From NCBI RefSeq assembly GCF_019285515.1, contig NZ_CP079095.1, positions 1,054,001 through 1,118,000 of the forward strand: a DNA stretch of 64,000 bases, read 5' to 3'. This document shows, in pieces, positions 1 through 64,000 of this stretch. Numbering within the stretch: the first letter of the stretch is position 1; every line of letters begins with the position of its first letter. Position numbers and translations under genes: made by a program. Origin of the DNA: Methylococcus sp. Mc7 (lineage in GTDB: Bacteria > Pseudomonadota > Gammaproteobacteria > Methylococcales > Methylococcaceae). The notes beneath the pieces are model-generated. The model did not search any database and was not told where the DNA came from. It saw only the letters and a list, made by a program, of their open reading frames with translations.

Positions 1-441
1 ATCGTGGCGCTGGACTGGCGCCGAGGCAGGCAAATGCCGCTCAAGCCGGGGCTCTTCAACCTTGTCCAGACGGGCCTTGCCATTCTCACCGTCCTGGCGC
101 TGAGCGTCCTGATTTCAGCCGTGCACCAGGGGCTGCTCGGCCTGCCGGACATGGGAATCACCGGCTACGACTCCGACGGGTATCGGCTCGACTGGTATAC
201 GGACCGGAGCGGCCCTGTGCTGCCCCGGCCCTGGGTCGTCTCGGTTCCGCTGCTCGCCTACCGGCTGCTCATGCTGGCCTGGGCCCTGTGGCTGGCCTAC
301 GCGCTGCTGGACTGGCTGCGCTGGGGTTGGGGATGCTTTTCCGCCGGGGGACTCTGGCGGCAGAGCCCCAAAAGGGAACCCGCCGCCAAACCGCCACGGA
401 CCGCCGATGCTGCGGGCTCGAATGACCCTTGGCAGAGTTGA
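1..441 (+). CDS. C-terminal part of a membrane protein, unidentified
   Basis: The reading frame is open from the first base, so the gene begins upstream of the window and only about 146 C-terminal residues are present. Two hydrophobic stretches are visible, one around residues 20-40 and one around residues 80-105, the second ending in a Trp-rich patch. They enclose a polar loop that contains YDSDGYRLDWYTDRSG. The tail after the second segment is Pro/Ala/Lys rich and probably cytoplasmic. I do not recognise the family. It converges on the exopolysaccharide genes that end at 612, and the 170 bases between them show no clear gene. Confidence 0.6.
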   Translation: MVALDWRRGRQMPLKPGLFNLVQTGLAILTVLALSVLISAVHQGLLGLPDMGITGYDSDGYRLDWYTDRSGPVLPRPWVVSVPLLAYRLLMLAWALWLAYALLDWLRWGWGCFSAGGLWRQSPKREPAAKPPRTADAAGSNDPWQS

Positions 442-611
442 ACGATGCTATTGAACGGGCTTTACACCCTCGAAAATAAACTCACGTAGAGCCGCGACCA
501 TCCTCTGGCAGGATTCCGAACCCAGGCCGTCCGGAGGCGCGATCAAGGGTTTGCCTCTCGAACTCGACACGCTCTGAGCCAGGCCGGCGACCCTTTGCCA
601 TGACATAGCTT

Positions 612-1805
612 TCACCGATCGAACAGGTCTTCGTACGCCGCGAGGAGTTTCGGCGCTTCATACTTCCACTCGAGCTCCCTCTCTACGCGCTTACGCCCAA
701 ATTCGCCCATGCGCATCCTCCGAGCCGGATCGTCCAACAGTTCCACGATCTTTAGGGCCATATCTACCGGATCGTTCCTCCGCGCATATAGTGAAGCCTC
801 CAAAGCGGAAAATCGTCCTTCAGTCAGATCAAACTGAACGATGGGCTTCCCCAATGCCATGTATTCCATGATCTTATTCATGGTGGACTTGTCGTTCATC
901 TCATTCGCCACGTCTGGATTCACACACACATCCGCTGTATTAAGCATTTCCAGCATCTGTCTATCTCCAACACGGCCCGTGAAAGTGACGTACTCGGCAA
1001 CCTCCATGTCCCTCGCCAATTGCCTCATCTCCTCCAACGAAGTGCCGCCTCCTACGAGGCCAAAATGTACGTCGTCCCGCCCCATATCCTCGACAAGATA
1101 CTGTACAGACCGCAGTAGTAGCTCAATACCCTCCTGTTTTCCCATCACCCCCACATAACCTACAAGATATTTCCGACCTTTTTTCAAGACATCCAGGGGT
1201 GGCATTTTTCTCAACCGATCCAGGTTTGGCCCGCTGCGCACCACGTGCACCTTGGCAGGATTCATCCCTCCCCTTTCAATAGCGATCCTTTTGTACGATT
1301 CGTTGGTAGCGACAGATACGTCCGCCATCTTGAACGTGAGGCGTTCGAGCCAAACCATCAACCTCCAAAACACGTCTCGGCGGCCAAACTTCGCCTCGTA
1401 GAGTTCCGGAGCTATATCGTGATGGTCAAATAGAAAACGGACCCCAAAGAACAGCTTGAAGAATCCACCTACAAGGAACAAAAGATCAGGTGGATTACAG
1501 GCATGAATGACATCAAAGCCGCGATCCCTCCACACTTTCCAAGCCAACCGGAAAGTCTTCAGAAGCGCAGCCGAATACTCGGCAAAGTACCCTGTGGCTT
1601 TGCAGCCCTCTACGGGAAGATCAAAGCGATAAATGTGGATGCCATCCATTATTTCGTAGAGATCTGCGCAACCCGGCCCAGTCGGACATATCACTGAAAC
1701 TTCATACCCATTCGCCTGCAACGTGGTCGCCTCCTGCCAAACCCTCCGATCAAAGGGGACGGGCAGATTCTCCACGAGAATAAGAACGCGACGCTGCTTG
1801 TTCAC
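612..1805 (-). CDS. Glycosyltransferase, GT4 family
   Basis: A 397-residue GT-B fold glycosyltransferase that would add a sugar from a nucleotide donor to a lipid-linked exopolysaccharide repeat on the cytoplasmic face of the inner membrane. The N-terminus VLILVENLPVPFDRRVWQEA is the form typical of EPS-locus GT4 enzymes. The donor-binding half carries GYVGVMGKQEGIELLL near residue 215 and an acidic cluster followed by NKIMEYMALGKPIV near residue 310, the usual place for the EX7E motif. It is the last gene of the long minus-strand EPS locus, downstream of GDP-mannose dehydrogenase. Donor and acceptor cannot be read from sequence. Confidence 0.85.
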   Translation of the reverse strand: MNKQRRVLILVENLPVPFDRRVWQEATTLQANGYEVSVICPTGPGCADLYEIMDGIHIYRFDLPVEGCKATGYFAEYSAALLKTFRLAWKVWRDRGFDVIHACNPPDLLFLVGGFFKLFFGVRFLFDHHDIAPELYEAKFGRRDVFWRLMVWLERLTFKMADVSVATNESYKRIAIERGGMNPAKVHVVRSGPNLDRLRKMPPLDVLKKGRKYLVGYVGVMGKQEGIELLLRSVQYLVEDMGRDDVHFGLVGGGTSLEEMRQLARDMEVAEYVTFTGRVGDRQMLEMLNTADVCVNPDVANEMNDKSTMNKIMEYMALGKPIVQFDLTEGRFSALEASLYARRNDPVDMALKIVELLDDPARRMRMGEFGRKRVERELEWKYEAPKLLAAYEDLFDR

Positions 1806-1946
1806 AGTGTAAGTATAGATGATGGTGTAATATTATTATTCAATCTGCGAGCCAGCGACCATGCCGGAAGTTAGCCACACGTCCCATGACGACCGGAAAA
1901 CTTTAATCTAACCAGCCTGGTTGCAAACGGATATCACATGACAAGA

Positions 1947-3260
1947 CTACCAGCAAATTCCATCATATCGGCCGGAACTTCTTTCCGAGAAAACTCTTAC
2001 CAAATCAACCACAACTTTATCTTCACTAAGATTGCCAACGATGCCCCGAAACTCCTCTGCGCCGTTCCCGATAACAATCGTTTCGGCGAAATCCAAAACG
2101 TCCGACATGCGGTCCACCATGAGCCTGGAGATATGCGGAATATGGTTTAAAATATAGTCCCTATTCGCGCCGGTCAATGACGCCAAATTGACATTCCTGT
2201 CATAAAGTTTCAGCTCATAGCCTTTTCCTATCAGGAATTCGATTAGATCAACTATTGGCGACTCACGCAAATCATCTGTGCCAGCCTTAAAAGCAAAACC
2301 GAGTATACCCACTTTCCTGCGACCCTTGGCGACTATCATGTCAATAGCCCTTTTTATCTGACACTGATTGGAAGGCAATATGGCATTCAAAACCGGCAGT
2401 TCCAGATCGAGCGTTCTTCCCTTATACGTCAAAGCCCGGACGTCTTTCGGCAAACATGAGCCGCCAAAAGCGAAGCCCGGCCGCATGTAATATGCGGAAA
2501 GATTTAGTTTCGTATCCTGGCAAAAAATGTCCATGACCTTGTGGCCATCCACACCTACAGCCTTGCATATGTTTCCAATTTCGTTGGCAAACACAACTTT
2601 TAATGCATGCCAGTTGTTGTCAGTATATTTCACCATCTCCGCCGTCTCCACGTCCGTGCGGATCAAAGGCGCATTCATGTGCCGATACAGATCCAGGAGG
2701 GCCTCTCCCGCCTTTTCATCGGTTTCACCAATGACCGTTTTCGGAGGGTTGTAGTAATCATGTACCGCGGTTCCCTCCCGGAGAAACTCAGGATTGTTGC
2801 ACACTCCTATTTCTTCCCCAACCTTCATTCCAGAGGCGGCTTCCAGTGTAGGGATGACTATACTCCGCATGGAGCCGGGTAACATAGTGGAACGCACAGC
2901 GACCACATGAAAACCGCCCTTGATTTTGATCGCCTTGCCAATTTCCTCGCATACCCTGCGCACATATGACAAATCCAGATTCCCATTAAACTGGGAAGGA
3001 GTACCTACACAGACTAGCGACACATCGGAATTCACAACCGCATCGACAGGATTCGACGTCGCACGCAGATTTCCTTCCGCCACAGCCTTGGCAATCAAGG
3101 TACCGACATCTTTTTCGATGATAGGAGTAAGCCCTCTGTTGATAAGATCGACTTTCGTCCTATTCGGATCGACTCCGATGACGTTATGCCCCTCACTTGC
3201 CAAGCATGCCGCCGATACCGCCCCTACATACCCGAGACCGAAAACACTTAGCTTCATCAT
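1947..3260 (-). CDS. algD: GDP-mannose 6-dehydrogenase
   Basis: A 437-residue, NAD-dependent four-electron oxidase converting GDP-mannose to GDP-mannuronate, the activated uronate used in alginate-like polymers. It opens with the Rossmann motif GLGYVGAVSAACLA and carries the catalytic-cysteine motif FGGSCLPKDVRAL near residue 268. The C-terminal half has the domain motif FKAGTDDLRESP and it ends in GICW, exactly as Pseudomonas AlgD does. Length also matches AlgD (436). The alternative, UDP-glucose dehydrogenase, is less likely given the near co-linear match to AlgD motifs. It lies between the methyltransferase gene and the terminal glycosyltransferase gene, implying the polymer contains mannuronate or a sugar derived from it. 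Confidence 0.9.
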   Translation of the reverse strand: MMKLSVFGLGYVGAVSAACLASEGHNVIGVDPNRTKVDLINRGLTPIIEKDVGTLIAKAVAEGNLRATSNPVDAVVNSDVSLVCVGTPSQFNGNLDLSYVRRVCEEIGKAIKIKGGFHVVAVRSTMLPGSMRSIVIPTLEAASGMKVGEEIGVCNNPEFLREGTAVHDYYNPPKTVIGETDEKAGEALLDLYRHMNAPLIRTDVETAEMVKYTDNNWHALKVVFANEIGNICKAVGVDGHKVMDIFCQDTKLNLSAYYMRPGFAFGGSCLPKDVRALTYKGRTLDLELPVLNAILPSNQCQIKRAIDMIVAKGRRKVGILGFAFKAGTDDLRESPIVDLIEFLIGKGYELKLYDRNVNLASLTGANRDYILNHIPHISRLMVDRMSDVLDFAETIVIGNGAEEFRGIVGNLSEDKVVVDLVRVFSERSSGRYDGICW

Positions 3261-3268
3261 GAGTTCCT

Positions 3269-4213
3269 TTAATAAACACCCAACGCCGCGTTCTCTGTGG
3301 TGCCACCCGCACGGTCGCCACTTACATCCGGCTTATGGGCCACAAAGTAGAAAGATCCGGCATTCAGCAATAACCTGTTGATTTCCGTCGCCTTGGGATT
3401 AACAAACCGTCCTACCCACCACCAAATCCGGTGAGCCGCAACAATAGGAGAGATCATAGCAGCAGCGACGGGCTGCGGAACAAATGGAAACAACGCGTTC
3501 TTCAATAATGATCCCGGGGCCGTCCATCCATGATTCGGAATGATCGCGTCAACGATGAAGCCGCCTTCATACAACAGTGAATTCAGACCCAGATGGGTAA
3601 AATGAAATCGTGTCCCTCTATATGCTTCCAGATAAGCAACTCCGCCCACAAATGCACCACCCGGCACAAGAACCCGGTGTGCTTCCTGAACCATAAGCTG
3701 AGGATGCTCGACTTCTTGCATAACAGCGATGGACAAGACAAATTGAAACGTATCGCTCTTGAATGGTAATGCCTGAGCGTCCCCTAAAAACATGGCCTCC
3801 GGGTCGCTGTAATCCAACCCTGCATAACGAAACCCCTGAGCCTCGCAAAGCTCTCGATGAAGCATGGGGCCACAGCCAACATCAAGCATCATCGGGGTAT
3901 GGCCTTTGGGCTTGGGGAAATATTCCACCAGTTCGGCCGGCATTCGGGGAGGTAGCTTTCCGCCTGGTTTCCGAGCTTTACCATTGAACCGCTCAACGGG
4001 TGGAGGAGGAGCCAATGGCTCGCGGTCTATCGATATCTCATGGCTAATTTTCTTCCTTCCCTGCGGCCTCAAGTCCAAACCTCCGTTAGACCGACGGGGA
4101 AACGTAATGGCACAGCTAGGGCAGCAAAAAGAATTTTCAACGAACTCGATATCGCCCGAACAATGAGGACAGGAAAATCTGTCACAAATTTCACCAGGAA
4201 TAGCAATATTCAT
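3269..4213 (-). CDS. Class I SAM-dependent methyltransferase with N-terminal zinc ribbon
   Basis: About 314 residues. The N-terminus has two CxxC pairs (CPHC and CPSC, some 15 residues apart), a Trm112-like zinc ribbon often found on EPS-locus methyltransferases. The SAM-binding motif I reads MLDVGCGPMLHRELCEAQG, followed by GLDYSD and GDAQALPF, then the motif VLSIAVMQEVEHPQLMVQEA. These are the hallmarks of the Methyltransf_11 group. I place the start at 4213, where AAGGAT lies 9 bases upstream; an in-frame ATG at 4243 would add 10 residues. The likely job is O-methylation of a sugar in the exopolysaccharide, but the substrate is unknown. Confidence 0.75.
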   Translation of the reverse strand: MNIAIPGEICDRFSCPHCSGDIEFVENSFCCPSCAITFPRRSNGGLDLRPQGRKKISHEISIDREPLAPPPPVERFNGKARKPGGKLPPRMPAELVEYFPKPKGHTPMMLDVGCGPMLHRELCEAQGFRYAGLDYSDPEAMFLGDAQALPFKSDTFQFVLSIAVMQEVEHPQLMVQEAHRVLVPGGAFVGGVAYLEAYRGTRFHFTHLGLNSLLYEGGFIVDAIIPNHGWTAPGSLLKNALFPFVPQPVAAAMISPIVAAHRIWWWVGRFVNPKATEINRLLLNAGSFYFVAHKPDVSGDRAGGTTENAALGVY

Positions 4214-4331
4214 CCTTTTTATCCTTATTATCGCCAGCCTCATCGTATAGGATCGATGGTGGAAATGAGAAATAAACCATGGCGATTCATCCAGCCCCCT
4301 TGGCAGCGAATGCGCCCTCCCAGATATTGAA

Positions 4332-5441
4332 TCAGTTCGGCACTATCATCCGCGCCCGCTTCCAATACCCGAAATAATCGAACTGCAGTGGCGTGGTATC
4401 GTTGTACAGGTACATCGCCATAGACCAATAGTGCGGAGACGAGGCGTTTGGAACCAGCGTGGCACCAACCGCATTGGCTGCCAAAGTGCCATTGATCCAT
4501 GCCTTGAAATAACCTTGCCCGCCGCTCGCAATGGGACGGTCATCGAGATAGGCGTCGATGACTATATTGATGTCCTGCTGCGGCAGCAATCCCGTTATCG
4601 TTCCGAGCCGCTCGTGTTTGAGCTCCGGACCTATGCTGCCGTCGATATGTATCGCCAATCGCTGGCTGTTGGTCGGATCGGTATCGACCACCATTCCGAT
4701 CGAAGGAGGAGAACCATCCGGTTTTATCTGCCAGATAAGCCCGGGATGGCTGTCGCGGGGCATGAATGTCCAGGATTTGGTTAAATCCGCCCCGCCGAAT
4801 CGCACACACAGGTCCCAGACGAACCTTTGCCGGGAGGGAACATAGTAGCTGTTGATCTGGGATCTGAGAGCCCCTTCCACCACACCGTCTCCAGCCTTGT
4901 AGCCGACAGCCGTGTAGCCGTTGGTCTTGAATACCCGTCCCGGAATACCGGCATCGGTGACGGTCCAGCCGTTTATTACCTTGGCTTTGCGTGCCGCGGC
5001 ATCCCAGTAGTTGATCGTATCGAAGTCGGCTATGCCTATGCTCGGATTGACGAAAGGAACCGAGCCTCCGAAATCGAAAGTGAATGACTTCCCACCCAAA
5101 CTAATATGCTGAACTTGATTCCCGACAATGATGTCGTATGGCTCCTTGGCAACGAAGACCGAGCCGGTAATGGTAGCGCCGGGCGCCGGTGTGGGCGTCG
5201 GAGTCGGCGAAGAAACCGGAGTGGGTGTGGGTGTTGGGGTCGCGGTGGGTATTGGCGTCGCCGTGGGTTTCGGAGTCGGCGTCGCCTTCCTGTATCTCGA
5301 CGATTTGGCTTTCGCCGCCGTGGCGGCTTGCAGCGACGACGCAAGCACGATGAACGCGAGGACACCGGCGATGCGCCGGAAAGCGCGGCGCTGCGGCGAG
5401 GAGATGCCGCCCGAAAATAAAGAATCCGAATTCCTGCCCAT
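4332..5441 (-). CDS. Secreted protein with Pro-Thr linker and lyase/lectin-like domain
   Basis: 369 residues. A signal peptide (hydrophobic stretch about residues 26-44) is followed by a basic patch and a long TPTPTP-type linker at about residues 50-85, encoded by a low-complexity GT-rich repeat (about 5170-5280). The C-terminal ~280 residues look beta-rich. Stretches such as KSWTFMPRDSHPGLIWQIKP, an extended IDAYLDD segment and GQGYFKAWINGTL recall heparin/alginate-lyase concanavalin-like folds. Position inside the EPS cluster suggests a lyase or hydrolase that trims the exopolysaccharide during export, which is common in such loci. The family call is by eye only; a plain carbohydrate-binding protein is the main alternative. 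Confidence 0.55.
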   Translation of the reverse strand: MGRNSDSLFSGGISSPQRRAFRRIAGVLAFIVLASSLQAATAAKAKSSRYRKATPTPKPTATPIPTATPTPTPTPVSSPTPTPTPAPGATITGSVFVAKEPYDIIVGNQVQHISLGGKSFTFDFGGSVPFVNPSIGIADFDTINYWDAAARKAKVINGWTVTDAGIPGRVFKTNGYTAVGYKAGDGVVEGALRSQINSYYVPSRQRFVWDLCVRFGGADLTKSWTFMPRDSHPGLIWQIKPDGSPPSIGMVVDTDPTNSQRLAIHIDGSIGPELKHERLGTITGLLPQQDINIVIDAYLDDRPIASGGQGYFKAWINGTLAANAVGATLVPNASSPHYWSMAMYLYNDTTPLQFDYFGYWKRARMIVPN

Positions 5442-5566
5442 GATATCCCCCTTACCTAGGTCCTAACGACTTTCGCCCGGAACTGACCCTCGGCGACCCG
5501 ATCAGCGGACAAGTCGCCGTATTTTCATGTTTAGAACGCATTGCTCGGCCAAAATTCCGGCCTTCC

Positions 5567-6643
5567 CTAACCGCTTGCCGCCCGCCCGGCGAGAGAGATA
5601 CCCCGGTAAACGGCATCGAGCTGGCGCAACACGCCTTGTATTGCATAATAGTTCACCGCGCGGCGAAATGCACTTTCGCGGAGCCGCTGGCGCAGCCCGG
5701 TATCCTTCAGGGCGACGACCAGCGCCTCGGCCAGCGCCCCCACGTCTCCCGGCGGCACCAGCAGACCGCATTCTCCGTCGCCGAGGAGTTCGGGAATGCC
5801 TCCGACCGGGGTGGCCACGACCGGAACGCCAGCCGCCATCGCTTCCAAAATGCAAACGGGCAGCCCTTCGAAGTAGGAGGGAAGGGCCAGCACCCGGGCC
5901 GCCGACAACTCAGCGTCCTTCTCGGCCTCCCTAATCCAACCCGGCAGCCGTACGGCATCGGAAACTCCCAGCTCCACCGCAAACCGCCTGACAGCCTCCA
6001 TTTCGCCGTCGCCGGCAAGCGTGAATACGGCGTCCGGGACACGTTTCAGCACGAGGGGAATGGCCCGGACCAGATCAAAGACGCCTTTCTTCTCGCGCAA
6101 GCGCCCCAGGAACAGTACCTCCGGCCGCCCCGAGTCGCGTTCCTCCGGCAGGGCGTCGGGAACACTCACCGGATTGCCTATGACCCGAACGCTCGCCTGC
6201 GGCTCGATGGCCAGCAGCACCTTGGACCAGGCTTCGGTAAGGGCGATCACGCAGGCGGCACGCCGCAGGGTCCTCCGTACCCACCATTTCGCCGCGGGAC
6301 GGCACTCGCTGCCGTAGAACACGCCGAATTCGCCGCTGTGGACATGGAAGACATAGGGGATGCCGAAGAGGTCCGCCAACGCGCAAAGCATGGACTTCCG
6401 CCAGAAGCTGCCCCGCGAAGCGCTATGGGCATGCACGATGGCCAGACGGCGCGCCAAGAGCCGGCCCAGCAACCGTATCCCGGCCACCGCCATGACACGA
6501 AGCTGGGTCGGAAGGCCGGGTCCCTCATACGAGCACAGGTGCTCGATTTTCCAGTGGGAAACGAAATCCGGTTCGAGACAGGCGTCGATCACCGCCGCAA
6601 TGCCGCCATTCGTCCCCGGCCCGATCATCAGAACTTTGCGCAT
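5567..6643 (-). CDS. Glycosyltransferase, GT4 family
   Basis: About 358 residues, GT-B fold. It starts MRKVLMIGPGTNGGIAAVI, a donor-independent N-terminal Rossmann motif with the GGI loop typical of EPS GT4 enzymes. The C-terminal half has VLFLGRLREKKGVFDLV, LAGDGEMEAV and the donor-binding EX7E region SYFEGLPVCILEAMAAGVPV. The start at 6643 has GAAAGAAG just upstream; the open frame runs further to 6703 but without a ribosome site and overlapping the flippase gene. It probably adds a residue to the undecaprenyl-linked repeat unit. It follows the flippase gene directly. Confidence 0.87.
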   Translation of the reverse strand: MRKVLMIGPGTNGGIAAVIDACLEPDFVSHWKIEHLCSYEGPGLPTQLRVMAVAGIRLLGRLLARRLAIVHAHSASRGSFWRKSMLCALADLFGIPYVFHVHSGEFGVFYGSECRPAAKWWVRRTLRRAACVIALTEAWSKVLLAIEPQASVRVIGNPVSVPDALPEERDSGRPEVLFLGRLREKKGVFDLVRAIPLVLKRVPDAVFTLAGDGEMEAVRRFAVELGVSDAVRLPGWIREAEKDAELSAARVLALPSYFEGLPVCILEAMAAGVPVVATPVGGIPELLGDGECGLLVPPGDVGALAEALVVALKDTGLRQRLRESAFRRAVNYYAIQGVLRQLDAVYRGISLAGRAASG

Positions 6644-6668
6644 GGCTCTTCTTTCCCCAATAAACCCC

Positions 6669-8222
6669 TCATGCGGCGGGGGTACGCGACAACAGCCTGG
6701 CACCGCGCGGGCTCCAGTCCGATACGAGCGCCGCTTCGGCGGCGCTCAAAGGCTTCGCCACAAGCGTTCCGACCGCGCCCAGGAGCAGACAGACCGCAAC
6801 GCTCGTCGGCATGTCGAAACGGACCAGTGGGCCTGACCACACCAGTGCGCCGGCCCCCATGCCATACCAGGCGGCCAGACGAAGCAATCCGCCCCAAGCC
6901 AATCTGAAGGGGTATCCCCGCCGCCGCAAAGCCAGAATGATGCCGAAGTTGAAAAACGCCTCTGCCCCAATGACGAGTACTATCAGTTCAGTCAGGCGCC
7001 CGCCTGAAGTCAAAAGGAACACTGCCATGACCGGCACCGCGAGCAGCCAGAAACCCCAGCGGACGTACAGATCGGTGGCCAGCACCACATTGCAGGACAG
7101 CTCGACCACCCGGCGCAGGATCGTCAGGGCGGTACCGACAAGCATCAGCGCAATGACGGGACCCGCCTCCCGAAAACGCTCTCCGCCCAGGAGCATGGCG
7201 CCCATTCCGCCGAAGGCGATGAAATAAACGACGACCGGCATGAGCAGGATCATGGAAGATTTGAACCAGATTCCGACCCGCAGCATGAAGCCGCCGAAGT
7301 CACGGCGCCGGCTGAAAAAGGCGATCAAGGTGGGCTGAATGACGCTGCGCAGGAGATCGGTCGGCAGGTAGCGGCGCACCTGGTCGGAAAAATTGGTGCT
7401 GAAACCGAAAACCGCGGCGGCGTCAGCCCCAAGGATGCGGGCGACGATGAGAGTCAGCATCTGCGAGCCGTACGCGAAGGCAAGCAGGTAACTGATGTAG
7501 GTATTGACCGCCAGCTTGAGTAACTGCTTCCGGCGCGGCGGCGTCCAATCCCCCGAAGGCGCCACCCGGTAACGCAGTGACCACATCTCGCGCAGCAGGA
7601 GCACAGCGCCCAATCCCGTACTCCCGCAGGACGCCATCAGCTCATAGCGCACGGCATCCAAGGCAGTGATCTCACGCCCTGCAAACCAATCGGATCCCAG
7701 CAGAGCGGCCAGCGTTCCCGAGCGAACCACCTGAGCCGCCTGGGCGGCACCCTGGCGCATCAAGGTGCCGAGCATCTGCTCGCGATAGAAGCGTCCGAAT
7801 CCCTCCACGGCCAGGACGGCGCCGGCGAGGGACAATACCGGCGCCGCCGCCTCCATCCGCAGCAGGGCCGCGACTTGTTCGGCATGGAAGAACAAAACGG
7901 CGCCGGCGCAGGCATAGAAGGCCATTTGCATCCCGGCGAGCCGGCAGATGATGCCTAGGATCGTCCTTCCCGCGGCATGCAGACGGTACTCGGGGAGTAT
8001 CCTGGCCGCCACCCAATCCAATCCCGGCGTCGAGAGCGCAAGCCCCGTTTCCATGGCCGCCAGCGCGGCCATGTAGGTCCCGTAGGCCTCCAGCGGCAGG
8101 ACCCGGGCCGCCAGCGCGAAGGCCGAAAACGTCAGCAGTGCGGAAACGGCCCGCCCCGACAGGTAAGCGAGCGCGCTGCCCCGGAGCGCGGCGGCACCGT
8201 AAGGATTGCCGGAACCGCTCAT
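6669..8222 (-). CDS. wzx: Polysaccharide flippase, Wzx-like
   Basis: About 517 residues with some 12-14 hydrophobic segments and little else, as in the MATE-like Wzx/PST flippases that move undecaprenyl-linked repeat units to the periplasm. The start MSGSGNPYGAAALRG at 8222 overlaps the preceding glycosyltransferase stop in an ATGA arrangement. The longer frame to 8534 is overlap with that gene and is Arg-rich non-coding sequence. Lying among polymerase, glycosyltransferase and export genes it completes a Wzx/Wzy-dependent pathway. The specific subfamily cannot be assigned from sequence alone. Confidence 0.82.
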   Translation of the reverse strand: MSGSGNPYGAAALRGSALAYLSGRAVSALLTFSAFALAARVLPLEAYGTYMAALAAMETGLALSTPGLDWVAARILPEYRLHAAGRTILGIICRLAGMQMAFYACAGAVLFFHAEQVAALLRMEAAAPVLSLAGAVLAVEGFGRFYREQMLGTLMRQGAAQAAQVVRSGTLAALLGSDWFAGREITALDAVRYELMASCGSTGLGAVLLLREMWSLRYRVAPSGDWTPPRRKQLLKLAVNTYISYLLAFAYGSQMLTLIVARILGADAAAVFGFSTNFSDQVRRYLPTDLLRSVIQPTLIAFFSRRRDFGGFMLRVGIWFKSSMILLMPVVVYFIAFGGMGAMLLGGERFREAGPVIALMLVGTALTILRRVVELSCNVVLATDLYVRWGFWLLAVPVMAVFLLTSGGRLTELIVLVIGAEAFFNFGIILALRRRGYPFRLAWGGLLRLAAWYGMGAGALVWSGPLVRFDMPTSVAVCLLLGAVGTLVAKPLSAAEAALVSDWSPRGARLLSRTPAA

Positions 8223-9430
8223 CGCGCCTCGCCGCCGACCAACTGCCGGTATTTCTCGGCGAGGTTCCGCGCGATGACCTCGTAGCTTCTGAGACCCGGT
8301 ATCGCCCGCCGCCCCGCCTCGCCCATGCGGCGCGCGGCCTCGGGGTCCCGCAGCAATTGCAATATGCCGGCGGCGAAACCGGCCGGGGTCAGCGGCACGC
8401 AAAGCCCCCCGCCGGTTTCGCCTATAAGGTAGGCCTGATCGGGAAGATCGTTGGCGACCACCGGAACGCCCCAGGCCATGTACTCGATGACCTTGGTGGG
8501 CGAAGCCACTTCCAGGGACGGCGTGCGCGCGCAAGGCGACAGTCCGATCTCGGCGTTCCGCAAATAGCGGCGCGCCTCTTCCCCCGGCAACCAGCCCGTG
8601 AACAGGACGTGATCCTGCAAGCCGAGTTGTCCCACCAAACCGTCGAACCAGCGCCTTTCGATCACCTCCTCGGCATCCCCCACGCAGACCAGCAAGGCCG
8701 AGGGGAACTCATCGCGCACCGCGGCCATCGCTTCGATCATGACCTCCGACCGGCGCGCCCGTTCCAGAGCCCCCAAATAGACGATGACGCGCCGACCCGC
8801 CAGGCGCGGATCGTCCGCTGGCGGAATGTCGTCGAGCCGGTCGGGAATCGTCGCCCCCATCGGCACCGGCGTCATGCGCGCGGCAGGAAGGCCGTGGCTC
8901 TCCAGCAGCATCCGCATGGCATCGCTCTGCACGAAAATATGGTCCGCCGCCGGCAGGACGCGGCGATACAACAGCCAGGCGGAAAAACGCCCGCGCAGCC
9001 GGAACAGCAGGCGCCGGCCGGTTCCGACCAGCCCGGACGGATCGGGCGAGCCCCGTTCCGCCCAGTACTCGGGGAAGGGGAAGGACATCCAGTAATAGAA
9101 CGGCTTTCCCCGCAGCCGGGCCGCCCAAAGGCCGATCAGCGCCCCGACAATCCGGTCGCGGACTTGAACCGCGGAATAATCGGCACGCGCCAGCCGGAAT
9201 AGGTCCAGTGCAAGCATCAGCCGCGCCCGGATCCGCCCCCATCTGCCGCGGGCGGTCCGCGTAAACGCCCCGCCCGCCTCCCAGGCGCACTCGCCGACGT
9301 TGCCCTCCTGCACGGCGACGATGTCCGAGTACACACCGAACCCGGGCAGGTAACGGCCGAACAGCGTCGCCACGTCGACCCGGAAGGTGGGAAACGGCTC
9401 ACGCGTGAGATAGAGCAGTCTGATGTTCAT
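8219..9430 (-). CDS. Glycosyltransferase, GT4 family
   Basis: 403 residues, GT-B fold. The N-terminus MNIRLLYLTREPFPTFRVDV resembles GT4 enzymes of EPS clusters. The C-terminal domain shows VIVYLGALERARRSEVMIEA, VLFTGWLPGEEARRYL and the EX7E region PSLEVASPTKVIEYMAWGVP. It overlaps the polymerase gene by 32 bases at its 5' end and the flippase gene by 4 bases at its 3' end, so the three are almost certainly co-transcribed and coupled. Sugar donor is unknown. Confidence 0.87.
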   Translation of the reverse strand: MNIRLLYLTREPFPTFRVDVATLFGRYLPGFGVYSDIVAVQEGNVGECAWEAGGAFTRTARGRWGRIRARLMLALDLFRLARADYSAVQVRDRIVGALIGLWAARLRGKPFYYWMSFPFPEYWAERGSPDPSGLVGTGRRLLFRLRGRFSAWLLYRRVLPAADHIFVQSDAMRMLLESHGLPAARMTPVPMGATIPDRLDDIPPADDPRLAGRRVIVYLGALERARRSEVMIEAMAAVRDEFPSALLVCVGDAEEVIERRWFDGLVGQLGLQDHVLFTGWLPGEEARRYLRNAEIGLSPCARTPSLEVASPTKVIEYMAWGVPVVANDLPDQAYLIGETGGGLCVPLTPAGFAAGILQLLRDPEAARRMGEAGRRAIPGLRSYEVIARNLAEKYRQLVGGEAR

Positions 9431-10988
9431 GGCGTTGCGATGAATTCTCCGGAGACGGTTTCGGCACGTCCGCTCGAACCAGCCAGGCGAGATAACCCAA
9501 AGTGAATGCGAACAGCAGTTCGTGGCTCGGACTGTTCATGAGGCTGTTCGAATACCACAGCGACAATACGTTGGCGGCGAGGCAGACCCTCAACGCGACC
9601 AGCCGGCCGCGTTCGGCGCCATCCTCACAGCGGGAAAGCAGCCTTCCCGAGGCGCGCCAGGCGGTCGCGAGCACGCCCAGAAACATGGCGGCACCGACGG
9701 CGCCCGAGTCCCAAAGGAGGGTGGATGCCGTGTTCAGGTTGATGGCCATGCCCGGATATTTCCGGTTGAGATGTCCTTCGACCAGCGTACCGGCCCCCGC
9801 ATAGGACGCACCCATTCCATGGCCGAACAGGGTTTCCACCGGGTTATGCAGTCCATGTTCCTGGAGCCAGAAAGTCAAGACGGTGGTGCGGTTGAGGCTG
9901 GCCTTGTTGCCATAGTAGCCCGCCGAACCGAAATTGTAGTCGATGGTGTTCTGCACCATCTGTTCCGGGGACTTCCCCTGGATGGTAAACACCGAGAAAT
10001 ACAGCCAGGCCAGCACGGCCGTCAAAAGCGCCCCGGTGGTCAAGGCCACCGAGGCAACCAGCGGATTGCGGCGGATTTCCCGCGAAAACACCAGGAGGAA
10101 CATCATGGGAAGCAGCACCAGGGCGATCTTGGTTTCCCCCAGGAACAGCGGCACGCCCAGTTCGACCACGAATACCGATGCCCACAAGGCCGGCAACGCC
10201 CGTTCGCGCCACGCGGTCAATACATAGGCAAGGCAAACGACCAGGAAAATGACCATGGTTCCGTTCTCACCCCCGCCTTCGAAATTCGGCTCGAAAGTCC
10301 CTGAAACGATGTCGATGGGGACGATGCCTCCCCCCATCCCCACGCGCAGCGGCACCAGGACGATTCTTTCGTAAAGCGCAACCGGCAATTGCAGGCCCGC
10401 GGCGAACAGAAGAAACCCGCCCCAAGCGCGGAAATGGCGCCGCCACACCGCCGTCACCGGAGCCGCCGCCAGCACCACGGCGAGTCCCAGCATCTGGTAG
10501 GAGCGCTTGACGCCCGCCAGGATTTCCAGCGCCGGTCCCTTGCCCAGCAGCGATGCGCCTGCCGATAACGCAACCAAGGCCAGGAACAGCGCGAGGAAGC
10601 CTGGCAGCCGGACCCGCTCCCGCCAGCGCCCCAGAAAGAGCGGGAACAGCCCGGCCGCCAGCAGGAAAAAACCCAGCATGGACAATGCCCAGGAAATCTT
10701 GGTCATGCGGGGAAACATCAAGAGCACCGCGCCATTGACGACCAGGATGCCGGCCAGCAACAGCCAAACCGCGAAGTCGATCCGGGACAGCAGAAAAATG
10801 CTCAGGAAACCGCCCACGAAAACGGCGAGAACGATGGGCTGGCTGATCGAGGCAAGCAAGCCCGCCAGAACGGCGACGGCCGTCACGAGGCCGATTTCCC
10901 ACGGCCGGTACGCCGGCACGGCCTCCCCCGCACCGTGTGGTACGCCGGAAGCGCCGAACCGCAACCGCATGCCGCCGCCCGGTGTCAT
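9399..10988 (-). CDS. wzy: O-antigen ligase/polymerase family membrane protein (Wzy-like)
   Basis: About 529 residues, mostly membrane: some 10-12 hydrophobic segments with one larger periplasmic loop in the second half (around FTIQGKSPEQMVQNTIDYNF through EGHLNRKYPG). That is the Wzy_C/O-antigen polymerase layout. It would join repeat units in the periplasm. The start MTPGGGMRLRF at 10988 overlaps the preceding gene stop (ATGA); MRLRF at 10970 is an alternative. The open frame further upstream to 11906 is antisense-like Arg-rich shadow. Polymerase rather than ligase is inferred from context with flippase and chain-length genes. Confidence 0.78.
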   Translation of the reverse strand: MTPGGGMRLRFGASGVPHGAGEAVPAYRPWEIGLVTAVAVLAGLLASISQPIVLAVFVGGFLSIFLLSRIDFAVWLLLAGILVVNGAVLLMFPRMTKISWALSMLGFFLLAAGLFPLFLGRWRERVRLPGFLALFLALVALSAGASLLGKGPALEILAGVKRSYQMLGLAVVLAAAPVTAVWRRHFRAWGGFLLFAAGLQLPVALYERIVLVPLRVGMGGGIVPIDIVSGTFEPNFEGGGENGTMVIFLVVCLAYVLTAWRERALPALWASVFVVELGVPLFLGETKIALVLLPMMFLLVFSREIRRNPLVASVALTTGALLTAVLAWLYFSVFTIQGKSPEQMVQNTIDYNFGSAGYYGNKASLNRTTVLTFWLQEHGLHNPVETLFGHGMGASYAGAGTLVEGHLNRKYPGMAINLNTASTLLWDSGAVGAAMFLGVLATAWRASGRLLSRCEDGAERGRLVALRVCLAANVLSLWYSNSLMNSPSHELLFAFTLGYLAWLVRADVPKPSPENSSQRHEHQTALSHA

Positions 10989-11863
10989 GAGGCCAGGACC
11001 GCGCCCAGCACCTCGACGCCCGCGCCGGAAAGCTGGTCCTTGACCGCCGCAGCGTCGCCGAGGCGGGTCGAATCGCGGCGGACCACGATGACACAGCCCG
11101 CGGCCCGCGTCGCCACGATTCGGGCATCGGCGCTCTGCAGCGCCGGAGGAGTGTTCAGCAGTACGATGTCGTACCGCTCGGCGGCCTCGTCCAAGAGCCG
11201 GATGAAAGACACCCGACTCAGCAATTCCTGGGGATTGGGCGGCGGCGCACCGGCCGGCAGCACGCTCAGATCCCCGAGGGCCGGAATGCTGCTGATCGCC
11301 TTCTCCGGACTGTGGCGCCCGGCAAGGACGCCCGACAAGCCGGGGTCGCCGCGCAGCTTGAAAAGGCGGTGCAGCTCCGGCTCCCGCAGGTTTGCATCGA
11401 TCAACAGGATCCGCTCTCCCAACTGGGAAAACACCACGGCGAGATTCGCGGCCAACCGGCCGCAACCTTCGCCCGGCAGCCCCGAGGTCAAGGCGAGCAG
11501 CCGCCTGCGCCCCCCGAACCAGCGCAGCATCAGGGTGCTGCGCAGATCCCGCAGCGCTTCGCCTTCCGGCCCCGGCGGGCAAAAGGCCGCGATCAGATCC
11601 GTATCGACGCTGGTGTCCGAGTCGGGCAGGCAAGGATGCGCGAACTGGCGCGCCAGCGCATGGCGCAGATCGTCCTCGCCGATCAGCCCCAGACTCAGCG
11701 CCGCTTCGCCGAACCTCAGCCCATCCTCCCTCTGCTTTTCCGCGATGGCCTCGATATCCTTTTCCGACAGCTTCCCGGCATGCAGCAGGAGCTGTCCCAA
11801 CTGGACGTCGCTGCGCGGCAGATCCGAGCCATCGGATGAAGGGAGATTTTTCATGGCTTTCAT
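10985..11863 (-). CDS. epsG: EpsG-type chain-length tyrosine-kinase homologue, nucleotide motifs degenerate
   Basis: About 292 residues. The N-terminal ~90 residues are the MshEN/GspE-N-like helical domain found in EpsG (QLGQLLLHAGKLSEKDIEAI). The rest is a BY-kinase P-loop fold with RILLIDANLREPELHRLF (Walker A') and VLPAGAPPPNPQELL. The Walker A loop reads GEGCGR at residues 131-136 where the family has GxGK(S/T) or GEGRS, and the Walker B region reads LLNTPP instead of LLDTPP, so Lys, Ser/Thr and Asp are all replaced. There is no C-terminal tyrosine cluster. It partners the chain-length protein encoded immediately upstream. Start at 11863 has GAGAAAGG 5 bases before it; 11854 is an alternative ATG. 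Confidence 0.82.
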   Translation of the reverse strand: MKAMKNLPSSDGSDLPRSDVQLGQLLLHAGKLSEKDIEAIAEKQREDGLRFGEAALSLGLIGEDDLRHALARQFAHPCLPDSDTSVDTDLIAAFCPPGPEGEALRDLRSTLMLRWFGGRRRLLALTSGLPGEGCGRLAANLAVVFSQLGERILLIDANLREPELHRLFKLRGDPGLSGVLAGRHSPEKAISSIPALGDLSVLPAGAPPPNPQELLSRVSFIRLLDEAAERYDIVLLNTPPALQSADARIVATRAAGCVIVVRRDSTRLGDAAAVKDQLSGAGVEVLGAVLAS

Positions 11864-11877
11864 TCCGGCCTTTCTCG

Positions 11878-13299
11878 TTAGTCCTTGAATGCGGACAGCA
11901 CGGCAAACTGGAAAGGGCGAGGCCGCGCTGTCCCTTCCGGAGGCAATTCGGCCAGGAGGGGCAGGCCCAGCTCGTCGATGACGTCCTCCGCGGAACGGAT
12001 GCGCCTGTCCTTGAACTCGAACAGCAGGACGAAGGCCAGCCCCAGTCCTCCCCCCAGGATGACGGACAGCACCAGGTTCAGCAGCAGCTTCGGCTTGCTG
12101 GGCTTGAGCGGCGGCACCGCCGGCGACAGCACGGCGATGTTGGTCCCCTCCAGCCGGCTCTCCAACCGCAGCTGGCTCGCCCGCTGCAAGGCGGCATCGT
12201 AGACGCGCTGGGCGCTCTCCACCTCCCGCTTCAACACGCTCAGCTTGTCCTGCTCGGCGCCCAGATCGAGTATGCGCTTCCTCTGCTCGGCCACGGCGTG
12301 TTCCAGATCCGCCACGCGCTGATGGGCGAGTTCGGCGCCTCGCTCGATGGCGCCGGTGGCATTCGCCACCTCCGCCGCAAGCTTTTTCCGCAGGCTCGAG
12401 ACCTCGGCCGCCACGGCTTGCCGTTGCGGATGGTTCCAGTCGTAGCGCGAACCGACTTCGGCGAGCCGGGCCTCGGCGCGTGCCAGCTCGGCCTTCAGCA
12501 CCTGCAGCGCGGGGTTCTGCAGCAAATCCGGAAGTTCGTCCACTCCCCCACGGGCTGCCGCTTCCCTCATCTGCCGGGCCCGCGCCCCGCTGTCGTACAT
12601 CTGGCCCTTCGCCGCCGCCAGTTGCGCGGACAGATCGGACAAGTGAGCGGTTTCGACGTCCAGCTTGTCGCCCGCTGCGAGCACGCCGTGCTCGATCTGA
12701 TAGCTCGAAAGCTCGGCCTGCGCCTTTTCCAGCGCCCCCCGCAGCGCATGCGCCTGCTCGTCGAACCAGGCCGCCTGGCGCTTCACCGGCTCCAGTTTGA
12801 GTTCGACGTTGGCACGGATGCTGGTCTGGGCGAAGGCATTCGCCACATCCGTGGCGAACAAGGGATCGGACGCGGCGAAAGAGATCGTGATGACGTCGCT
12901 TTCCCGCGACGGCGACACGTCCAGGTCTTCCAACAGCTTGTCCGCCGCCCAGTCCCGGAATACCGCGCGCGCGCCCGTCTTCCTGGCGACTTTCTCGAAA
13001 CGGTCGCGGTAAGCGGGAGCCTCCGAGAGCTTCAGCGTGTCCGCGACGCGTCCCGCCACGGCGTGGCTGCCGATGATGTCCACCTGGGTCGCGAGGTAAC
13101 CGGCCATGAGATCGGACGGAAACGCCGAGCCGGTCAGCGGATCGCCGCCCTTGTAATCGATCACGACGGTGGTCGACGCCGTATAGGTCTTGGGCATCGC
13201 GACGCTGGCCGCCAGCGTGGTCAGCACGGTCACGGCCGACGTCCAAGCGAACACCCGCCAGCGCGCGAGGAGGATCAGAACGAGCCGGTGGGCACCCAT
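11878..13299 (-). CDS. epsF: Chain-length determinant protein, Wzz/EpsF family
   Basis: 473 residues of the polysaccharide co-polymerase family. There is an N-terminal membrane segment (about residues 15-35, VFAWTSAVTVLTTLAASVA), a long periplasmic region with extended coiled-coil heptads (about residues 150-400, rich in AELARAEARLAEV-type helices), the second TM segment (LLLNLVLSVILGGGLGLAFVL), and a short cytoplasmic tail. It controls polymer length with Wzy and the kinase-like protein encoded 14 bases downstream. It starts 3 bases after the stop of the export-protein gene. Confidence 0.87.
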   Translation of the reverse strand: MGAHRLVLILLARWRVFAWTSAVTVLTTLAASVAMPKTYTASTTVVIDYKGGDPLTGSAFPSDLMAGYLATQVDIIGSHAVAGRVADTLKLSEAPAYRDRFEKVARKTGARAVFRDWAADKLLEDLDVSPSRESDVITISFAASDPLFATDVANAFAQTSIRANVELKLEPVKRQAAWFDEQAHALRGALEKAQAELSSYQIEHGVLAAGDKLDVETAHLSDLSAQLAAAKGQMYDSGARARQMREAAARGGVDELPDLLQNPALQVLKAELARAEARLAEVGSRYDWNHPQRQAVAAEVSSLRKKLAAEVANATGAIERGAELAHQRVADLEHAVAEQRKRILDLGAEQDKLSVLKREVESAQRVYDAALQRASQLRLESRLEGTNIAVLSPAVPPLKPSKPKLLLNLVLSVILGGGLGLAFVLLFEFKDRRIRSAEDVIDELGLPLLAELPPEGTARPRPFQFAVLSAFKD

Positions 13300-13302
13300 G
13301 GA

Positions 13303-14136
13303 TCAGAACCACCGCTCGCGCAGGTACAGCACGTCATCCGGCTGCAGCATATAGGAACCGTCGACCGCTGTTTCCTGCTCCAACCCCGCGGCGTCGCGCC
13401 GCTTGACGATCGGCGCGGGCCAGGTATCGGTCCCCCGAGGCGTCAGTCCGCCGGCCGCGGAAATCGCCTGGCTGACCGTCATGCCTCGCTGAAGCCGATA
13501 GGCGCCGGGCCGCTGAACTTCCCCGTAGACATAAAACTGCGGCGCCTTCGGAACGAAGAGGGTGTCACCGGCCGCCACCTCGGGATTCTGACCGGGACTT
13601 CCCTCGAACAAGGCCTTGAGATCGACGACGAGCTTCTCGCCGTTGGCACGCAGCAGTGTCGCCGTATCGCCCGCATCGGCCGTCGTCACCCCGCCGGCGG
13701 CGGCCAGCATGTCCATCACCCGGCTCTGCTTCTCGATCGGGTACTTGCCGGGATTCTTGACCTGTCCCATCACCGCGACCTCCCTCGCCTTGAACTGGGA
13801 GACCACCACGGTGACATGCGGATCGCTGATGTATCCGCCCTGGCGCAGCTTGCCGGCAATGCGCCCTTCCGCTTCGGCTGCCGTCAAATCGCCGATGGCG
13901 ATCGGACCGGTGAGCGGAAACGTGATGTTCCCCGACTGGCTGATCCGGGTTTCGATGGCCAGCTCGGGATAGTTGAACACGCTGATCCTCACCACGTCTC
14001 CCGGCCCGAGCCGGTAGTCGCCCGCCTCGTGCAAAGGCGCATCGCCGGCCACGGCCCCCCAACCGGCCATCAGCCCCATGACCAAAGCGATGCCGCACAA
14101 CGCCACCTTCACGGTGGAACTAATCTTCCCGGGCAT
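13303..14136 (-). CDS. epsE: Polysaccharide export protein, Wza/EpsE family
   Basis: About 277 residues. A signal peptide (residues 1-30) is followed by the Poly_export domain (YRLGPGDVVRISVFNYPELA) and two SLBB beta-grasp domains (VAVMGQVKNPGKYPIE and FYVYGEVQRPGAYRL). It forms the periplasmic/outer-membrane export channel. No lipobox cysteine is evident after the signal, unlike E. coli Wza, so its membrane anchoring may differ; the EpsL-type barrel encoded in the same locus may supply it (inference). The start at 14136 has AGGAGA upstream; the open frame to 14259 lacks a ribosome site. Confidence 0.88.
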   Translation of the reverse strand: MPGKISSTVKVALCGIALVMGLMAGWGAVAGDAPLHEAGDYRLGPGDVVRISVFNYPELAIETRISQSGNITFPLTGPIAIGDLTAAEAEGRIAGKLRQGGYISDPHVTVVVSQFKAREVAVMGQVKNPGKYPIEKQSRVMDMLAAAGGVTTADAGDTATLLRANGEKLVVDLKALFEGSPGQNPEVAAGDTLFVPKAPQFYVYGEVQRPGAYRLQRGMTVSQAISAAGGLTPRGTDTWPAPIVKRRDAAGLEQETAVDGSYMLQPDDVLYLRERWF

Positions 14137-14192
14137 CGCGATTCTCCTGTCTGTCAGATTGCACGTCCCGCAAATCCATCGGACCCGGCCCG

Positions 14193-15602
14193 TCAATAGG
14201 CATTCTTCTGCTTCAAGACCACGCCCACGGTCTTCAGCAAAATCCACATGTCCAGCCACAGCGACCAGTTGCGCAGGTACTCCAGATCGTACCTGATGCG
14301 TGCCGCCATTTTCTCGATCGTCTCGGTCTCGCCCCGCAGGCCGTTGACCTGCGCCCAGCCGGTGATGCCCGGCTTCACCTTGTGGCGCACCATGTAACCC
14401 TTGATCAGCCCCCGGTAAAGCTCGTTGTGCGCGACCGCATGGGGACGCGGTCCCACCAGGCTCATGGTGCCCTGCAACACGTTCAGGAACTGGGGCAATT
14501 CGTCCAAGGAAGTCCGTCTCAAAATCGCGCCGAGAGGCGTCACCCGGGCATCCCCCTGCTTCGCCTGGGTCACCGTGCCACCATCCTCGCAGACCGCCAT
14601 GCTGCGGAACTTGTAGACGAAGATCGCCTCCCCGTCCTCGCCGTAGCGCCGCTGCTTGAACAGCGCCGGTCCCGGCGACGACAACCGCACCGCCAGAGCG
14701 ATCAGCAGCATCACCGGTGCCAGCAGCACCAGCGCCGCAGTGGCGCCCGCGATGTCCATCACACGCTTGCTCAAACCCCGTATCCCGATGAAAGGCGATT
14801 CGCAGACCGCCATCACCGGAACGCCGGCCAGCGTATCCCAGCGGGCCTGGAGCAGGTCCGTCATGAACAGATCCGGAACGAAATACACGGAGACGGTCGA
14901 ATCCTTCAGGTTATCCAGCAGCTCGAGAATCCGCGGCTGGCGGGCGATGGGCAAGGTGATGTAGACCGCATGCACCTCATGTTTCCGGAGAAACTCCGGC
15001 AGGTCCGCGGTACGCCCGAGAACCGGCAGATCGCCGGGATCCGCGGTGCGGTCCGCCGGCCTGTCCTCGAAAAAGCCGAGCACGTCCGTGCGCAGGAAGG
15101 TATGGCTCCGGATCGCCTCCGCCAGTTTCACCCCCATCTCGGTCACGCCAACGATCACCGCCTTGCGATGGCCGCAATACTGGCGGAAATAGATCCTGAC
15201 CAACGGCCCGACGGCAAGTTGGCCGAACAGCAAGACGAAAGGCGTGGCGCCCGCCCATGCCAAAAAGCCGGGCTCGTCCAGGAAATCTTCGATACCGGCG
15301 ATATAAGTCAGCAACGCGACCACCGCCAGCGTAAAAACCCAACGTGCCAGGGTATCGAACGCCGTCTCGAAAAAAGAGCGTGCGGTCAGCCTGTCGTTCA
15401 ACCGCGTCACCTTGAAGGTATGGGAGACGATGATGAACACCAGAAACAACATCAGGATGTTCGCACCCTCCAGCGGATACCCTTCGAATCTCAGGCTTGC
15501 CAGGAATACCCCGGAAGCGACCACCGGCGCGAACAGCGTCTTGAGCAGAAAAACCAGAGGACTTTCAAAAACCGAAGGAGCGCTGACATGCGTCATACCC
15601 AT
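14193..15602 (-). CDS. epsB: Undecaprenyl-phosphate glycosyl-1-phosphate transferase (WcaJ/EpsB type)
   Basis: 469 residues, the priming enzyme that moves a sugar-1-phosphate (probably glucose) onto undecaprenyl phosphate. Four N-terminal TM segments are followed by a CoA-binding-like domain (KAVIVGVTEMGVKLAEAIRS), a fifth membrane segment, and the bacterial sugar transferase domain with FKQRRYGEDGEAIFVYKFRS, RRTSLDELPQFLNVL, GPRPHAVAHN and PGITGWAQVNGLRGET. These are diagnostic of the polyprenol phosphotransferase family. Length fits the WcaJ/EpsB subfamily (about 465). It starts the cytoplasmic assembly of the repeat unit. Confidence 0.92.
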   Translation of the reverse strand: MGMTHVSAPSVFESPLVFLLKTLFAPVVASGVFLASLRFEGYPLEGANILMLFLVFIIVSHTFKVTRLNDRLTARSFFETAFDTLARWVFTLAVVALLTYIAGIEDFLDEPGFLAWAGATPFVLLFGQLAVGPLVRIYFRQYCGHRKAVIVGVTEMGVKLAEAIRSHTFLRTDVLGFFEDRPADRTADPGDLPVLGRTADLPEFLRKHEVHAVYITLPIARQPRILELLDNLKDSTVSVYFVPDLFMTDLLQARWDTLAGVPVMAVCESPFIGIRGLSKRVMDIAGATAALVLLAPVMLLIALAVRLSSPGPALFKQRRYGEDGEAIFVYKFRSMAVCEDGGTVTQAKQGDARVTPLGAILRRTSLDELPQFLNVLQGTMSLVGPRPHAVAHNELYRGLIKGYMVRHKVKPGITGWAQVNGLRGETETIEKMAARIRYDLEYLRNWSLWLDMWILLKTVGVVLKQKNAY

Positions 15603-15691
15603 ACCTCTATCCTTGACAAGTAAATAACCGCAATACCGGACAGCCCATCATCAATGATGGCATTGAAGCCACCGATGAGTCTACCTGGGCG

Positions 15692-16849
15692 CTAGCGCCA
15701 GAGTAACCCGAAGCGATCTTTCATTTTCGTGACAGCCCGCGTTGCCTTGCCGATAATCAAGCCTGGCAGATTAAGCCAGATCTCGATCCATAAGAATGGA
15801 ATCGGATCGGCCAACCAATACCTCAGCATGGCAACGTCCTGGGCGTTTATCCGCCATGGAGCAAATACTTTCAGTGCAAACGAATAAGGGGAACTGAATG
15901 TTTTTCTTGTTGCCACAGAGCCCTCATGACCAACCCGATCGATTCCAAGCCCGACAAAATTGACCCCTGCCACCATGGCAAAATCCATGTTGTACCAGAA
16001 TCTCGGATTACACTCAATCAGATAAACTCTTTTCCCGTCCGACGCCACCCTGGCATCGAAACAAATCACTCCGTCAAAATTGAGGTGGCGCGCCATGGTC
16101 TGTGCCAGATCGGAAAGTGAATCATGCTCAATGAAACAGATGCCCCGCTTTCGCTTGTACACGACCTGGTGCGTGCATACCCCTTCAACACAAAACAAGC
16201 TTATACAAACGTCCTCTCCTTCCACAAATTCCTGCAGAAGAATGGGGCCGTAATCTATCTTTCCCAGATCGACTTGAGCCGAGAGGGCTTCAAGCTTTAC
16301 AACACCCTCACCGCCATAAGCGTCAACAGGCTTCGCGATCAGAGGAAAATGAAGCCGGCCGGAATCATACATCGACCTCAGCTCAGAAGGACCGGCAAGC
16401 AGCACACTGGACGGATGAGGCATGCCCAAATCCAGACAAAGGCCCGCAAACTTACCTTTGTCGTTCAGGGTATCGAAAACTGACGAAGGCGGAACAGGAA
16501 AGCATTTAGGATGTAGACGATTTCCAATCTGCCCAAGCAGCCTGGTGGTATCACCACAACCTGGAATGACATAATCTATGCCCAGCTTAGAACTCAGATC
16601 ATTGACTATATCAACCAACTCCGAATAATTTTCCTCTCCGAAGTCGCGAGGATACAGGACGAAGTCCTTGCAATATCTGGACATGGCCAAAAATTTCGCC
16701 CGCCTGCTTCCCAGGATGAAAACGGACGCGCCAGCCTGGGCGGCACACCGCAGCACACGGTACTGAAATGGTGTGTTCGACGCCATCAGCAGCACCGAAG
16801 GCTTCTTGATATCCGACGGATTTCCAACGAATCCGGATTCGATACACAT
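15692..16849 (-). CDS. ATP-grasp family enzyme
   Basis: 385 residues. The central and C-terminal part matches the ATP-grasp fold: FPLIAKPVDAYGGEGVVKLE (ATP-binding strand and glycine loop), ILLQEFVEGEDVCIS, and the metal-binding end VYLIECNPRFWYNMD. The N-terminal domain (SVLLMASNTPFQYRVLRCAAQAGASVFILGS) is a pre-ATP-grasp Rossmann-like domain as in carbamoyl-phosphate-synthase-like ligases. Such enzymes join a carboxylate to an amine or thiol. Its place between EpsL and the priming transferase suggests a role in the polymer, perhaps amidating a uronate, but that is inference. AT content is a little higher than in its neighbours. Confidence 0.75.
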   Translation of the reverse strand: MCIESGFVGNPSDIKKPSVLLMASNTPFQYRVLRCAAQAGASVFILGSRRAKFLAMSRYCKDFVLYPRDFGEENYSELVDIVNDLSSKLGIDYVIPGCGDTTRLLGQIGNRLHPKCFPVPPSSVFDTLNDKGKFAGLCLDLGMPHPSSVLLAGPSELRSMYDSGRLHFPLIAKPVDAYGGEGVVKLEALSAQVDLGKIDYGPILLQEFVEGEDVCISLFCVEGVCTHQVVYKRKRGICFIEHDSLSDLAQTMARHLNFDGVICFDARVASDGKRVYLIECNPRFWYNMDFAMVAGVNFVGLGIDRVGHEGSVATRKTFSSPYSFALKVFAPWRINAQDVAMLRYWLADPIPFLWIEIWLNLPGLIIGKATRAVTKMKDRFGLLWR

Positions 16850-16870
16850 AATCAGCGACTCCTGTCAGGC

Positions 16871-18115
16871 TCAGAACCTCAACGCGACACCCAGAGCGAT
16901 ACCATCGTACTCGTAATTAAAAAACACCCGGTTCACCTTCCTTTTCTCATACCGGTACATCAGAAAAGCGTCAATATACTCGACCGGCCTGTAGGTGATA
17001 CCAGCCTGCGCCGCGAAAAAATCGTCGACGCGGCGCGATACCGGAGTTTCGGAAGAATTGGCCCCGCCATCCCCGACGTAATCCCGGCTCTCCCATAAAA
17101 ATTCGCCTGAAAACTCTACTTTTCGGCTCGCTTCCCATTTTGACGACAACTTGACTCCGTTGCCGACGAAATAGCTCGACGCGACATCCTGGTAGGCCTC
17201 GAGATTTTGCCAGCCGGAAATCTTTATGCTGGTTTTTTCCGTCGGCAGCCACTCCGCACCCAGGCGCCAGATGCAGCCCGAGTAGTCGAACCACGGCGCC
17301 TGAGCGAAGGTCTGAGCGAGATACCCGACATAGCCGTCGAAACGGGTCTTGGCGGAAAACACATGACCGCCGACAAACTTCACAGAATCGACGTCGTATT
17401 CGTCGAAACTGAATTTCGCCGGATTTCTCTCTGGATAAAACCCGTTGCCGTGGCGATATTCGACTCCCGCCGAGTTCCCGGCGGCGTTCTGATATATGAC
17501 TTCCGCCGTCCCGCTCAGTTCCTGGACGTCGTTCTGCCTCCGGTTGCGCACGCTGTGGCTGATTTCGTCCCACCGCACCCCGGCTCCTGCCCGCCAATCG
17601 GGTGAAAACTGATATTTCACCTTTCCGAAATAAGCCATGTTGGTCAGCATGTCCTTGCGCGGGACGACGTAGTTTCCGAATGCGTTCAGGTATTGCTGAT
17701 ATTCGGCGCCGACCTGGGTCGACCAAGCCCTGGAAACGTCCCAGCTCCAGGACGCTTCGTTGAGCGTGGATACATTCTGCAGTGCGGTGTTCCGGACAAA
17801 AACGTTGTCATCGACGCCAAGATTCATGTTCACTCGATGAGGCCCGGAATACCAGTTCACCTTGGCGCCCGCCGAAATACGGTTGATGAAATCCGACTTG
17901 CTTCCGCCTTTGGACACGTTGTCGATCAAGGCGTTCGCCTCGGCGGCGGTGAGACTCGAAGGAAGGCGGAACACATTGGTGTCGTAGCTGAAAGTATTGG
18001 ATACGAACGGTTGAAACCAATCGGTCTTGTCCGCCAATGCCCAGGCCGACCCGGTCGCGCAAGCGAGCAAGCATCGCAGGAGCAGCCGGAAGGCGCTAGC
18101 CGGGCCAGGAACCAT
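16871..18115 (-). CDS. epsL: EpsL-type outer-membrane beta-barrel protein
   Basis: 414 residues. It has a signal peptide (about residues 1-27, ending SAWALA), then an early motif DKTDWFQPFVSNTFSYDTNVFRLPS typical of the EPS-operon EpsL and PEP-CTERM-associated beta-barrel family. Amphipathic beta-strands repeat every 20-25 residues to a C-terminal phenylalanine (IALGVALRF), the signature for BAM insertion. It probably forms or helps the outer-membrane exit for the polymer. It is the first gene of the minus-strand EPS locus. The 262 bases upstream to the divergent DUF6794 gene should contain the EPS promoter, but I cannot pick a convincing -10/-35 pair. Confidence 0.82.
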   Translation of the reverse strand: MVPGPASAFRLLLRCLLACATGSAWALADKTDWFQPFVSNTFSYDTNVFRLPSSLTAAEANALIDNVSKGGSKSDFINRISAGAKVNWYSGPHRVNMNLGVDDNVFVRNTALQNVSTLNEASWSWDVSRAWSTQVGAEYQQYLNAFGNYVVPRKDMLTNMAYFGKVKYQFSPDWRAGAGVRWDEISHSVRNRRQNDVQELSGTAEVIYQNAAGNSAGVEYRHGNGFYPERNPAKFSFDEYDVDSVKFVGGHVFSAKTRFDGYVGYLAQTFAQAPWFDYSGCIWRLGAEWLPTEKTSIKISGWQNLEAYQDVASSYFVGNGVKLSSKWEASRKVEFSGEFLWESRDYVGDGGANSSETPVSRRVDDFFAAQAGITYRPVEYIDAFLMYRYEKRKVNRVFFNYEYDGIALGVALRF

Positions 18116-18377
18116 TTACGGAAATATCCATTTTGAAGAAAACCGTCCACTCGGGCGGAACGCACGGGCACAGCCCGGCGATCTCACGGCCCGGGTCTCT
18201 CGATGCAGAAATGGGGCACGCGCACCGATGCGTGGGAGAAACCTCGCCCACGGTGCGGTATGTTAATTGAGTTGGGGTGGCGGAGCCATGGCCATCGACG
18301 GCTGCGCTTGCGCCAAAGCCCTCGATGCAGGGAGACTAGCCTTTTTGCTAGCGCCGGGACCAAACCCGCCGAAGACC

Positions 18378-18692
18378 ATGGCCAAGAGCACATTGCCGCA
18401 GCGCCCACGCACCGTGGCCGAAGCGGTGGACAGACTCCTCGAAGAGTTCGACGAGCGGCAGAAGGCCGAAGTGGCCTTGACCTTCAAGACCGCACTTTAC
18501 CTTCTGCACTTCAGCCTCGGCAGCCACATACGCAAGACCTTCGGTCTGTGGGCGCCGGACAGCCCGTTGCGGCGCGATTGCGGGCGCGCGTCGGGACGCG
18601 ACGACCTGCCGCCGGACGAAGCGTCCGACGTCATCGTCGAAGCGCTGTGGGACCGGCTGCAGCATTACCGGGACTTCAATACCAGGCTTTGA
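18378..18692 (+). CDS. DUF6794 family protein
   Basis: About 104 residues. It matches the DUF6794 pattern by eye: PRTVAEAVDRLLEEFDERQK, then LLHFSLGSHIRKTFGLWAPD, and near the end DEASDVIVEALWDRLQ. Family function is unknown. I chose the ATG at 18378 because the conserved domain begins right after it; an in-frame ATG at 18267 would add 37 unconserved residues. It is divergent from the EPS locus and convergent with opgD (15 bases between stops). Confidence 0.6.
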   Translation: MAKSTLPQRPRTVAEAVDRLLEEFDERQKAEVALTFKTALYLLHFSLGSHIRKTFGLWAPDSPLRRDCGRASGRDDLPPDEASDVIVEALWDRLQHYRDFNTRL

Positions 18693-18707
18693 GAAGCGTT
18701 GCGGCGC

Positions 18708-20288
18708 TCAGGCCGGCGGCCGGAATTGATACAGCCAGGTTTCGGTCAGGGCGTCGCCGTTGCCCTGGATGTAGAGACGCAGCTCCACTGGAGCGGCTCC
18801 GTCGGGGATCAGGTCGAAAATCGCGCGCCAGCGCCGCGTATGGGGGATCGGCTCGATGAAAGCGCCCTGAATCGCCCCGCTGGAAGCCGTGACGACGGGC
18901 GATGCCGTGACGGTGTCGCCCCACAGCGGTTCCAGCGCCGCGCCGGCGAATTCCACTGCGAATTTGTAGACGCCCCGAGGTCTGGGCTTGCCGGGCTGGC
19001 CACCGCGGCCGATGCGGGTCGCGACGCAGCGGGCGACGGCGGCCGGATAAGGCTCGTCGGCCAGCCAGTGCAAGCGATACCGCAAACGGTAGGACGCACC
19101 GGCCTTGGGCGCCTCGGCCGGACGCCAGTAAACGCCGACGTTGTCGTGGATCTCGTCGTCCGTGGGCAGCTCGATCAGTTGCACCGCGCCCCCACCCCAG
19201 CCGTCCAGCGGCTCGACCCACAGACTGGGCCGGCGTTCGTAGTTCACGCCGTCGAGGTAGTTCTCGAACACCCGGTCGCGCTGGAGCAGGCCGAACCCCT
19301 TCGGATCGTGGTCGACGAAGCTCGACGTCACTGCGTACGGCTGGTTGATCAGCGGCCGCCAGATGCGCTCCCCGGCTCCGGTCCAGATGGCAAGGCCGTC
19401 CGAATCGTGGACCTCGGGCCGCCAGTCCTCCAGCTTCCGCTTCTCCGATTCGCTGAACCAGTACATCGAAGTCAACGGCGCGAGGCCGAGCCGCTTGACG
19501 CCCCGGCGCATGAACACTGCCGCCTCGATCTCCTGCACTACGCCCTCTTTCCGCCAGGTGAGGAAGCGGTAGGCGCCGGCGACGCTGGGGCCATCCAGCA
19601 GCGCGCAGATGACGACCGGATCGGTTTCGCCAGCGGCGCCCTCGACGTAGAACTCGGTGAAATCGGGGAATTCTTCCGGGGTCGGCTCGGCCGCGTCGAC
19701 GACGACCCCGCGCGCCGAAAGGCCGTACTGGTTCAGCGCACCGATGGCGCGGAAATAGGAGGCGCCCAGATAGGCGATCCAGTCCTGCGTGCGCCAATCG
19801 GAGCGGGTGCGGGCCTCCTGCAGGCGAAAGCCGGCGAATCCCGACTTTTCCGGCATTTGCCGGGCCGGGCTGTCACCCGGCATGTCGAAGTAGTCGGCGC
19901 TGTAGTAAATCTGGCGCGATTTTCCGTCCTCGACGGCGTGGATCTTGACCGGTTTCTGGAAAAACTGGCCGAGGTGGAAAAACGTGACCGGGTAAACCGA
20001 CGGCCCCTCGGCGAACAAGGCGTCCTCGGTCCGGAAGCGGATCCGGCCCCAGGCTTCGTAATCCAGTTTGCGAACGACCTCGGATACCGCCGGCGGCGGG
20101 GAGTAAGGGCGCGACGCAAGCGCCTCCGCCCGCTTCACCAGCATCTCGTAGCTGAAAGGAAGGGAAGCACCGAACTTCAGCCCTTTCGGCTCCGCCCGGC
20201 TCCGCGGCGCGCCGGCCAAGAGCGGAGCGCCCAGCCCGAGCATTGCGCCCAGGCGCATGAAATCGCGTCGATTCATCTTTCCGATCAT
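18708..20288 (-). CDS. opgD: Periplasmic glucan biosynthesis protein OpgD/MdoD
   Basis: 526 residues. The twin-arginine signal NRRDFMRLGAMLGLGAPLL at the N-terminus directs folded export, as for OpgD (OpgG uses Sec). The body is the MdoG domain: LKFGASLPFSYEMLVKRAEA near residue 38, EDALFAEGPSVYPVTFFHLG, GVVVDAAEPTPEEFPDFTEF and LAPLTSMYWFSESEK are all recognisable. It shapes the backbone of osmoregulated periplasmic glucans. OpgH, its usual partner, is not in this window. It sits 13 bases after the Ca2+/H+ antiporter gene on the same strand. Confidence 0.9.
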   Translation of the reverse strand: MIGKMNRRDFMRLGAMLGLGAPLLAGAPRSRAEPKGLKFGASLPFSYEMLVKRAEALASRPYSPPPAVSEVVRKLDYEAWGRIRFRTEDALFAEGPSVYPVTFFHLGQFFQKPVKIHAVEDGKSRQIYYSADYFDMPGDSPARQMPEKSGFAGFRLQEARTRSDWRTQDWIAYLGASYFRAIGALNQYGLSARGVVVDAAEPTPEEFPDFTEFYVEGAAGETDPVVICALLDGPSVAGAYRFLTWRKEGVVQEIEAAVFMRRGVKRLGLAPLTSMYWFSESEKRKLEDWRPEVHDSDGLAIWTGAGERIWRPLINQPYAVTSSFVDHDPKGFGLLQRDRVFENYLDGVNYERRPSLWVEPLDGWGGGAVQLIELPTDDEIHDNVGVYWRPAEAPKAGASYRLRYRLHWLADEPYPAAVARCVATRIGRGGQPGKPRPRGVYKFAVEFAGAALEPLWGDTVTASPVVTASSGAIQGAFIEPIPHTRRWRAIFDLIPDGAAPVELRLYIQGNGDALTETWLYQFRPPA

Positions 20289-20301
20289 GCGTAACTCGTC
20301 C

Positions 20302-21399
20302 CTAGGGAAGGAAATAGAAGGCGATGGCGAGGATGACGTAAACCGCCAGCAGGTTGACCCCTTCCATCCAGTTCGACTCGCCGTCCATCGCGATCAGAAC
20401 CACCGCGGCGACGGCGATCGCGACCGCAACCACCTCGAAAGTGGAAAATACCAAGTCCATCGGCTGGCCCATCACATAGCCGGCGAACACCAGGAGCGGG
20501 GCGACGAACAGGGCGATCTGGATGCTGGAGCCGATGGCGATGTTCATGGCCAGATCCATGTGGTTCCTGGCGGCCATCATGACCGCCGTGCTGTGCTCGG
20601 CCGCGTTGCCGACGATGGCGACGAGGATCACGCCGATGAAGACGTTGGTCATGCCCAGGTCATGCGCCGCATGCTCCACCGCGCCCACCAGCAGCTCGCT
20701 CATCCAGGCGACGAGTGCGGTGGCGCCCAGCAGAATCAGCAACGATTTGCGCCGGCTCCAGGTTCCCACGCCGAGCGCCTCGTCGGTTTCGACCGAGGAC
20801 TCGCCGACGTACAGATGACGGTGGGTGCGCAGGGTGAACACCAGACTGAGGACGTAGGTGACGAACAGCACCAGGGCGATTTCCAGGCTCAGTTCCTGTT
20901 CGTGAGGCTCCGGATGCCCTTGGACGACCATGTGGAAAATCGCGGGCACCACCAGCCCGATCGCGCTGAGCGCGGCCAGGGTGACGCCAAGGCCGGCGGC
21001 GGTACGGTTGAAGTACTGGGTTTCGTGCTTCAGCCCGCCGACCACCACGCTGGCGCCCAGCACCAGCAGGATGTTACCGATGATCGAGCCGGTGATCGAG
21101 GCCTTGACCACGTCGATCAGGCCTGCCCGCAGCGCGACGAAGCCGATGATCAGTTCCGCCGCATTGCCGAACGAAGCGTTGAGCAGTCCGCCGAGGCCCG
21201 CGCCGAGATGTTCGGCGAGATATTCGGTGGCCTTCCCCATCTGGCCCGCCAGCGGGACGATCGCAAGCGCGGACGCCGCGAAAATCCAGACCGGGTCCGC
21301 ATGGACCCACGCCAGCGCAATGCTGGCCGGCACGAAAACCAGCAGTAACGACATGAGATCGATTTCGAATTTCCCGACTCGCATACCTTCCAGCTTCAA
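20302..21399 (-). CDS. cax: Calcium/proton antiporter (CAX family)
   Basis: 365 residues with about 11 TM segments in two related halves. Each half carries the alpha-repeat with its key acidic residue: [16 protein letters not shown] near residue 78 and [17 protein letters not shown] near residue 262. A short acidic-polar loop separates the halves ([18 protein letters not shown]). This is the CAX/VCX1 layout, exporting Ca2+ (or other divalent cations) in exchange for protons across the inner membrane. It lies directly upstream of opgD and they may share a transcript. Confidence 0.88.
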
Positions 21400-21528
21400 C
21401 CCTCTTGAACAACCCGCTCGTCTCGGACCCGGCGCTCCATGCCAAATGATCCCACAAAACGGCGGGCTTGCCGCAAGACCACCTCTGGCGGTAAGGAGCG
21501 GGAGAGCTGCGGCCGCGGGCGGCGAAAG

Positions 21529-22104
21529 TCAACGGGAACGCTGGTAGGTCCCGATCAGCTCGGCCTGGCCGAGCACGTGCCCGGCCATGGCATGCTCGAG
21601 TTTCGCCTTGTCCGGCCGGTGCAGATCGGGCAAGACGGCATCCAAGGCGTAGAGCTTGTGGAAGTAGCGGTGGCGGCCGATCGGAGGGCAGGGGCCGCCA
21701 TAGCCCGTGCGCTTCCAGTCGTTCACGCCCTGCAGCGTGCCGGCGGGCAGCGACTGGACCGCTTCGGGCAAGCCCGGCGCATCCGGGGGCAGGTTGTACA
21801 GCACCCAGTGGACCCACGTCATTCTGGGCGCTTTGGGGTCCGGCGCATCGGGGTCGTCGACGATGAGCGCTAGACTTCGGGTGCCTGGCGGCAGTCCCGA
21901 CCAGCCGAGAGGTGGCGAAACGTCGCCGCCGTCACAGGTGTGCTTTCGCGGTATCTCGCCGTTCGGCGGGAAAGCCTCCGAAGTGATGATCAACGCCATG
22001 GCCGTTTCTCCCCCCGCCGCTTCGGCGGCCGCACTTCCGGTCCAGACCAGCGGAAGATGGATGAGCAGCGCGAGCATCCCGCCGCGGAAAACACAACGTT
22101 TCAT
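21529..22104 (-). CDS. YbhB/YbcL family PEBP-like protein, exported
   Basis: About 191 residues. A signal peptide (residues 1-28, MLALLIHLPLVWTGSAAAEA) is followed by a phosphatidylethanolamine-binding-protein-like fold: NGEIPRKHTCDGGDVSPPLGW, LALIVDDPDAPDPKAPRMTW, WVLYNLPPD, and the conserved GYGGPCPPIGRHRYFHKLYALD. E. coli YbhB/YbcL have the same motifs; YbcL is periplasmic. Ligand unknown. The start at 22104 has GGAGGAG 7 bases upstream, stronger than the upstream ATG at 22149. Confidence 0.85.
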   Translation of the reverse strand: MKRCVFRGGMLALLIHLPLVWTGSAAAEAAGGETAMALIITSEAFPPNGEIPRKHTCDGGDVSPPLGWSGLPPGTRSLALIVDDPDAPDPKAPRMTWVHWVLYNLPPDAPGLPEAVQSLPAGTLQGVNDWKRTGYGGPCPPIGRHRYFHKLYALDAVLPDLHRPDKAKLEHAMAGHVLGQAELIGTYQRSR

Positions 22105-22186
22105 CTTCGCTCCTCCGCTTGGAACGATTCCCAGAGCCGATCTTCCCACTACAAGGGCGGCGGATTCAAGGCGGTTTGCATCTCGG

Positions 22187-22921
22187 TTACTCCACCCGCG
22201 AGATGCCCGGCGCCCGTCCGCTCTGCTGCTGCGACCAGTAGCCCCAGTCCGCCCCGCGCCAGCGGGCGGGGATCAGGTCCCAATACAGCAGCGCGCAACG
22301 GAACACGGAATGGCCGGTTTTGCGCCAAAGCCCGCTGTCCAGACGGCGATGGTCGCGTGCAAAGACCGGCAGCGCCGGCTCGAACCGGGTCCGGTAGCCG
22401 GCCCGCTTGATCCGCCAGACCAGCTCCGAGTCTTCGTTGCACACCAGCTCCGGATCGAATCCGCCCACCGCGGCCAGCGCATCCTTACGGACCAGCATGT
22501 TGGACCCGGTGGCGGCGGGAATTCCCAGCCAGTGTGAACATTGCTGGCCGTAGCCGAACCAGCGGTAATAAGCCACGAAACGGTCGCGCGACAGCTTGGG
22601 CCCATAGACCACGGCCGCGTCGGCCAAGCCCCCCAGGGAGTCGAAATAACCGTCCGGAAACACGACGTCGGCATCGGTGAACAGCAGCCAGTCGGTTTGG
22701 GCCAGCTCCGCCCCCAGTTGCCGCGCCTGGGTGATCGTGCTCCTGCGCCGGAGCACCTGCGTCCGGGCGGGACGCAGCCGCTGGATGATGTCCGGCGTTT
22801 CGTCCTCGCTGGCGTCGACTACGATCAGATGCACCGCATCGGGCAACGACGCCAGGAACGCCCCGATATTGTCGGCCTCATTGCGGGTGGGAAGAACGAC
22901 GGTGATGGATTCCAGATTCAT
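22187..22921 (-). CDS. Glycosyltransferase, GT2 family
   Basis: 244 residues, GT-A fold. The N-terminus SITVVLPTRNEADNIGAFLA and the following LIVVDASEDET are the nucleotide-binding start of GT2. DWLLFTDADVVFPDGYFDSL holds the DxD, and ATGSNMLVRKDALAAVGGFD with NEDSELVWRIKRAGYRTRF gives the acceptor/ED region. No TM segment follows, so it is soluble or peripheral. It is next to the ybhB-like gene rather than the EPS locus. Substrate unknown. Confidence 0.87.
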   Translation of the reverse strand: MNLESITVVLPTRNEADNIGAFLASLPDAVHLIVVDASEDETPDIIQRLRPARTQVLRRRSTITQARQLGAELAQTDWLLFTDADVVFPDGYFDSLGGLADAAVVYGPKLSRDRFVAYYRWFGYGQQCSHWLGIPAATGSNMLVRKDALAAVGGFDPELVCNEDSELVWRIKRAGYRTRFEPALPVFARDHRRLDSGLWRKTGHSVFRCALLYWDLIPARWRGADWGYWSQQQSGRAPGISRVE

Positions 22922-23096
22922 GGCTCGCCCTCTTGGTATAGTTAATTTCCAAAATCACGATAAAGACCCGAACCCCATTGGATAACATGCCGATGTTACG
23001 AAACGGCTGACTTCGGCGGCGGGCTTTGTCTGCCCAATCCCCTGGCCTATAATTCGCCCTCAGCTTAACGTAAAACAACGCGAAGCGTCTCTTTGT

Positions 23097-23135
23097 CCCC
23101 CTCTCCCGCAAGCGGGAGAGGGCTGGGGTGAGGGG
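23097..23135. repeat. Dispersed REP-like palindrome, copy 1
   Basis: A perfect 11-bp stem (23099-23109 with 23112-23122, two-base loop) is followed by CTGGGGTGAGGGG. The same unit recurs at 26154-26190. It lies between the GT2 gene and metK, within the 307-base region that has no gene. Palindromes of this CCCTCTCCC...GGGAGAGGG type are widespread REP-like elements in gammaproteobacterial genomes. Confidence 0.75.
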
Positions 23136-23138
23136 AGC

Positions 23139-23190
23139 GATCATGGCGACCAGCCGCTTTCATCATCCAGGGCGGCTGCTCGCCATGATC
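23139..23190 (+). other. Long inverted repeat in the metK leader
   Basis: The 18-base arm at 23139-23156 and the arm at 23173-23190 are reverse complements with a single mismatch, and enclose a 16-base loop. It ends 38 bases before the metK start. There is no T-run after it, so it is not a simple terminator. It may stabilise the leader, regulate metK, or be a remnant of a small mobile element. Confidence 0.6.
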
Positions 23191-23228
23191 GTTAAACCAT
23201 GCCGTTCAACCGTAGGAAGCATCATAAA

Positions 23229-24398
23229 GTGAGCAAATCTTTCATCTTCACTTCGGAGTCCGTCTCCGAAGGTCACCCGGACAAGATCGCAGACCAGGTT
23301 TCCGACGCGGTTCTGGATGCGATCCTGGCGCAGGATCCCAAGGCACGCGTGGCCGTGGAAACCCTGGTCAAGACCGGCATGGTCGTACTCGCCGGCGAAG
23401 TCACCACCTCCGCCTGGGTGGACACCGAGGAACTGGTGCGCAAGGTCGTGCACGACATCGGCTACGACAACCCCGAAATCGGCTTCGACTGGCAGAGCTG
23501 CGCCGTGCTGACGGCGATCGGCAAGCAGTCGCCCGACATCGCCATGGGTGTGGACGAATTCGACAGCCACGAGCAGGGTGCAGGCGACCAGGGCCTGATG
23601 TTCGGCTACGCCACCAACGAGACCGACGTGCTGATGCCGGCCCCGATCACCTACGCCCACCGGCTGGTGCAGCGTCAGGCCGAGGTCCGCAAGCACAAGG
23701 TGCTGCCCTGGCTGCGGCCGGATGCCAAAAGCCAAGTCACCTTCCGCTACGAGGACGGCAAGCCGGTGGCGGTCGATGCCGTGGTGCTGTCGACCCAGCA
23801 TGCGCCGGACGTGGAACAAAAGGACATCCGCGAGGCGGTCATGGAAGAGATCATCTACCATGTCCTGCCGAGGGAGTGGCTGCACAAGGACACCAAGTAT
23901 TTCATCAACCCGACCGGCAGCTTCGTCATCGGCGGCCCGGTCGGCGACTGCGGCCTGACCGGGCGCAAGATCATCGTCGACACGTACGGCGGCATGGCGC
24001 GCCACGGCGGCGGCGCCTTCAGCGGCAAGGACCCGTCCAAGGTCGACCGTTCGGCCGCCTACATGGGCCGCTACGTCGCCAAGAACGTCGTGGCCGCCGG
24101 CCTGGCCGACCGCTGTGAGATCCAGGTGTCTTACGCCATCGGCGTGGCCGAACCGACCTCGATCAGCATCGAGACCTTCGGCACCGGCAAGATTGCCGAG
24201 GAAACCCTGGTCAAGCTGGTGCGCGAACACTTCGACCTGCGTCCGAAGGGCCTGATCACCATGCTGGACCTGCTGCGGCCGATCTACCGTCCGACCGCTG
24301 CCTACGGGCACTTCGGACGCACCGAAGGCAGCTTCACCTGGGAGCGGACGGACAAGGCCGAACTGCTGCGTGAAGCGGCGGGCCTGCCGATCGCCTGA
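23229..24398 (+). CDS. metK: S-adenosylmethionine synthetase
   Basis: 389 residues from a GTG start. It makes SAM from methionine and ATP in the cytoplasm. Characteristic motifs are present: [17 protein letters not shown] at the N-terminus, [16 protein letters not shown] (the ATP-binding loop), and [19 protein letters not shown] (the phosphate-binding loop). The GTG at 23229 has AGGAAG about 10 bases upstream and gives the usual start [11 protein letters not shown]; an ATG at 23199 adds 10 odd residues without a ribosome site. It leads the methyl-cycle cluster metK-ahcY-metF. Confidence 0.95.
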
Positions 24399-24417
24399 TT
24401 CAGACACCCAGGTTTAA

Positions 24418-24436
24418 GCCGCCGGTTTTCGGCGGC
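24418..24436 (+). terminator. Hairpin after metK
   Basis: GCCGCC at 24418-24423 pairs with GGCGGC at 24431-24436 around a 7-base loop, 20 bases after the metK stop. There is no T-tract, so it is a weak terminator or an mRNA 3'-end hairpin at best. It separates metK from the ahcY riboswitch. Confidence 0.4.
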
Positions 24437-24446
24437 ATTGTCCGCG

Positions 24447-24519
24447 CCGAGGAGCGCTGCGACGGCCCATCGAAGGGCCGCCAGGCTCGGCGGGGGCAAT
24501 CGGTTTTCCAACGGCGCTC
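24447..24519 (+). promoter_or_regulatory. SAH riboswitch (ahcY motif)
   Basis: The conserved SAH aptamer is readable. P1 forms from CCGAG (24447-24451) with CTCGG (24486-24490). The core GGAGCGCTGCGACGG and CCAGGCTCGG match the motif consensus. An internal hairpin pairs CGGCCC (24463-24468) with GGGCCG (24475-24480). The pseudoknot pairs GAGCGC (24452-24457) with GCGCTC (24514-24519). The class binds S-adenosylhomocysteine and turns on ahcY when it accumulates, which fits its place 78 bases upstream of the ahcY start. A promoter between metK and here is expected. Confidence 0.9.
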
Positions 24520-24525
24520 TGTTTA

Positions 24526-24579
24526 TCTCCACCGGCCGCGGCGGCCGACGGGTAATCAGAGCCTCAGCTCCGGTGGAGA
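24526..24579 (+). promoter_or_regulatory. Putative expression-platform helix of the SAH riboswitch
   Basis: TCTCCACCGG (24526-24535) and CCGGTGGAGA (24570-24579) are perfect 10-base complements enclosing a GC-rich 34-base loop. The helix starts 6 bases after the aptamer and ends 5 bases before the GAAGAGGA ribosome site (24585-24592). Its position suggests that it is the element by which ligand binding alters ahcY translation or termination. The mechanism is inferred. Confidence 0.5.
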
Positions 24580-24597
24580 ACTGACGAAGAGGAATCC

Positions 24598-26013
24598 ATG
24601 AACGCTGTAGCAAACGCCGCATTCGACGACTACAAGGTCGCCGATCTCTCCCTGGCCGGCTGGGGCCGCAAGGAAATCGCCATCGCCGAGACCGAAATGC
24701 CGGGACTCATGGCGATCCGCGAGGAATACCGGACCGCCCAGCCGCTCAAGGGCGCCCGCATCGCCGGCTCCCTCCACATGACCATCCAGACCGCGGTGCT
24801 GATCGAAACCCTGGCCGCCCTGGGCGCCGAGGTCCGCTGGGCCTCGTGCAACATCTTCTCCACCCAGGATCATGCCGCCGCGGCCATCGCCGCCGAAGGC
24901 ATCCCTGTGTTCGCCTACAAGGGCGAATCCCTGGAAGAATATTGGGAATACACTCACCGCATCCTGGAATGGCCGGGCGATGCCGGTCCCAACATGATCC
25001 TGGACGACGGCGGCGACGCCACGCTGCTGGTGACCCTCGGCGCCCGCGCCGAGAAGGACGCCTCCCTCATCGCCAACCCGACCTGTGAAGAAGAGGAGGT
25101 GCTGTTCGCCGCCATCAAAAAGTCGCTGGCGGCAAGGCCGGGCTGGTATTCGAAGATCCAGGCCGGCATCCAGGGCGTCACCGAGGAGACCACCACCGGC
25201 GTGCACCGCCTGTACCAGATGCAGGCGGAAGGGCGGCTGCCGTTCCCGGCGATCAACGTCAACGACTCGGTGACCAAGTCCAAGTTCGACAACCTGTACG
25301 GCTGCCGTGAATCGCTGGTGGACGGCATCAAGCGCGCCACCGACGTGATGATCGCCGGCAAGATCGCCGTGGTGCTGGGCTACGGCGACGTGGGCAAGGG
25401 CTGCGCCCAGTCCCTGCGCGGCCTCGGCGCCACCGTGTGGATCACCGAGATCGATCCGATCTGCGCCCTGCAGGCGGCGATGGAGGGCTACCGGGTCGTG
25501 ACCATGGACGAGGCCTGCGACAAGGCCGACATCTTCGTCACCGCCACCGGCAACGTGGGCGTCATTACCCACGACCACATGGTGAAGATGAAGGACCAGG
25601 CCATCGTCTGCAACATCGGCCACTTCGACTCGGAAATCGAGGTCGCCGCCCTGAAGCGGTATACCTGGGAGAACATCAAGCCGCAGGTCGATCACATCAT
25701 CTTCCCCTCAGGCCGCCGCATCATCCTGCTGGCCGAGGGTCGGCTGGTGAACCTGGGCTGCGCCACGGGACACCCCTCCTTCGTGATGTCCAACTCCTTC
25801 ACCAACCAGACCCTGGCGCAGATCGAGCTGTTCTGCCACGGCGGGAAGTACGAGAACGAGGTGTACGTGTTGCCCAAGCACCTGGACGAGAAGGTGGCGC
25901 GGCTGCACCTGAAAAAGATCGGGGCGGCGCTGACGGTACTGAGTGCGGAACAGGCGGCGTACATCGGCGTGCCGGTGGAAGGGCCATACAAGCCGGGCCA
26001 CTATCGCTACTGA
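24598..26013 (+). CDS. ahcY: Adenosylhomocysteinase (SAH hydrolase)
   Basis: 471 residues. It hydrolyses S-adenosylhomocysteine to adenosine and homocysteine, removing the inhibitor of methyltransferases. Visible motifs are [20 protein letters not shown] near the N-terminus, [31 protein letters not shown], the NAD-binding [20 protein letters not shown], and the C-terminal KPGHYRY with the cofactor-contacting Lys-Tyr. Length fits the proteobacterial form, which has a ~40-residue insert. It is preceded by an SAH riboswitch, and GAAGAGGA lies 5 bases before the ATG. Confidence 0.96.
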
Positions 26014-26038
26014 TAGCTCAAAAGGCTGTTTCGTACGC

Positions 26039-26067
26039 ATCGAAACCCGGAATTCCCGGGTTTCGAT
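26039..26067 (+). terminator. Perfect 12-bp stem-loop between ahcY and metF
   Basis: Positions 26039-26050 and 26056-26067 are exact reverse complements with a 5-base loop, 25 bases after the ahcY stop. There is no T-run. It may be a Rho-independent-like pause or an mRNA-stabilising hairpin that sets the ahcY:metF ratio. Confidence 0.45.
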
Positions 26068-26153
26068 CGGAAATTCCGAGCACCTCGATCCGAAATCCTG
26101 CCCCCTGCACGATTTCGTTTTCCTCCACATGAAAGCCGCAGCAACCTTGCTCA

Positions 26154-26190
26154 CCCTCTCCGCTTGGGAGAGGGCCGGGGTGAGGGGGAG
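26154..26190. repeat. Dispersed REP-like palindrome, copy 2, abutting metF
   Basis: An 8-base stem (26154-26161 with 26167-26174) is followed by CCGGGGTGAGGGGGAG, the same unit as at 23097-23135. Its G-rich 3' edge ends 4 bases before the metF ATG and doubles as the Shine-Dalgarno sequence. Confidence 0.7.
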
Positions 26191-26194
26191 TGCA

Positions 26195-27052
26195 ATGAAG
26201 ACTCAACAGAAATATCCGCGGGAATTCAGCTTCGAGTTCTTTCCGCCGAAAACCGAAGAGGCGGCGGTGAACCTGCGCCGCACATTGAACAAGCTCGCGC
26301 CGCTCAAGCCGCGCTTCTGCTCGGTGACCTTCGGCGCCGGCGGCTCGACGCGCGAGAAGACCTTCGAAACGGCGCTGGAGATTCAGCAGACCACAGGCAT
26401 CGAGTGCGCTCCACACCTGTCCTGCATCGCCTCCACCCGCCAGAGCATCCGTGAGATCCTCGAAGCCTACCGTTCGCATGGCATCCGCCACATCGTGGCG
26501 CTGCGGGGAGACATGCCCTCCGGCATGCTGTCAGCGGGCGAATTCCGCTATGCCAACGAACTGGTGGAATTCATCCGTGCCGAAACGGGGAACCATTTCC
26601 ACATCGAGGTGGCCTGCTACCCGGAAGTCCATCCCCAGGCGGCCAGCGCCGAGAGCGACCTGAAGAATTTCAAGCGCAAGGTGGATGCCGGCGCCGACAG
26701 CGCCATCACCCAGTATTTCTACAATCCCGAAGCCTATTTCCGGTTCGTCGATGACTGCGAACGGCTCGGTGTCGACATCCCGGTCGTGCCGGGCATCATG
26801 CCGATCACCAATTATTCGCAACTGGCGCGGTTTTCCGACATGTGCGGCGCCGACATCCCGCGCTGGATCCGCAAACGGCTGGAGGCCTTCGGCGACGACC
26901 GCAGGGCGATCCGGGCCTTCGGTCTGGAGGTGGTGACGGAGCTGTGCCGGCGGCTGCTGGAGCAAGGGGCTCCCGGCTTGCATTTCTACACGCTGAACCG
27001 GGCGGAAGCCTGCCTCGATGTCTGGAAAGCGCTGGAGCTGGGATCGGCCTGA
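26195..27052 (+). CDS. metF: 5,10-methylenetetrahydrofolate reductase
   Basis: 285 residues, a FAD-dependent TIM barrel that makes 5-methyl-THF for methionine synthesis. Motifs: FSFEFFPPKTEEA at the start, SVTFGAGGSTREKTFETAL, HLSCIASTRQSIREIL, IVALRGDMP with the catalytic-region Asp, DAGADSAITQYFYNPEAYFRFV and VPGIMPITNYSQLARFS. The start is fixed at MKTQQKYPREFSFEFFPPK; the longer open frame is ahcY shadow and repeat DNA. The ribosome site GAGGGGGAG comes from the REP-like repeat. It completes metK-ahcY-metF. Confidence 0.95.
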   Translation: MKTQQKYPREFSFEFFPPKTEEAAVNLRRTLNKLAPLKPRFCSVTFGAGGSTREKTFETALEIQQTTGIECAPHLSCIASTRQSIREILEAYRSHGIRHIVALRGDMPSGMLSAGEFRYANELVEFIRAETGNHFHIEVACYPEVHPQAASAESDLKNFKRKVDAGADSAITQYFYNPEAYFRFVDDCERLGVDIPVVPGIMPITNYSQLARFSDMCGADIPRWIRKRLEAFGDDRRAIRAFGLEVVTELCRRLLEQGAPGLHFYTLNRAEACLDVWKALELGSA

Positions 27053-27059
27053 GGGGAGG

Positions 27060-27119
27060 GGCGGATACGGCCGGCCGGCGCTCCCGGATCAAGTCCGGGA
27101 CAGGCTCCGTCCGCCTTTT
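27060..27119. terminator. Terminator-like structure between convergent metF and rpoH
   Basis: GGCGGATACGG (27060-27070) pairs with CCGTCCGCC (27107-27115) with a two-base bulge, and an inner CCCGGA/TCCGGG hairpin sits between them. TTTT follows on the plus strand. It lies in the 72-base gap between the metF stop and the rpoH stop and probably ends the metF transcript. Confidence 0.45.
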
Positions 27120-27124
27120 GAAAA

Positions 27125-27985
27125 TCAAGCAGCGTCGACGAGGGCGTTGCGCAGCTTCTTCATCGCGCTGCTCTCGAGCTGGCGGATGCGCTCGGCGGAG
27201 ACGTTGTAGCGCGCCGCCAGATCGTGCAGCGTCAGCTTGTCTTCGCTGAGCCAGCGGCTGGCCACGATGTCGCGGCTGCGGTCGTCGAGCTGGCCGATGG
27301 CTTGCTGCAGTCTCTCCTGCTGGCGGTTTTCCCATTCGCTGTGCTCGATGAGCAGCGCCGGGTCCGCCCCCTCCTGCTGGAGATAATGGATGGGTGCGTG
27401 GCCCTCGCGGTCGTCGCCGTCATCCTCCCCGTGCGCCTCGAGCGCCATGTCCGGATTGTTCAGCCGGTTTTCCATCTTGTAGACGTCCTCGACGTCCACG
27501 CCCAGCTCCTCCGCAACCGCTGCGGCCTCCTCGGGGGTGAGCCAGCCCAGCCGGTTCTTCATCTTGCGCAGGTTGAAGAACAACTTGCGCTGGGCCTTGG
27601 TGGTGGCGATCTTTACGATGCGCCAGTTCTGGATGATGAATTCGTGGATCTCGGCGCGGATCCAGTGCACCGCGAACGAAACCAGCCGCACGCCGACGTC
27701 CGGATCGTAGCGCTTGACCGCCTTCATCAGACCGATGTTGCCCTCCTGGATCAGGTCGGCCAGCGGCAGGCCGTAGCCGAGGTAACCCCGCGCGATGTAG
27801 GCCACGAAACGCAGGTTCGCCAGCACCAGGCGCCGGGCGGCCTCCAGGTCCTGCTCGTCGCGGAAACGGATGGCCAGTTCCCGCTCCTCGTCGGCATCCA
27901 GCCGCGGCAGGCGGTTCACCGCGGCGAAATAATCGTCGATGGAGCCGAGGGGCAAATTGGTCGGGAGAGTCAATTCGTGAGTCAT
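27125..27985 (-). CDS. rpoH: RNA polymerase heat-shock sigma factor, sigma-32
   Basis: 286 residues. Region 2 is clear: LRFVAYIARGYLGYGLPLAD and LIQEGNIGLMKAVKRYDPDVGVRL, then SFAVHWIRAEIHEFIIQNW. The RpoH-box region KAQRKLFFNLRKMKNRLGWL follows, and region 4.2 ends with DRSRDIVASRWLSEDKLTL and the helix-turn-helix YNVSAERIRQLESSAMKKLR. It directs RNA polymerase to heat-shock promoters. The start is the ATG at 27985; the upstream open frame is ftsX shadow. It lies downstream of ftsX, as in other gammaproteobacteria, and has a CIRCE operator 29 bases upstream of its start. Confidence 0.95.
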   Translation of the reverse strand: MTHELTLPTNLPLGSIDDYFAAVNRLPRLDADEERELAIRFRDEQDLEAARRLVLANLRFVAYIARGYLGYGLPLADLIQEGNIGLMKAVKRYDPDVGVRLVSFAVHWIRAEIHEFIIQNWRIVKIATTKAQRKLFFNLRKMKNRLGWLTPEEAAAVAEELGVDVEDVYKMENRLNNPDMALEAHGEDDGDDREGHAPIHYLQQEGADPALLIEHSEWENRQQERLQQAIGQLDDRSRDIVASRWLSEDKLTLHDLAARYNVSAERIRQLESSAMKKLRNALVDAA

Positions 27986-28014
27986 GGAATGCCCTGTTGT
28001 GATGGGGATGGGTT

Positions 28015-28041
28015 TTAGCACTCGTCCCATTTGAGTGCCAA
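28015..28041. promoter_or_regulatory. CIRCE element (HrcA operator) upstream of rpoH
   Basis: TTAGCACTC (28015-28023), nine bases, then GAGTGCCAA (28033-28041). This is the CIRCE consensus TTAGCACTC-N9-GAGTGCTAA with one substitution and exact spacing. It is centred about 43 bases upstream of the rpoH ATG. HrcA, which binds CIRCE, would repress rpoH at normal temperature. CIRCE is classically found at groESL and hrcA-grpE-dnaK. Confidence 0.85.
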
Positions 28042-28086
28042 AACTAGCGCAAGTTCCTTGCTTCGGCAAGCCCTCGCGCCTGCCGC

Positions 28087-29085
28087 TCACTCGGGACGCA
28101 TGTCCCGCAGGTGCTGGATGAGCACGGCGAAGGCGCCGGCTATCCCTAAGAAACAGGCGATACCGATCAGCGCCATCGTCTCCTGAAAACCGAGAAAGGC
28201 CAGGGAAAAGTCGCTGCCGTAGAGCACGTTGAGCTGGCGGATCGGCGCCCTGACGATCAGCAGCATGACGCCGACGACGATCCACGCGCCGATGCTGCCG
28301 AGGAAGCCGTACCAGAAACCGGTATAGAGAAAAGGCCGCCGGATGAACCGGTCGGTCGCGCCCAGCAGCTTCTGCACGATGATTTCCTCGCGGCGGCCGT
28401 ACAGCTCCAGGCGGATGGTGTTGCCGATGATGAACACCACCGCGGCCGCCAGCAATGCCCCGAGGACGCCGAAACTGCGTTCGGCGACCTGGAGCATGGC
28501 ATGGAGACGGTGCATCCACTGGATGTCGCTCTGCACCATATCGACTTCGGGCAGGGCTTTGAGTTCGGCGACGAGGCGTTCCACCTGCCCGGGCTGGGCC
28601 AGCGAATCCTTGGGACGTATGCCGATCACCACCGGCAGCGGGTTGAAATTCAAGGCCGACAAGGCTTCGCCGAAACCGCTGTAGGTCTTCAATTGCTCGA
28701 TTCCGGCTTCCTTGGTGACGAGCCGCGTCTCGGCGATCTGGGCGTGGCTTTTCAGCCGGTCAGCCAGCTTGCGTCCGGCATCGTTGGACAGATCGGGCTT
28801 GAGGTAAAGCGAAATCTCGTTGGTCGCCTCCAGGTCTCCGCCGACCAGGCGGAGGTTCTTCACCAGCACGTGAAAACTGGTGGGCAGCGCCAGCGTGGCG
28901 GCGATGACCAGGAGGGTGAGCGCCATGGCGAAAGGCGTGCGCCGCATCCGCCACAGCGCCTCCTTCGCGGTCTGCACGTGCGAAACCAGGTAGCTCTGCA
29001 GCCGGTCGACCAGGGTCGGACCGCTGCGTCTCCGGGGCGCGGGCGGCGCGACCCGCCGCTGAGCACGACGGCGCTGCCGTCTCAT
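28087..29085 (-). CDS. ftsX: Cell-division ABC transporter permease FtsX
   Basis: 332 residues. A basic cytoplasmic N-terminus (Arg-rich, about 35 residues) is followed by TM1 (ALTLLVIAATLALPTSFHVLV), a large periplasmic domain with the sequence GDLEATNEISLYLKPDLS, and then three C-terminal TM segments of the FtsX/MacB permease domain. With FtsE it links ATP hydrolysis to activation of septal amidases. The ATG at 29085 overlaps the ftsE stop (ATGA), so translation is coupled. Order ftsY-ftsE-ftsX-rpoH is conserved in gammaproteobacteria. Confidence 0.92.
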   Translation of the reverse strand: MRRQRRRAQRRVAPPAPRRRSGPTLVDRLQSYLVSHVQTAKEALWRMRRTPFAMALTLLVIAATLALPTSFHVLVKNLRLVGGDLEATNEISLYLKPDLSNDAGRKLADRLKSHAQIAETRLVTKEAGIEQLKTYSGFGEALSALNFNPLPVVIGIRPKDSLAQPGQVERLVAELKALPEVDMVQSDIQWMHRLHAMLQVAERSFGVLGALLAAAVVFIIGNTIRLELYGRREEIIVQKLLGATDRFIRRPFLYTGFWYGFLGSIGAWIVVGVMLLIVRAPIRQLNVLYGSDFSLAFLGFQETMALIGIACFLGIAGAFAVLIQHLRDMRPE

Positions 29086-29744
29086 GCCCCCACCTCCGAC
29101 AGGCTTCCGCGCTGCAGGCGCAAGACCCGCCCCCCAGCCCGCGAGATCAGCTGTTCGTCGTGGCTGGCGATGAGCAGGGTCACGCCGAGATCGTTGAAAT
29201 CGCGGAAGATGTCCATGACCTCCCGCGCGGCCTCCGGATCGAGGTTGCCGGTGGGCTCGTCGGCGAGGATGAAGTCCGGCTTGTGGACGATCGCCCGGGC
29301 GATGCCGACGCGCTGCTGCTCGCCCCCGGACAGGGTCTGCGGCAGCCGCTTCTCCTTGGACAAGAGCCCCACCTTGCCGAGTGCCGCACGCACCCGCCGG
29401 CTGACCTCGCCCGGGTTGAATCCGGCGATGACCAGCGGCAAAGCGACATTCTCGAACACGGAGCGGTCGTACAGCAGCTTGTAGTCCTGAAAGATCAGGC
29501 CGAGCTTGCGCCGGATATAGGGAATCTCCCGGTTGGAGGCATGGGTGATGTTCCGGCCGTCCAGCACGATCTGGCCGCGCGTGGCCCGCTCGATCACGGC
29601 GACCAGCTTGAGCAGAGTGCTCTTGCCGGCCCCCGAATGGCCGGTGAGGAACACCCGCTCGCCGCGACCGATGTGGAAGCTGACGTCGTGCAGGGCTTCG
29701 CCGAACTCGGGATAGCGCTTGTAGACCTCTTTGAATTCCAGCAC
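29082..29744 (-). CDS. ftsE: Cell-division ATP-binding protein FtsE
   Basis: 220 residues. Walker A is GHSGAGKSTLLKL, the Q-loop IFQDYKLL, the ABC signature LSGGEQQRVGIARAI, Walker B FILADEPTGNLDPEA and the H-loop SHDEQL. Start choice: the open frame runs to 29816 but this overlaps the upstream gene; the GTG at 29744 lies 4 bases after its stop and gives the normal FtsE start (V)LEFKEVYKRYPE and a normal length (E. coli 222). Its ribosome site would be GAGG inside the preceding stop region. Confidence 0.92.
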   Translation of the reverse strand: MLEFKEVYKRYPEFGEALHDVSFHIGRGERVFLTGHSGAGKSTLLKLVAVIERATRGQIVLDGRNITHASNREIPYIRRKLGLIFQDYKLLYDRSVFENVALPLVIAGFNPGEVSRRVRAALGKVGLLSKEKRLPQTLSGGEQQRVGIARAIVHKPDFILADEPTGNLDPEAAREVMDIFRDFNDLGVTLLIASHDEQLISRAGGRVLRLQRGSLSEVGA

Positions 29745-29748
29745 GGCC

Positions 29749-31764
29749 TCAATGCAAGCGGGCGGTCCCGCTCGTCTCTTCCTCGGCGAACAGGGCGTCG
29801 ATGAACTGGGTGGCATCGAAGTCGCGCAGATCGTCGATGCCTTCCCCGATGCCGATGAAGCGTATGGGGATTCCGAACTGCTGCGCCAGCGCGAAGATCA
29901 CCCCGCCTTTGGCGGTGCCGTCCAGCTTGGTCAATGCCAGCCCTGTCAGGCCGACCGCCTCGTTGAACAGCTTGGCCTGGGACATGGCGTTCTGGCCGGT
30001 GCCCGCGTCCAGCACCAGCAGCACCTCGTGCGGCGCGGTCTCGTCGAGACGGCCGATGATGCGCTTGATCTTGCTCAGCTCTTCCATCAGGTTCGACTTG
30101 GTGTGCAGCCGGCCCGCGGTATCGGCGATCAGCACGTCGACCCCGCGCGCCTTGGCGGCCTCCACGGCGTCGTAGATCACCGAAGCCGAATCGGCCCCGC
30201 TGTGCTGGGCGATCACCGCGATCCTATTGCGTTCGCCCCAGGTCTGGAGCTGCTCGACGGCGGCGGCGCGGAAGGTGTCCCCGGCGGCCAGCATGACGCT
30301 GTGGCCCTCGTTCTGCAGCCGTTTGGCGAGCTTGCCGATGGTCGTGGTCTTGCCCACGCCGTTGACCCCCACCACCAGAATGACGAAGGGCCGGACCTCC
30401 GGCGGGATGACCAGCGGCACGCTGCAGGGGCGGACGATGTCGAGCAGGCGGCCGCGCAGACGGTTACGCAGGGATTCGCCGTCGGCCAGTTCCTGCTTCT
30501 CCAGGCCCGAGCCCAGATCCGCGACGATTTCCCGAGTCACGTTGACGCCGACGTCGGCCATCAGCAATTGCTCTTCGATCTCGTCCAGCAACTCGCGGTC
30601 GATGCGGCCCCGGCCCAGGGCGGCAAGCAAGCCGGTCAGGCCGCTGCGGGTCTTGCCGAGCTGGCCGCGCAGGCGCTCGAACAGGGTCTCCGGCGCAGGC
30701 AGCGGAGGTACCGCCTCGACCGGCGGGCGCACCGGCACCACTTCGGGCACGGCGGCCGCCGCCGGCAGGCGCCGGCGCAGGTAGACGTTGATATGCACCA
30801 CGTTGAGCAGCAGCAGCGCCGCCACGGCCTGGTGCGCGACGGCGACCGCCACCGGCAGCCGCATCAGGACGCTCAGTACGCCGAGGCCGACCTGCAGCAG
30901 CAACAGGAAGCTCAGCAGCACCGCCGGCTTGCTGATCGGGGCCGCATTGCGGTTGGAACTGGCCCCCATGGCCAAGAGGCTCAGAACCAGGAACACCGCC
31001 ACGGCGCCGAGCCGGTGCGCGAAATGGATGGCCGCCCGCGCCTCGACCGGCAGCACCCCTCCCGCGTAGTCGGCGGCAATGTTCGGCCAAAGCGTGAAGC
31101 CGTGCCGCCAGTCCACCTCCGGCCAGGGCTGGCCCAGGCAGGTCGGAAAGTCCGGGCAGGCGAGGCCGGCACGCTGGGCCTCGGTCCAGCCGCCCAAGGC
31201 GATTTCGGCCAGCAGCAGTACCAAGCCGACCCGCGCCAGAAGGCGCAAGCCCGGTGCTCCCCGCACGGCCGCGTCGTCCACCCCCGGCTTGACGCCCAGA
31301 TACAGCCAGTAAGCGCAGCCAAGGGTCAGAAATCCGCTGAACAGGTGTGCGGCGGAAACCAGAGGCATCGGCGTGGCGTAGTGCCCCCACAAACCCAGCG
31401 CTGCCTGTACCCCCACCAATACCAGCAGTACCGCCAACAGCGACGCCGCCCTGCCGCGGTGGGCCGGCAGCCACCAAACCATGGCGATCAGGACCAACAC
31501 CAGCACGCCGAAAGCGCCGCCCAGATAAAGGTGGACCCAGCCCAGCCACAGCCATTTCAGCGCCTTGCCGCCGACCGCGGCCATCATCGCGGCGGACTGC
31601 TCGTCGACGACGGGCGCACCGTAGCAGCCGGGCCAGGCCGGGCAGCCGAGGCCGGCGTCGGCGATGCGGAGGAAAGCGCCGATCAGCAGCGCGCCCAATA
31701 GGAGGATCAGACCGAGAAAAGTGAGCTTTCTGAACATGGCATGTTGTTGTGAGTTATGGGCCAT
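29749..31764 (-). CDS. ftsY: Fusion of heme A synthase (CtaA/COX15) with SRP receptor FtsY
   Basis: One uninterrupted frame of 671 residues encodes two proteins that are normally separate. Residues 1-332 are a COX15/CtaA heme A synthase with eight TM segments and the heme-ligand histidines H78, H140, H247/H250 and H311; the motifs GLGCPAWPGCYG and GLACPDFPTCLGQ are diagnostic. Residues 333-359 are an Ala/Pro/Val linker. Residues 360-671 are the FtsY N and G domains: ELLDEIEEQLLMADVGVNVT, GVNGVGKTTTIGKLA (G1), AAGDTFRAAAVEQL, DTAGRLHTKSNLMEEL and TKLDGTAKGGVIFALA. The acidic A domain of ordinary FtsY is absent. GTG codons in the linker could start a free FtsY but none has a clear ribosome site. 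The gene lies where cox-assembly genes meet ftsE-ftsX-rpoH. Confidence 0.92.
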   Translation of the reverse strand: MAHNSQQHAMFRKLTFLGLILLLGALLIGAFLRIADAGLGCPAWPGCYGAPVVDEQSAAMMAAVGGKALKWLWLGWVHLYLGGAFGVLVLVLIAMVWWLPAHRGRAASLLAVLLVLVGVQAALGLWGHYATPMPLVSAAHLFSGFLTLGCAYWLYLGVKPGVDDAAVRGAPGLRLLARVGLVLLLAEIALGGWTEAQRAGLACPDFPTCLGQPWPEVDWRHGFTLWPNIAADYAGGVLPVEARAAIHFAHRLGAVAVFLVLSLLAMGASSNRNAAPISKPAVLLSFLLLLQVGLGVLSVLMRLPVAVAVAHQAVAALLLLNVVHINVYLRRRLPAAAAVPEVVPVRPPVEAVPPLPAPETLFERLRGQLGKTRSGLTGLLAALGRGRIDRELLDEIEEQLLMADVGVNVTREIVADLGSGLEKQELADGESLRNRLRGRLLDIVRPCSVPLVIPPEVRPFVILVVGVNGVGKTTTIGKLAKRLQNEGHSVMLAAGDTFRAAAVEQLQTWGERNRIAVIAQHSGADSASVIYDAVEAAKARGVDVLIADTAGRLHTKSNLMEELSKIKRIIGRLDETAPHEVLLVLDAGTGQNAMSQAKLFNEAVGLTGLALTKLDGTAKGGVIFALAQQFGIPIRFIGIGEGIDDLRDFDATQFIDALFAEEETSGTARLH

Positions 31765-31770
31765 CCGGCG

Positions 31771-32373
31771 TCAGCCGATCTGGGAGGCGCGTAGCAGGTG
31801 CTTGAGGTCCTTCAGCACGCCGTACGGATCGAAATCCGCATCGTAATACATCATCAGGTTGCCGAGCGGATCGAGCAGGAGAATCTGGCCCGGCTGCAGC
31901 GGGCCGCCGGCCGCCTTTTCCAGCTTTTCCCGTAAGGCGGGCGCGAGTCCGGCCACGGCCAGGAATTCGTCCTGCCGCAGCCAGTCGGCCAGCGGCCCCG
32001 CGGCCTCCGGATCGGCCAGCAGGAGGAGACGGCGCACCCTGGGAATTTCCTTGTTCAGCATCAGCCGCATCTGCCGGGTCTTGTACAGGTTCTGCCGGCA
32101 AACCTCGGCGCACGGGCCGTCGGCGACGCTCAGGACGATCCAGCGGCCCTTGAGCTGCTCCATCGATTCGGAGGAAGTGACCGGCGCCGCGAGCAATTCG
32201 CCGTAACCCAACGGTACGGCGGGGGTGACCAGGTGTCCGACGTTGCCCAGATCGCCCATCACCAGTTGCGGATGGCGGGCGAAATACCAGGCCGCGGCGA
32301 ACGGCACGATGCAAATCAGGGCGATGATGATGATGGTACGCTGGTTGCGCCGCTGGGTCGGAGTGAGTGCCAT
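31771..32373 (-). CDS. SCO1/SenC-like cytochrome oxidase assembly protein, membrane-anchored
   Basis: About 200 residues. One N-terminal TM anchor (TIIIIALICIVPFAAAWYFA) is followed by a periplasmic thioredoxin-like domain: LKGRWIVLSVADGPCAEVCRQNLY carries a CxxxC pair placed as in SCO1 copper chaperones, and PLGNLMMYYDADFDPYGVLKDL is a typical thioredoxin-fold end. Proteins of this size sit between SURF1 and CtaA in many proteobacterial cox operons, as here. The start at 32373 is chosen because the upstream frame to 32541 is SURF1 shadow. Confidence 0.75.
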   Translation of the reverse strand: MALTPTQRRNQRTIIIIALICIVPFAAAWYFARHPQLVMGDLGNVGHLVTPAVPLGYGELLAAPVTSSESMEQLKGRWIVLSVADGPCAEVCRQNLYKTRQMRLMLNKEIPRVRRLLLLADPEAAGPLADWLRQDEFLAVAGLAPALREKLEKAAGGPLQPGQILLLDPLGNLMMYYDADFDPYGVLKDLKHLLRASQIG

Positions 32374-32395
32374 GGCTGTGTGATAGTTCAAGAAA

Positions 32396-33136
32396 TCAGG
32401 GAGAAACGCCTGGATCCTGCGCCGCACCCGCCCTGAATCCATGGCGGAGAAACAGTCCCAGTGCGATCGCGGCGAAGGAAAACCACTGGATGGCGTAGCC
32501 CGTGCTTTTGTCCGGATCGACGTTGGCCGGCTTCCAATCACGCGCGTAGCCTTCGGACTCCCCCGCGTCCAGCAACACCTGGTAAGGCAGCAGACGGTAC
32601 CCGAGGCGCCGCTCCAACGCCTCCCGCTCCAGGACCTGCACCGTCGCCGGCCAGCCGGCGGCGGGGACTTCCGCGCCTTCCAGCTTCAAGCCCACGGCGG
32701 GAAAGCGCTCCACCACGCCGGTCAGCTCGACCGCGGGCACCCGGAGCGGCAGCTCGGGCAGCCGCCGGCGGTCGGGACCCGCGGGAATCCAGCCGCGATT
32801 GACCAGCACCGCCAGGTCCGAACCCGCGAGCCTGAGCGGAGTGAGCACGTGATAGCCGGCCTTGCCGCCGTGGACCTGGTTGTCCAGCAGGAACTGACGC
32901 CCGGCATCGTATTCCCCCTTCACCGCCACCCGCCGATAGCGTGGCGGCTCGGCCTCGGCGACGGACGGGTCGAGCCGCAGCGGCGGCTCGGCCGACTGGC
33001 TGGCAAACTGCGCCTGCAGCGCCCGCTTCTCGGCGGCCCGGTTGAGCTGCCAGCCCCCAAGGGAGCAGAACAGAGGCAATGCCAGCGCGATTCCGATGAC
33101 CGCAACCCCCGCGGGTTTGAAGCTATAATGCCTCAT
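32396..33136 (-). CDS. SURF1 family cytochrome oxidase assembly protein
   Basis: About 246 residues with one TM segment at each end (residues 10-30 and about 215-235) and a periplasmic beta domain between. SURF1 signatures: GGWQLNRAAEK after TM1, RYRRVAVKGEYD, GYHVLTPLRL, VLVNRGWIPAG, and near the end STGYAIQWFSFAAIALG. SURF1 proteins help insert heme A into subunit I of the aa3-type oxidase. This fits its position beside the heme A synthase domain. The start at 33136 is MRHYSFKPAGV. Confidence 0.9.
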   Translation of the reverse strand: MRHYSFKPAGVAVIGIALALPLFCSLGGWQLNRAAEKRALQAQFASQSAEPPLRLDPSVAEAEPPRYRRVAVKGEYDAGRQFLLDNQVHGGKAGYHVLTPLRLAGSDLAVLVNRGWIPAGPDRRRLPELPLRVPAVELTGVVERFPAVGLKLEGAEVPAAGWPATVQVLEREALERRLGYRLLPYQVLLDAGESEGYARDWKPANVDPDKSTGYAIQWFSFAAIALGLFLRHGFRAGAAQDPGVSP

Positions 33137-33184
33137 TTCGCAACCGTGGCCGGTGCGCCGCGTCCGTCGCCCAGGAATCCGAAC

Positions 33185-33451
33185 ATGCTGCCTAAAATCC
33201 TCATCGTGCTGGTACTGGTCGTGATCGTCGCCAGCCTGGGCTCCGCCTTGTTCTATCTGGTCAAGGACGGCGACCGCCGTTCGCCCAGGACCGTGCGCGC
33301 CCTGACGCTGCGCATCGGCCTGTCGATCGCGCTGTTCCTGGCGCTGCTGCTGGGGTATGCGCTGGGCCTCCTGCGTCCGCACGGGCTGCGCCCGGACGGA
33401 CCGGCCGCGTCGCCTCGAGCCACAGCCCCCGCCCAGGCAGATCCGCGCTGA
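33185..33451 (+). CDS. Twin transmembrane protein (DUF2909)
   Basis: 88 residues with two TM helices (about residues 5-26 and 44-63) joined by the loop LVKDGDRRSPRTVRALTLRI, the DUF2909 signature. These small proteins usually sit beside SURF1 in cox operons and probably help oxidase assembly. Here it is divergent from SURF1, with 48 bases between starts, so the two promoters must overlap. Confidence 0.8.
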   Translation: MLPKILIVLVLVVIVASLGSALFYLVKDGDRRSPRTVRALTLRIGLSIALFLALLLGYALGLLRPHGLRPDGPAASPRATAPAQADPR

Positions 33452-33556
33452 ACCGGCTTGTGGCGTCTCAAAGGCGGCATATGATACCCGCTAGGCGCTC
33501 CTTTTCCCACGCAAGCGCCGGCTCGAACGCCGACACCGTCCCTTAAAGAGATCAAC

Positions 33557-34609
33557 ATGATGCTTCCGATTCTGCGCCGTTGCGGCGGATTGGTACTCGG
33601 CGCCGCATTGGCCGCCTGCCAGTCCGGCGACAGCGAAACCCTGCTGTCCGGCGAAGTGCAGGGCACCACCTATCACATCAAAATGGTGCTGGACGGCCTG
33701 CAAGTGGATCAGGCCGATTTGAGGAAAGCCGTGGATGCCGTGTACAACGACATCGACCTCAAGCTTTCGAACTACCGGGAAGACTCCGAAATCTCCAGGC
33801 TCAACCGCGAAGCCACGACCGACTGGCTGACCGTCTCGCCCGAGATCGCCGAACTGGTCGACATCGCCCGCCGGGTACACGGCAAGACCGAAGGCTGTTA
33901 CGACCTGACGGTCAAACCCCTGTTCGACCTGTGGGGCTTCTCGCGCCATCAGAACCGCGTGCCGACCGACACCGAAATCGCCGCTGTGCTGCCGCACATC
34001 GGCATGGACAAGCTGGAAGTGGACGTTCCCGGCCGCCGCCTGCGCAAGAAAGATCCCACCCTGCGCATCGACCTGTCCTCCATCGCCCAGGGCTACACCG
34101 TCGGCCGCGTGGCCGGCCTGCTGGAAGCGAAGGGCATCCAGAACTACCTGGTCGAGGTCGGCGGCGAAATGCAGGTCAAGGGCCGCAAGGCCAACGGCAA
34201 ACCCTGGCGCATCGCCGTGGAAAAGCCGATGCCCTATACCCGCGAAATCGAACGGATACTGGATGTCCACCAGACGGATGGCACCGCCATCATGACCTCG
34301 GGCACTTACCGGAATTTCTTCGAGGAGGGCGGCAAGACCTACTCGCACATCCTCGACCCGAAAACCGGACGCCCGGTCGACCATCATTTGCTGTCAACCA
34401 CGGTGCTGCATCCCGACCCCACCTGGGCCGATGCATGGTCCACCGCATTGCTTTGCCTGGGAGAGCAAAAGGGCTATGCCGTCGCCGCAGAGGAAGGACT
34501 CAAGGCGCTGCTGATCTACGGCGAAAGCGGCGAGTTGAAAGAGCGATTTACTCCGGCACTCGGCGCGGAAATGCCGATGCCGCCGGCCTCGCCTCTGCCC
34601 GCCCAATGA
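33557..34609 (+). CDS. apbE: FAD:protein FMN transferase, lipoprotein
   Basis: 350 residues. A signal peptide ends with the lipobox LAAC (Cys23), so it is a periplasmic lipoprotein. ApbE motifs: GEVQGTTYHIKM, a DIDLKLSNYREDSEISRLN stretch, IDLSSIAQGYTVGRVA, NYLVEVGGEMQVKG, and the Mg/FAD region TSGTYRNFFEEGGKTYSHIL followed by DPKTGRPV. ApbE attaches FMN to threonines of proteins such as NqrB/C and RnfD/G, none of which is in this window. Confidence 0.92.
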   Translation: MMLPILRRCGGLVLGAALAACQSGDSETLLSGEVQGTTYHIKMVLDGLQVDQADLRKAVDAVYNDIDLKLSNYREDSEISRLNREATTDWLTVSPEIAELVDIARRVHGKTEGCYDLTVKPLFDLWGFSRHQNRVPTDTEIAAVLPHIGMDKLEVDVPGRRLRKKDPTLRIDLSSIAQGYTVGRVAGLLEAKGIQNYLVEVGGEMQVKGRKANGKPWRIAVEKPMPYTREIERILDVHQTDGTAIMTSGTYRNFFEEGGKTYSHILDPKTGRPVDHHLLSTTVLHPDPTWADAWSTALLCLGEQKGYAVAAEEGLKALLIYGESGELKERFTPALGAEMPMPPASPLPAQ

Positions 34610-34658
34610 AAAGGCTCGCCCTTTGCCCGAGCTCGGAACCCTTCGGCAGGCCACACGT

Positions 34659-35063
34659 TCACATCAGCCAGTCTTCCAACCTGAGGCCCGGCACCCGGCT
34701 GAATTCCCCCGTGTTGTGAGTGACGAGGATGAGGTCATTCGCCAGTACGATGGCGGCGATCAACAGGTCGTTGGCACCGATGATCCGGCCCTCTTTCTGC
34801 AGCAAGGCCCTGATTCCCGCATAGCATTCGGCAGCTCGACGATCGAAGGGATAGCTGGCGAGATGCCTGAACTCCTCGATCCGGCTGCGGGCCCGCCCGT
34901 AATCAGCCGAAAGCTCGGCACCCAGCAACAACTCGGCCCAGACGACTTCGCAGATGCACATCTGGCCGAGAGGACGCGCAGCGACCCTTTGCCTCAAGAT
35001 GGCATGACGGCCGCGTTCGAGAGCGATGCAAACGTTTGTGTCCAGAAGATAACGTTGCGTCAT
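34659..35063 (-). CDS. vapC: PIN-domain toxin, VapC type
   Basis: 134 residues. The PIN fold is clear: LLDTNVCIAL with the first catalytic Asp, CEVVWAELLLGAE with the conserved Glu, and GANDLLIAAIVLANDLILVT with the third acidic residue, followed by HNTGEFSRVPGLRLEDW. It is a Mg-dependent RNase of type II toxin-antitoxin systems. It starts within the antitoxin stop (ATGA, 4-base overlap), as is normal for such pairs. Confidence 0.9.
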   Translation of the reverse strand: MTQRYLLDTNVCIALERGRHAILRQRVAARPLGQMCICEVVWAELLLGAELSADYGRARSRIEEFRHLASYPFDRRAAECYAGIRALLQKEGRIIGANDLLIAAIVLANDLILVTHNTGEFSRVPGLRLEDWLM

Positions 35064-35284
35064 AAGACTTCCACCTCATCGAGAGGCGGTTGCGCCGGCC
35101 TGTCGGGAAACTCGGGGCAGGCCCCCCACACCCGCTCAAGCCAGTTTTCGGTATCGCTTGGCAGCGGCGCGTTACCGGACACACCATAGCGAAACTCAAG
35201 AAACTCGACGAAATCGAGCACCTCGCGAGCGGCATGTTCCGGCAGATTCAACGTACGCCGATAAATCGTCTCAGCCAAGGTCAT
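35060..35284 (-). CDS. vapB: Antitoxin of the VapC pair, DUF2281 type
   Basis: 74 residues. MTLAETIYRRTLNLPEHAAREVLDFVEFLEFRYG is the DUF2281 signature, and the C-terminal half is acidic and Pro-rich as expected for a segment that wraps the toxin. It is translationally coupled to vapC. No clear DNA-binding fold is visible, so autoregulation cannot be judged. Confidence 0.85.
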   Translation of the reverse strand: MTLAETIYRRTLNLPEHAAREVLDFVEFLEFRYGVSGNAPLPSDTENWLERVWGACPEFPDRPAQPPLDEVEVL

Positions 35285-35345
35285 GGCGTTTCCTCTTCAT
35301 GCGATGAGCAAAAAACACGCGGGAACTCCCGCCCGGGAACCGACG

Positions 35346-35765
35346 CTAATCGCCGATCGACCCCCGCAGCCTCTTGATCTCGCCGTGCCTGGACTTTTCG
35401 TCCAGACGCTTCTTCTTCGCCGCCAGCGGCGGCCGGGTCGGCTTGCGGGGCTTGCGCTGCGCCAGCGCTTGCAGGATCAGTTCGCGCAGCCGGGCGAGCG
35501 CATCCTCCCGGTTCTTCTCCTGGGTGCGGAAGCGCTGGGCCTTGATGATTATCACCCCTTCGGCGGAAATCCGCCGGTCGCGATAATCCAGCAGCCGCGT
35601 CTTGCAGGTTTCCGGCAGTGACGACGCGGCGATGTCGAAGCGCAGGTGCGCCGCGGTGGCCAGCTTGTTCACGTTCTGCCCGCCGGCCCCCCCAGATCGG
35701 ACGAACCCGATTTCGATCTCCTCCAGCGAGATCGAAACCTGCGCGTTGACGATCAGCCGCTCCAC
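35346..35765 (-). CDS. arfB: Alternative ribosome-rescue factor ArfB (YaeJ)
   Basis: 139 residues from a GTG start. It carries the release-factor GGQ loop, FVRSGGAGGQNVNKLATAAH, and a long basic C-terminal tail (QRKPRKPTRPPLAAKKKRLDE) that enters the mRNA channel. It hydrolyses peptidyl-tRNA on stalled ribosomes. The GTG at 35765 (VERLIVNAQVSISLEEIEI) is preceded by AGGG and leaves an 11-base gap after the ABC-F gene. Confidence 0.88.
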   Translation of the reverse strand: MERLIVNAQVSISLEEIEIGFVRSGGAGGQNVNKLATAAHLRFDIAASSLPETCKTRLLDYRDRRISAEGVIIIKAQRFRTQEKNREDALARLRELILQALAQRKPRKPTRPPLAAKKKRLDEKSRHGEIKRLRGSIGD

Positions 35766-35776
35766 CGGACCCTGGC

Positions 35777-37369
35777 CTATTCCAGGCCCTGCGACTGCAG
35801 GTACTCGTCGTAGGTGCCGCTGTAGTTGACCACGCCCTGCGGCGTCAGCTCGATGATACGGGTCGCCAGGGAGGAGACGAACTCGCGGTCGTGGCTGACG
35901 AAGATCAGGGTGCCGGGATAGTGTTCCAGCGCGGTGTTGAGCGACTCGATGGATTCCATGTCCAGATGGTTGGTCGGCTCGTCCAGCACCATGACGTTGG
36001 GCTGGCGCAGTATCAGCTTGCCGAACAGCATGCGGCCCTGCTCGCCGCCCGACAGCACCTTGACCGATTTCTTGATTTCGTCCGCCGAGAACAGCAGCCG
36101 TCCGAGGGTACCGCGCACCGTCTGCTCGTCGTCGCCTTCCCGCTTCCACCGCGACATCCAGTCGAACAGATTCATGTCCTCGGCGAAATCGGCGGCGTGG
36201 TCCTGGGCGAAATAGCCGAGGTTGACGTTCTCCGACCATTTCACCGCCCCTTCCATCGGCGCCAACTCGCCCACCAGGGTGCGCAGCAGAGTGGTCTTGC
36301 CGATGCCGTTGGGGCCGATCACCGCCACCCGTTCGCCCACCTCGACCATCAGATCCAGCCCGCTGAACAGCGGATCGCCGCCGTAACCCTGGCTCAGCGC
36401 CTTCGCTTCCAGCGCCAGCCGGTACAGCTTCTTGTCCTGGTTGAAGCGGATGAAGGGGTTGACCCGGCTCGACGGTTTGACGTCCTCCAGCTTGATCTTC
36501 TCGATCTGCTTGGCGCGCGAGGTGGCCTGCTTGGCCTTGGACGCGTTGGCCGAGAAGCGGCTGACGAAGGCCTGCAACTCGGCGATCTGGGCCTTTTTCT
36601 TGGCGTTGTCGGCCAGGAGCCGCTCCCGCACTTGAGTGGAGGCGATCATGTAATCGTCGTAATTGCCGGGGTAGACGCGCAGCTCGCCGTAGTCCATGTC
36701 CGCCACGTGGGTGCAGACGCTGTTCAGAAAATGGCGGTCATGCGAAATGATGATCATGGTGCTGTTGCGCTCGTTCAGCACGTTTTCCAGCCAGCGGATG
36801 GTATTGATGTCCAGGTTGTTGGTGGGTTCGTCCAGCAGCAGGATGTCCGGGTTGGAAAACAGCGCCTGAGCCAGCAGCACGCGCAGCTTCCAACCCGGCG
36901 CCACGGCGCTCATCGGGCCGTTGTGCTGCTCCACCGGAATGCCCACGCCCAACAGCAGTTCGCCGGCACGGGCTTCCGCCGTATAGCCGTCATATTCGGC
37001 AAAGGCGGCTTCCAGCTCCGCCGCCCGCATGTAGTCGTCCTCGCTCGCGTCCGGATTGGCGTAGATCGCGTCGCGCTCGGACATCGCCGCCCACATCTCG
37101 GTGTGCCCCATCATCACCACATCCAGCACCCGCTGGTCCTCGTAGGCGAACTGATCCTGGCGCAGCTTGCCCAGCCGCACGTTGGGTTCCTCCGAAACAT
37201 TGCCGGCGGTCGGCTCCAGATCGCCGCCGAGGATTTTCATGAAGGTCGACTTGCCGCAGCCGTTGGCTCCGATCAGGCCGTAGCGGTTGCCCTCGCCGAA
37301 CTTGACGGAGACGTTTTCGAACAGCGGCTTGACGCCGAACTGCATGGTGACATTGGCTGTAGAGATCAA
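35777..37369 (-). CDS. ybiT: ABC-F ATPase, YbiT type
   Basis: 530 residues from a TTG start, the same length as E. coli YbiT. It has two ABC domains without TM segments: Walker [15 protein letters not shown] and [14 protein letters not shown], signatures [14 protein letters not shown] and [14 protein letters not shown], and Walker [13 protein letters not shown] and [12 protein letters not shown]. The P-site-interaction linker lies around residues 245-310. The N-terminus [20 protein letters not shown] matches YbiT from residue 2, so TTG at 37369 is the likely start; no ATG or clear ribosome site is nearby. Confidence 0.88.
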
Positions 37370-37527
37370 AATGCTTACCAGGGAGAGTAGATGGTGAATA
37401 GGATTCAGCCGGAGGGCCTGGGCCGCCCGGCAAGGGAAGGGTAAAGCGCGGATGTTGCGAATTATGCCTGTGTCCGGCCGACAACGGGGGAATTTCAAGG
37501 ATGCGCCGCTCAACGCGCGGCCACCCT

Positions 37528-38439
37528 TCACTCCGGTGCCGAGCCAGCCGCCAGCCAGCGGGCGCAATCAGGGCCCAGCCGTTCCAGCGCAAGGGATTCG
37601 TATTCCGCCACTTCCTCCGTGGTTAGACAGTCCCGCCAGCGTCCGTTCACTCCCTTGTGGAGGAAAGTCTCCGCTCCCGCATCCCAGAAGGCGCCCGCCA
37701 AGGGCACGCTCTTCGCGGAATTTTTCTTCATCCAGTCGAAGGTGCAGTACTCGACCATGGCATCCCACCGCGCCTCGTCGATCGGGATGTCCAGAAACGC
37801 GGCGATCCGGCGCATCTGGCCCGGCATGTCGCGCTTCAGATCGGCGAAATGGAGGAACATGAGATTCGGCAGATGCCGGACCTGCCACCAGCTCGAGACG
37901 TTCTCCCAGAACGGCCAGAACGGATGGCCATCCCGATCCAGCCAGTCGCGCCAATACTGACGGATATCCGGCGGCGGCTGCTCGATCGGGGGGCCGACGC
38001 GGTCCGGCGTGTCGTTCAACGCCTCGTACCATAGCCGGTTTGCATTCGCGTGGTGGTTGTACATGCTCCAGACCACGTCGCGCCCGTCTCGCCCGATATA
38101 GAGATACTTGGCTCGCGGCGAGAAGACCAGGGCATCCACCGGCAGATGCGTCTTCAGAAACCGCCGGTGGGTCTGCGCCTCCACCACGGGGAGCTTGACC
38201 TCCTTCGGCGGCACCCGTAGATCGAGCCAGGGCGACACCTCCGCCACCGCCAGTTCCGGATCGCCCCCGAACACGAGCTGGCCGACGATCTGCTGCACCC
38301 AGGTCGTCCCCGACTTGCCGTAAGTGGCGATGACGATGTCGTCGTCGCGGAACCTGAAGTCGTTCCAGATCGTCGAGTCGAAATGATGGTTGTGCAGCTC
38401 GCGCCGCTTGCGCGGCCACCGGATCGTCTGGTCGTTCAT
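37528..38439 (-). CDS. PAPS-dependent sulfotransferase
   Basis: 303 residues of the Sulfotransfer_1 family. The 5'-phosphosulfate loop [11 protein letters not shown] is at residues 39-49, the 3'-phosphate motif [18 protein letters not shown] near 110, and the C-terminal cofactor motif [11 protein letters not shown] near 265; a catalytic His is likely in [11 protein letters not shown]. Substrate is unknown; cytosolic bacterial homologues sulfate small molecules or lipids. No PAPS-synthesis genes are in the window. The 177 bases between its start and the IS1380 copy hold no gene. Confidence 0.88.
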
Positions 38440-38616
38440 GATAAGGGTAGTTGAGGAATCGGCTTTGTCCCCACAGCTTCATCTGCGGCTTGACCACAAA
38501 TCGGGGGAGTTCGGCTCAATTTTACAGTGCCTTAGGAGGTTTGAGGGAAATGGCGATTCATGTCACGTTCGGTACGGCAGAGTCGCCGGTTAGAAATTTG
38601 AAAAGCGTTTTCAACT

Positions 38617-40302
38617 CCTGAATCCGTGCTCCCACCCCTTAAATAATTCATAACATATTGAATCCATTGCTATAATTAGCCCATTTTCGATGTCACCCAT
38701 TTGATCATGCCGCGCTTTGAAGTCAAGCAATCCAGCAAGCTGCAACTGACCTCGTATTCCGGCCTGGCGCTGATTGGCCAGTGCTGCCAGGCGGCGCAGG
38801 TGGAGGCGGTCATTGACCCGAAGATCCCGGTGTCGCAAGGCATGCGTACCTCGGACATCGTCAAGAGCGTGGTCGGGCTGTTGAGTCTGGGCAAGAGCGA
38901 CTCGAAGCCATCGAGCCATTCCGGGAGGATCGCTTCTTCAAGGAGTCGCTGGGGCTGACGAAGGTGCCCGGAGCCGTGTGGCTGCGCCAGCGTCTGAATG
39001 CCAAGGCGGAAGCCATCCGCGATCTGGCCGATGAGCTTTCCCTGAGGCTGCTGGAGCGAACCGAGGCGCCGATCACGCCGCACAAGGGCTATGTCTGCTG
39101 CGACATCGATACCTTCGCCATGGACAATAGTGGCACGAAGAAGGAAGCGGTGTCGCGCACCTATCAGGGCTTGACGGTTACACGCCGATTGCCGCCTATC
39201 TCGGCAACGAAGGCTGGAACACCGGGCTGGAACTGAGGCCAGGGTCCCGCCACTCGGCGTTCGAGACGCACTACTTCTACGAGCGGCTGTTTCCGCGCAT
39301 CGAACGCCTGGTCAAACCGGATCAGCCCGTGCTGCTGCGCGAGGACAGCGGTTTCGACGGCGCACACAGCTTCTGTTCGCCAAGGCCGCGGAGCGAGACC
39401 GGCAAGCCGCGCTGGGGCGAAGCCTCGACTTCATCTGCAAGTGGAACCCCGCAAGCAGGACAAGGGGACTGGGTCAAGCGCGCCGAGGAGGCGAAGGCCT
39501 GGGTCGAGACTCGCCCCGGTAAGCGCGAGGCCCTCCTGTCGCTGGACATCGAGCGCGCCTGGCACAAGGAGAAGCGCAGCTTCCGGCTGATCGTCAGGGT
39601 CGTCGAGCGCACCATCGACAAGAAGGGCCAACACCTGCTGGCCCCGGAGGTCGAACTGGAAGGCTGGTGGACGACGCTCTCCTGTTCCGCCGAGGAAGTG
39701 ATCGAACTCTACCAGCACCACGGCATGCATGAGCAGTTCCACTCCGAGTTCAAGACCGACCTTGATCTGGAGCGGCTGCCCTCGGGCAAGTTCGACACCA
39801 ACGACGTGATCCTGCATCTGGCGGCCTTCGCCTACAACTGCCTGCGTCTCTTGGGACAGATCGGCCTGACGGCGAGATTGCGCCGATCCGTCATCCGGCC
39901 AAGCGCCGCCGCATCCGGACCGTGCTACAGGAGATCATGTACCGGGCGGCGAAGTTCGTCGCCCATGCCCGCCGGCTGATCCTCGATTTCGGCCGTGGCG
40001 TGGCGGCAAACGTAGCCGTGTTCGTGATGCTTCAGAATCGGCTGTGGGCGGCGGCGTCCGGATGACGGGAAATGCCTGCCGCACGCCTCGAATCCCTGAT
40101 TCCGGCCCCGGAAGGGACAGTCTCGCGCATGGAGCGGAAAATGAGCTGACGATAAGCGCACGCCAAGCAGATTGGCCCCGAAACCCCGGTCGAACGTTCC
40201 CCGGATCGCCGGTAGCGAGGGCAAATCCCAAGGGAGAGCGCTCGAAATTCATGCGTTCAGGCCCGATGGGAAGGTGTAAGCCGAGGGGAACACGGATTCA
40301 GG
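38617..40302 (+). mobile_element. IS1380-family element, copy A (degenerate, no target duplication)
   Basis: It is bounded by the 12-bp inverted repeat CCTGAATCCGTG (38617) and CACGGATTCAGG (ends 40302), the same ends as the intact copy at 48102-49791. Flanking bases are CAACT on the left and TCCAT on the right, so there is no target duplication; this copy looks like the product of recombination between IS copies. Its right side is fused to the middle of a DUF4329 toxin module. Confidence 0.88.
38707..40065 (+). pseudogene. IS1380 transposase, copy A, multiply frameshifted
   Basis: Compared with the intact 455-residue transposase at 48341-49702 it has single-base losses near 38901, 39172 and 39448-39466, a two-base insertion near 39363, and others. 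Reading frame therefore changes several times. Block 39490-39605 differs at many synonymous and some non-synonymous positions (EEAKAWVETRPGKREALLSL against EEAGAFAEARPGKRVALLSL), while sequence on both sides is almost identical, a mosaic pattern. It cannot make a full transposase. Confidence 0.88.
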
Positions 40303-40569
40303 TCCATGTTTGGCCCGGACCACGCCCTGAGGGTGATGTGGCGGACTACCATAGCCATTGGGCAAATCCAGGATATAGATACAACGAGTTCTCAAGCGAT
40401 GACAAATTTAAGAATTATATTGATAAACAGCCAGGATATTTGGTTTTGCCTGGTGGCGACTTGTTGCGCTATAACCCGCAGCCCGCATCGGAAGATTTTG
40501 ATTCCACAAAAGGGGAAACCACGAAAATTAAGAAATGCCCCGATAAATATAACTGGCGAAACAATATGA
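40303..40569 (+). pseudogene. C-terminal toxin module of an Rhs-type protein, DUF4329 (JAMM-like), 5'-truncated
   Basis: Directly after the IS end the frame reads GDVADYHSHWANPGYRYNEF, then SSDDKFKNYIDKQPGYLVLP and GGDLLRYNP. That is the DUF4329 pattern found at the tips of Rhs proteins. HSH followed 11 residues later by SSDD fits the JAMM metalloprotease motif HxH-x(n)-SxxD. The upstream Rhs body is missing. One frame runs on to 40655; another ends in TGA at 40567-40569, overlapping the next ATG, and may be the original end if a base was lost near 40515. AT-rich against its neighbours. Confidence 0.6.
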
Positions 40570-40968
40570 TACAACGCATCCCAACCTTTTTTTGTCATTA
40601 TGATTTTAATATGTATGCCGATAGGGCGGAGTGTCGCACTGGCAGACTCGCTTAACGGCAAGAATGGAGATAATGGCGAGATCATATTGTTATTTCCGGG
40701 AACATGTTCCAGGCTGCCGCTTCAGCAGCAGAGGATTTTCGAAAAAAAAATTCTTGAGGAAACAAGAGATAACGCATCCCCGGTGGCTACGTTTTTATCT
40801 GAAATTGGAAACTATATGATCTCCGTCAAAAAGGATGAGAGTAATGATTTCTATATAGTGGAGTTTCATTCAAGGCGATTTAAGGGCGAGTTTATCAAGG
40901 GCGGGGGCGGTGCTTACAAGATAGATGGCGTCAAATTCAATATTATCGAGAAAGAGTATTTCATGTAA
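40566..40968 (+). pseudogene. Small secreted protein, possible immunity partner of the DUF4329 module, frameshifted
   Basis: ATG at 40566 begins MIQRIPTFF; after a seven-T run at 40587-40593 another frame continues IMILICMPIGRSVALADSLN and runs open to 40968. Joined, this gives about 133 residues with a good signal peptide, so a one-base insertion in the T-run is likely. The mature part ends with GAYKIDGVKFNIIEKEYFM. A periplasmic protein next to a toxin tip is typical of immunity. No family recognised. Confidence 0.45.
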
Positions 40969-41067
40969 TGGATGCGCTTTCTTTTATAGCCGCTTTATCA
41001 CAAAGATATTTTTAGCCGATTAGCCTGCGTGGCTACAGCCTGCAAAGAGGGAGCCTTGTGCAAGTAA

Positions 41068-41217
41068 ATGCTCGCCCAGTTTGCGGTATATGCTCTTTTG
41101 GTTGTATTCCAATTTTGGCTGGCGTACAAAGTTATTGATCAGGCGGTGACTATTGATCACCAGTCGCAGCGCTCTAAAGGTTTAATTGAACACGTGATTT
41201 GCTGGTATTGTTTGTGA
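41068..41217 (+). pseudogene. Small AT-rich membrane-like ORF, probably broken
   Basis: 49 codons beginning MLAQFAVYALLVVFQFWLAY, a single TM segment, and ending IEHVICWYCL. An overlapping frame downstream (about 41203-41300) reads LVLFVNYFGIGLPELKVRSL and then SNDSFEKK at a nine-A run, suggesting the original protein was longer and has been frameshifted. Further readable sequence (FRFFFKEGKLLRVEVNG) runs up to the IS1380 copy B junction. I cannot name it; orphan Rhs-associated immunity gene is a guess. Confidence 0.3.
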
Positions 41218-42561
41218 ATTATTTTGGTATTGGCTTGCCAGAATTAAAAGTGCGATCCTTAATTGGCTCTTTAGCAAGTAACGATAGTTTCGAAAAAAAA
41301 AGATGGTGAACTCGTGGCCGGGCAAATTTCGTTTTTTCTTTAAAGAGGGTAAGCTTCTTCGAGTTGAAGTGAACGGCGAATACCTGAATCCGTGTTCCCT
41401 CGGCTTACACCTTCCCATCGGGCCTGAACGCATGAATTTCGAGCGCTCTCCTTGGGATTTGCCCTCGCTACCGGCGATCCGGGGAACGTTCGACCGGGGT
41501 TTCGGGGCCAATCTGCTTGGCGTGCGCTTATCGTCAGCTCATTTTCCGCTCCATGCGCGAGACTGTCCCTTCCGGGGTTCCGGAATCAGGGATTCGAGGC
41601 GTGCGGCAGGCATTTCCCGTCATCCGGACGCCGCCGCCCACAGCCGATTCTGAAGCATCACGAACACGGCTACGTTTGCCGCCACGCCACGGCCGAAATC
41701 GAGGATCAGCCGGCGGGCATGGGCGACGAACTTCGCCGCCCGGTACATGATCTCCTGTAGCACGGTCCGGATGCGGCGGCGCTTGGCCGGATGACGGATC
41801 GGCGCAATCTCGCCGGTCAGGCCGATCTGTCCCAAGAGACGCAGGCAGTTGTAGGCGAAGGCCGCCAGATGCAGGATCACGTCGTTGGTGTCGAACTTGC
41901 CCGAGGGCAGCCGCTCCAGATCAAGGTCGGTCTTGAACTCGGAGTGGAACTGCTCATGCATGCCGTGGTGCTGGTAGAGTTCGATCACTTCCTCGGCGGA
42001 ACAGGAGAGCGTCGTCCACCAGCCTTCCAGTTCGACCTCCGGGGCCAGCAGGTGTTGGCCCTTCTTGTCGATGGTGCGCTCGGTCACCTGGGCGACCAGG
42101 CGGAAGGAGCGCTTCTCCTTGTGCCAGGCGCGTTCCACTTCCAACGACAGCAACGCAACCCGCTTGCCTGGACGAGCCTCGGCAAAGGCGCCCGCCTCCT
42201 CGGCGCGCTGACCCAGTCCCCTTGTCCTGCTTGCGGGGTTCCACTTGCAGATGAAGTCGAGGCTTCGCCCCAGCGCGCGGCTTGCCGGTCGCTCCGCGGC
42301 CTTGGCGAACAGAAGCTGTGCGCCGTCGAAACCGCTGTCCTCGCGCAGCAGCACGGGCTGATCCGGTTTGACCAGGCGTTCGATGCGCGGAAACAGCCGC
42401 TCGTAGAAGTAGTGCGTCTCGAACGCCGAGTGGCGGGACCCTGGCCTCAGTTCCAGCCCGGTGTTCCAGCCTTCGTTGCCGAGTAAGCGTCCGGCCGAGC
42501 GCATTCTTTCGCGGCCTTAGCGCGCGAGGCACAGTATCGCCGGATTCCTACAGAGGAGGAT

Positions 42562-42864
42562 ATGGCGATGACGAGGCAAGAGCGTGAAGTTTTTTGGCTG
42601 GGGCTGTTGGAACAGCAGGCGGCGAGCGGATTGTCGGCGCGGGCTTGGTGCGTTCAAAAGGCGATTGGCTATGCGACGTTCATGTACTGGCGCCGGCGCT
42701 TGGTGCAGCGGACTAAGGCGGCGCCGCTGACACTGATCCGCGTGATCGAGGAGGACGCGGTCAGTGACGGTTTGTGGCTGTTGGTGGGCGGTGCACGCAT
42801 CGAGGTGAAGGGCGGGTTCGATGCCGCCTTGCTGAAGCAGGTCGTGGCGGCATTGGTGTCGTGA
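42562..42864 (+). CDS. tnpA: IS66 accessory protein TnpA
   Basis: 100 residues. MTRQEREVFWLGLLEQQAAS followed by GLSARAWCVQKAIGYATFMYWRR is the helix-turn-helix start of IS66 TnpA (the IS66 orf1 family). Its stop overlaps the start of tnpB (TGATG), so the two are coupled. Confidence 0.88.
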   Translation: MAMTRQEREVFWLGLLEQQAASGLSARAWCVQKAIGYATFMYWRRRLVQRTKAAPLTLIRVIEEDAVSDGLWLLVGGARIEVKGGFDAALLKQVVAALVS

Positions 42865-43205
42865 TGCTGGCGACGCTGCTGAGTGCGACGACGGTGTATG
42901 TGGTTGCCGAACCCTGCGATCTGCGCAAGTCCATCGATGGTTTGGCGCTGGCGGTGGAGAGCAGCCTGGGGCATTCGCCGTTGTCGGGTTCGGTGTTCGT
43001 GTTCTTCAACCGGGGCCGGGACAAGGTGAAGCTGTTGTGGTGGGATCGTCATGGTTTCTGGCTGGCCTACAAGCGGCTGGAGAAAGGCCGCTTCCGCAAT
43101 CCGGTTCAGGGGACGATTTCGCGCTCGGACCTGCTGCTGTTGCTGGAAGGCGTGGACTTGTCGGTGGTGCGTTTGCGGGAGGTTCGGGCCGGCCGGGTCG
43201 GGTGA
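42864..43205 (+). CDS. tnpB: IS66 accessory protein TnpB (Orf2)
   Basis: 113 residues. VYVVAEPCDLRKSIDGLALAV, GSVFVFFNRGRDKVKLLWWD and HGFWLAYKRLEKGRF are the IS66 Orf2 signature. It is required for IS66 transposition in model elements, role unknown. The frame is intact. Confidence 0.92.
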   Translation: MLATLLSATTVYVVAEPCDLRKSIDGLALAVESSLGHSPLSGSVFVFFNRGRDKVKLLWWDRHGFWLAYKRLEKGRFRNPVQGTISRSDLLLLLEGVDLSVVRLREVRAGRVG

Positions 43206-43266
43206 TCGAAAAAGTGGCTGAAACCCGCATCAGAGCTGGGCTTTCGGGTGGTCTACCGGGTATCAT

Positions 43267-44769
43267 GGCAGCCATGAATGCCGCCGCTCTCGCCGAAGAA
43301 AATCGTACGCTGAAGGCCACCCTGGCCCAGCGCGAGGCGCGCATCGAACGGCTGGAATTCGACCTGGCACAGCTGAAGAAGCTGCTGTTCGGCGCTCGCT
43401 CCGAGAAGCTCAAAACGCTCCCCGACAGTGAACAACTGCCGCTGTCGGCGGAAGTGCCGAGGACGCCCCGTCGCCAGTCCGGTGGAGTTCAAGACGGTGG
43501 TGCAATCGCCGGTCAAGAATCCGCCCAAACGCACCGCGCTGCCGGAGCATCTGCCGCGCGAGATCGTGGTGTTGCCGCTGTCGGCGGAAGATCGCCGGTG
43601 TCCTGAATGCGGCGAAGAGCGGCCGGTGATCGGCTACGAAAGTTCCGAGCGGCTGGACTACCTACCGGCCACCCTCAAGGTGGTCGAGACCCGCCGGGAA
43701 AAATGCGCCTGTTCCAAGTGCCAGGGGCAGCTGACCACGGTGCCGGCGAAGCCTGAGATTATCGAAGGGGCATCCCGCTGCCGGGTCTTCTGGCGCATCT
43801 GCTGATGGCCAAATACGGCTATCACCTGCCCCTCTACCGCATCGAGCAAATTTTTGCCCACCAGGGTGTGCCCATTGCCCGCACCACGTTGTGCGACTGG
43901 GTCATCCAGAGCGGCTGGCAACTGAAACCCTTGGCTGAGCGGATGCTGGCGTTGCTCAAGCAGCAGCCGGTGATCTTCTCGGACGACACCACTGTGGCCG
44001 TGCAGGACCGCGGCAAGACGCGGGAGACGCGGTTTTGGGTCTACGCCGGCCACTCCCCGCCGATCGTCGTCTACGATCACACCGAAACCCGGGCGGGCAA
44101 ACATCCCAAGGCCAAACTGGAAGGCTACCGCGGCTACCTGCAGGCGGACGCCTATGCCGGTTACGACCAGATCTTCGCCGCAGGCAAGGTCCTGGAAGTG
44201 GCCTGCTGGGCGCATGCGCGCCGCAAGTTCTTCGACATCGCCCGCCAAGCGGAGGCTGGCAAGCGCATCAGCGCCCACGAGGCCTTGGAATTCATCGGCC
44301 GGCTCTATGCCATCGAACGGGAAGCCAAGGAACAGCAACTCGACGCCGAAGGCATCCGCAAGCTGCGGCAGCAACAGGCGCGGCCGATCCTGGCCGAGTT
44401 CAAGGCCTGGCTCGAAGACCGGCTGCGCCAGTTAGCGCCCAAGACGCCCACGGCCCAAGCCATCGGCTATGCCCTCAAGAACTGGCCGGCGCTGGAGCGC
44501 TACACCGAAGACGGCCGCCTGAAATCGACAACAACCGGAGCGAACGGGCCATCCGCCCCCTCACCATCGGCCGCAAGAATTGGCTGTTTCTCGGCTCGCC
44601 CAAGGGCGGCCAGGTCGCCGCCACGGTGTTCAGCCTGATCCAGACCTGCAAGGAGCTGGGCATCAATCCGGAGGCCTATCTGAAGGATGTCCTCACCCGC
44701 CTGCCTTCCACCAAGCAGAAGGACATCGACAGCCTGCTACCTCACAATTGCAAGCTGCCCGGGGCGTAA
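43267..44769 (+). pseudogene. tnpC: IS66 transposase TnpC, three frameshifts
   Basis: The reading frame changes near 43477, 43769 and 44522. In each case the sequence looks one base short in a C or G run (for example EGGIPLPGLLAHLL needs five G where four are present). Otherwise all parts are there: an N-terminal coiled coil (EENRTLKATLAQREARIERL), zinc-binding CPECGEE and CSKCQG, MAKYGYHLPLYRIEQIF, the catalytic core QADAYAGYDQIF, and the end GRKNWLFLGSPKGGQ. As written it is inactive. Confidence 0.9.
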
Positions 44770-45668
44770 CGAGCCGCCACCTAACCGTTCGCCACTGAGA
44801 CCACAAGACCGGGCACCGCCGAACGCTTACGTTGCCGAGATAGGCGGCAATCGGCGTGTAACCGTCGAAGCCCTGATAGGTGCGCGACACCGCTTCCTTC
44901 TTCGTGCCACTATTGTCCATGGCGAAGGTATCGATGTCGCAGCAGACATAGCCCTTGTGCGGCGTGATCGGCGCCTCGGTTCGCTCCAGCAGCCTCAGGG
45001 AAAGCTCATCGGCCAGATCGCGGATGGCTTCCGCCTTGGCATTCAGACGCTGGCGCAGCCACACGGCTCCGGGCACCTTCGTCAGCCCCAGCGACTCCTT
45101 GAAGAAGCGATCATTCCGGAATGGCTCGATGGCTTCGAAGTCGCTCTTGCCCAGACTCAACAGCCCGACCACGCTCTTGACGATGTCCGAGGTACGCATG
45201 CCTGACACCGGGATCTTCGGGTCAATGACCGCCTCCACCTGCGCCGCCTGGCAGCACTGGCCAATCAGCGCCAGGCCGGAATACGAGGTCAGTTGCAGCT
45301 TGCTGGATTGCTTGACTTCAAAGCGCGGCATGATCAAATGGGTGACATCGAAAATGGGCTAATTATACAATGGATTCAATATGTTATGAATTATTTAGAG
45401 GGTGGGAGCACGGATTCAGGGAATAATTTCCATCATTCGCGATGAGTATTTGTGGCCAAGGAAGCCTTGGGCGGGCATAGGCGTCACATTCAGACGATAA
45501 TATAGTCAATTTTGGCTTAGCACCCAGATACTCCCGGCAGTCATGTTCTTAGATTTGAGCCTTCGCCACTTCCCAGCGTTCCTGGTTCGGCAACAGTAAC
45601 AACATAAAAATTTGGCACTTGTTTCCCTGGTGAGAGCCAAATAATCGGACAGCACCATTAAAGGTTTT

Positions 45669-46235
45669 ATGACAAAAAATAAATATGTCTGTCTTTGTAA
45701 GGCGCTACTATTACTTGCAATAAATAACGATTCGCTTGCTTGTAAAGACCCTGATTTCAATTCATTAACACAAATGAGCGAACAGGAGCTGAGCCAATTC
45801 GGCTGCACAAAAGATCAAGTTACCCTTCAATTAGTTAGCCGAGACAGCAAATACAACGAAGCAATAGAACTCGCTAACAAACTAAAACGCAGAGGATTAT
45901 TGGACGGCCCATCGCTTCGAGTTCAAGCAGACGCCTTTTATCAACTAGGGCGCTACAGCGATGCTTTAGCAGCTCATTTGTTATCAACATCGACACCAGC
46001 CCAGTGCACAACTTTTTCTGGCTGTCGCTTTGAATATTCAACCGCTATTGACCATTACGAAAATTCGAAATACTACCAAGCGAATGGAAATATCCATGAG
46101 GCAGCAGAAGAGCTAAAAAAGGGCGACAATGAGTTTTATAAAACCTGCCGCAGCTATAACAAAGCGAAATCCTGTACGCCTATACGCGACAGGATATTAC
46201 AATCGATAAACCATCAATTCAACCGGCAAAAATAA
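45669..46235 (+). CDS. Exported TPR-like protein, unidentified, AT-rich
   Basis: 188 residues. A signal peptide (about residues 9-25, KALLLLAINNDSLA) is followed by KDPDFNSLTQMSEQELSQFG and helical pairs such as NEAIELANKLKRRGLLDGPS and ADAFYQLGRYSDALAAHLLS that resemble tetratricopeptide units. Six cysteines after the signal may form disulfides in the periplasm. Its low GC contrasts sharply with the chromosome, implying transfer. It sits between IS1380 copy B and Rhs debris, so an orphan immunity or effector-accessory role is possible but unproven. The 248 bases between it and the IS hold only the tail of a broken reading frame (EYLWPRKPWAGIGVTFRR). Confidence 0.6.
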   Translation: MTKNKYVCLCKALLLLAINNDSLACKDPDFNSLTQMSEQELSQFGCTKDQVTLQLVSRDSKYNEAIELANKLKRRGLLDGPSLRVQADAFYQLGRYSDALAAHLLSTSTPAQCTTFSGCRFEYSTAIDHYENSKYYQANGNIHEAAEELKKGDNEFYKTCRSYNKAKSCTPIRDRILQSINHQFNRQK

Positions 46236-46391
46236 ATTGAAGTGTGGCGTACCCTTCGGGGTTCCGCCATGATAATAAGTCCGCTCGCTTTACATCCGCA
46301 AGGACGGCCCTTGCCGTCCTCTATCCACGACCACAGTTCGAACCTTGCCCGCCGGGCTGCGTGCTTGACGACCGCGCACGGGGACGCCCGG

Positions 46392-46423
46392 GACGCTGAA
46401 TGCCGGCTGATCGGCATCACCGA
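46392..46423 (+). repeat. Short echo of Rhs core DNA
   Basis: These 32 bases match 46680-46711 (the Rhs DAENRLIGITD segment) with three mismatches. The surrounding 284 bases between the TPR-like gene and the Rhs fragment have no intact gene and appear to be degraded Rhs or promoter-like debris. Confidence 0.6.
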
Positions 46424-46520
46424 TCTCTATGAAAAGTCGATTTTACTCGGCCAGTGGATTATCTAGCCCGCATAGGTCCGATTAGCGCAGCGTAATCGGA
46501 CGCATGAAAGTTGACGCTGA

Positions 46521-47626
46521 TACGACGCCGCCGACAACCTGACCGGCAAGAGCGGGCTCACCGGGAGTTGGACCGCGACGGTCGACAGCGGCAACGCCAT
46601 CAGCAGCGCCAACGGCCAGCTGTGGGCGCGCGATACCAACGGCAATGTGCTCGACGACGGCGCCCGCACCTACGCCTGGGACGCCGAAAACCGGCTGATC
46701 GGCATCACCGACAAGGCCAGCGGCGCCACCAGCCAGCTGAGCTACGACGGCCTGTCGCGGCGGGTCGGCGTCATCGACAGGAGCGGCCCCGGCGCCACCC
46801 CGGTGGAAACCCGCTACCTCTGGTGCGGTCAGGTGCTGTGCCAGGCCCGCGACGGCCAGGACCGGATCATCCGCCGCTACTACCCGCAGGGCGAGTTGCA
46901 GGGCAACACCAAGCTGTACTACGCCAGGGACCAGCTGTGGGCTCGGTCGCCGACGCGGTCGACGGCACCGGCTTCCCGCTGGGCTCCAGCGACTACAGCG
47001 CCTACGGCCAGACCGTGAAGCAAACCGGCACGCAAACGGACAGGGGCTATGCCGGCATGTTCCGACACGCCCAGAGCGGGCTGTACCTGACTTTATACCG
47101 GGCGTACGATCCGAGAACCGGACGCTGGCTGTCGCGCGACCCGATCGGCGAGGCCGGTGGGGTGAATTTGTATGCGTATGTGGGGAATAATCCTGTTACC
47201 CTAGCCGATCCTGATGGTTTACTTGCCGTTCCTGTTCCCGCCCCCACCCATTGCGGGCGTAACCCCAGGAATAGGCGGCTATGACTGGAACGCACCATTT
47301 TGGCCTAAGTGGATACGGGATCTTTTCGATCCCCATAAAAATGAGAATGCTGATGGCGGTGATTCTTGCCCTGTACCTGATACGATCCGGGACCGAATTA
47401 CTAAAGGAAATACAGACATAAGAATAAAGCCTGGGAATGCGGATACAGCCAACGGGGACTTCGACTCGCTGAATCCGAGAGGTGTGTCTGACAAAGGAAA
47501 CGGAGTCGGGTTGGAACCCTTCCGGATGGAAGCACTGTAATTGTAAGACCGTCCCTCGACGGTAGACCTACAATCGAAATCCAGTCAGGCGGCAGAACCA
47601 GGATCAAAATTCGATATGACCAATAG
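46521..47626 (+). pseudogene. Rhs-family protein fragment: end of core plus toxin tip, frameshifted
   Basis: The sequence starts in the last YD repeats (YDAADNLTGKSGLTG, YAWDAENRLIGITDKA) and reads through the core end LTLYRAYDPRTGRWLSRDPIG with NLYAYVGNNPVTLADPDG. A two-base insertion near 46938 and single-base losses near 47245 (C run) and 47505 break it. Correcting them gives a variable tip that begins AGVTPGIGGYDWNAPFWPKW and ends LPDGSTVIVRPSLDGRPTIE..., a C-terminal pattern common in Rhs/CdiA toxins, with stop at 47624-47626. The N-terminal thousand residues are missing. No start codon or export domain remains. Confidence 0.8.
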
Positions 47627-47990
47627 ATACAAGACATATTATCCACTATCCAAAACAGTGGGGCCTTTGAGGCTTACTTATGATGATGGAGAATTGCGAA
47701 TCGATGGACTGGATCGTGACAGAGCCCAAGTTGTTGAAATTCGTTTTCGCGACGTCTTGCTTACTCGCATATTGGATGAGGGAATTCGCCTGAGATTACT
47801 GCAAGAACTTGGAACGGAGCGCGCTCTTATTCTGGTAGACGAGCAGAGCGAGTTGCTTCCTTGGTTAATTGAAGAAAGCCTTCGCACTCGGGATGTAGGA
47901 AAAGCCAAGCACTTTCTCGTATTCGCAGGCGAAGAAATCGTTGATGTTGTATCTCTATCCGAACCAGAGCTTTTGAATTCGCAAAGGTAG
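47616..47990 (+). CDS. Probable immunity protein for the Rhs toxin tip
   Basis: 124 residues, MTNRYKTYYPLSKTVGPLRL to SEPELLNSQR, acidic, no signal peptide, so cytoplasmic. Its ATG lies 11 bases inside the end of the corrected toxin frame, the tight overlap expected of toxin-immunity pairs. The AT content matches the toxin tip rather than the Rhs core, so they moved as one cassette. No family recognised; immunity is inferred from position. Confidence 0.6.
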   Translation: MTNRYKTYYPLSKTVGPLRLTYDDGELRIDGLDRDRAQVVEIRFRDVLLTRILDEGIRLRLLQELGTERALILVDEQSELLPWLIEESLRTRDVGKAKHFLVFAGEEIVDVVSLSEPELLNSQR

Positions 47991-48101
47991 TGCTAACCCA
48001 ACCGGCCTTACGGCCAAGCTGGGCTTTCTCTTTACCATCGAAAATATGCAATCGTGCCTGATGGGAAAGGTGGATACATATGATGGAAAAAGGATGGAGT
48101 T

Positions 48102-49791
48102 CCTGAATCCGTGTTCCCCTCGGCTTACACCTTCCCATCGGGCCTGAACGCATGAATTTCGAGCGCTCTCCCTTGGGATTTGCCCTCGCTACCGGCGATC
48201 CGGGGAACGTTCGACCGGGGTTTCGGGGCCAATCTGCTTGGCGTGCGCTTATCGTCAGCTCATTTTCCGCTCCATGCGCGAGACTGTCCCTTCCGGGGTT
48301 CCGGAATCAGGGATTCGAGGCGTGCGGCAGGCATTTCCCGTCATCCGGACGCCGCCGCCCACAGCCGATTCTGAAGCATCACGAACACGGCTACGTTTGC
48401 CGCCACGCCACGGCCGAAATCGAGGATCAGCCGGCGGGCATGGGCGACGAACTTCGCCGCCCGGTACATGATCTCCTGTAGCACGGTCCGGATGCGGCGG
48501 CGCTTGGCCGGATGACGGATCGGCGCAATCTCGCCGGTCAGGCCGATCTGTCCCAAGAGACGCAGGCAGTTGTAGGCGAAGGCCGCCAGATGCAGGATCA
48601 CGTCGTTGGTGTCGAACTTGCCCGAGGGCAGCCGCTCCAGATCAAGGTCGGTCTTGAACTCGGAGTGGAACTGCTCATGCATGCCGTGGTGCTGGTAGAG
48701 TTCGATCACTTCCTCGGCGGAACAGGAGAGCGTCGTCCACCAGCCTTCCAGTTCGACCTCCGGGGCCAGCAGGTGTTGGCCCTTCTTGTCGATGGTGCGC
48801 TCGGTCACCTGGGCGACCAGGCGGAAGGAGCGCTTCTCCTTGTGCCAGGCGCGTTCCACTTCCAACGACAGCAACGCAACCCGCTTGCCTGGACGAGCCT
48901 CGGCAAAGGCGCCCGCCTCCTCGGCGCGCTTGACCCAGTCCCCCTTGTCCTGCTTGCGGGGGTTCCACTTGCAGATGAAGTCGAGGCTTCGCCCCAGCGC
49001 GGCTTGCCGGTCTCGCTCCGCGGCCTTGGCGAACAGAAGCTGTGCGCCGTCGAAACCGCTGTCCTCGCGCAGCAGCACGGGCTGATCCGGTTTGACCAGG
49101 CGTTCGATGCGCGGAAACAGCCGCTCGTAGAAGTAGTGCGTCTCGAACGCCGAGTGGCGGGACCCTGGCCTCAGTTCCAGCCCGGTGTTCCAGCCTTCGT
49201 TGCCGAGATAGGCGGCAATCGGCGTGTAACCGTCGAAGCCCTGATAGGTGCGCGACACCGCTTCCTTCTTCGTGCCACTATTGTCCATGGCGAAGGTATC
49301 GATGTCGCAGCAGACATAGCCCTTGTGCGGCGTGATCGGCGCCTCGGTTCGCTCCAGCAGCCTCAGGGAAAGCTCATCGGCCAGATCGCGGATGGCTTCC
49401 GCCTTGGCATTCAGACGCTGGCGCAGCCACACGGCTCCGGGCACCTTCGTCAGCCCCAGCGACTCCTTGAAGAAGCGATCATTCCGGAATGGCTCGATGG
49501 CTTCGAAGTCGCTCTTGCCCAGACTCAACAGCCCGACCACGCTCTTGACGATGTCCGAGGTACGCATGCCTTGCGACACCGGGATCTTCGGGTCAATGAC
49601 CGCCTCCACCTGCGCCGCCTGGCAGCACTGGCCAATCAGCGCCAGGCCGGAATACGAGGTCAGTTGCAGCTTGCTGGATTGCTTGACTTCAAAGCGCGGC
49701 ATGATCAAATGGGTGACATCGAAAATGGGCTAATTATACAATGGATTCAATATGTTATGAATTATTTAAGGGGTGGGAGCACGGATTCAGG
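48102..49791 (-). mobile_element. IS1380-family element, copy C, intact
   Basis: 1690 bp with ends CCTGAATCCGTG and CACGGATTCAGG and a perfect 5-bp target duplication GAGTT (48097-48101, 49792-49796). It carries one intact transposase. About 240 bases between the transposase stop and the left end are conserved non-coding sequence shared by all four copies. It is the likely source of activity for the family here. Confidence 0.96.
48341..49702 (-). CDS. IS1380-family transposase, intact
   Basis: 453 residues from the ATG at 49702 (a TTG at 49708 is an alternative). DDE catalysis: the first Asp lies in YVCCDIDTFAMDNSGTKKEA, the second in VLLREDSGFDGAQLLF, the Glu in the helix HEQFHSEFKTDLDLERLPSG. 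Length and order fit IS1380. It cuts and pastes the element with 5-bp duplications, as seen at copies B and C. Confidence 0.95.
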   Translation of the reverse strand: MPRFEVKQSSKLQLTSYSGLALIGQCCQAAQVEAVIDPKIPVSQGMRTSDIVKSVVGLLSLGKSDFEAIEPFRNDRFFKESLGLTKVPGAVWLRQRLNAKAEAIRDLADELSLRLLERTEAPITPHKGYVCCDIDTFAMDNSGTKKEAVSRTYQGFDGYTPIAAYLGNEGWNTGLELRPGSRHSAFETHYFYERLFPRIERLVKPDQPVLLREDSGFDGAQLLFAKAAERDRQAALGRSLDFICKWNPRKQDKGDWVKRAEEAGAFAEARPGKRVALLSLEVERAWHKEKRSFRLVAQVTERTIDKKGQHLLAPEVELEGWWTTLSCSAEEVIELYQHHGMHEQFHSEFKTDLDLERLPSGKFDTNDVILHLAAFAYNCLRLLGQIGLTGEIAPIRHPAKRRRIRTVLQEIMYRAAKFVAHARRLILDFGRGVAANVAVFVMLQNRLWAAASG

Positions 49792-49804
49792 GAGTTGTTA
49801 AGCC

Positions 49805-50137
49805 ATGACCGACTCACTCAATCCAGAAATCCGCATTACTCAAGATGGTGATGAAATACCATTGGAAGAGGTTTCGAAAAATGAGGAGAATTTCCTCAGC
49901 GCGAAGGTAGATTCAGACAATGGAGATATTCTGCTGGATTTCTCTTCGCGCATAGCCATGTACGATTTTGCAAGGTCATTATTACATGAAGCAATTTACG
50001 GCATCAGTGGACAGAAGGAGTTTTATCCGCTCGGTTTTGAAGGAAAGGTTCTGGTAGTTGATGGAGTACGCCTTTCGCTAGAAAGTTCTCGCATATTTAT
50101 TAGCTATCCAGATAAAGATCTACCAATAGCGAAATAG
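49805..50137 (+). CDS. Small acidic protein, possible orphan immunity protein
   Basis: 110 residues, MTDSLNPEIRITQDGDEIPL to SYPDKDLPIAK, strongly acidic and without a signal peptide. It starts 13 bases after IS1380 copy C, so its own upstream gene, perhaps a toxin tip, was cut off by the insertion. It ends exactly where a 45-base echo of Rhs core DNA begins. AT-rich. No family recognised; immunity is inferred from composition and place. Confidence 0.5.
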   Translation: MTDSLNPEIRITQDGDEIPLEEVSKNEENFLSAKVDSDNGDILLDFSSRIAMYDFARSLLHEAIYGISGQKEFYPLGFEGKVLVVDGVRLSLESSRIFISYPDKDLPIAK

Positions 50138-50181
50138 CCGAAAACCGGCTGACCGGCATCACCGACAAGGCCAGCGGCGCC
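50137..50181 (+). repeat. 45-base echo of Rhs core DNA
   Basis: It is identical to 46683-46727 at 44 of 45 positions (encoding AENRLIGITDKASGA). Found directly after the putative immunity gene stop, it marks where an Rhs cassette once recombined, and it is the last trace of the Rhs region. Confidence 0.85.
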
Positions 50182-50219
50182 CCGAGGGGAAACCTGCCGC
50201 GAACTTGCAACGTCTAGCA

Positions 50220-51365
50220 TTACTCAATAAAGGAGTCCATGGGCTTTCGCCGGGAAACACCTCCGACGTTTTCTCGTTGGTTATCGTCATACACCCAGGC
50301 CATGAACAATTGATACCCCAGCGCCAGCATGACGGACCCCAGAAACAGGCCGATGATGCCGCCGGTCGCCATGCCGCCGAGGGCGCCCAACAGAATCACC
50401 GGCATCGGGGCGTCCACGCCCCGCCCCAGCATGAAGGGCTTGAGTATGTTATCCACAGAGCCGGCAACGATCGTATAGATGGCGAACATGATCGCCACCA
50501 TCGTGGAGTCGTTGGTCATGAAGACATAGATGACCGTCGGCAGCGATATCAAAAGGGCTGGAACTTGCATGATACCCAGCAGTAAAACCAATAATGCCAG
50601 AATCCCCGCGGCTGGAACGCCGACCAGGATAAAGCCGGCACCCAGCAACAGCGCCTGAATACAGGCGATACCGATCACGCCTTGCGCCACGGCGCGAATG
50701 GTCGTCGTCGAAAGCCTGACCAGGGCATCCCCTTGCTCGGGCCCCGCCATCCGGTTGGCGATGGCTCTTGCCGCCACATAACCGGACGAGGCGTAGGCCA
50801 TCCAGACGCCCGCAAGCACCAGGGAAACCAGAAACTTCAATACCGCGGAACCGGCGCTGGCCGCGTAACCCAATATCTCTTTGGTGACGGAGCGAATCTT
50901 GGGCTCGAATTTCGCGGCCACACTACCGACATCATCGTATGCGGACGACCAGAGCGCGTACAGCTTATCTCCCAGCAAAGGCCATTCCGCAACAAAAGCG
51001 CGGGGAGCCGGCACTTTGAGGCTGCCGTCCCGGACCTGCCGTACCAGGTCGGTCGCCGAATCGGCGAAGGATACGGCAAGAAGCGCGGTGGGAATCAGCA
51101 CGCACAAGAGTATCGCAAGTACCAGGACGGTCGCGGCACGGCCTTGCTTGTCCCCCATCCTTCGGGCCAACGAGACATGCATGGGATGAAACGCCACCGC
51201 CAGTATGACGGACCACAGCATCAAGCCGATAAATGGCTTGAATATCTGATAGCAATAAATGACGAGAAAACCTATCAGCCCAACCCTGATGAACAGATCT
51301 ATCAGCTTGTGCGAAATCATTTTTTCCAGCATCCCGTCGGACGCCACGGTTTCACTTGTGTTCAT
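50220..51365 (-). CDS. AI-2E family transporter (permease)
   Basis: About 381 residues with some seven TM segments in the family arrangement: an N-terminal pair (RVGLIGFLVIYCYQIFKPFI), a central extracytoplasmic domain, and the C-terminal cluster with LPTVIYVFMTNDSTMVAI, AGSVDNILKPFMLGRGVDAP and VILLGALGGMATGGIIGLFL. The motif DNILKPFMLGRG is diagnostic. Members export small molecules or act as Na+/H+ antiporters; substrate unclear. The start at 51365 has AAGGAGCC upstream; the longer frame to 51497 lacks one. Confidence 0.88.
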   Translation of the reverse strand: MNTSETVASDGMLEKMISHKLIDLFIRVGLIGFLVIYCYQIFKPFIGLMLWSVILAVAFHPMHVSLARRMGDKQGRAATVLVLAILLCVLIPTALLAVSFADSATDLVRQVRDGSLKVPAPRAFVAEWPLLGDKLYALWSSAYDDVGSVAAKFEPKIRSVTKEILGYAASAGSAVLKFLVSLVLAGVWMAYASSGYVAARAIANRMAGPEQGDALVRLSTTTIRAVAQGVIGIACIQALLLGAGFILVGVPAAGILALLVLLLGIMQVPALLISLPTVIYVFMTNDSTMVAIMFAIYTIVAGSVDNILKPFMLGRGVDAPMPVILLGALGGMATGGIIGLFLGSVMLALGYQLFMAWVYDDNQRENVGGVSRRKPMDSFIE

Positions 51366-51524
51366 TTGCGAGGCTCCTTTAAGGTTTCGGTTCGAGGCCG
51401 CGTCTTTGCAGCCGTCCGTCCTGGCGGTTCGGCCATGCGGCCGGAGCTCCCGACGGCCACGGGCGGACGGCCCATCCCCGGTCGGCTCAAGTCCCATTTT
51501 CTCAAGTTCACTGAAGGTAAAACC

Positions 51525-51983
51525 ATGGACATCATGATCAGGCCCGCCGAGAGGCGTGACGTCGAAGCGATGGTGGAACTGCTCGGCACCCTGTTCTCCA
51601 TCGAGGCGGATTTCGCTTTCGATCCGGACCGCCAGCGCCGGGGGCTCGCGCTATTGATCGGGAGCGGCGCGGACCGGGTGCTGGTGGCGGAATTCGAGGG
51701 ACGGGTGATCGGCATGTGTTCGGTGCAGACGCTGATTTCCACGGCGGAAGGCGGCCGGGTGGGGCTGGTCGAAGACGTGGTGGTGGCGCAGGAAGTCCGC
51801 GGGAAAGGCATCGGGCAGCGGCTGCTGGACGAAATCGAGCGCTGGGCGGCAGAAACCGGCCTCACCCGCCTGCAGCTCCTGGCGGACCGGGCGAACGAAC
51901 CGGCGTTGGCCTTCTACGACCGGCTGGGCTGGCAGCGGACGGCGCTGGTCGGATTGCGGAAGATGCCGCGTGATGAAGATTGA
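51525..51983 (+). CDS. GNAT family N-acetyltransferase
   Basis: 152 residues. IRPAERRDVEAMVELLGTLF is the N-terminal strand-helix. VGLVEDVVVAQEVRGKGIGQ with RLLDEIERWA gives motif A, including the acetyl-CoA loop RGKGIG. ANEPALAFYDRLGWQRT is motif B. Acceptor unknown. GAAGG lies 7 bases before the ATG. It is divergent from the AI-2E gene, with 159 bases between starts. Confidence 0.88.
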   Translation: MDIMIRPAERRDVEAMVELLGTLFSIEADFAFDPDRQRRGLALLIGSGADRVLVAEFEGRVIGMCSVQTLISTAEGGRVGLVEDVVVAQEVRGKGIGQRLLDEIERWAAETGLTRLQLLADRANEPALAFYDRLGWQRTALVGLRKMPRDED

Positions 51984-52123
51984 TGCGGGAACCACCGGAC
52001 CGTCCCAATTTTGGGCAACACCGAATGCCGACAGCCACACAGTGACACGCTCATCCCCGGTGTGCATAGTACTGCCTTACGGCACCCCGCCGAAGCCTTT
52101 CAGCGGGATATCCTCAACTCAAA

Positions 52124-52387
52124 ATGTGTTGCACTTCAAATTTGAAACCGGCCTCTTATATTTCCCTTGATCAGCTTCCCGACGGCACTCAGGCCGTAGC
52201 GCGCAAGCTATGCGGTGGGCGGGTGTTCGCCAGCCGCCTCGGAGCCTTGGGGCTCTCTGTAGGCTCGCATCTTCAGGTATTACAGAATCTTGGGCGTGGC
52301 CCCATCCTGATCTGTGTGCACAATACGCGTATTGCGCTCGGACGCAGTGAGGCGATGAAGATCCTGGTCGAAGAAATCAGTATATGA
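52124..52387 (+). CDS. feoA: Ferrous iron transport protein A
   Basis: 87 residues with an SH3-like FeoA domain: SLDQLPDGTQAVARKLCGGR, LGALGLSVGSHLQVLQNLGR and NTRIALGRSEAMKILVEE. FeoA supports FeoB at the membrane. Its stop overlaps the feoB start (ATGA). The 140 bases upstream hold the expected promoter; I see no convincing Fur box. Confidence 0.88.
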   Translation: MCCTSNLKPASYISLDQLPDGTQAVARKLCGGRVFASRLGALGLSVGSHLQVLQNLGRGPILICVHNTRIALGRSEAMKILVEEISI

Positions 52388-54408
52388 ATCGTGCTCAGAA
52401 AAAGCACGAATCCATCCTGATCGGTCTTGCCGGTCAGCCCAATGTTGGCAAGTCCACGGTATTCAACTTGCTTACTGGCCTGAGCCAGCACGTGGGCAAC
52501 TGGCCGGGGAAAACGGTCGAGCGCCGCGAGGGCACGCTGAGGCACAACGGGGCCTTGCTCCACCTCATCGATCTGCCCGGTATCTATAGCCTCACCGCAA
52601 ACTCTTTGGAGGAGCGCATTGCTCGCGACTTCATCCTCCACGAGCACCCGGATGTGATCATCCTGATCGCGAATGCCTCGGCCTTGGAACGCAGCCTCTA
52701 TTTACTGGCCGAATTGCTTCTACTGCCGACGCCCGTCGTGCTGGGGCTCAACATGACGGATATCGCCGAGGCGGAGGGAATCGAGATCGAGCCCCATGTT
52801 CTTGAAGCGGCCTTAGGCCTTCCGGTAGTTCCTCTGGTGGCGAGCCGAGCGCAGGGGGTCGCCACGCTGTTGACCGCGGCGGTGAAGTTGGCGCGCGAGC
52901 CCGAAACTTTCAACCCGGCCCGCCCGGAGATCGCGCCTCCGCACCGAGAGGCACTTACACAGGTCTATGGTTGGCTCGATGCACAAGTGCCATCCCCTTA
53001 TGAAGCAAGTTGGGTTGCGCTCAAACTCCTGGAAGGCGACAGCGAGCTGACCGATCTCGTGACGACTTGGCTACCCGAGGCCTCCTGGCGAGAGATCAAA
53101 CGACTCTTGATGGCGCATGAAGATGCCGTACTGGATATCGCGTCCGGGCGCTACGAATGGATTGGGCGCATGGTGCGAGCGGCGGTAAAACAGCCGCGCC
53201 TGGGACAGGTAAGCATGACCGACCGCCTTGATCGATACGCCATACACCCTGTCTGGGGCATGCTGATTCTTGCGACCGTGCTCGCGCTGGTCTTGGGCCT
53301 CACTTTCCAAGTTGGAAGCCCGCTGCAGATGTGGCTGGAGCAGACCTTCATCGAACCATCGCGCGCACGGCTCGCAGTCGCCCTTTCCACAGTGCCGTGG
53401 TGGCTTGCCGGCTTGCTAAATGACGGACTGATGGGAGGTGCGGGGACCGTCATCACGTTTCTGCCGATTCTCACCGTTTTCTTCGCTGCACTGGCCGTTC
53501 TCGAAGATACCGGTTACCTCGTGCGCGCCGCGTATCTCATGGACCGCTTCATGCACCGCATAGGCTTGCACGGTAAAAGCTTCCTCCCCCTCTTTCTCGG
53601 GTTCGGCTGCAATGTACCGGCGGTGATGGGCGCGCGGGTGATCGAGTCACAGAGCGGACGGCTGCTCACCATCCTGCTCGCGCCTTTGGTGCCATGCAGC
53701 GCCCGCCTTCAGGTGCTCGCATTTCTCACCCCAGTATTCTTCGGCCAACAGGCCGTCTTCGTCGCATCGGCCCTAATCGCGGTCAACATACTGGTGTTGG
53801 GGTTACTTGGATTATTGCTCAATTGGACCGTATTTCGCGGCCAGCACATGGTTTTCATCATGGAGCTGCCCCTCTATCACAGGCCCAACTTTCGCGCCAT
53901 CGGCTTGTTCGTGTGGGAGAATCTTTGGTCCTTCCTGCGTAGGGCGGCCACGGTGATCCTCCTGGTTTCCGTGGTAGTCTGGGGACTCAGTCACTTCCCC
54001 GGCCCCAGTATGGACCACAGCATCCTGGCCCAATTCGGGCGCGGACTTGCCCCCGTGGGCGAGCTGATGGGTATGGATTGGCGTATGATCGTGGCCCTAT
54101 TGACCAGCTTCATCGCCAAGGAAAACGCGGTCGCCACCTTGGCGGTCTTATACACGCCCACTACCGAACCGGCGGCGCTGGCAGCAACGCTCGCGGCATC
54201 CATTTCTCCTGCGACCGGCTTGGCCTTCCTGACCGTCACCATGCTCTTCATCCCATGCGTGGCCACCGTCGCGGTCATGCTCCAGGAGACGCGAAGTTGG
54301 CGCTGGACTCTCTTCGGCGTCACCCTGTTAATGCTGATCGCGATGGTTGCTGGCTTGTTGGTCTACCAGGGCGCGGTCTGGACAGGGGTGGGACCACGAG
54401 GTGCTTAA
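52384..54408 (+). CDS. feoB: Ferrous iron transporter FeoB
   Basis: 674 residues. The N-terminal G domain shows GQPNVGKSTVFNLLTG (G1), a switch region NWPGKTVERREG, DLPGIYSLTANSLEERIARD (G3) and NMTD (G4). A helical spacer and about eight TM segments follow, with the two Gate motifs (FLPLFLGFGCNVPAVMGARV, LVPCSARLQVLAFLTPVF). It imports Fe2+ using GTP/ATP. It is about 100 residues shorter than E. coli FeoB. Confidence 0.95.
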   Translation: MNRAQKKHESILIGLAGQPNVGKSTVFNLLTGLSQHVGNWPGKTVERREGTLRHNGALLHLIDLPGIYSLTANSLEERIARDFILHEHPDVIILIANASALERSLYLLAELLLLPTPVVLGLNMTDIAEAEGIEIEPHVLEAALGLPVVPLVASRAQGVATLLTAAVKLAREPETFNPARPEIAPPHREALTQVYGWLDAQVPSPYEASWVALKLLEGDSELTDLVTTWLPEASWREIKRLLMAHEDAVLDIASGRYEWIGRMVRAAVKQPRLGQVSMTDRLDRYAIHPVWGMLILATVLALVLGLTFQVGSPLQMWLEQTFIEPSRARLAVALSTVPWWLAGLLNDGLMGGAGTVITFLPILTVFFAALAVLEDTGYLVRAAYLMDRFMHRIGLHGKSFLPLFLGFGCNVPAVMGARVIESQSGRLLTILLAPLVPCSARLQVLAFLTPVFFGQQAVFVASALIAVNILVLGLLGLLLNWTVFRGQHMVFIMELPLYHRPNFRAIGLFVWENLWSFLRRAATVILLVSVVVWGLSHFPGPSMDHSILAQFGRGLAPVGELMGMDWRMIVALLTSFIAKENAVATLAVLYTPTTEPAALAATLAASISPATGLAFLTVTMLFIPCVATVAVMLQETRSWRWTLFGVTLLMLIAMVAGLLVYQGAVWTGVGPRGA

Positions 54409-54661
54409 GAAGCTGCTGCGCCTTGCAGCGGAGCAGAGCACCGTCAACAACCACGAGTTGGCGCAACGGCTCAATTTGAGTCGCGAACAGGTGGCTGGAA
54501 TGCTGGAAGACTTGGCGCGCAGGGGTTATCTGAAATCCCTGGCGCAGGGCTGCCCGATCTCCTGTGACAGATGTCCATGGCAACGTGCCTGCGGCCCTAA
54601 ATGCCCGCCCCGGCTATGGCTGCTCACATCGAAAGCGGAGCGACTGCTCACGGTTCCATGA
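54401..54661 (+). CDS. feoC: FeoC-like regulator with cysteine cluster
   Basis: 86 residues from a GTG overlapping the feoB end by 8 bases. A winged-helix start (VLKKLLRLAAEQSTVNNHEL, AQRLNLSREQVAGMLEDLAR) is followed by five cysteines in CPISCDRCPWQRACGPKCPP that could bind an Fe-S cluster. This is the FeoC plan: in Klebsiella FeoC binds and protects FeoB. The extra cysteine differs from the usual four. Confidence 0.75.
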   Translation: MLKKLLRLAAEQSTVNNHELAQRLNLSREQVAGMLEDLARRGYLKSLAQGCPISCDRCPWQRACGPKCPPRLWLLTSKAERLLTVP

Positions 54662-55134
54662 TGCGGGAGTGTTACGTTGATTCCAAGGCCTTGGTAAAGC
54701 TTATGCCTCGTACCCGTCACAATCTGGATAAGGCTTTGCTTTTTCACAAGAATGCAAGGACAGAGGCTGAACGTTTTGAGCGCATCATCCGCGAAGCGCA
54801 AAATATCGAGCACAAAGTCAAGAGAATCCCTGCGCTACACCGGCTTTGGAAAGATGTGCTGCTCTGCCTGGAGCTGGTCAGGGATTATCGGCTGGGTCGG
54901 TACACACAGATCGCGTCTTGGGCGATTGCAGCCGTAGCCTTTGGCCTTTTGTATCTGGTCAATCCGGTCGAATTGATTCCCGATGTGATTCCAATCGTCG
55001 GCTATCTGGACGATATCGTCGTCTTCGTACTGATTCTTCGGCTCGTAAGGATCGAGCTCAGGAAATATGCCTCATGGAGAAAGAATCGTGCCGAATATGA
55101 GGCAGTTTTTTCCGGCCTCTTGGACCATGAATGA
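54658..55134 (+). CDS. DUF1232 (YkvA-like) membrane protein
   Basis: About 158 residues. A helical cytoplasmic half is followed by two TM segments around the DUF1232 signature YLVNPVELIPDVIPIVGYLD. Function unknown; YkvA-like proteins are often next to transporters. The start overlaps the feoC stop (ATGA), so it is part of the feo transcript. ATG at 54658 or 54661. Confidence 0.8.
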   Translation: MMRECYVDSKALVKLMPRTRHNLDKALLFHKNARTEAERFERIIREAQNIEHKVKRIPALHRLWKDVLLCLELVRDYRLGRYTQIASWAIAAVAFGLLYLVNPVELIPDVIPIVGYLDDIVVFVLILRLVRIELRKYASWRKNRAEYEAVFSGLLDHE

Positions 55135-55180
55135 ATCAATGATCGCAGCCGCCGTTTTCTGTCCCGATGGAGACCCATGC

Positions 55181-56029
55181 ATGCTAGATCCTTCGCTGAG
55201 CGGCTGGGTAAATCCTATATCCCGCTGGTTTGCAGATCAGGACCACATCCTGCAAGCCCTGCTGGCCGGGCTGATGACGTGGGGCGTGACAGCGCTTGGC
55301 GCGGCGCTGGTGTTTCTTGCCAAACGGGTCTATCAGAGGTTCCTCGATGCCATGTTAGGGTTTTCGGCGGGGGTGATGCTGGCTGCCAGCTACTGGTCGC
55401 TACTCGCGCCTGCGATCGCTTTATCGGAAGGGTACGGTCGTTTTGCATGGCTGCCGGCGGCGGTGGGATTCGGGCTCGGTGCCTTGGCACTCAGTGTTTC
55501 GGAAAGGCTCCTGCCCCATTTCCAACTTGGGGCAACGATGCGAGCCGAGGAAGGCATTGTGACGACTTGGCGGCGTACAATGCTTTTGGTTTTCGCCATC
55601 ACCCTCCATAACATACCTGAAGGACTGGCCGTCGGGGTGGCTTTTGGGGCTTTGGCCTGCGGCCTGGATACCGCCAGTCTCGGAGGCGCAATCGCGTTGA
55701 CGATCGGGATCGGTTTGCAAAATTTCCCCGAGGGCGCGGCAGTAGCCATGCCGTTGCGCCGCGTAGGCTGGTCGCGCTTACGCAGTTTCTGGTATGGACA
55801 GCTGTCTGCAGTGGTCGAACCGCTAGCAGCCGTACTTGGCGCCGCCGCCGTCTCGGTGTGCCTGCCCGTGCTGCCTTATGCGCTCGCGTTCGCCGCTGGC
55901 GCCATGATTTATGTGGTCACCGAAGCCGTGATTCCGGAATCGCGCGAGCGGGGCAATACCGGTCTCACCTCGCTGGGCACTATTTTGGGTTTCATTGTCA
56001 TGATGATCCTCGACGTGGCGCTCAGCTAA
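55181..56029 (+). CDS. ZIP family metal transporter
   Basis: About 282 residues with eight TM segments. The metal-binding helices are clear: TLHNIPEGLAVGVAFGAL (HNIPEG in TM4) and GIGLQNFPEGAAVAMPLRR (TM5 with the altered QNFPEG). It takes up divalent metals such as Zn2+ or Fe2+. The start at 55181 has GGAG 8 bases upstream; an ATG at 55127 would add 18 residues and overlap the DUF1232 gene. It ends 6 bases before the IS21 target duplication. Confidence 0.88.
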   Translation: MLDPSLSGWVNPISRWFADQDHILQALLAGLMTWGVTALGAALVFLAKRVYQRFLDAMLGFSAGVMLAASYWSLLAPAIALSEGYGRFAWLPAAVGFGLGALALSVSERLLPHFQLGATMRAEEGIVTTWRRTMLLVFAITLHNIPEGLAVGVAFGALACGLDTASLGGAIALTIGIGLQNFPEGAAVAMPLRRVGWSRLRSFWYGQLSAVVEPLAAVLGAAAVSVCLPVLPYALAFAAGAMIYVVTEAVIPESRERGNTGLTSLGTILGFIVMMILDVALS

Positions 56030-56334
56030 CGAGGTTGTGAATGGCGCTGAAAAACCGCGCATAGATGGCGACGAACGCATCCCAAGCCCGCTTCAGTCCT
56101 GATCGGAGGATGGATCGGGATGTGAAGACGTAGGGGGAAAGATGGCGCGGAAAGAGGGTGTGCGGTAAAAAGCGCCCTGCCGAAGAGACTTGGGTCGCGC
56201 CACGGCTCTCAACCGCCAAGTTTCGCTCCGTGACGCGCCCCACCCCTCCCTCGTGAGAGGGAATGCCCTGTCATTTTCCAAGGTCCGAACAATCCCGTCC
56301 AGACCGACGCTCCTCGGCGTGATGACCAACGCCA

Positions 56335-56778
56335 ATGGAGTCTTCGGGTCGTTTCTTTGTCTGCGGGCGCTGCCGCGTCCAAGTTCTGCTGTGCAGCCAC
56401 TGCGACCGGGGCCAGATCTATTGTGGCGACGGTTGCTCGAAGGTGGCGCGTCGCCGCTCCCTGCGGGAGGCCGGTCGGCGCTATCAACGCAGTCGTCCCG
56501 GTCGATTCGCCCATGCCGAACGGTCCCGTCGTTACCGCCTGCGCCGCAAAAACGTGACGCATCAGGGTTCACCCGCGCCGACACCTCAGGGTTTACTGCC
56601 GTCACCCTCGATGGCTGCCGCGAAGCGACCTTCGCTTCTCACCACCCCGCCGCCCATCACCGTTTGGCACTGCCATCGCTGTGGCCGGCGTTGTGCCTCG
56701 TTCGTCCGGCTCGGTTTCCGGCGCCGCCGAGGGTCTCACGCGATCCTTTTCACACCACCGGAGACATTCTCGACATGA
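56335..56778 (+). CDS. Zn-ribbon-like passenger protein of the IS21 element
   Basis: 147 residues. Cysteines CGRC, CSHC and CGDGC near the N-terminus, then a long Arg-rich stretch ([20 protein letters not shown]) and the phrase [11 protein letters not shown]. Similar proteins precede istA in IS21 elements of this branch. The stop overlaps the istA start (ATGA), which suggests that it is translated. The second half has two more CxxC-like pairs (CHRCGRRC). Role unknown; DNA binding is plausible. Confidence 0.6.
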
Positions 56779-58304
56779 CCATCGCGCAAGAACTGGAGGC
56801 TCAAATCCTCCGTTACCATCACGTCGAACACTGGCGAATCGGCACCATCGCCACCCAGTTGGGGGTACATCGCACCACGGTGCAACGGGTGCTGGCCCAA
56901 GCCGGCCTGCCCGCCCGGGTGGCCCAGCCTCGGGCCTCCGCCGTGGATCCCTATGTGCCCTTCATCCGGGAAACCCTGGAGAAGTTTCCCACCCTGACCG
57001 CCAGCCGGCTCCATGCCATGGTGCGCGAGCGCGGCTATCCAGGCGGGGCGGACCATTTCCGCCATCTCATCGCCCTGCATCGGCCCAGACCCAAGGCGGA
57101 AGCTTACCTGCGGCTGCGGACCCTGCCGGGGGAGCAGGCCCAAGTGGACTGGGGCCATTTCGGTTATCTGACCCTCGGCCGGGCCCGGCGGCCACTCATG
57201 GCCTTCGTGATGGTGCTGTCCTACTCCCGTTGCCTCTTTCTGCGCTTCTTCCTGGACGCCCGCATGGAGAACTTCCTGCGCGGCCACGTGGCGGCCTTCC
57301 AGGCGTTCAACGGCGTGGCCAGAGTCCTGCTGTACGATAATTTGAAGAGCGCCGTGCTGGAGCGCCAGGGGGAGGCGATCCGCTTCCATCCCACCTTGCT
57401 GGCCCTGGCCGGGCATTACCGGTTCGAACCGCGGCCGGTGGCGGTGGCCCGTGGCAACGAGAAGGGCCGGGTGGAACGGGCCATCCGTTATGTTCGCGAC
57501 CACTTCTTCGCCGCCCGGACCTTTGCCGATCTGGCCGATCTGAACGCGCAGGCCTCGGCCTGGTGCCGGGGCTCTGCCGCCGAAAGACGCTGGCCCGAAG
57601 ACCGCAGTCGCAAGGTCGGCGAGGTTTTCGCCGAGGAGCAGCCCCGGCTGATCGGCTTGCCGGACAATCCCTTTCCCACCGAGGAGCGGACCGAGGTGAA
57701 AGCCGGCAAGACGCCTTACATCCGCTTCGATCTCAACGACTACTCCATTCCTCACACCCACGTCCGGCGGCTGTTGACCGTGATGGCCGATCCCGAGCGG
57801 GTACGGGTACTGGACGGGGTGGCGGTCATCGCCAGCCATCCCCGCAGTTACGACCGCGGCGCTCAGATCGAGGAGCCCGCCCATCTCGAACGGCTCGTGA
57901 CCGAAAAGCGCGAGGCCCGCCAGCATCGGGATACCGATCGGCTGACGAAAACCGTTCCCGCCAGCCCGTTGCTGCTGACCCAAGCGGCCGAACGCGGCGG
58001 CCGTCTCGGCGCCCTCACCCGCGAGTTGCTGGCTCTGTGGGAGCGCTATGGGGCCGATGAGCTCCAGGCCGCCATCGAGATCGCCCTCGAACGCGGCGTC
58101 CCTCATCCCAACGCCGTGCGCCTGGCCCTGGAACAGCGCCGCGAAGCCCGCCAACTCCCACCCCCCCTGGCCGTTCCCCTGTCACCCGCCGCACAACAAC
58201 GGGATGTCCCGGTTCGACCCCATGGCCTCGACGGTTACGACCAATTGGTGGACGGTCGCGACTCAAGCGACGTTTTGCAAGGGGAGGGCGGCCATGATCG
58301 ATGA
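56775..58304 (+). CDS. istA: IS21 transposase IstA
   Basis: 509 residues. N-terminal helix-turn-helix ([20 protein letters not shown]), then the integrase core with [15 protein letters not shown] (first Asp), [17 protein letters not shown] (second Asp) and [20 protein letters not shown] (Glu), and the Mu-transposase-like C-terminal beta domain. The start ATG at 56775 begins [16 protein letters not shown]. IstA and istB overlap by 11 bases. Confidence 0.95.
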
Positions 58305-59052
58305 TCCCTTGCTACACCGCGCCCAGGCGCTGCATCTCCACGGCCTGGTGGCTCACTGGGCGGAGGTCGCCGGGCAGCCCTGGGTCGAAGCGCTGATCGG
58401 CTGGGAGGCACAGGAACGCCAGCGCCGCAGCCTGGAACGGCGCCTGCAGGCCGCCCACATCGGCTCGTTCAAGCCGGTCTGCGACTTCGACTGGAGCTGG
58501 CCCAAACGCTGCGACCGCGCCGCCCTGGAAGCCCTGATGACCCTCGACTTCCTCAAAGAGGCCGCCAACGTGATCCTGATCGGCCCCAACGGCGTGGGCA
58601 AATCCCTGTGGGCGCAGAACCTCGCCCATCAGGCCCTGCTCCTGGGCGCCACCGTCTTGTTCACCACCGCCGGGCAACTGCTCGGCGAACTGGCTGCTCT
58701 CGACAGCGACTCCGCCCTGCGCCGCAGACTCCGCCACTACGCCGCCCCGGACCTGCTGGTGATCGACGAGGTCGGCTACCTCTCCTACGGCAACCGCCAC
58801 GCCGATCTCTTGTTCGAGCTGGTCAGCCGCCGCTACCAGGCTCACAGCACCCTCATCACCACCAACCGCCCCTTCGCCGAATGGGGCGAGGTCTTCCCCA
58901 ATGCCGCCTGCGTCGTCTCCCTCATCGACCGCCTGATCCACAACGCCGAGGTCATCGCCATCGAGGGTGAGTCCTACCGCCTCAAGGAGGCCAAAGAACG
59001 CTCCGAACAACGCGCCAAACGGCGCCGCAAGAAAACCGAGGACAACTTATGA
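58294..59052 (+). CDS. istB: IS21 helper ATPase IstB
   Basis: 252 residues, AAA+ ATPase related to DnaC: Walker [21 protein letters not shown], Walker [14 protein letters not shown], sensor region [17 protein letters not shown]. It assembles IstA on target DNA. GGGGAGGG lies just before the ATG, inside the end of istA. Confidence 0.95.
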
Positions 59053-59273
59053 AACACCCGCATCAAGCGTCAGGACTGACCCGGGGCCTGCCGCTCCTCA
59101 TCCCCGACCACTGGACGCCCGAGCAGGCCCAAGCCGTCTTCGAAGTCCTGGACGATCTCCGCGAAAGGATCTGGGAGCATTATGCGCTCTCCCTACAGGA
59201 GCTTTATCGGCAACAGCGGCTGCCCGATGAAGCGAACCAACCACCTCCCGGTGATCCCGCCGAGCCGTTTTGA
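59049..59273 (+). CDS. Small last ORF of the IS21 element
   Basis: 74 residues. LIPDHWTPEQAQAVFEVLDD with LRERIWEHYALSLQELYRQQ forms a predicted helical bundle, acidic at the end. It overlaps the istB stop (ATGA) and lies inside the element, so it is a passenger. No function known. Confidence 0.6.
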   Translation: MKHPHQASGLTRGLPLLIPDHWTPEQAQAVFEVLDDLRERIWEHYALSLQELYRQQRLPDEANQPPPGDPAEPF

Positions 59274-59292
59274 GGCAGTCATCACCACACCG

Positions 59293-59315
59293 AAAGGGCC
59301 GCTCTGCGGCCCTTT
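59293..59315. terminator. Terminator at the end of the IS21 gene set
   Basis: AAAGGGCCGC (59293-59302) and GCGGCCCTTT (59306-59315) form a perfect 10-bp stem with a 3-base loop, followed by CTTTC. It lies 20 bases after the last IS ORF and should limit read-through into the downstream gene. Confidence 0.8.
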
Positions 59316-59415
59316 CTTTCGGGCGCCTTCCAACCGAAAACATCGCCATATATCGGCGCTTCCTCACCGCCAACTAACGCCGCCAGATATCCGCGCTTCT
59401 TGGCAGCCGCTAACA

Positions 59416-59420
59416 GAGGT
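59416..59420 (+). promoter_or_regulatory. Shine-Dalgarno regenerated by IS21 target duplication
   Basis: GAGGT, 10 bases before the ATG at 59431, is the right copy of the IS21 duplication. Removing the IS leaves a single GAGGT between the ZIP stop (6 bases earlier) and this ATG. Confidence 0.75.
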
Positions 59421-59430
59421 CGAAGTCAGC

Positions 59431-60426
59431 ATGAATTCTCGTCGTGGCAGACAGTTTCCGCTCAGCGAAATGCTCGCTGCGGTGTTCCTATTTATCCCAT
59501 TCGACACTGCGTCGCATGGATACGCCGGCAAGCGCATTTTTCCAACCACTCTCGCGATCGATGACCCGTTCGTGATGGATGAGTTCTCAGTGCTGGCAGA
59601 TCACTTCAAGGAGCCCGGCACTGACGAAACCTACGCGACTCAGGCGACAACGATATCTTTTGAATATACCGCACGCCTGACCAGACGCCTGGGGCTTCTC
59701 CTAGGCGGTGCATTCGGACATCTGGAACCGGAAAGCACCGATTCAGTAAACGCTTTGGGAAATCTGGAAGTAGGGGCCAAGTATCAGTGCCTCACCGATG
59801 CCGCCCATGAGGCGATCGCCTCCGTCGGCCTGCAAACGGCGTTGGGCAGTACAGGGATCAGCGCTCAAGGGAATTCTTTCACGACACTTTTTCCAGCCGT
59901 CTATTTTGGCAAAGGGATGGGCGACTTGCCGGCCTCGGCGAAACACCTTCGACCTCTTGCCGTAACTGGCATTTTTGGCGCCGAGTTTCCAGTCGATAGC
60001 CGCACCGCCACGAGGCATACTTGGGACAACGTCGAGTTAACGGAAAAGACCCATGGGGACCCCACGATTCTGCGTTGGGGGTTTTCCGTGCAGTACAGTC
60101 TGCAATACTTGCACGCCTTCGTGAGCGATACGGGGCTGGAAGCGCCTTACAATCAGATGATCCCGGAGGTGGAGTTCGCGATGCAGAGCTGTCTCAATGC
60201 CGGTTGCCAAGGTGAAATGACCGGAACCGTCAATCCGGGTCTGATCTGGTTTGGCAGGTACGTCCAGCTGGGAATCGCGGCTCAGATCCCGATCAATGCG
60301 CGTACTGGTAACAGCGTCGGTGTCTTGGCACTATTCCATCTTTTCATGGATGATATTTTTGCCGACTTCTTTCCGAACCGGCCCTGGCCGGTCTCCTTCT
60401 CCAGTGATCAGTTGGACAGATATTAG
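59431..60426 (+). CDS. Putative outer-membrane beta-barrel protein
   Basis: 331 residues. A likely signal peptide (SEMLAAVFLFIPFDTASHG) is followed by alternating amphipathic strands such as TISFEYTARLTRRLGLLLGG, GNLEVGAKYQCLTDAAHEAI and NPGLIWFGRYVQLGIAAQIP, as in the transporter/MetA-pathway outer-membrane family. It ends QLDRY rather than in the usual Phe/Tyr-strand, so the barrel call is moderate. It was the seventh gene of the feo-ZIP-radical SAM group before IS21 entered. Confidence 0.6.
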   Translation: MNSRRGRQFPLSEMLAAVFLFIPFDTASHGYAGKRIFPTTLAIDDPFVMDEFSVLADHFKEPGTDETYATQATTISFEYTARLTRRLGLLLGGAFGHLEPESTDSVNALGNLEVGAKYQCLTDAAHEAIASVGLQTALGSTGISAQGNSFTTLFPAVYFGKGMGDLPASAKHLRPLAVTGIFGAEFPVDSRTATRHTWDNVELTEKTHGDPTILRWGFSVQYSLQYLHAFVSDTGLEAPYNQMIPEVEFAMQSCLNAGCQGEMTGTVNPGLIWFGRYVQLGIAAQIPINARTGNSVGVLALFHLFMDDIFADFFPNRPWPVSFSSDQLDRY

Positions 60427-60432
60427 ATAAGT

Positions 60433-61395
60433 ATGAGTAACAACCTGACGTCGCTTGTCTTCGGCCCGGTTCCCTCGCGAAGGCTCGGGCGGAGCCTTGG
60501 TATCAACCATATTCCGCCGAAATCTTGCAGCTATTCCTGCCGTTATTGCCAAGTCGGACGGACAGCCCATACGGAAATCGAGCCCCGCGCTTTCTTTCGG
60601 CCTGAAGAGATTCGGCTGACCGTTGAAACCCGAGTCGAAGAGATTCGGCGAATTGGACAGACCGTCGATTACCTGACTTTTGTGCCGGATGGAGAGCCCA
60701 CGCTGGATAAGCACCTCGGCGAAGCGATCGACCTGTTGCGTCCTCTGGGCGTCCCGATTGCCGTGATCTCCAACGGATCTTTGCTTTGGCGGGAAGATGT
60801 TCGAAAACGGCTCGGCAAAGCCGATTGGGTGTCTCTAAAAGTCGATGCGGTCAATGAAAAGCTGTGGCGAAGCATCAACCGGCCCGATGATGCGCTGAGG
60901 CTTCCAGTTATACTCGACGGCATGCTCCGCTTTGCCGAACATTACGACGGCGAATTGGTCACCGAGACAATGCTCGTGGCCGGCGTCAACGACCATCCCG
61001 AGGCGGTCACGGCCGTGGCCAAGTTTGTAGCTCGATTGAAACCAAACAAAGCTTTCTTAGCCATCCCCATCCGGCCTCCGTCTGAGAAGGACGTGGGCGC
61101 GCCATCCGAGAAAAAGATTGTCCAGGCTTATTCCCTATTCACAGCCGAGTTTGCGAAGGTGGAATGCCTAACCGGCTACGAAGATGACGCTTTTGCCGAT
61201 ACCGGCGACGCAGAAAACGATCTTCTGAGCATTACGGCCGTACATCCCATGCGCGAAGAATCCGTTCGGCAATTCCTGGCGAATGCCGGATTAGACGAGA
61301 GCTTTGTGACAAGCCTGATAGATCAAGGCAAACTGAAACAAGTCGAATTTGCCGGCAAACGTTTTTTTGTTCGCCAAGTGGGCAGGGACGCTTGA
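60433..61395 (+). CDS. Radical SAM protein (COG0731 type)
   Basis: 320 residues. FGPVPSRRLGRSLGINHIPP precedes the 4Fe-4S motif CSYSCRYCQVG (CxxxCxxC), then TFVPDGEPTLD (the GEP/SAM motif), AVISNGSLLW and WVSLKVDAVN. A C-terminal winged-helix-like domain (EESVRQFLANAGLDESFVTS) is present. COG0731 includes wyosine-like enzymes, but bacterial members have no assigned reaction. It starts 6 bases after the beta-barrel gene, so they share a transcript. Confidence 0.85.
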   Translation: MSNNLTSLVFGPVPSRRLGRSLGINHIPPKSCSYSCRYCQVGRTAHTEIEPRAFFRPEEIRLTVETRVEEIRRIGQTVDYLTFVPDGEPTLDKHLGEAIDLLRPLGVPIAVISNGSLLWREDVRKRLGKADWVSLKVDAVNEKLWRSINRPDDALRLPVILDGMLRFAEHYDGELVTETMLVAGVNDHPEAVTAVAKFVARLKPNKAFLAIPIRPPSEKDVGAPSEKKIVQAYSLFTAEFAKVECLTGYEDDAFADTGDAENDLLSITAVHPMREESVRQFLANAGLDESFVTSLIDQGKLKQVEFAGKRFFVRQVGRDA

Positions 61396-61692
61396 ATGGA
61401 CCGGCGACCCATCCTAGGGTGCCGTCGCTGTTCGGGCGTGCTGATCGAGGGGAGAGTCGACTGGCCGTTCATCCAATTCATACTTGGACGTTTTCCTGCT
61501 CTTGCCGTTCCAGATGTTGTCCGCCCGCTGGGCCGGCGGTTCGTGCCTGCCATCACCGGGATGCTCCTCCAGTATCGCATCCGCTGCTCTCTCCGCCAAC
61601 ACCTAGCCTTAGTCAGCCGCTTCAGCTCACTCTTTGGGGCTCCGGACAACTGGGCGGGCTAGTGAGTGGCCATGGTCCGTTTATCCAGAATT
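61396..61692. other. Non-coding stretch between convergent genes
   Basis: 297 bases between the radical SAM stop and the oxidoreductase stop. An 88-codon ORF (61396-61662) begins one base after the stop, but its composition is not convincing and it has no ribosome site. I see no clear terminator hairpin with a T-run. Confidence 0.5.
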
Positions 61693-63426
61693 CTATATAG
61701 GCCGGGCATTGGAGTACTCTCCAACGTCACTTCGCGTACTTCCTCGATCACCCGTTTGCAGCCAGGCTTGATAGGTCTGCATTCCGCCGGAAAGTACCTT
61801 TACCCGTAGACCGTATTGCTGCAATAACCGATAGGCATAATAAGCGCGTTGGCCTACACCACACATCAGCCAGATTTCCCGATCTTGAGGTAGATCCTGT
61901 AGGCGATCACGCAAGGTATCGAGAGGAAAGTTCTGCGCATTCGGGAAATGGCCGCCCGTATATTCTGCCTCGCTGCGTACGTCGACCAGCAAGGCCTTGG
62001 TGTTTTCCAGCTCACCCCAATCTGCCAGAGGCAGATCGCCCCTTAGGTGGTTGCCGGCCACCATACCGACGAGATTGACGGGGTCCTTAGCTGCGCCAAA
62101 CTGGGGCGCATAGCAAAGTTCCAGTTCTTCCAGATCGAACACCCTGGCTCCCTGCATCATGGCAGTGGCAATGACGTCGATGCGTCGCGCCACACCAGCT
62201 TCACCCACAGCTTGCGCGCCTAGTATCCTGCCGTCCGTTTTGGCGAACAGCAGCTTAATGTGAATCGGCTTGGCGCCCGGAAAATAGCTCGCATGGTGGC
62301 CGGGATGCAGGTAGACCTTTTCGTAGCCTTGGCCGGCTCGTCGTAGCAGTGTTTCGCTCGGGCCGGTACAGGCAACGGTGAGTCCGAACACTTCGCACAC
62401 GGCGGTGCCGAGCACGCCCTCGAAAGCCAACGGATAGATCGGATCCGCACTGCAGTTGAGTTGATGAATAATGGCGGTGGCGGCCACCCGCCCCTGCCGG
62501 TTGGCAGGCCCTGCAAGCGGCACGAGCTGCCATTCGCGGGTAATGAGATTTTTCACTTCGACCACGTCTCCCACTGCCCAGATGGAAGGATCGTCGGTGC
62601 GCATGGATTCATCGACGCGAATACCGCCAAGGGCGCCCAACTCCAAACCGGCGGCCCGCGCGAGGGCGGTATCCGGACGCACACCGATCGCTACGATGAC
62701 CAGGTCGGTGTTCAGCATCGTCCCCCGCGAGGTGTGCGCCCCCAGAGTGTTATCCGGTAGCCGCTCGAAGCCCGCCGCACCTTCCCCCAAGCATAGATGG
62801 ACACCGTTGGCTCGCAGCCTGTCGGCGGCGTAGCCGGCCATTTCCGGGTCGAGTGGAGGCAACACCTGATCGGCCAACTCCAGCAGGGTGACTTCCAGTC
62901 CCAGCCGAACCAGATTTTCGGCCATTTCCAGGCCGATAAAACCGCCTCCGAGGATCAATGCACGCCGGGCTTGGGCTGCGGCCGCTTTTATCTTTCGGCT
63001 ATCCGGTATGGTACGGAGCATGAAGATGCCTGGCAGATCAATGCCTGGCAGATCTGGGCGGACTGGTTGTGCGCCAGTGGCCAAGACTAGAGCATCGTAA
63101 GGCTCTCGTCGCCTAATCCCAGTTTTCAAATCGAGCACCTCGACAGATTTGCTTTGGCGATCGATCCGAGTAACTTCGGTTTCGGTATGCACGTCGATGT
63201 TGAAACGATGTTTGAAAGTATCCGGATTTGCCACCAGCAAATTCGCTTCCGACTCAATCACATCGCCTACGAAATAGGGTAGACCGCAATTGGCAAAGGA
63301 GACATACGGTCCCTTCTCGAAGACGACGATCTCGCACCTTTCGCAGAGTCTGCGCGCACGGGCCGCGCAAGTAGCTCCGCCGGCGACGCCGCCAACGATG
63401 AGGATACGTTTCTTGGCTGGATTCAT
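61693..63426 (-). CDS. FAD-dependent CoA-disulfide reductase-like oxidoreductase with C-terminal rhodanese domain
   Basis: 577 residues. The FAD Rossmann motif ILIVGGVAGGATCAARARRL is followed by the redox cysteine in VSFANCGLPYFVGD (Cys47, the single-Cys CoADR/NADH peroxidase pattern). NAD-binding ALILGGGFIGLEMAENL and FAD-binding IWAVGDVVEV come next. A dimerisation domain leads to a rhodanese domain with the active loop LMCGVGQRAYYAYR. Such CoADR-RHD proteins reduce CoA persulfides or polysulfide. Reading is on the minus strand with 84 bases between its start and IS1380 copy D. Confidence 0.9.
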   Translation of the reverse strand: MNPAKKRILIVGGVAGGATCAARARRLCERCEIVVFEKGPYVSFANCGLPYFVGDVIESEANLLVANPDTFKHRFNIDVHTETEVTRIDRQSKSVEVLDLKTGIRRREPYDALVLATGAQPVRPDLPGIDLPGIFMLRTIPDSRKIKAAAAQARRALILGGGFIGLEMAENLVRLGLEVTLLELADQVLPPLDPEMAGYAADRLRANGVHLCLGEGAAGFERLPDNTLGAHTSRGTMLNTDLVIVAIGVRPDTALARAAGLELGALGGIRVDESMRTDDPSIWAVGDVVEVKNLITREWQLVPLAGPANRQGRVAATAIIHQLNCSADPIYPLAFEGVLGTAVCEVFGLTVACTGPSETLLRRAGQGYEKVYLHPGHHASYFPGAKPIHIKLLFAKTDGRILGAQAVGEAGVARRIDVIATAMMQGARVFDLEELELCYAPQFGAAKDPVNLVGMVAGNHLRGDLPLADWGELENTKALLVDVRSEAEYTGGHFPNAQNFPLDTLRDRLQDLPQDREIWLMCGVGQRAYYAYRLLQQYGLRVKVLSGGMQTYQAWLQTGDRGSTRSDVGEYSNARPI

Positions 63427-63510
63427 GGCCTCAGTTCTCCGTAGAGGAAAGGTGGAGGAGCTCGACGCCTTGAGTATCCGCGTCTTGGAAAAGGCGGTGC
63501 CTGCATATTA

Positions 63511-64000
63511 CCTGAATCCGTGTTCCCCTCGGCTTACACCTTCCCATCGGGCCTGAACGCATGAATTTCGAGCGCTCTCCCTTGGGATTTGCCCTCGCTA
63601 CCGGCGATCCGGGGAACGTTCGACCGGGGTTTCGGGGCCAATCTGCTTGGCGTGCGCTTATCGTCAGCTCATTTTCCGCTCCATGCGCGAGACTGTCCCT
63701 TCCGGGGTTCCGGAATCAGGGATTCGAGGCGTGCGGCAGGCATTTCCCGTCATCCGGACGCCGCCGCCCACAGCCGATTCTGAAGCATCACGAACACGGC
63801 TACGTTTGCCGCCACGCCACGGCCGAAATCGAGGATCAGCCGGCGGGCATGGGCGACGAACTTCGCCGCCCGGTACATGATCTCCTGCAGCACGGTCCGG
63901 ATGCGGCGGCGCTTGGCCGGATGACGGATCGGCGCAATCTCGCCGGTCAGGCCGATCTGTCCCAAGAGACGCAGGCAGTTGTAGGCGAAGGCCGCCAGAT
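63511..64000 (-). mobile_element. IS1380-family element, copy D, cut by the window end
   Basis: It starts with CCTGAATCCGTG at 63511, preceded by ATTA. Sequence is nearly identical to copy C over its first 490 bases (one clear change near 63888). The other end and target duplication lie beyond the window. It sits 84 bases upstream of the oxidoreductase gene and may separate it from its promoter. Confidence 0.95.
63750..64000 (-). CDS. IS1380-family transposase, C-terminal part (copy D)
   Basis: The 3' end of the transposase gene, ending with the stop at 63750 (VFVMLQNRLWAAASG). The frame is open from there to the window edge and matches the C-terminus of the intact copy. Completeness cannot be judged. 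Confidence 0.9.
   Translation of the reverse strand, partial: LAAFAYNCLRLLGQIGLTGEIAPIRHPAKRRRIRTVLQEIMYRAAKFVAHARRLILDFGRGVAANVAVFVMLQNRLWAAASG

Follow-up and report, generated by a model that had tools for sequence, protein, structure and literature searches.

An in-frame fusion of CtaA and FtsY

The SRP receptor FtsY of Methylococcus sp. Mc7 is encoded in one reading frame behind a membrane domain derived from the heme A synthase CtaA/COX15, and this fusion is the usual state, outside two families, in the order sampled (which we infer to be the NCBI order Methylococcales). The reading we favor (probability about 0.78) is that of an old SRP receptor in which a CtaA polypeptide serves as a permanent polytopic anchor replacing the A domain, the copy in the window (the 64,000-nucleotide stretch of contig NZ_CP079095.1 analyzed here) probably acting as an anchor and not as a synthase.

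The fusion gene lies at 29749..31764 on the minus strand, where 671 codons are read from the first ATG (31764 to 29749) with zero internal stops. A preliminary description of this DNA had proposed an in-frame CtaA-FtsY fusion; its 671-codon frame and coordinates were exact (the strand had been left unstated), and both domains scored as such. The second ATG, at residue 10, is the start common to relatives (ATG there in 116/120 fusions), so the window product may be 662 aa. The CtaA/COX15-derived membrane domain (residues 1–326; 30787..31764, minus strand) was assigned from Pfam (PF02628, 206.3 bits against a cut-off of 29.9, residues 13–322), from individual residue columns and from alignment with Bacillus subtilis CtaA (6a2j). 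Hydropathy gave seven hydrophobic segments in the membrane part of the window protein and eight in 87/123 fusions of the order. Next come a proline-rich linker at the place of the FtsY A domain (residues 327–359; 30688..30786, minus strand; assigned from sequence, without a conserved internal ATG), the region of the amphipathic alphaN1 helix of FtsY (residues 360–385; 30610..30687, minus strand; TLFERLRGQLGKTRSGL..., aligned with GFFARLKRSLLKTKENL of Escherichia coli FtsY and conserved over 123 fusions), and the FtsY N and G domains (residues 375–671; 29752..30642, minus strand), in which motifs G1–G5 are present. Pfam placed SRP54_N at residues 375–436 and the SRP54 GTPase at residues 459–659 (259.7 bits), and the NCBIfam ftsY equivalog TIGR00064 scored 359.3 bits (cut-off 260.7). 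E. coli FtsY (2yhs) was the top solved-structure match of the window protein (E = 4e-118), the C-terminal part being alignable to that structure from before the alphaN1 helix to near its end. An AlphaFold2 model built from only three sequences (mean pLDDT 39.5) was too poor for a fold search. A 656-aa open reading frame on the plus strand over the same bases was taken as a shadow frame of the fusion gene.

The Pfam and NCBIfam matches agree with the earlier statement that the A domain is missing and the G motifs are intact. Like bacterial FtsY (TIGR00064; 2yhs), the fused receptor has N and G domains, alphaN1, the G motifs, sole-copy status and, in the window, ftsE-ftsX-rpoH neighbors; unlike E. 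coli FtsY, it has neither the acidic A domain nor the alphaA1 lipid helix, and a membrane domain of presumably eight helices stands there instead. Within alphaN1, L365 and L369 are found in 123/123 fusions and F/Y occupies the place of Phe196 in 106/123. The G motifs are nearly invariant over the 123 fusions, an invariance that is partly circular, as G1, G3 and TFRAAA also served in choosing the frames. According to excerpts of PMC5533587 and PMC2780400, two unrelated membrane anchors replace the membrane-binding role of the A domain in E. coli if alphaN1 is kept, and alphaN1 keeps a tethered receptor closed until SRP binds (both papers citing Zelazny 1997). The fusions obey this alphaN1 rule for tethered FtsY.

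The window genome, one complete contig of 4.0 Mb, has two SRP54-family places. The second, 474 codons long, is presumed on that length to be Ffh, and a profile search of the whole genome found no second ftsY, the check that the preliminary description had proposed. With its two SRP54 places being the fusion and the presumed Ffh, the fused gene would be the sole SRP receptor of the genome.

Distribution across the order

Stop-free CtaA-FtsY frames, the window's included, were found in 123 of the 143 genomes of the order that were read (family and genus codes are given below as f and g, genomes as G numbers); within these 123, the frame of G440 starts at a contig end and that of G455 has four unknown residues. 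The other 20 genomes comprised nine in which the frame was cut by a contig end, three with interrupted fusions, one without an SRP54-family match (G020) and seven unfused genomes, all from families f6 and f7, with separate ctaA and ftsY. In a further genome cut by a contig end (G033), outside the 143, profile searches placed the CtaA tail and FtsY in one shared 445-codon frame. The three interruptions are a frameshift in the linker (G014), a stop inside TM8 (G457) and a frameshift in the N domain (G600). They are the evidence that might favor a sequencing or assembly artefact, that is, a missed stop or frameshift; such an origin is as good as ruled out by the number of genomes with a fused frame (123 stop-free frames in 123 genomes), by the completeness of the one-contig window genome and by the lack of two clean genes in any of the fused-clade loci read.

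The CtaA part was read directly in the 123 fusions, and other genomes were assessed by match or frame length. When 311 genomes of the order were searched, at least 150, among the matches listed, matched the window protein over nearly its whole length; frame lengths in this search read through stops (G457 was listed at 665, its actual structure being 314 + stop + 350), and in many rows a stop falls inside the matched stretch, usually at its C-terminal end in the rows checked. Judged by FtsY frame length alone, 103 of 137 further genomes, neither among those matches nor read by that stage, had frames of at least 558 aa, 10 had shorter ones (nine at contig ends, and the frameshifted G600), 12 were unfused members of f6 and 12 had no FtsY over the cut-off. 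The fusion is therefore the usual state in the order outside f6 and f7 and not a one-off oddity. Outside the order, no full-length match stood among the roughly 150 best listed for 365 other members of the class (from a sample of 369, four of whose genomes, G000, G041, G043 and G049, are members of the order) or among the roughly 150 best listed for 397 other members of the phylum (sample of 398). A link of the fusion with methane oxidation was considered and rejected for want of a clean correlation: a pmoA-family search was positive in 41/61 genomes, including 6/7 unfused f6/f7 genomes (all except G052).

Gene order and origin of the fusion

Transcription at the window locus runs, entirely on the minus strand, from the cytochrome oxidase assembly gene SURF1 (32396..33382; PF02104, 145.2 bits) through a conserved hypothetical gene (31771..32541, longest frame; no Pfam match) and the fusion to an ftsE-like ABC ATPase (29082..29816; assigned from PF00005 and position), ftsX (28087..29085; FtsX_ECD and FtsX matches) and an rpoH-like sigma factor (27125..28519, longest frame, the true start probably lying further in; Sigma70_r2 and r4). 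The longest ftsE-like frame begins inside the fusion gene, near its 3' end. These Pfam matches of the neighbors confirm that the gene sits at the seam between cox-assembly genes and ftsE-ftsX-rpoH. Gene order was compared over the loci of 50 fused relatives (up to 10 kb each), where the conserved hypothetical gene lies upstream on the same strand in 47/50 and SURF1 in 45/50. An ftsE match was found downstream in 28/50, some loci ending early and some genera having no ftsE there; this side of the seam is accordingly more variable than the upstream one. The conserved hypothetical gene also stands beside ctaA in 7/7 unfused genomes, and in 5/5 unfused loci holding both genes the block ftsY-ftsE-ftsX-rpoH is convergent with SURF1-hypothetical-ctaA on the opposite strand. 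The two blocks thus adjoin in both the fused and the unfused state, with their relative orientation turned.

Loss of the ctaA stop codon had been offered as the origin of the gene. Stop loss stands as part of the route, in which ctaA would have moved before ftsY and the ctaA stop and ftsY start would have been lost; if the f6/f7 layout is ancestral, it is insufficient alone, because the two blocks are convergent there and an inversion or similar rearrangement would be required as well. The reverse order of events, a fission in f6/f7, is possible, since free search trees place f7, or f6 and f7 together, among fused rows. A quick FtsY tree put f7 among fused rows and f6 among outgroups; AU tests of FtsY rejected neither a single clade of the fused rows (P = 0.77) nor a single clade for the order (P = 0.66). 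A CtaA tree of 70 chosen rows grouped the CtaA of f6/f7, single in those genomes, with the fused domains and apart from the free second copies (100/100 support), and placed f6 and f7 inside the fused rows, one fused clade again not being rejected (AU, P = 0.33).

One polypeptide or two

The linker is in frame in 120/120 fusions (G618, G620 and G621 lie outside the linker and ATG analyses) and spans 17–64 residues with a median of 40. If FtsY were a product of its own, arising from a start within the linker or from cleavage, the fusion would amount to a shared reading frame only. The linker is indeed long and proline-rich and contains GTG/TTG codons, features that would suit such a scheme, but no start codon is conserved: ATG is absent from aligned residues 322–400 in 96/120 fusions, and the best internal ATG column reaches 6/120 against 116/120 at the shared start of the gene. 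The frame is also held through changes in linker length, and we regard separate production as very unlikely. A test for internal starts by Shine-Dalgarno motifs (AGGA/GGAG/GAGG) is blind here, because the gene's own starts are without such sites (3/116 preceded by one; 2/115 by another scoring).

Selection acts on every part of the frame. In five Methylococcus pairs, dN/dS was 0.14–0.30 in the N half and 0.09–0.11 in the C half of the CtaA part, 0.29–0.58 in the linker and 0.07–0.10 in NG, below 1 in every region. Of 15 pairs run, 14 gave defined values for both halves; the N half was the higher in 12 of these, the C half being the looser one in G025/G029 and G478/G486. Together, the 123 stop-free frames, the in-frame linker and dN/dS below 1 indicate that the fusion is more than chance, and they are consistent with translation as one chain.

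Decay of the heme A synthase site

Residues of the CtaA part were located by profile alignment with B. subtilis CtaA (6a2j), whose E57, H60, H123, H216 and H278 correspond to window residues 75, 78, 140, 250 and 311 (B. subtilis numbers as in the excerpted text of PMC12808453). Like CtaA/Cox15 (6a2j), the fused domain is a two-bundle membrane protein with four heme-ligand histidines and cysteine pairs in its extracellular loops, and by its two cysteine pairs it falls in class B type 1.1 of PMC8239418; unlike CtaA/Cox15, it has a C-terminal FtsY, lacks the E-x-x-H-R Glu in the majority of fusions, the window's among them, and decays in its N half. The N bundle of the window protein contains H78, H140 and the ECL1 pair C41 and C47, and the C bundle the heme-b ligands H250 and H311 with Cys203/209. 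All four histidines expected from the preliminary description are thus present, along with both cysteine pairs. One absence had been missed there: acidic residues are lacking from KALKWLWLGWVH in the window protein, so that the E-x-x-H-R Glu (B. subtilis E57, yeast E166) is gone, with LWLGWVH in the window against KEMxHR in related copies.

Binding of the substrate heme o and possession of the catalytic Glu are ascribed to the N bundle, and heme b binding to the C bundle (excerpts of PMC8239418, PMC12808453 and PMC13213658). In yeast Cox15, E166A abolished heme a and left protein level and oligomers unaffected, by the account in the excerpt of PMC13213658. PMC12808453 reports the Glu as strictly conserved over that study's alignment; Table 1 of PMC8239418 includes HAS subtypes with E57N, E57K/H123N or H60N. 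With its catalytic Glu lost, the fused CtaA of the window probably does not function as a heme A synthase. A single changed ligand is no proof of lost function, given that free second CtaA copies (below) have Asn at the H60 place in 24/24, and the window domain may have residual or altered activity in view of H78, H140, both cysteine pairs and the purifying selection on its N half.

Across the 123 fusions, with column placement uncertain in the most decayed N halves, Glu75 was found in 37 (not seen in 86), H78 in 79 and H140 in 82, Cys41 in 94 and Cys47 in 93, against 120 for H250, 121 for H311 and 120 each for Cys203 and Cys209. Without G440 and G455 (n = 121) the counts were 37, 79, 81, 94 and 93 for Glu, H78, H140, Cys41 and Cys47, and 118, 119, 118 and 118 for H250, H311, Cys203 and Cys209. 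The full N-half catalytic set is kept in 31/123; mapped onto a quick FtsY tree, intactness takes a minimum of 14 changes and heme-b loss three. The six g315 genomes read have a shortened N half (frames of 565–571 aa), and two g314 genomes, G636 and G637, show no COX15-CtaA match at E 0.001 in the membrane part, with the frame and six and seven hydrophobic segments persisting. For B. subtilis CtaA, the ECL1 cysteines are reported as important for activity and the ECL3 pair as dispensable (excerpt of PMC8239418); here the ECL3 pair is the better kept, so the best-preserved residues are not those that synthesis needs.

Retention of the C bundle invites another explanation, namely that it is kept for heme b binding, heme or redox sensing, or oligomer formation, and so regulates FtsY. 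Cys203/209 and both heme-b histidines survive together in 88 of the 92 fusions whose N half is damaged, and the core of the Aquifex aeolicus HAS trimer is described as the C bundle with heme b (excerpt of PMC7327177). A structural need accounts for the same pattern, however, and G614, G636 and G665 have lost one or both heme-b ligands with the fusion retained, which makes regulation by the C bundle a rather improbable reason for its survival. Its fullest form, a heme-b SRP receptor, possibly trimeric, with FtsY gated by heme, oxygen or redox state, is equally speculative; if true, it would tie membrane protein insertion to respiratory status.

A second CtaA in the same genome

The proposed check for separate copies of either gene gave a divided answer: no free ftsY exists in the window genome, and a free CtaA of another type was found at C1:3029569-3030456. 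For comparison, the CtaA part is 86 and 89% identical to those of Methylococcus sp. STC_26 and M. capsulatus Texas. In 24 free second copies (one per genome), the Glu, H123 and both heme-b histidines are present in 24/24, Asn occupies the H60 place in all and only the first cysteine pair is present, a pattern that fits type 1.3 in Table 1 of PMC8239418. From this residue pattern, the free copy is likely the heme A synthase of the window organism.

The CtaA of unfused f6/f7 genomes has the full catalytic set in 7/7. Among fused genomes in which a single CtaA was found, the fused site is intact in 6/8 (completeness is 85% for G050 and 92% for G618, the two without an intact site, and 83% for G035, one of the six with it), against 25/115 of those scored as having a free CtaA (a count that includes G444 and G455, neither of which was searched for one). 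The naive P value for this contrast is 0.003; with only four to five independent pairs it is not significant on the tree, the lineages being too few for a tree-based test, and the association of a sole CtaA copy with an intact fused catalytic site is suggestive.

These data also bear on a bifunctional window protein, in which the fused domain would make heme A as well as anchor FtsY and might link the assembly of the oxidase to the insertion of membrane proteins. Its four heme ligands, both cysteine pairs and position behind SURF1 would suit that role, as would the 31/123 fusions with the full catalytic set, which include four g310 genomes (all those read in that genus) in which the fused CtaA is the only CtaA found. 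We nevertheless consider it unlikely for the window, where the catalytic Glu is absent (as it is unseen in 86/123 fusions) and where a free CtaA is present of a kind that has the Glu, H123 and heme-b ligands in 24/24. The same 31 fusions may be active, so "anchor only" does not hold for the whole order. For the window, the phrase "welded to a respiratory enzyme" was an overstatement, given the missing Glu, the second CtaA elsewhere in the genome and a catalytic half that decays order-wide.

A probable permanent anchor for the SRP receptor

In the anchor reading, the eight-helix CtaA domain would span the membrane and end on the cytoplasmic side, with a linker of tens of residues holding the FtsY NG domain permanently at the membrane. 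We infer a cytoplasmic FtsY part from the even helix number of CtaA, its known topology and the arginines after the last helix (YLRRRL). Because the autoinhibitory alphaN1 is retained, activation of the receptor would still depend on SRP. The fused domain would have been released from making heme A in many lineages, almost all of which have a free second CtaA; the heme-o half and catalytic Glu would then erode, and the helices, usually with the heme-b C bundle beside FtsY, would stay as a folded anchor. An enzyme thus appears to be turning stepwise into an anchor, with stages in which the catalytic set is intact, lost, or the family is no longer recognizable (the two g314 genomes).

For bacterial SRP, it has long been debated what keeps FtsY at the membrane and whether the receptor needs to cycle. 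The order seems to be a natural permanent-tether experiment, combining a polytopic anchor with the retained alphaN1 that is the necessary condition in E. coli. Both partner families and the idea of a tethered FtsY were already known, and the new part would be the natural polytopic, enzyme-derived anchor, the first of its kind for FtsY to our knowledge. Known tethers, as given in excerpts, are the Gram-positive transmembrane FtsY (PMC2780400) and the Streptomyces lividans motifs, the engineered 3L-Pf3 and the Zelazny 1997 fusions (PMC5533587). The fusions would share with these a permanent membrane tether upstream of NG, and they likewise keep alphaN1; unlike those single or lipid helices and laboratory constructs, they are natural, join FtsY to a polytopic enzyme and occur in most families of the order. 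CtaA fused to another protein is also on record in CtaA-CtaB fusions (Table 1 of PMC8239418), where the partner belongs to the same pathway, whereas FtsY is an unrelated essential targeting GTPase. Searches of the open-access literature found no description of a CtaA-FtsY fusion among the papers listed, in keeping with the earlier opinion that the arrangement is undescribed, though the sequences themselves are surely present in protein databases; in the excerpts of PMC7050145, PMC3403918 and PMC3568101 the two search terms stand apart. Domain-based annotation may label the gene as heme A synthase or as FtsY alone, which could mislead functional and essentiality work in methanotrophs.

Free and additional CtaA copies

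The free second CtaA of the window genome (within locus L155, contig C1 3025000-3035000) was compared with 23 other free CtaA sequences, and in 24/24 the heme-o ligand His60 (B. subtilis CtaA numbering) was replaced by Asn, with Glu57 and His123 invariant across the same set. Asn at this position is a conserved natural variant of free CtaA. Additional CtaA genes not joined to FtsY were found in two genomes of genus g2: G020 (locus L112, 3897-4985) and G006 (contig C13, 504126-505070). The unfused CtaA of G020 clustered with the fused type in a CtaA tree of 70 chosen rows, and is adjoined by PstS-like genes (identified by reading open frames).

Start, surroundings and integrity of the fusion gene

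At the start region of ctaA-ftsY (window 31735-31764, minus strand), the equivalent place was compared in relatives, and a Shine-Dalgarno motif (AGGA/GGAG/GAGG at -16 to -4) preceded the shared ATG, the second ATG of the gene, in just 3 of 116 genomes; translation may start by coupling or independently of such a motif. A conserved hypothetical gene without a Pfam match (window 31771-32541, minus strand) has SURF1 on one side and ctaA on the other in 45 of 50 loci of fused relatives, is found upstream of the fusion by itself in 2 further loci of the 50, and is likewise placed between SURF1 and ctaA in 7/7 unfused genomes. It is a candidate oxidase assembly factor. Reading of open frames also gave a 656-aa plus-strand frame mirroring the fusion gene (window 29731-31701), which is regarded as its shadow rather than as a gene in its own right. 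The fusion frame was broken in three draft genomes: by a frameshift within the linker together with a missing G4 stretch (G014, locus L106), by a frameshift at a lysine/arginine run within the N domain (G600, locus L190) and by a TGA within TM8 (G457, locus L262).
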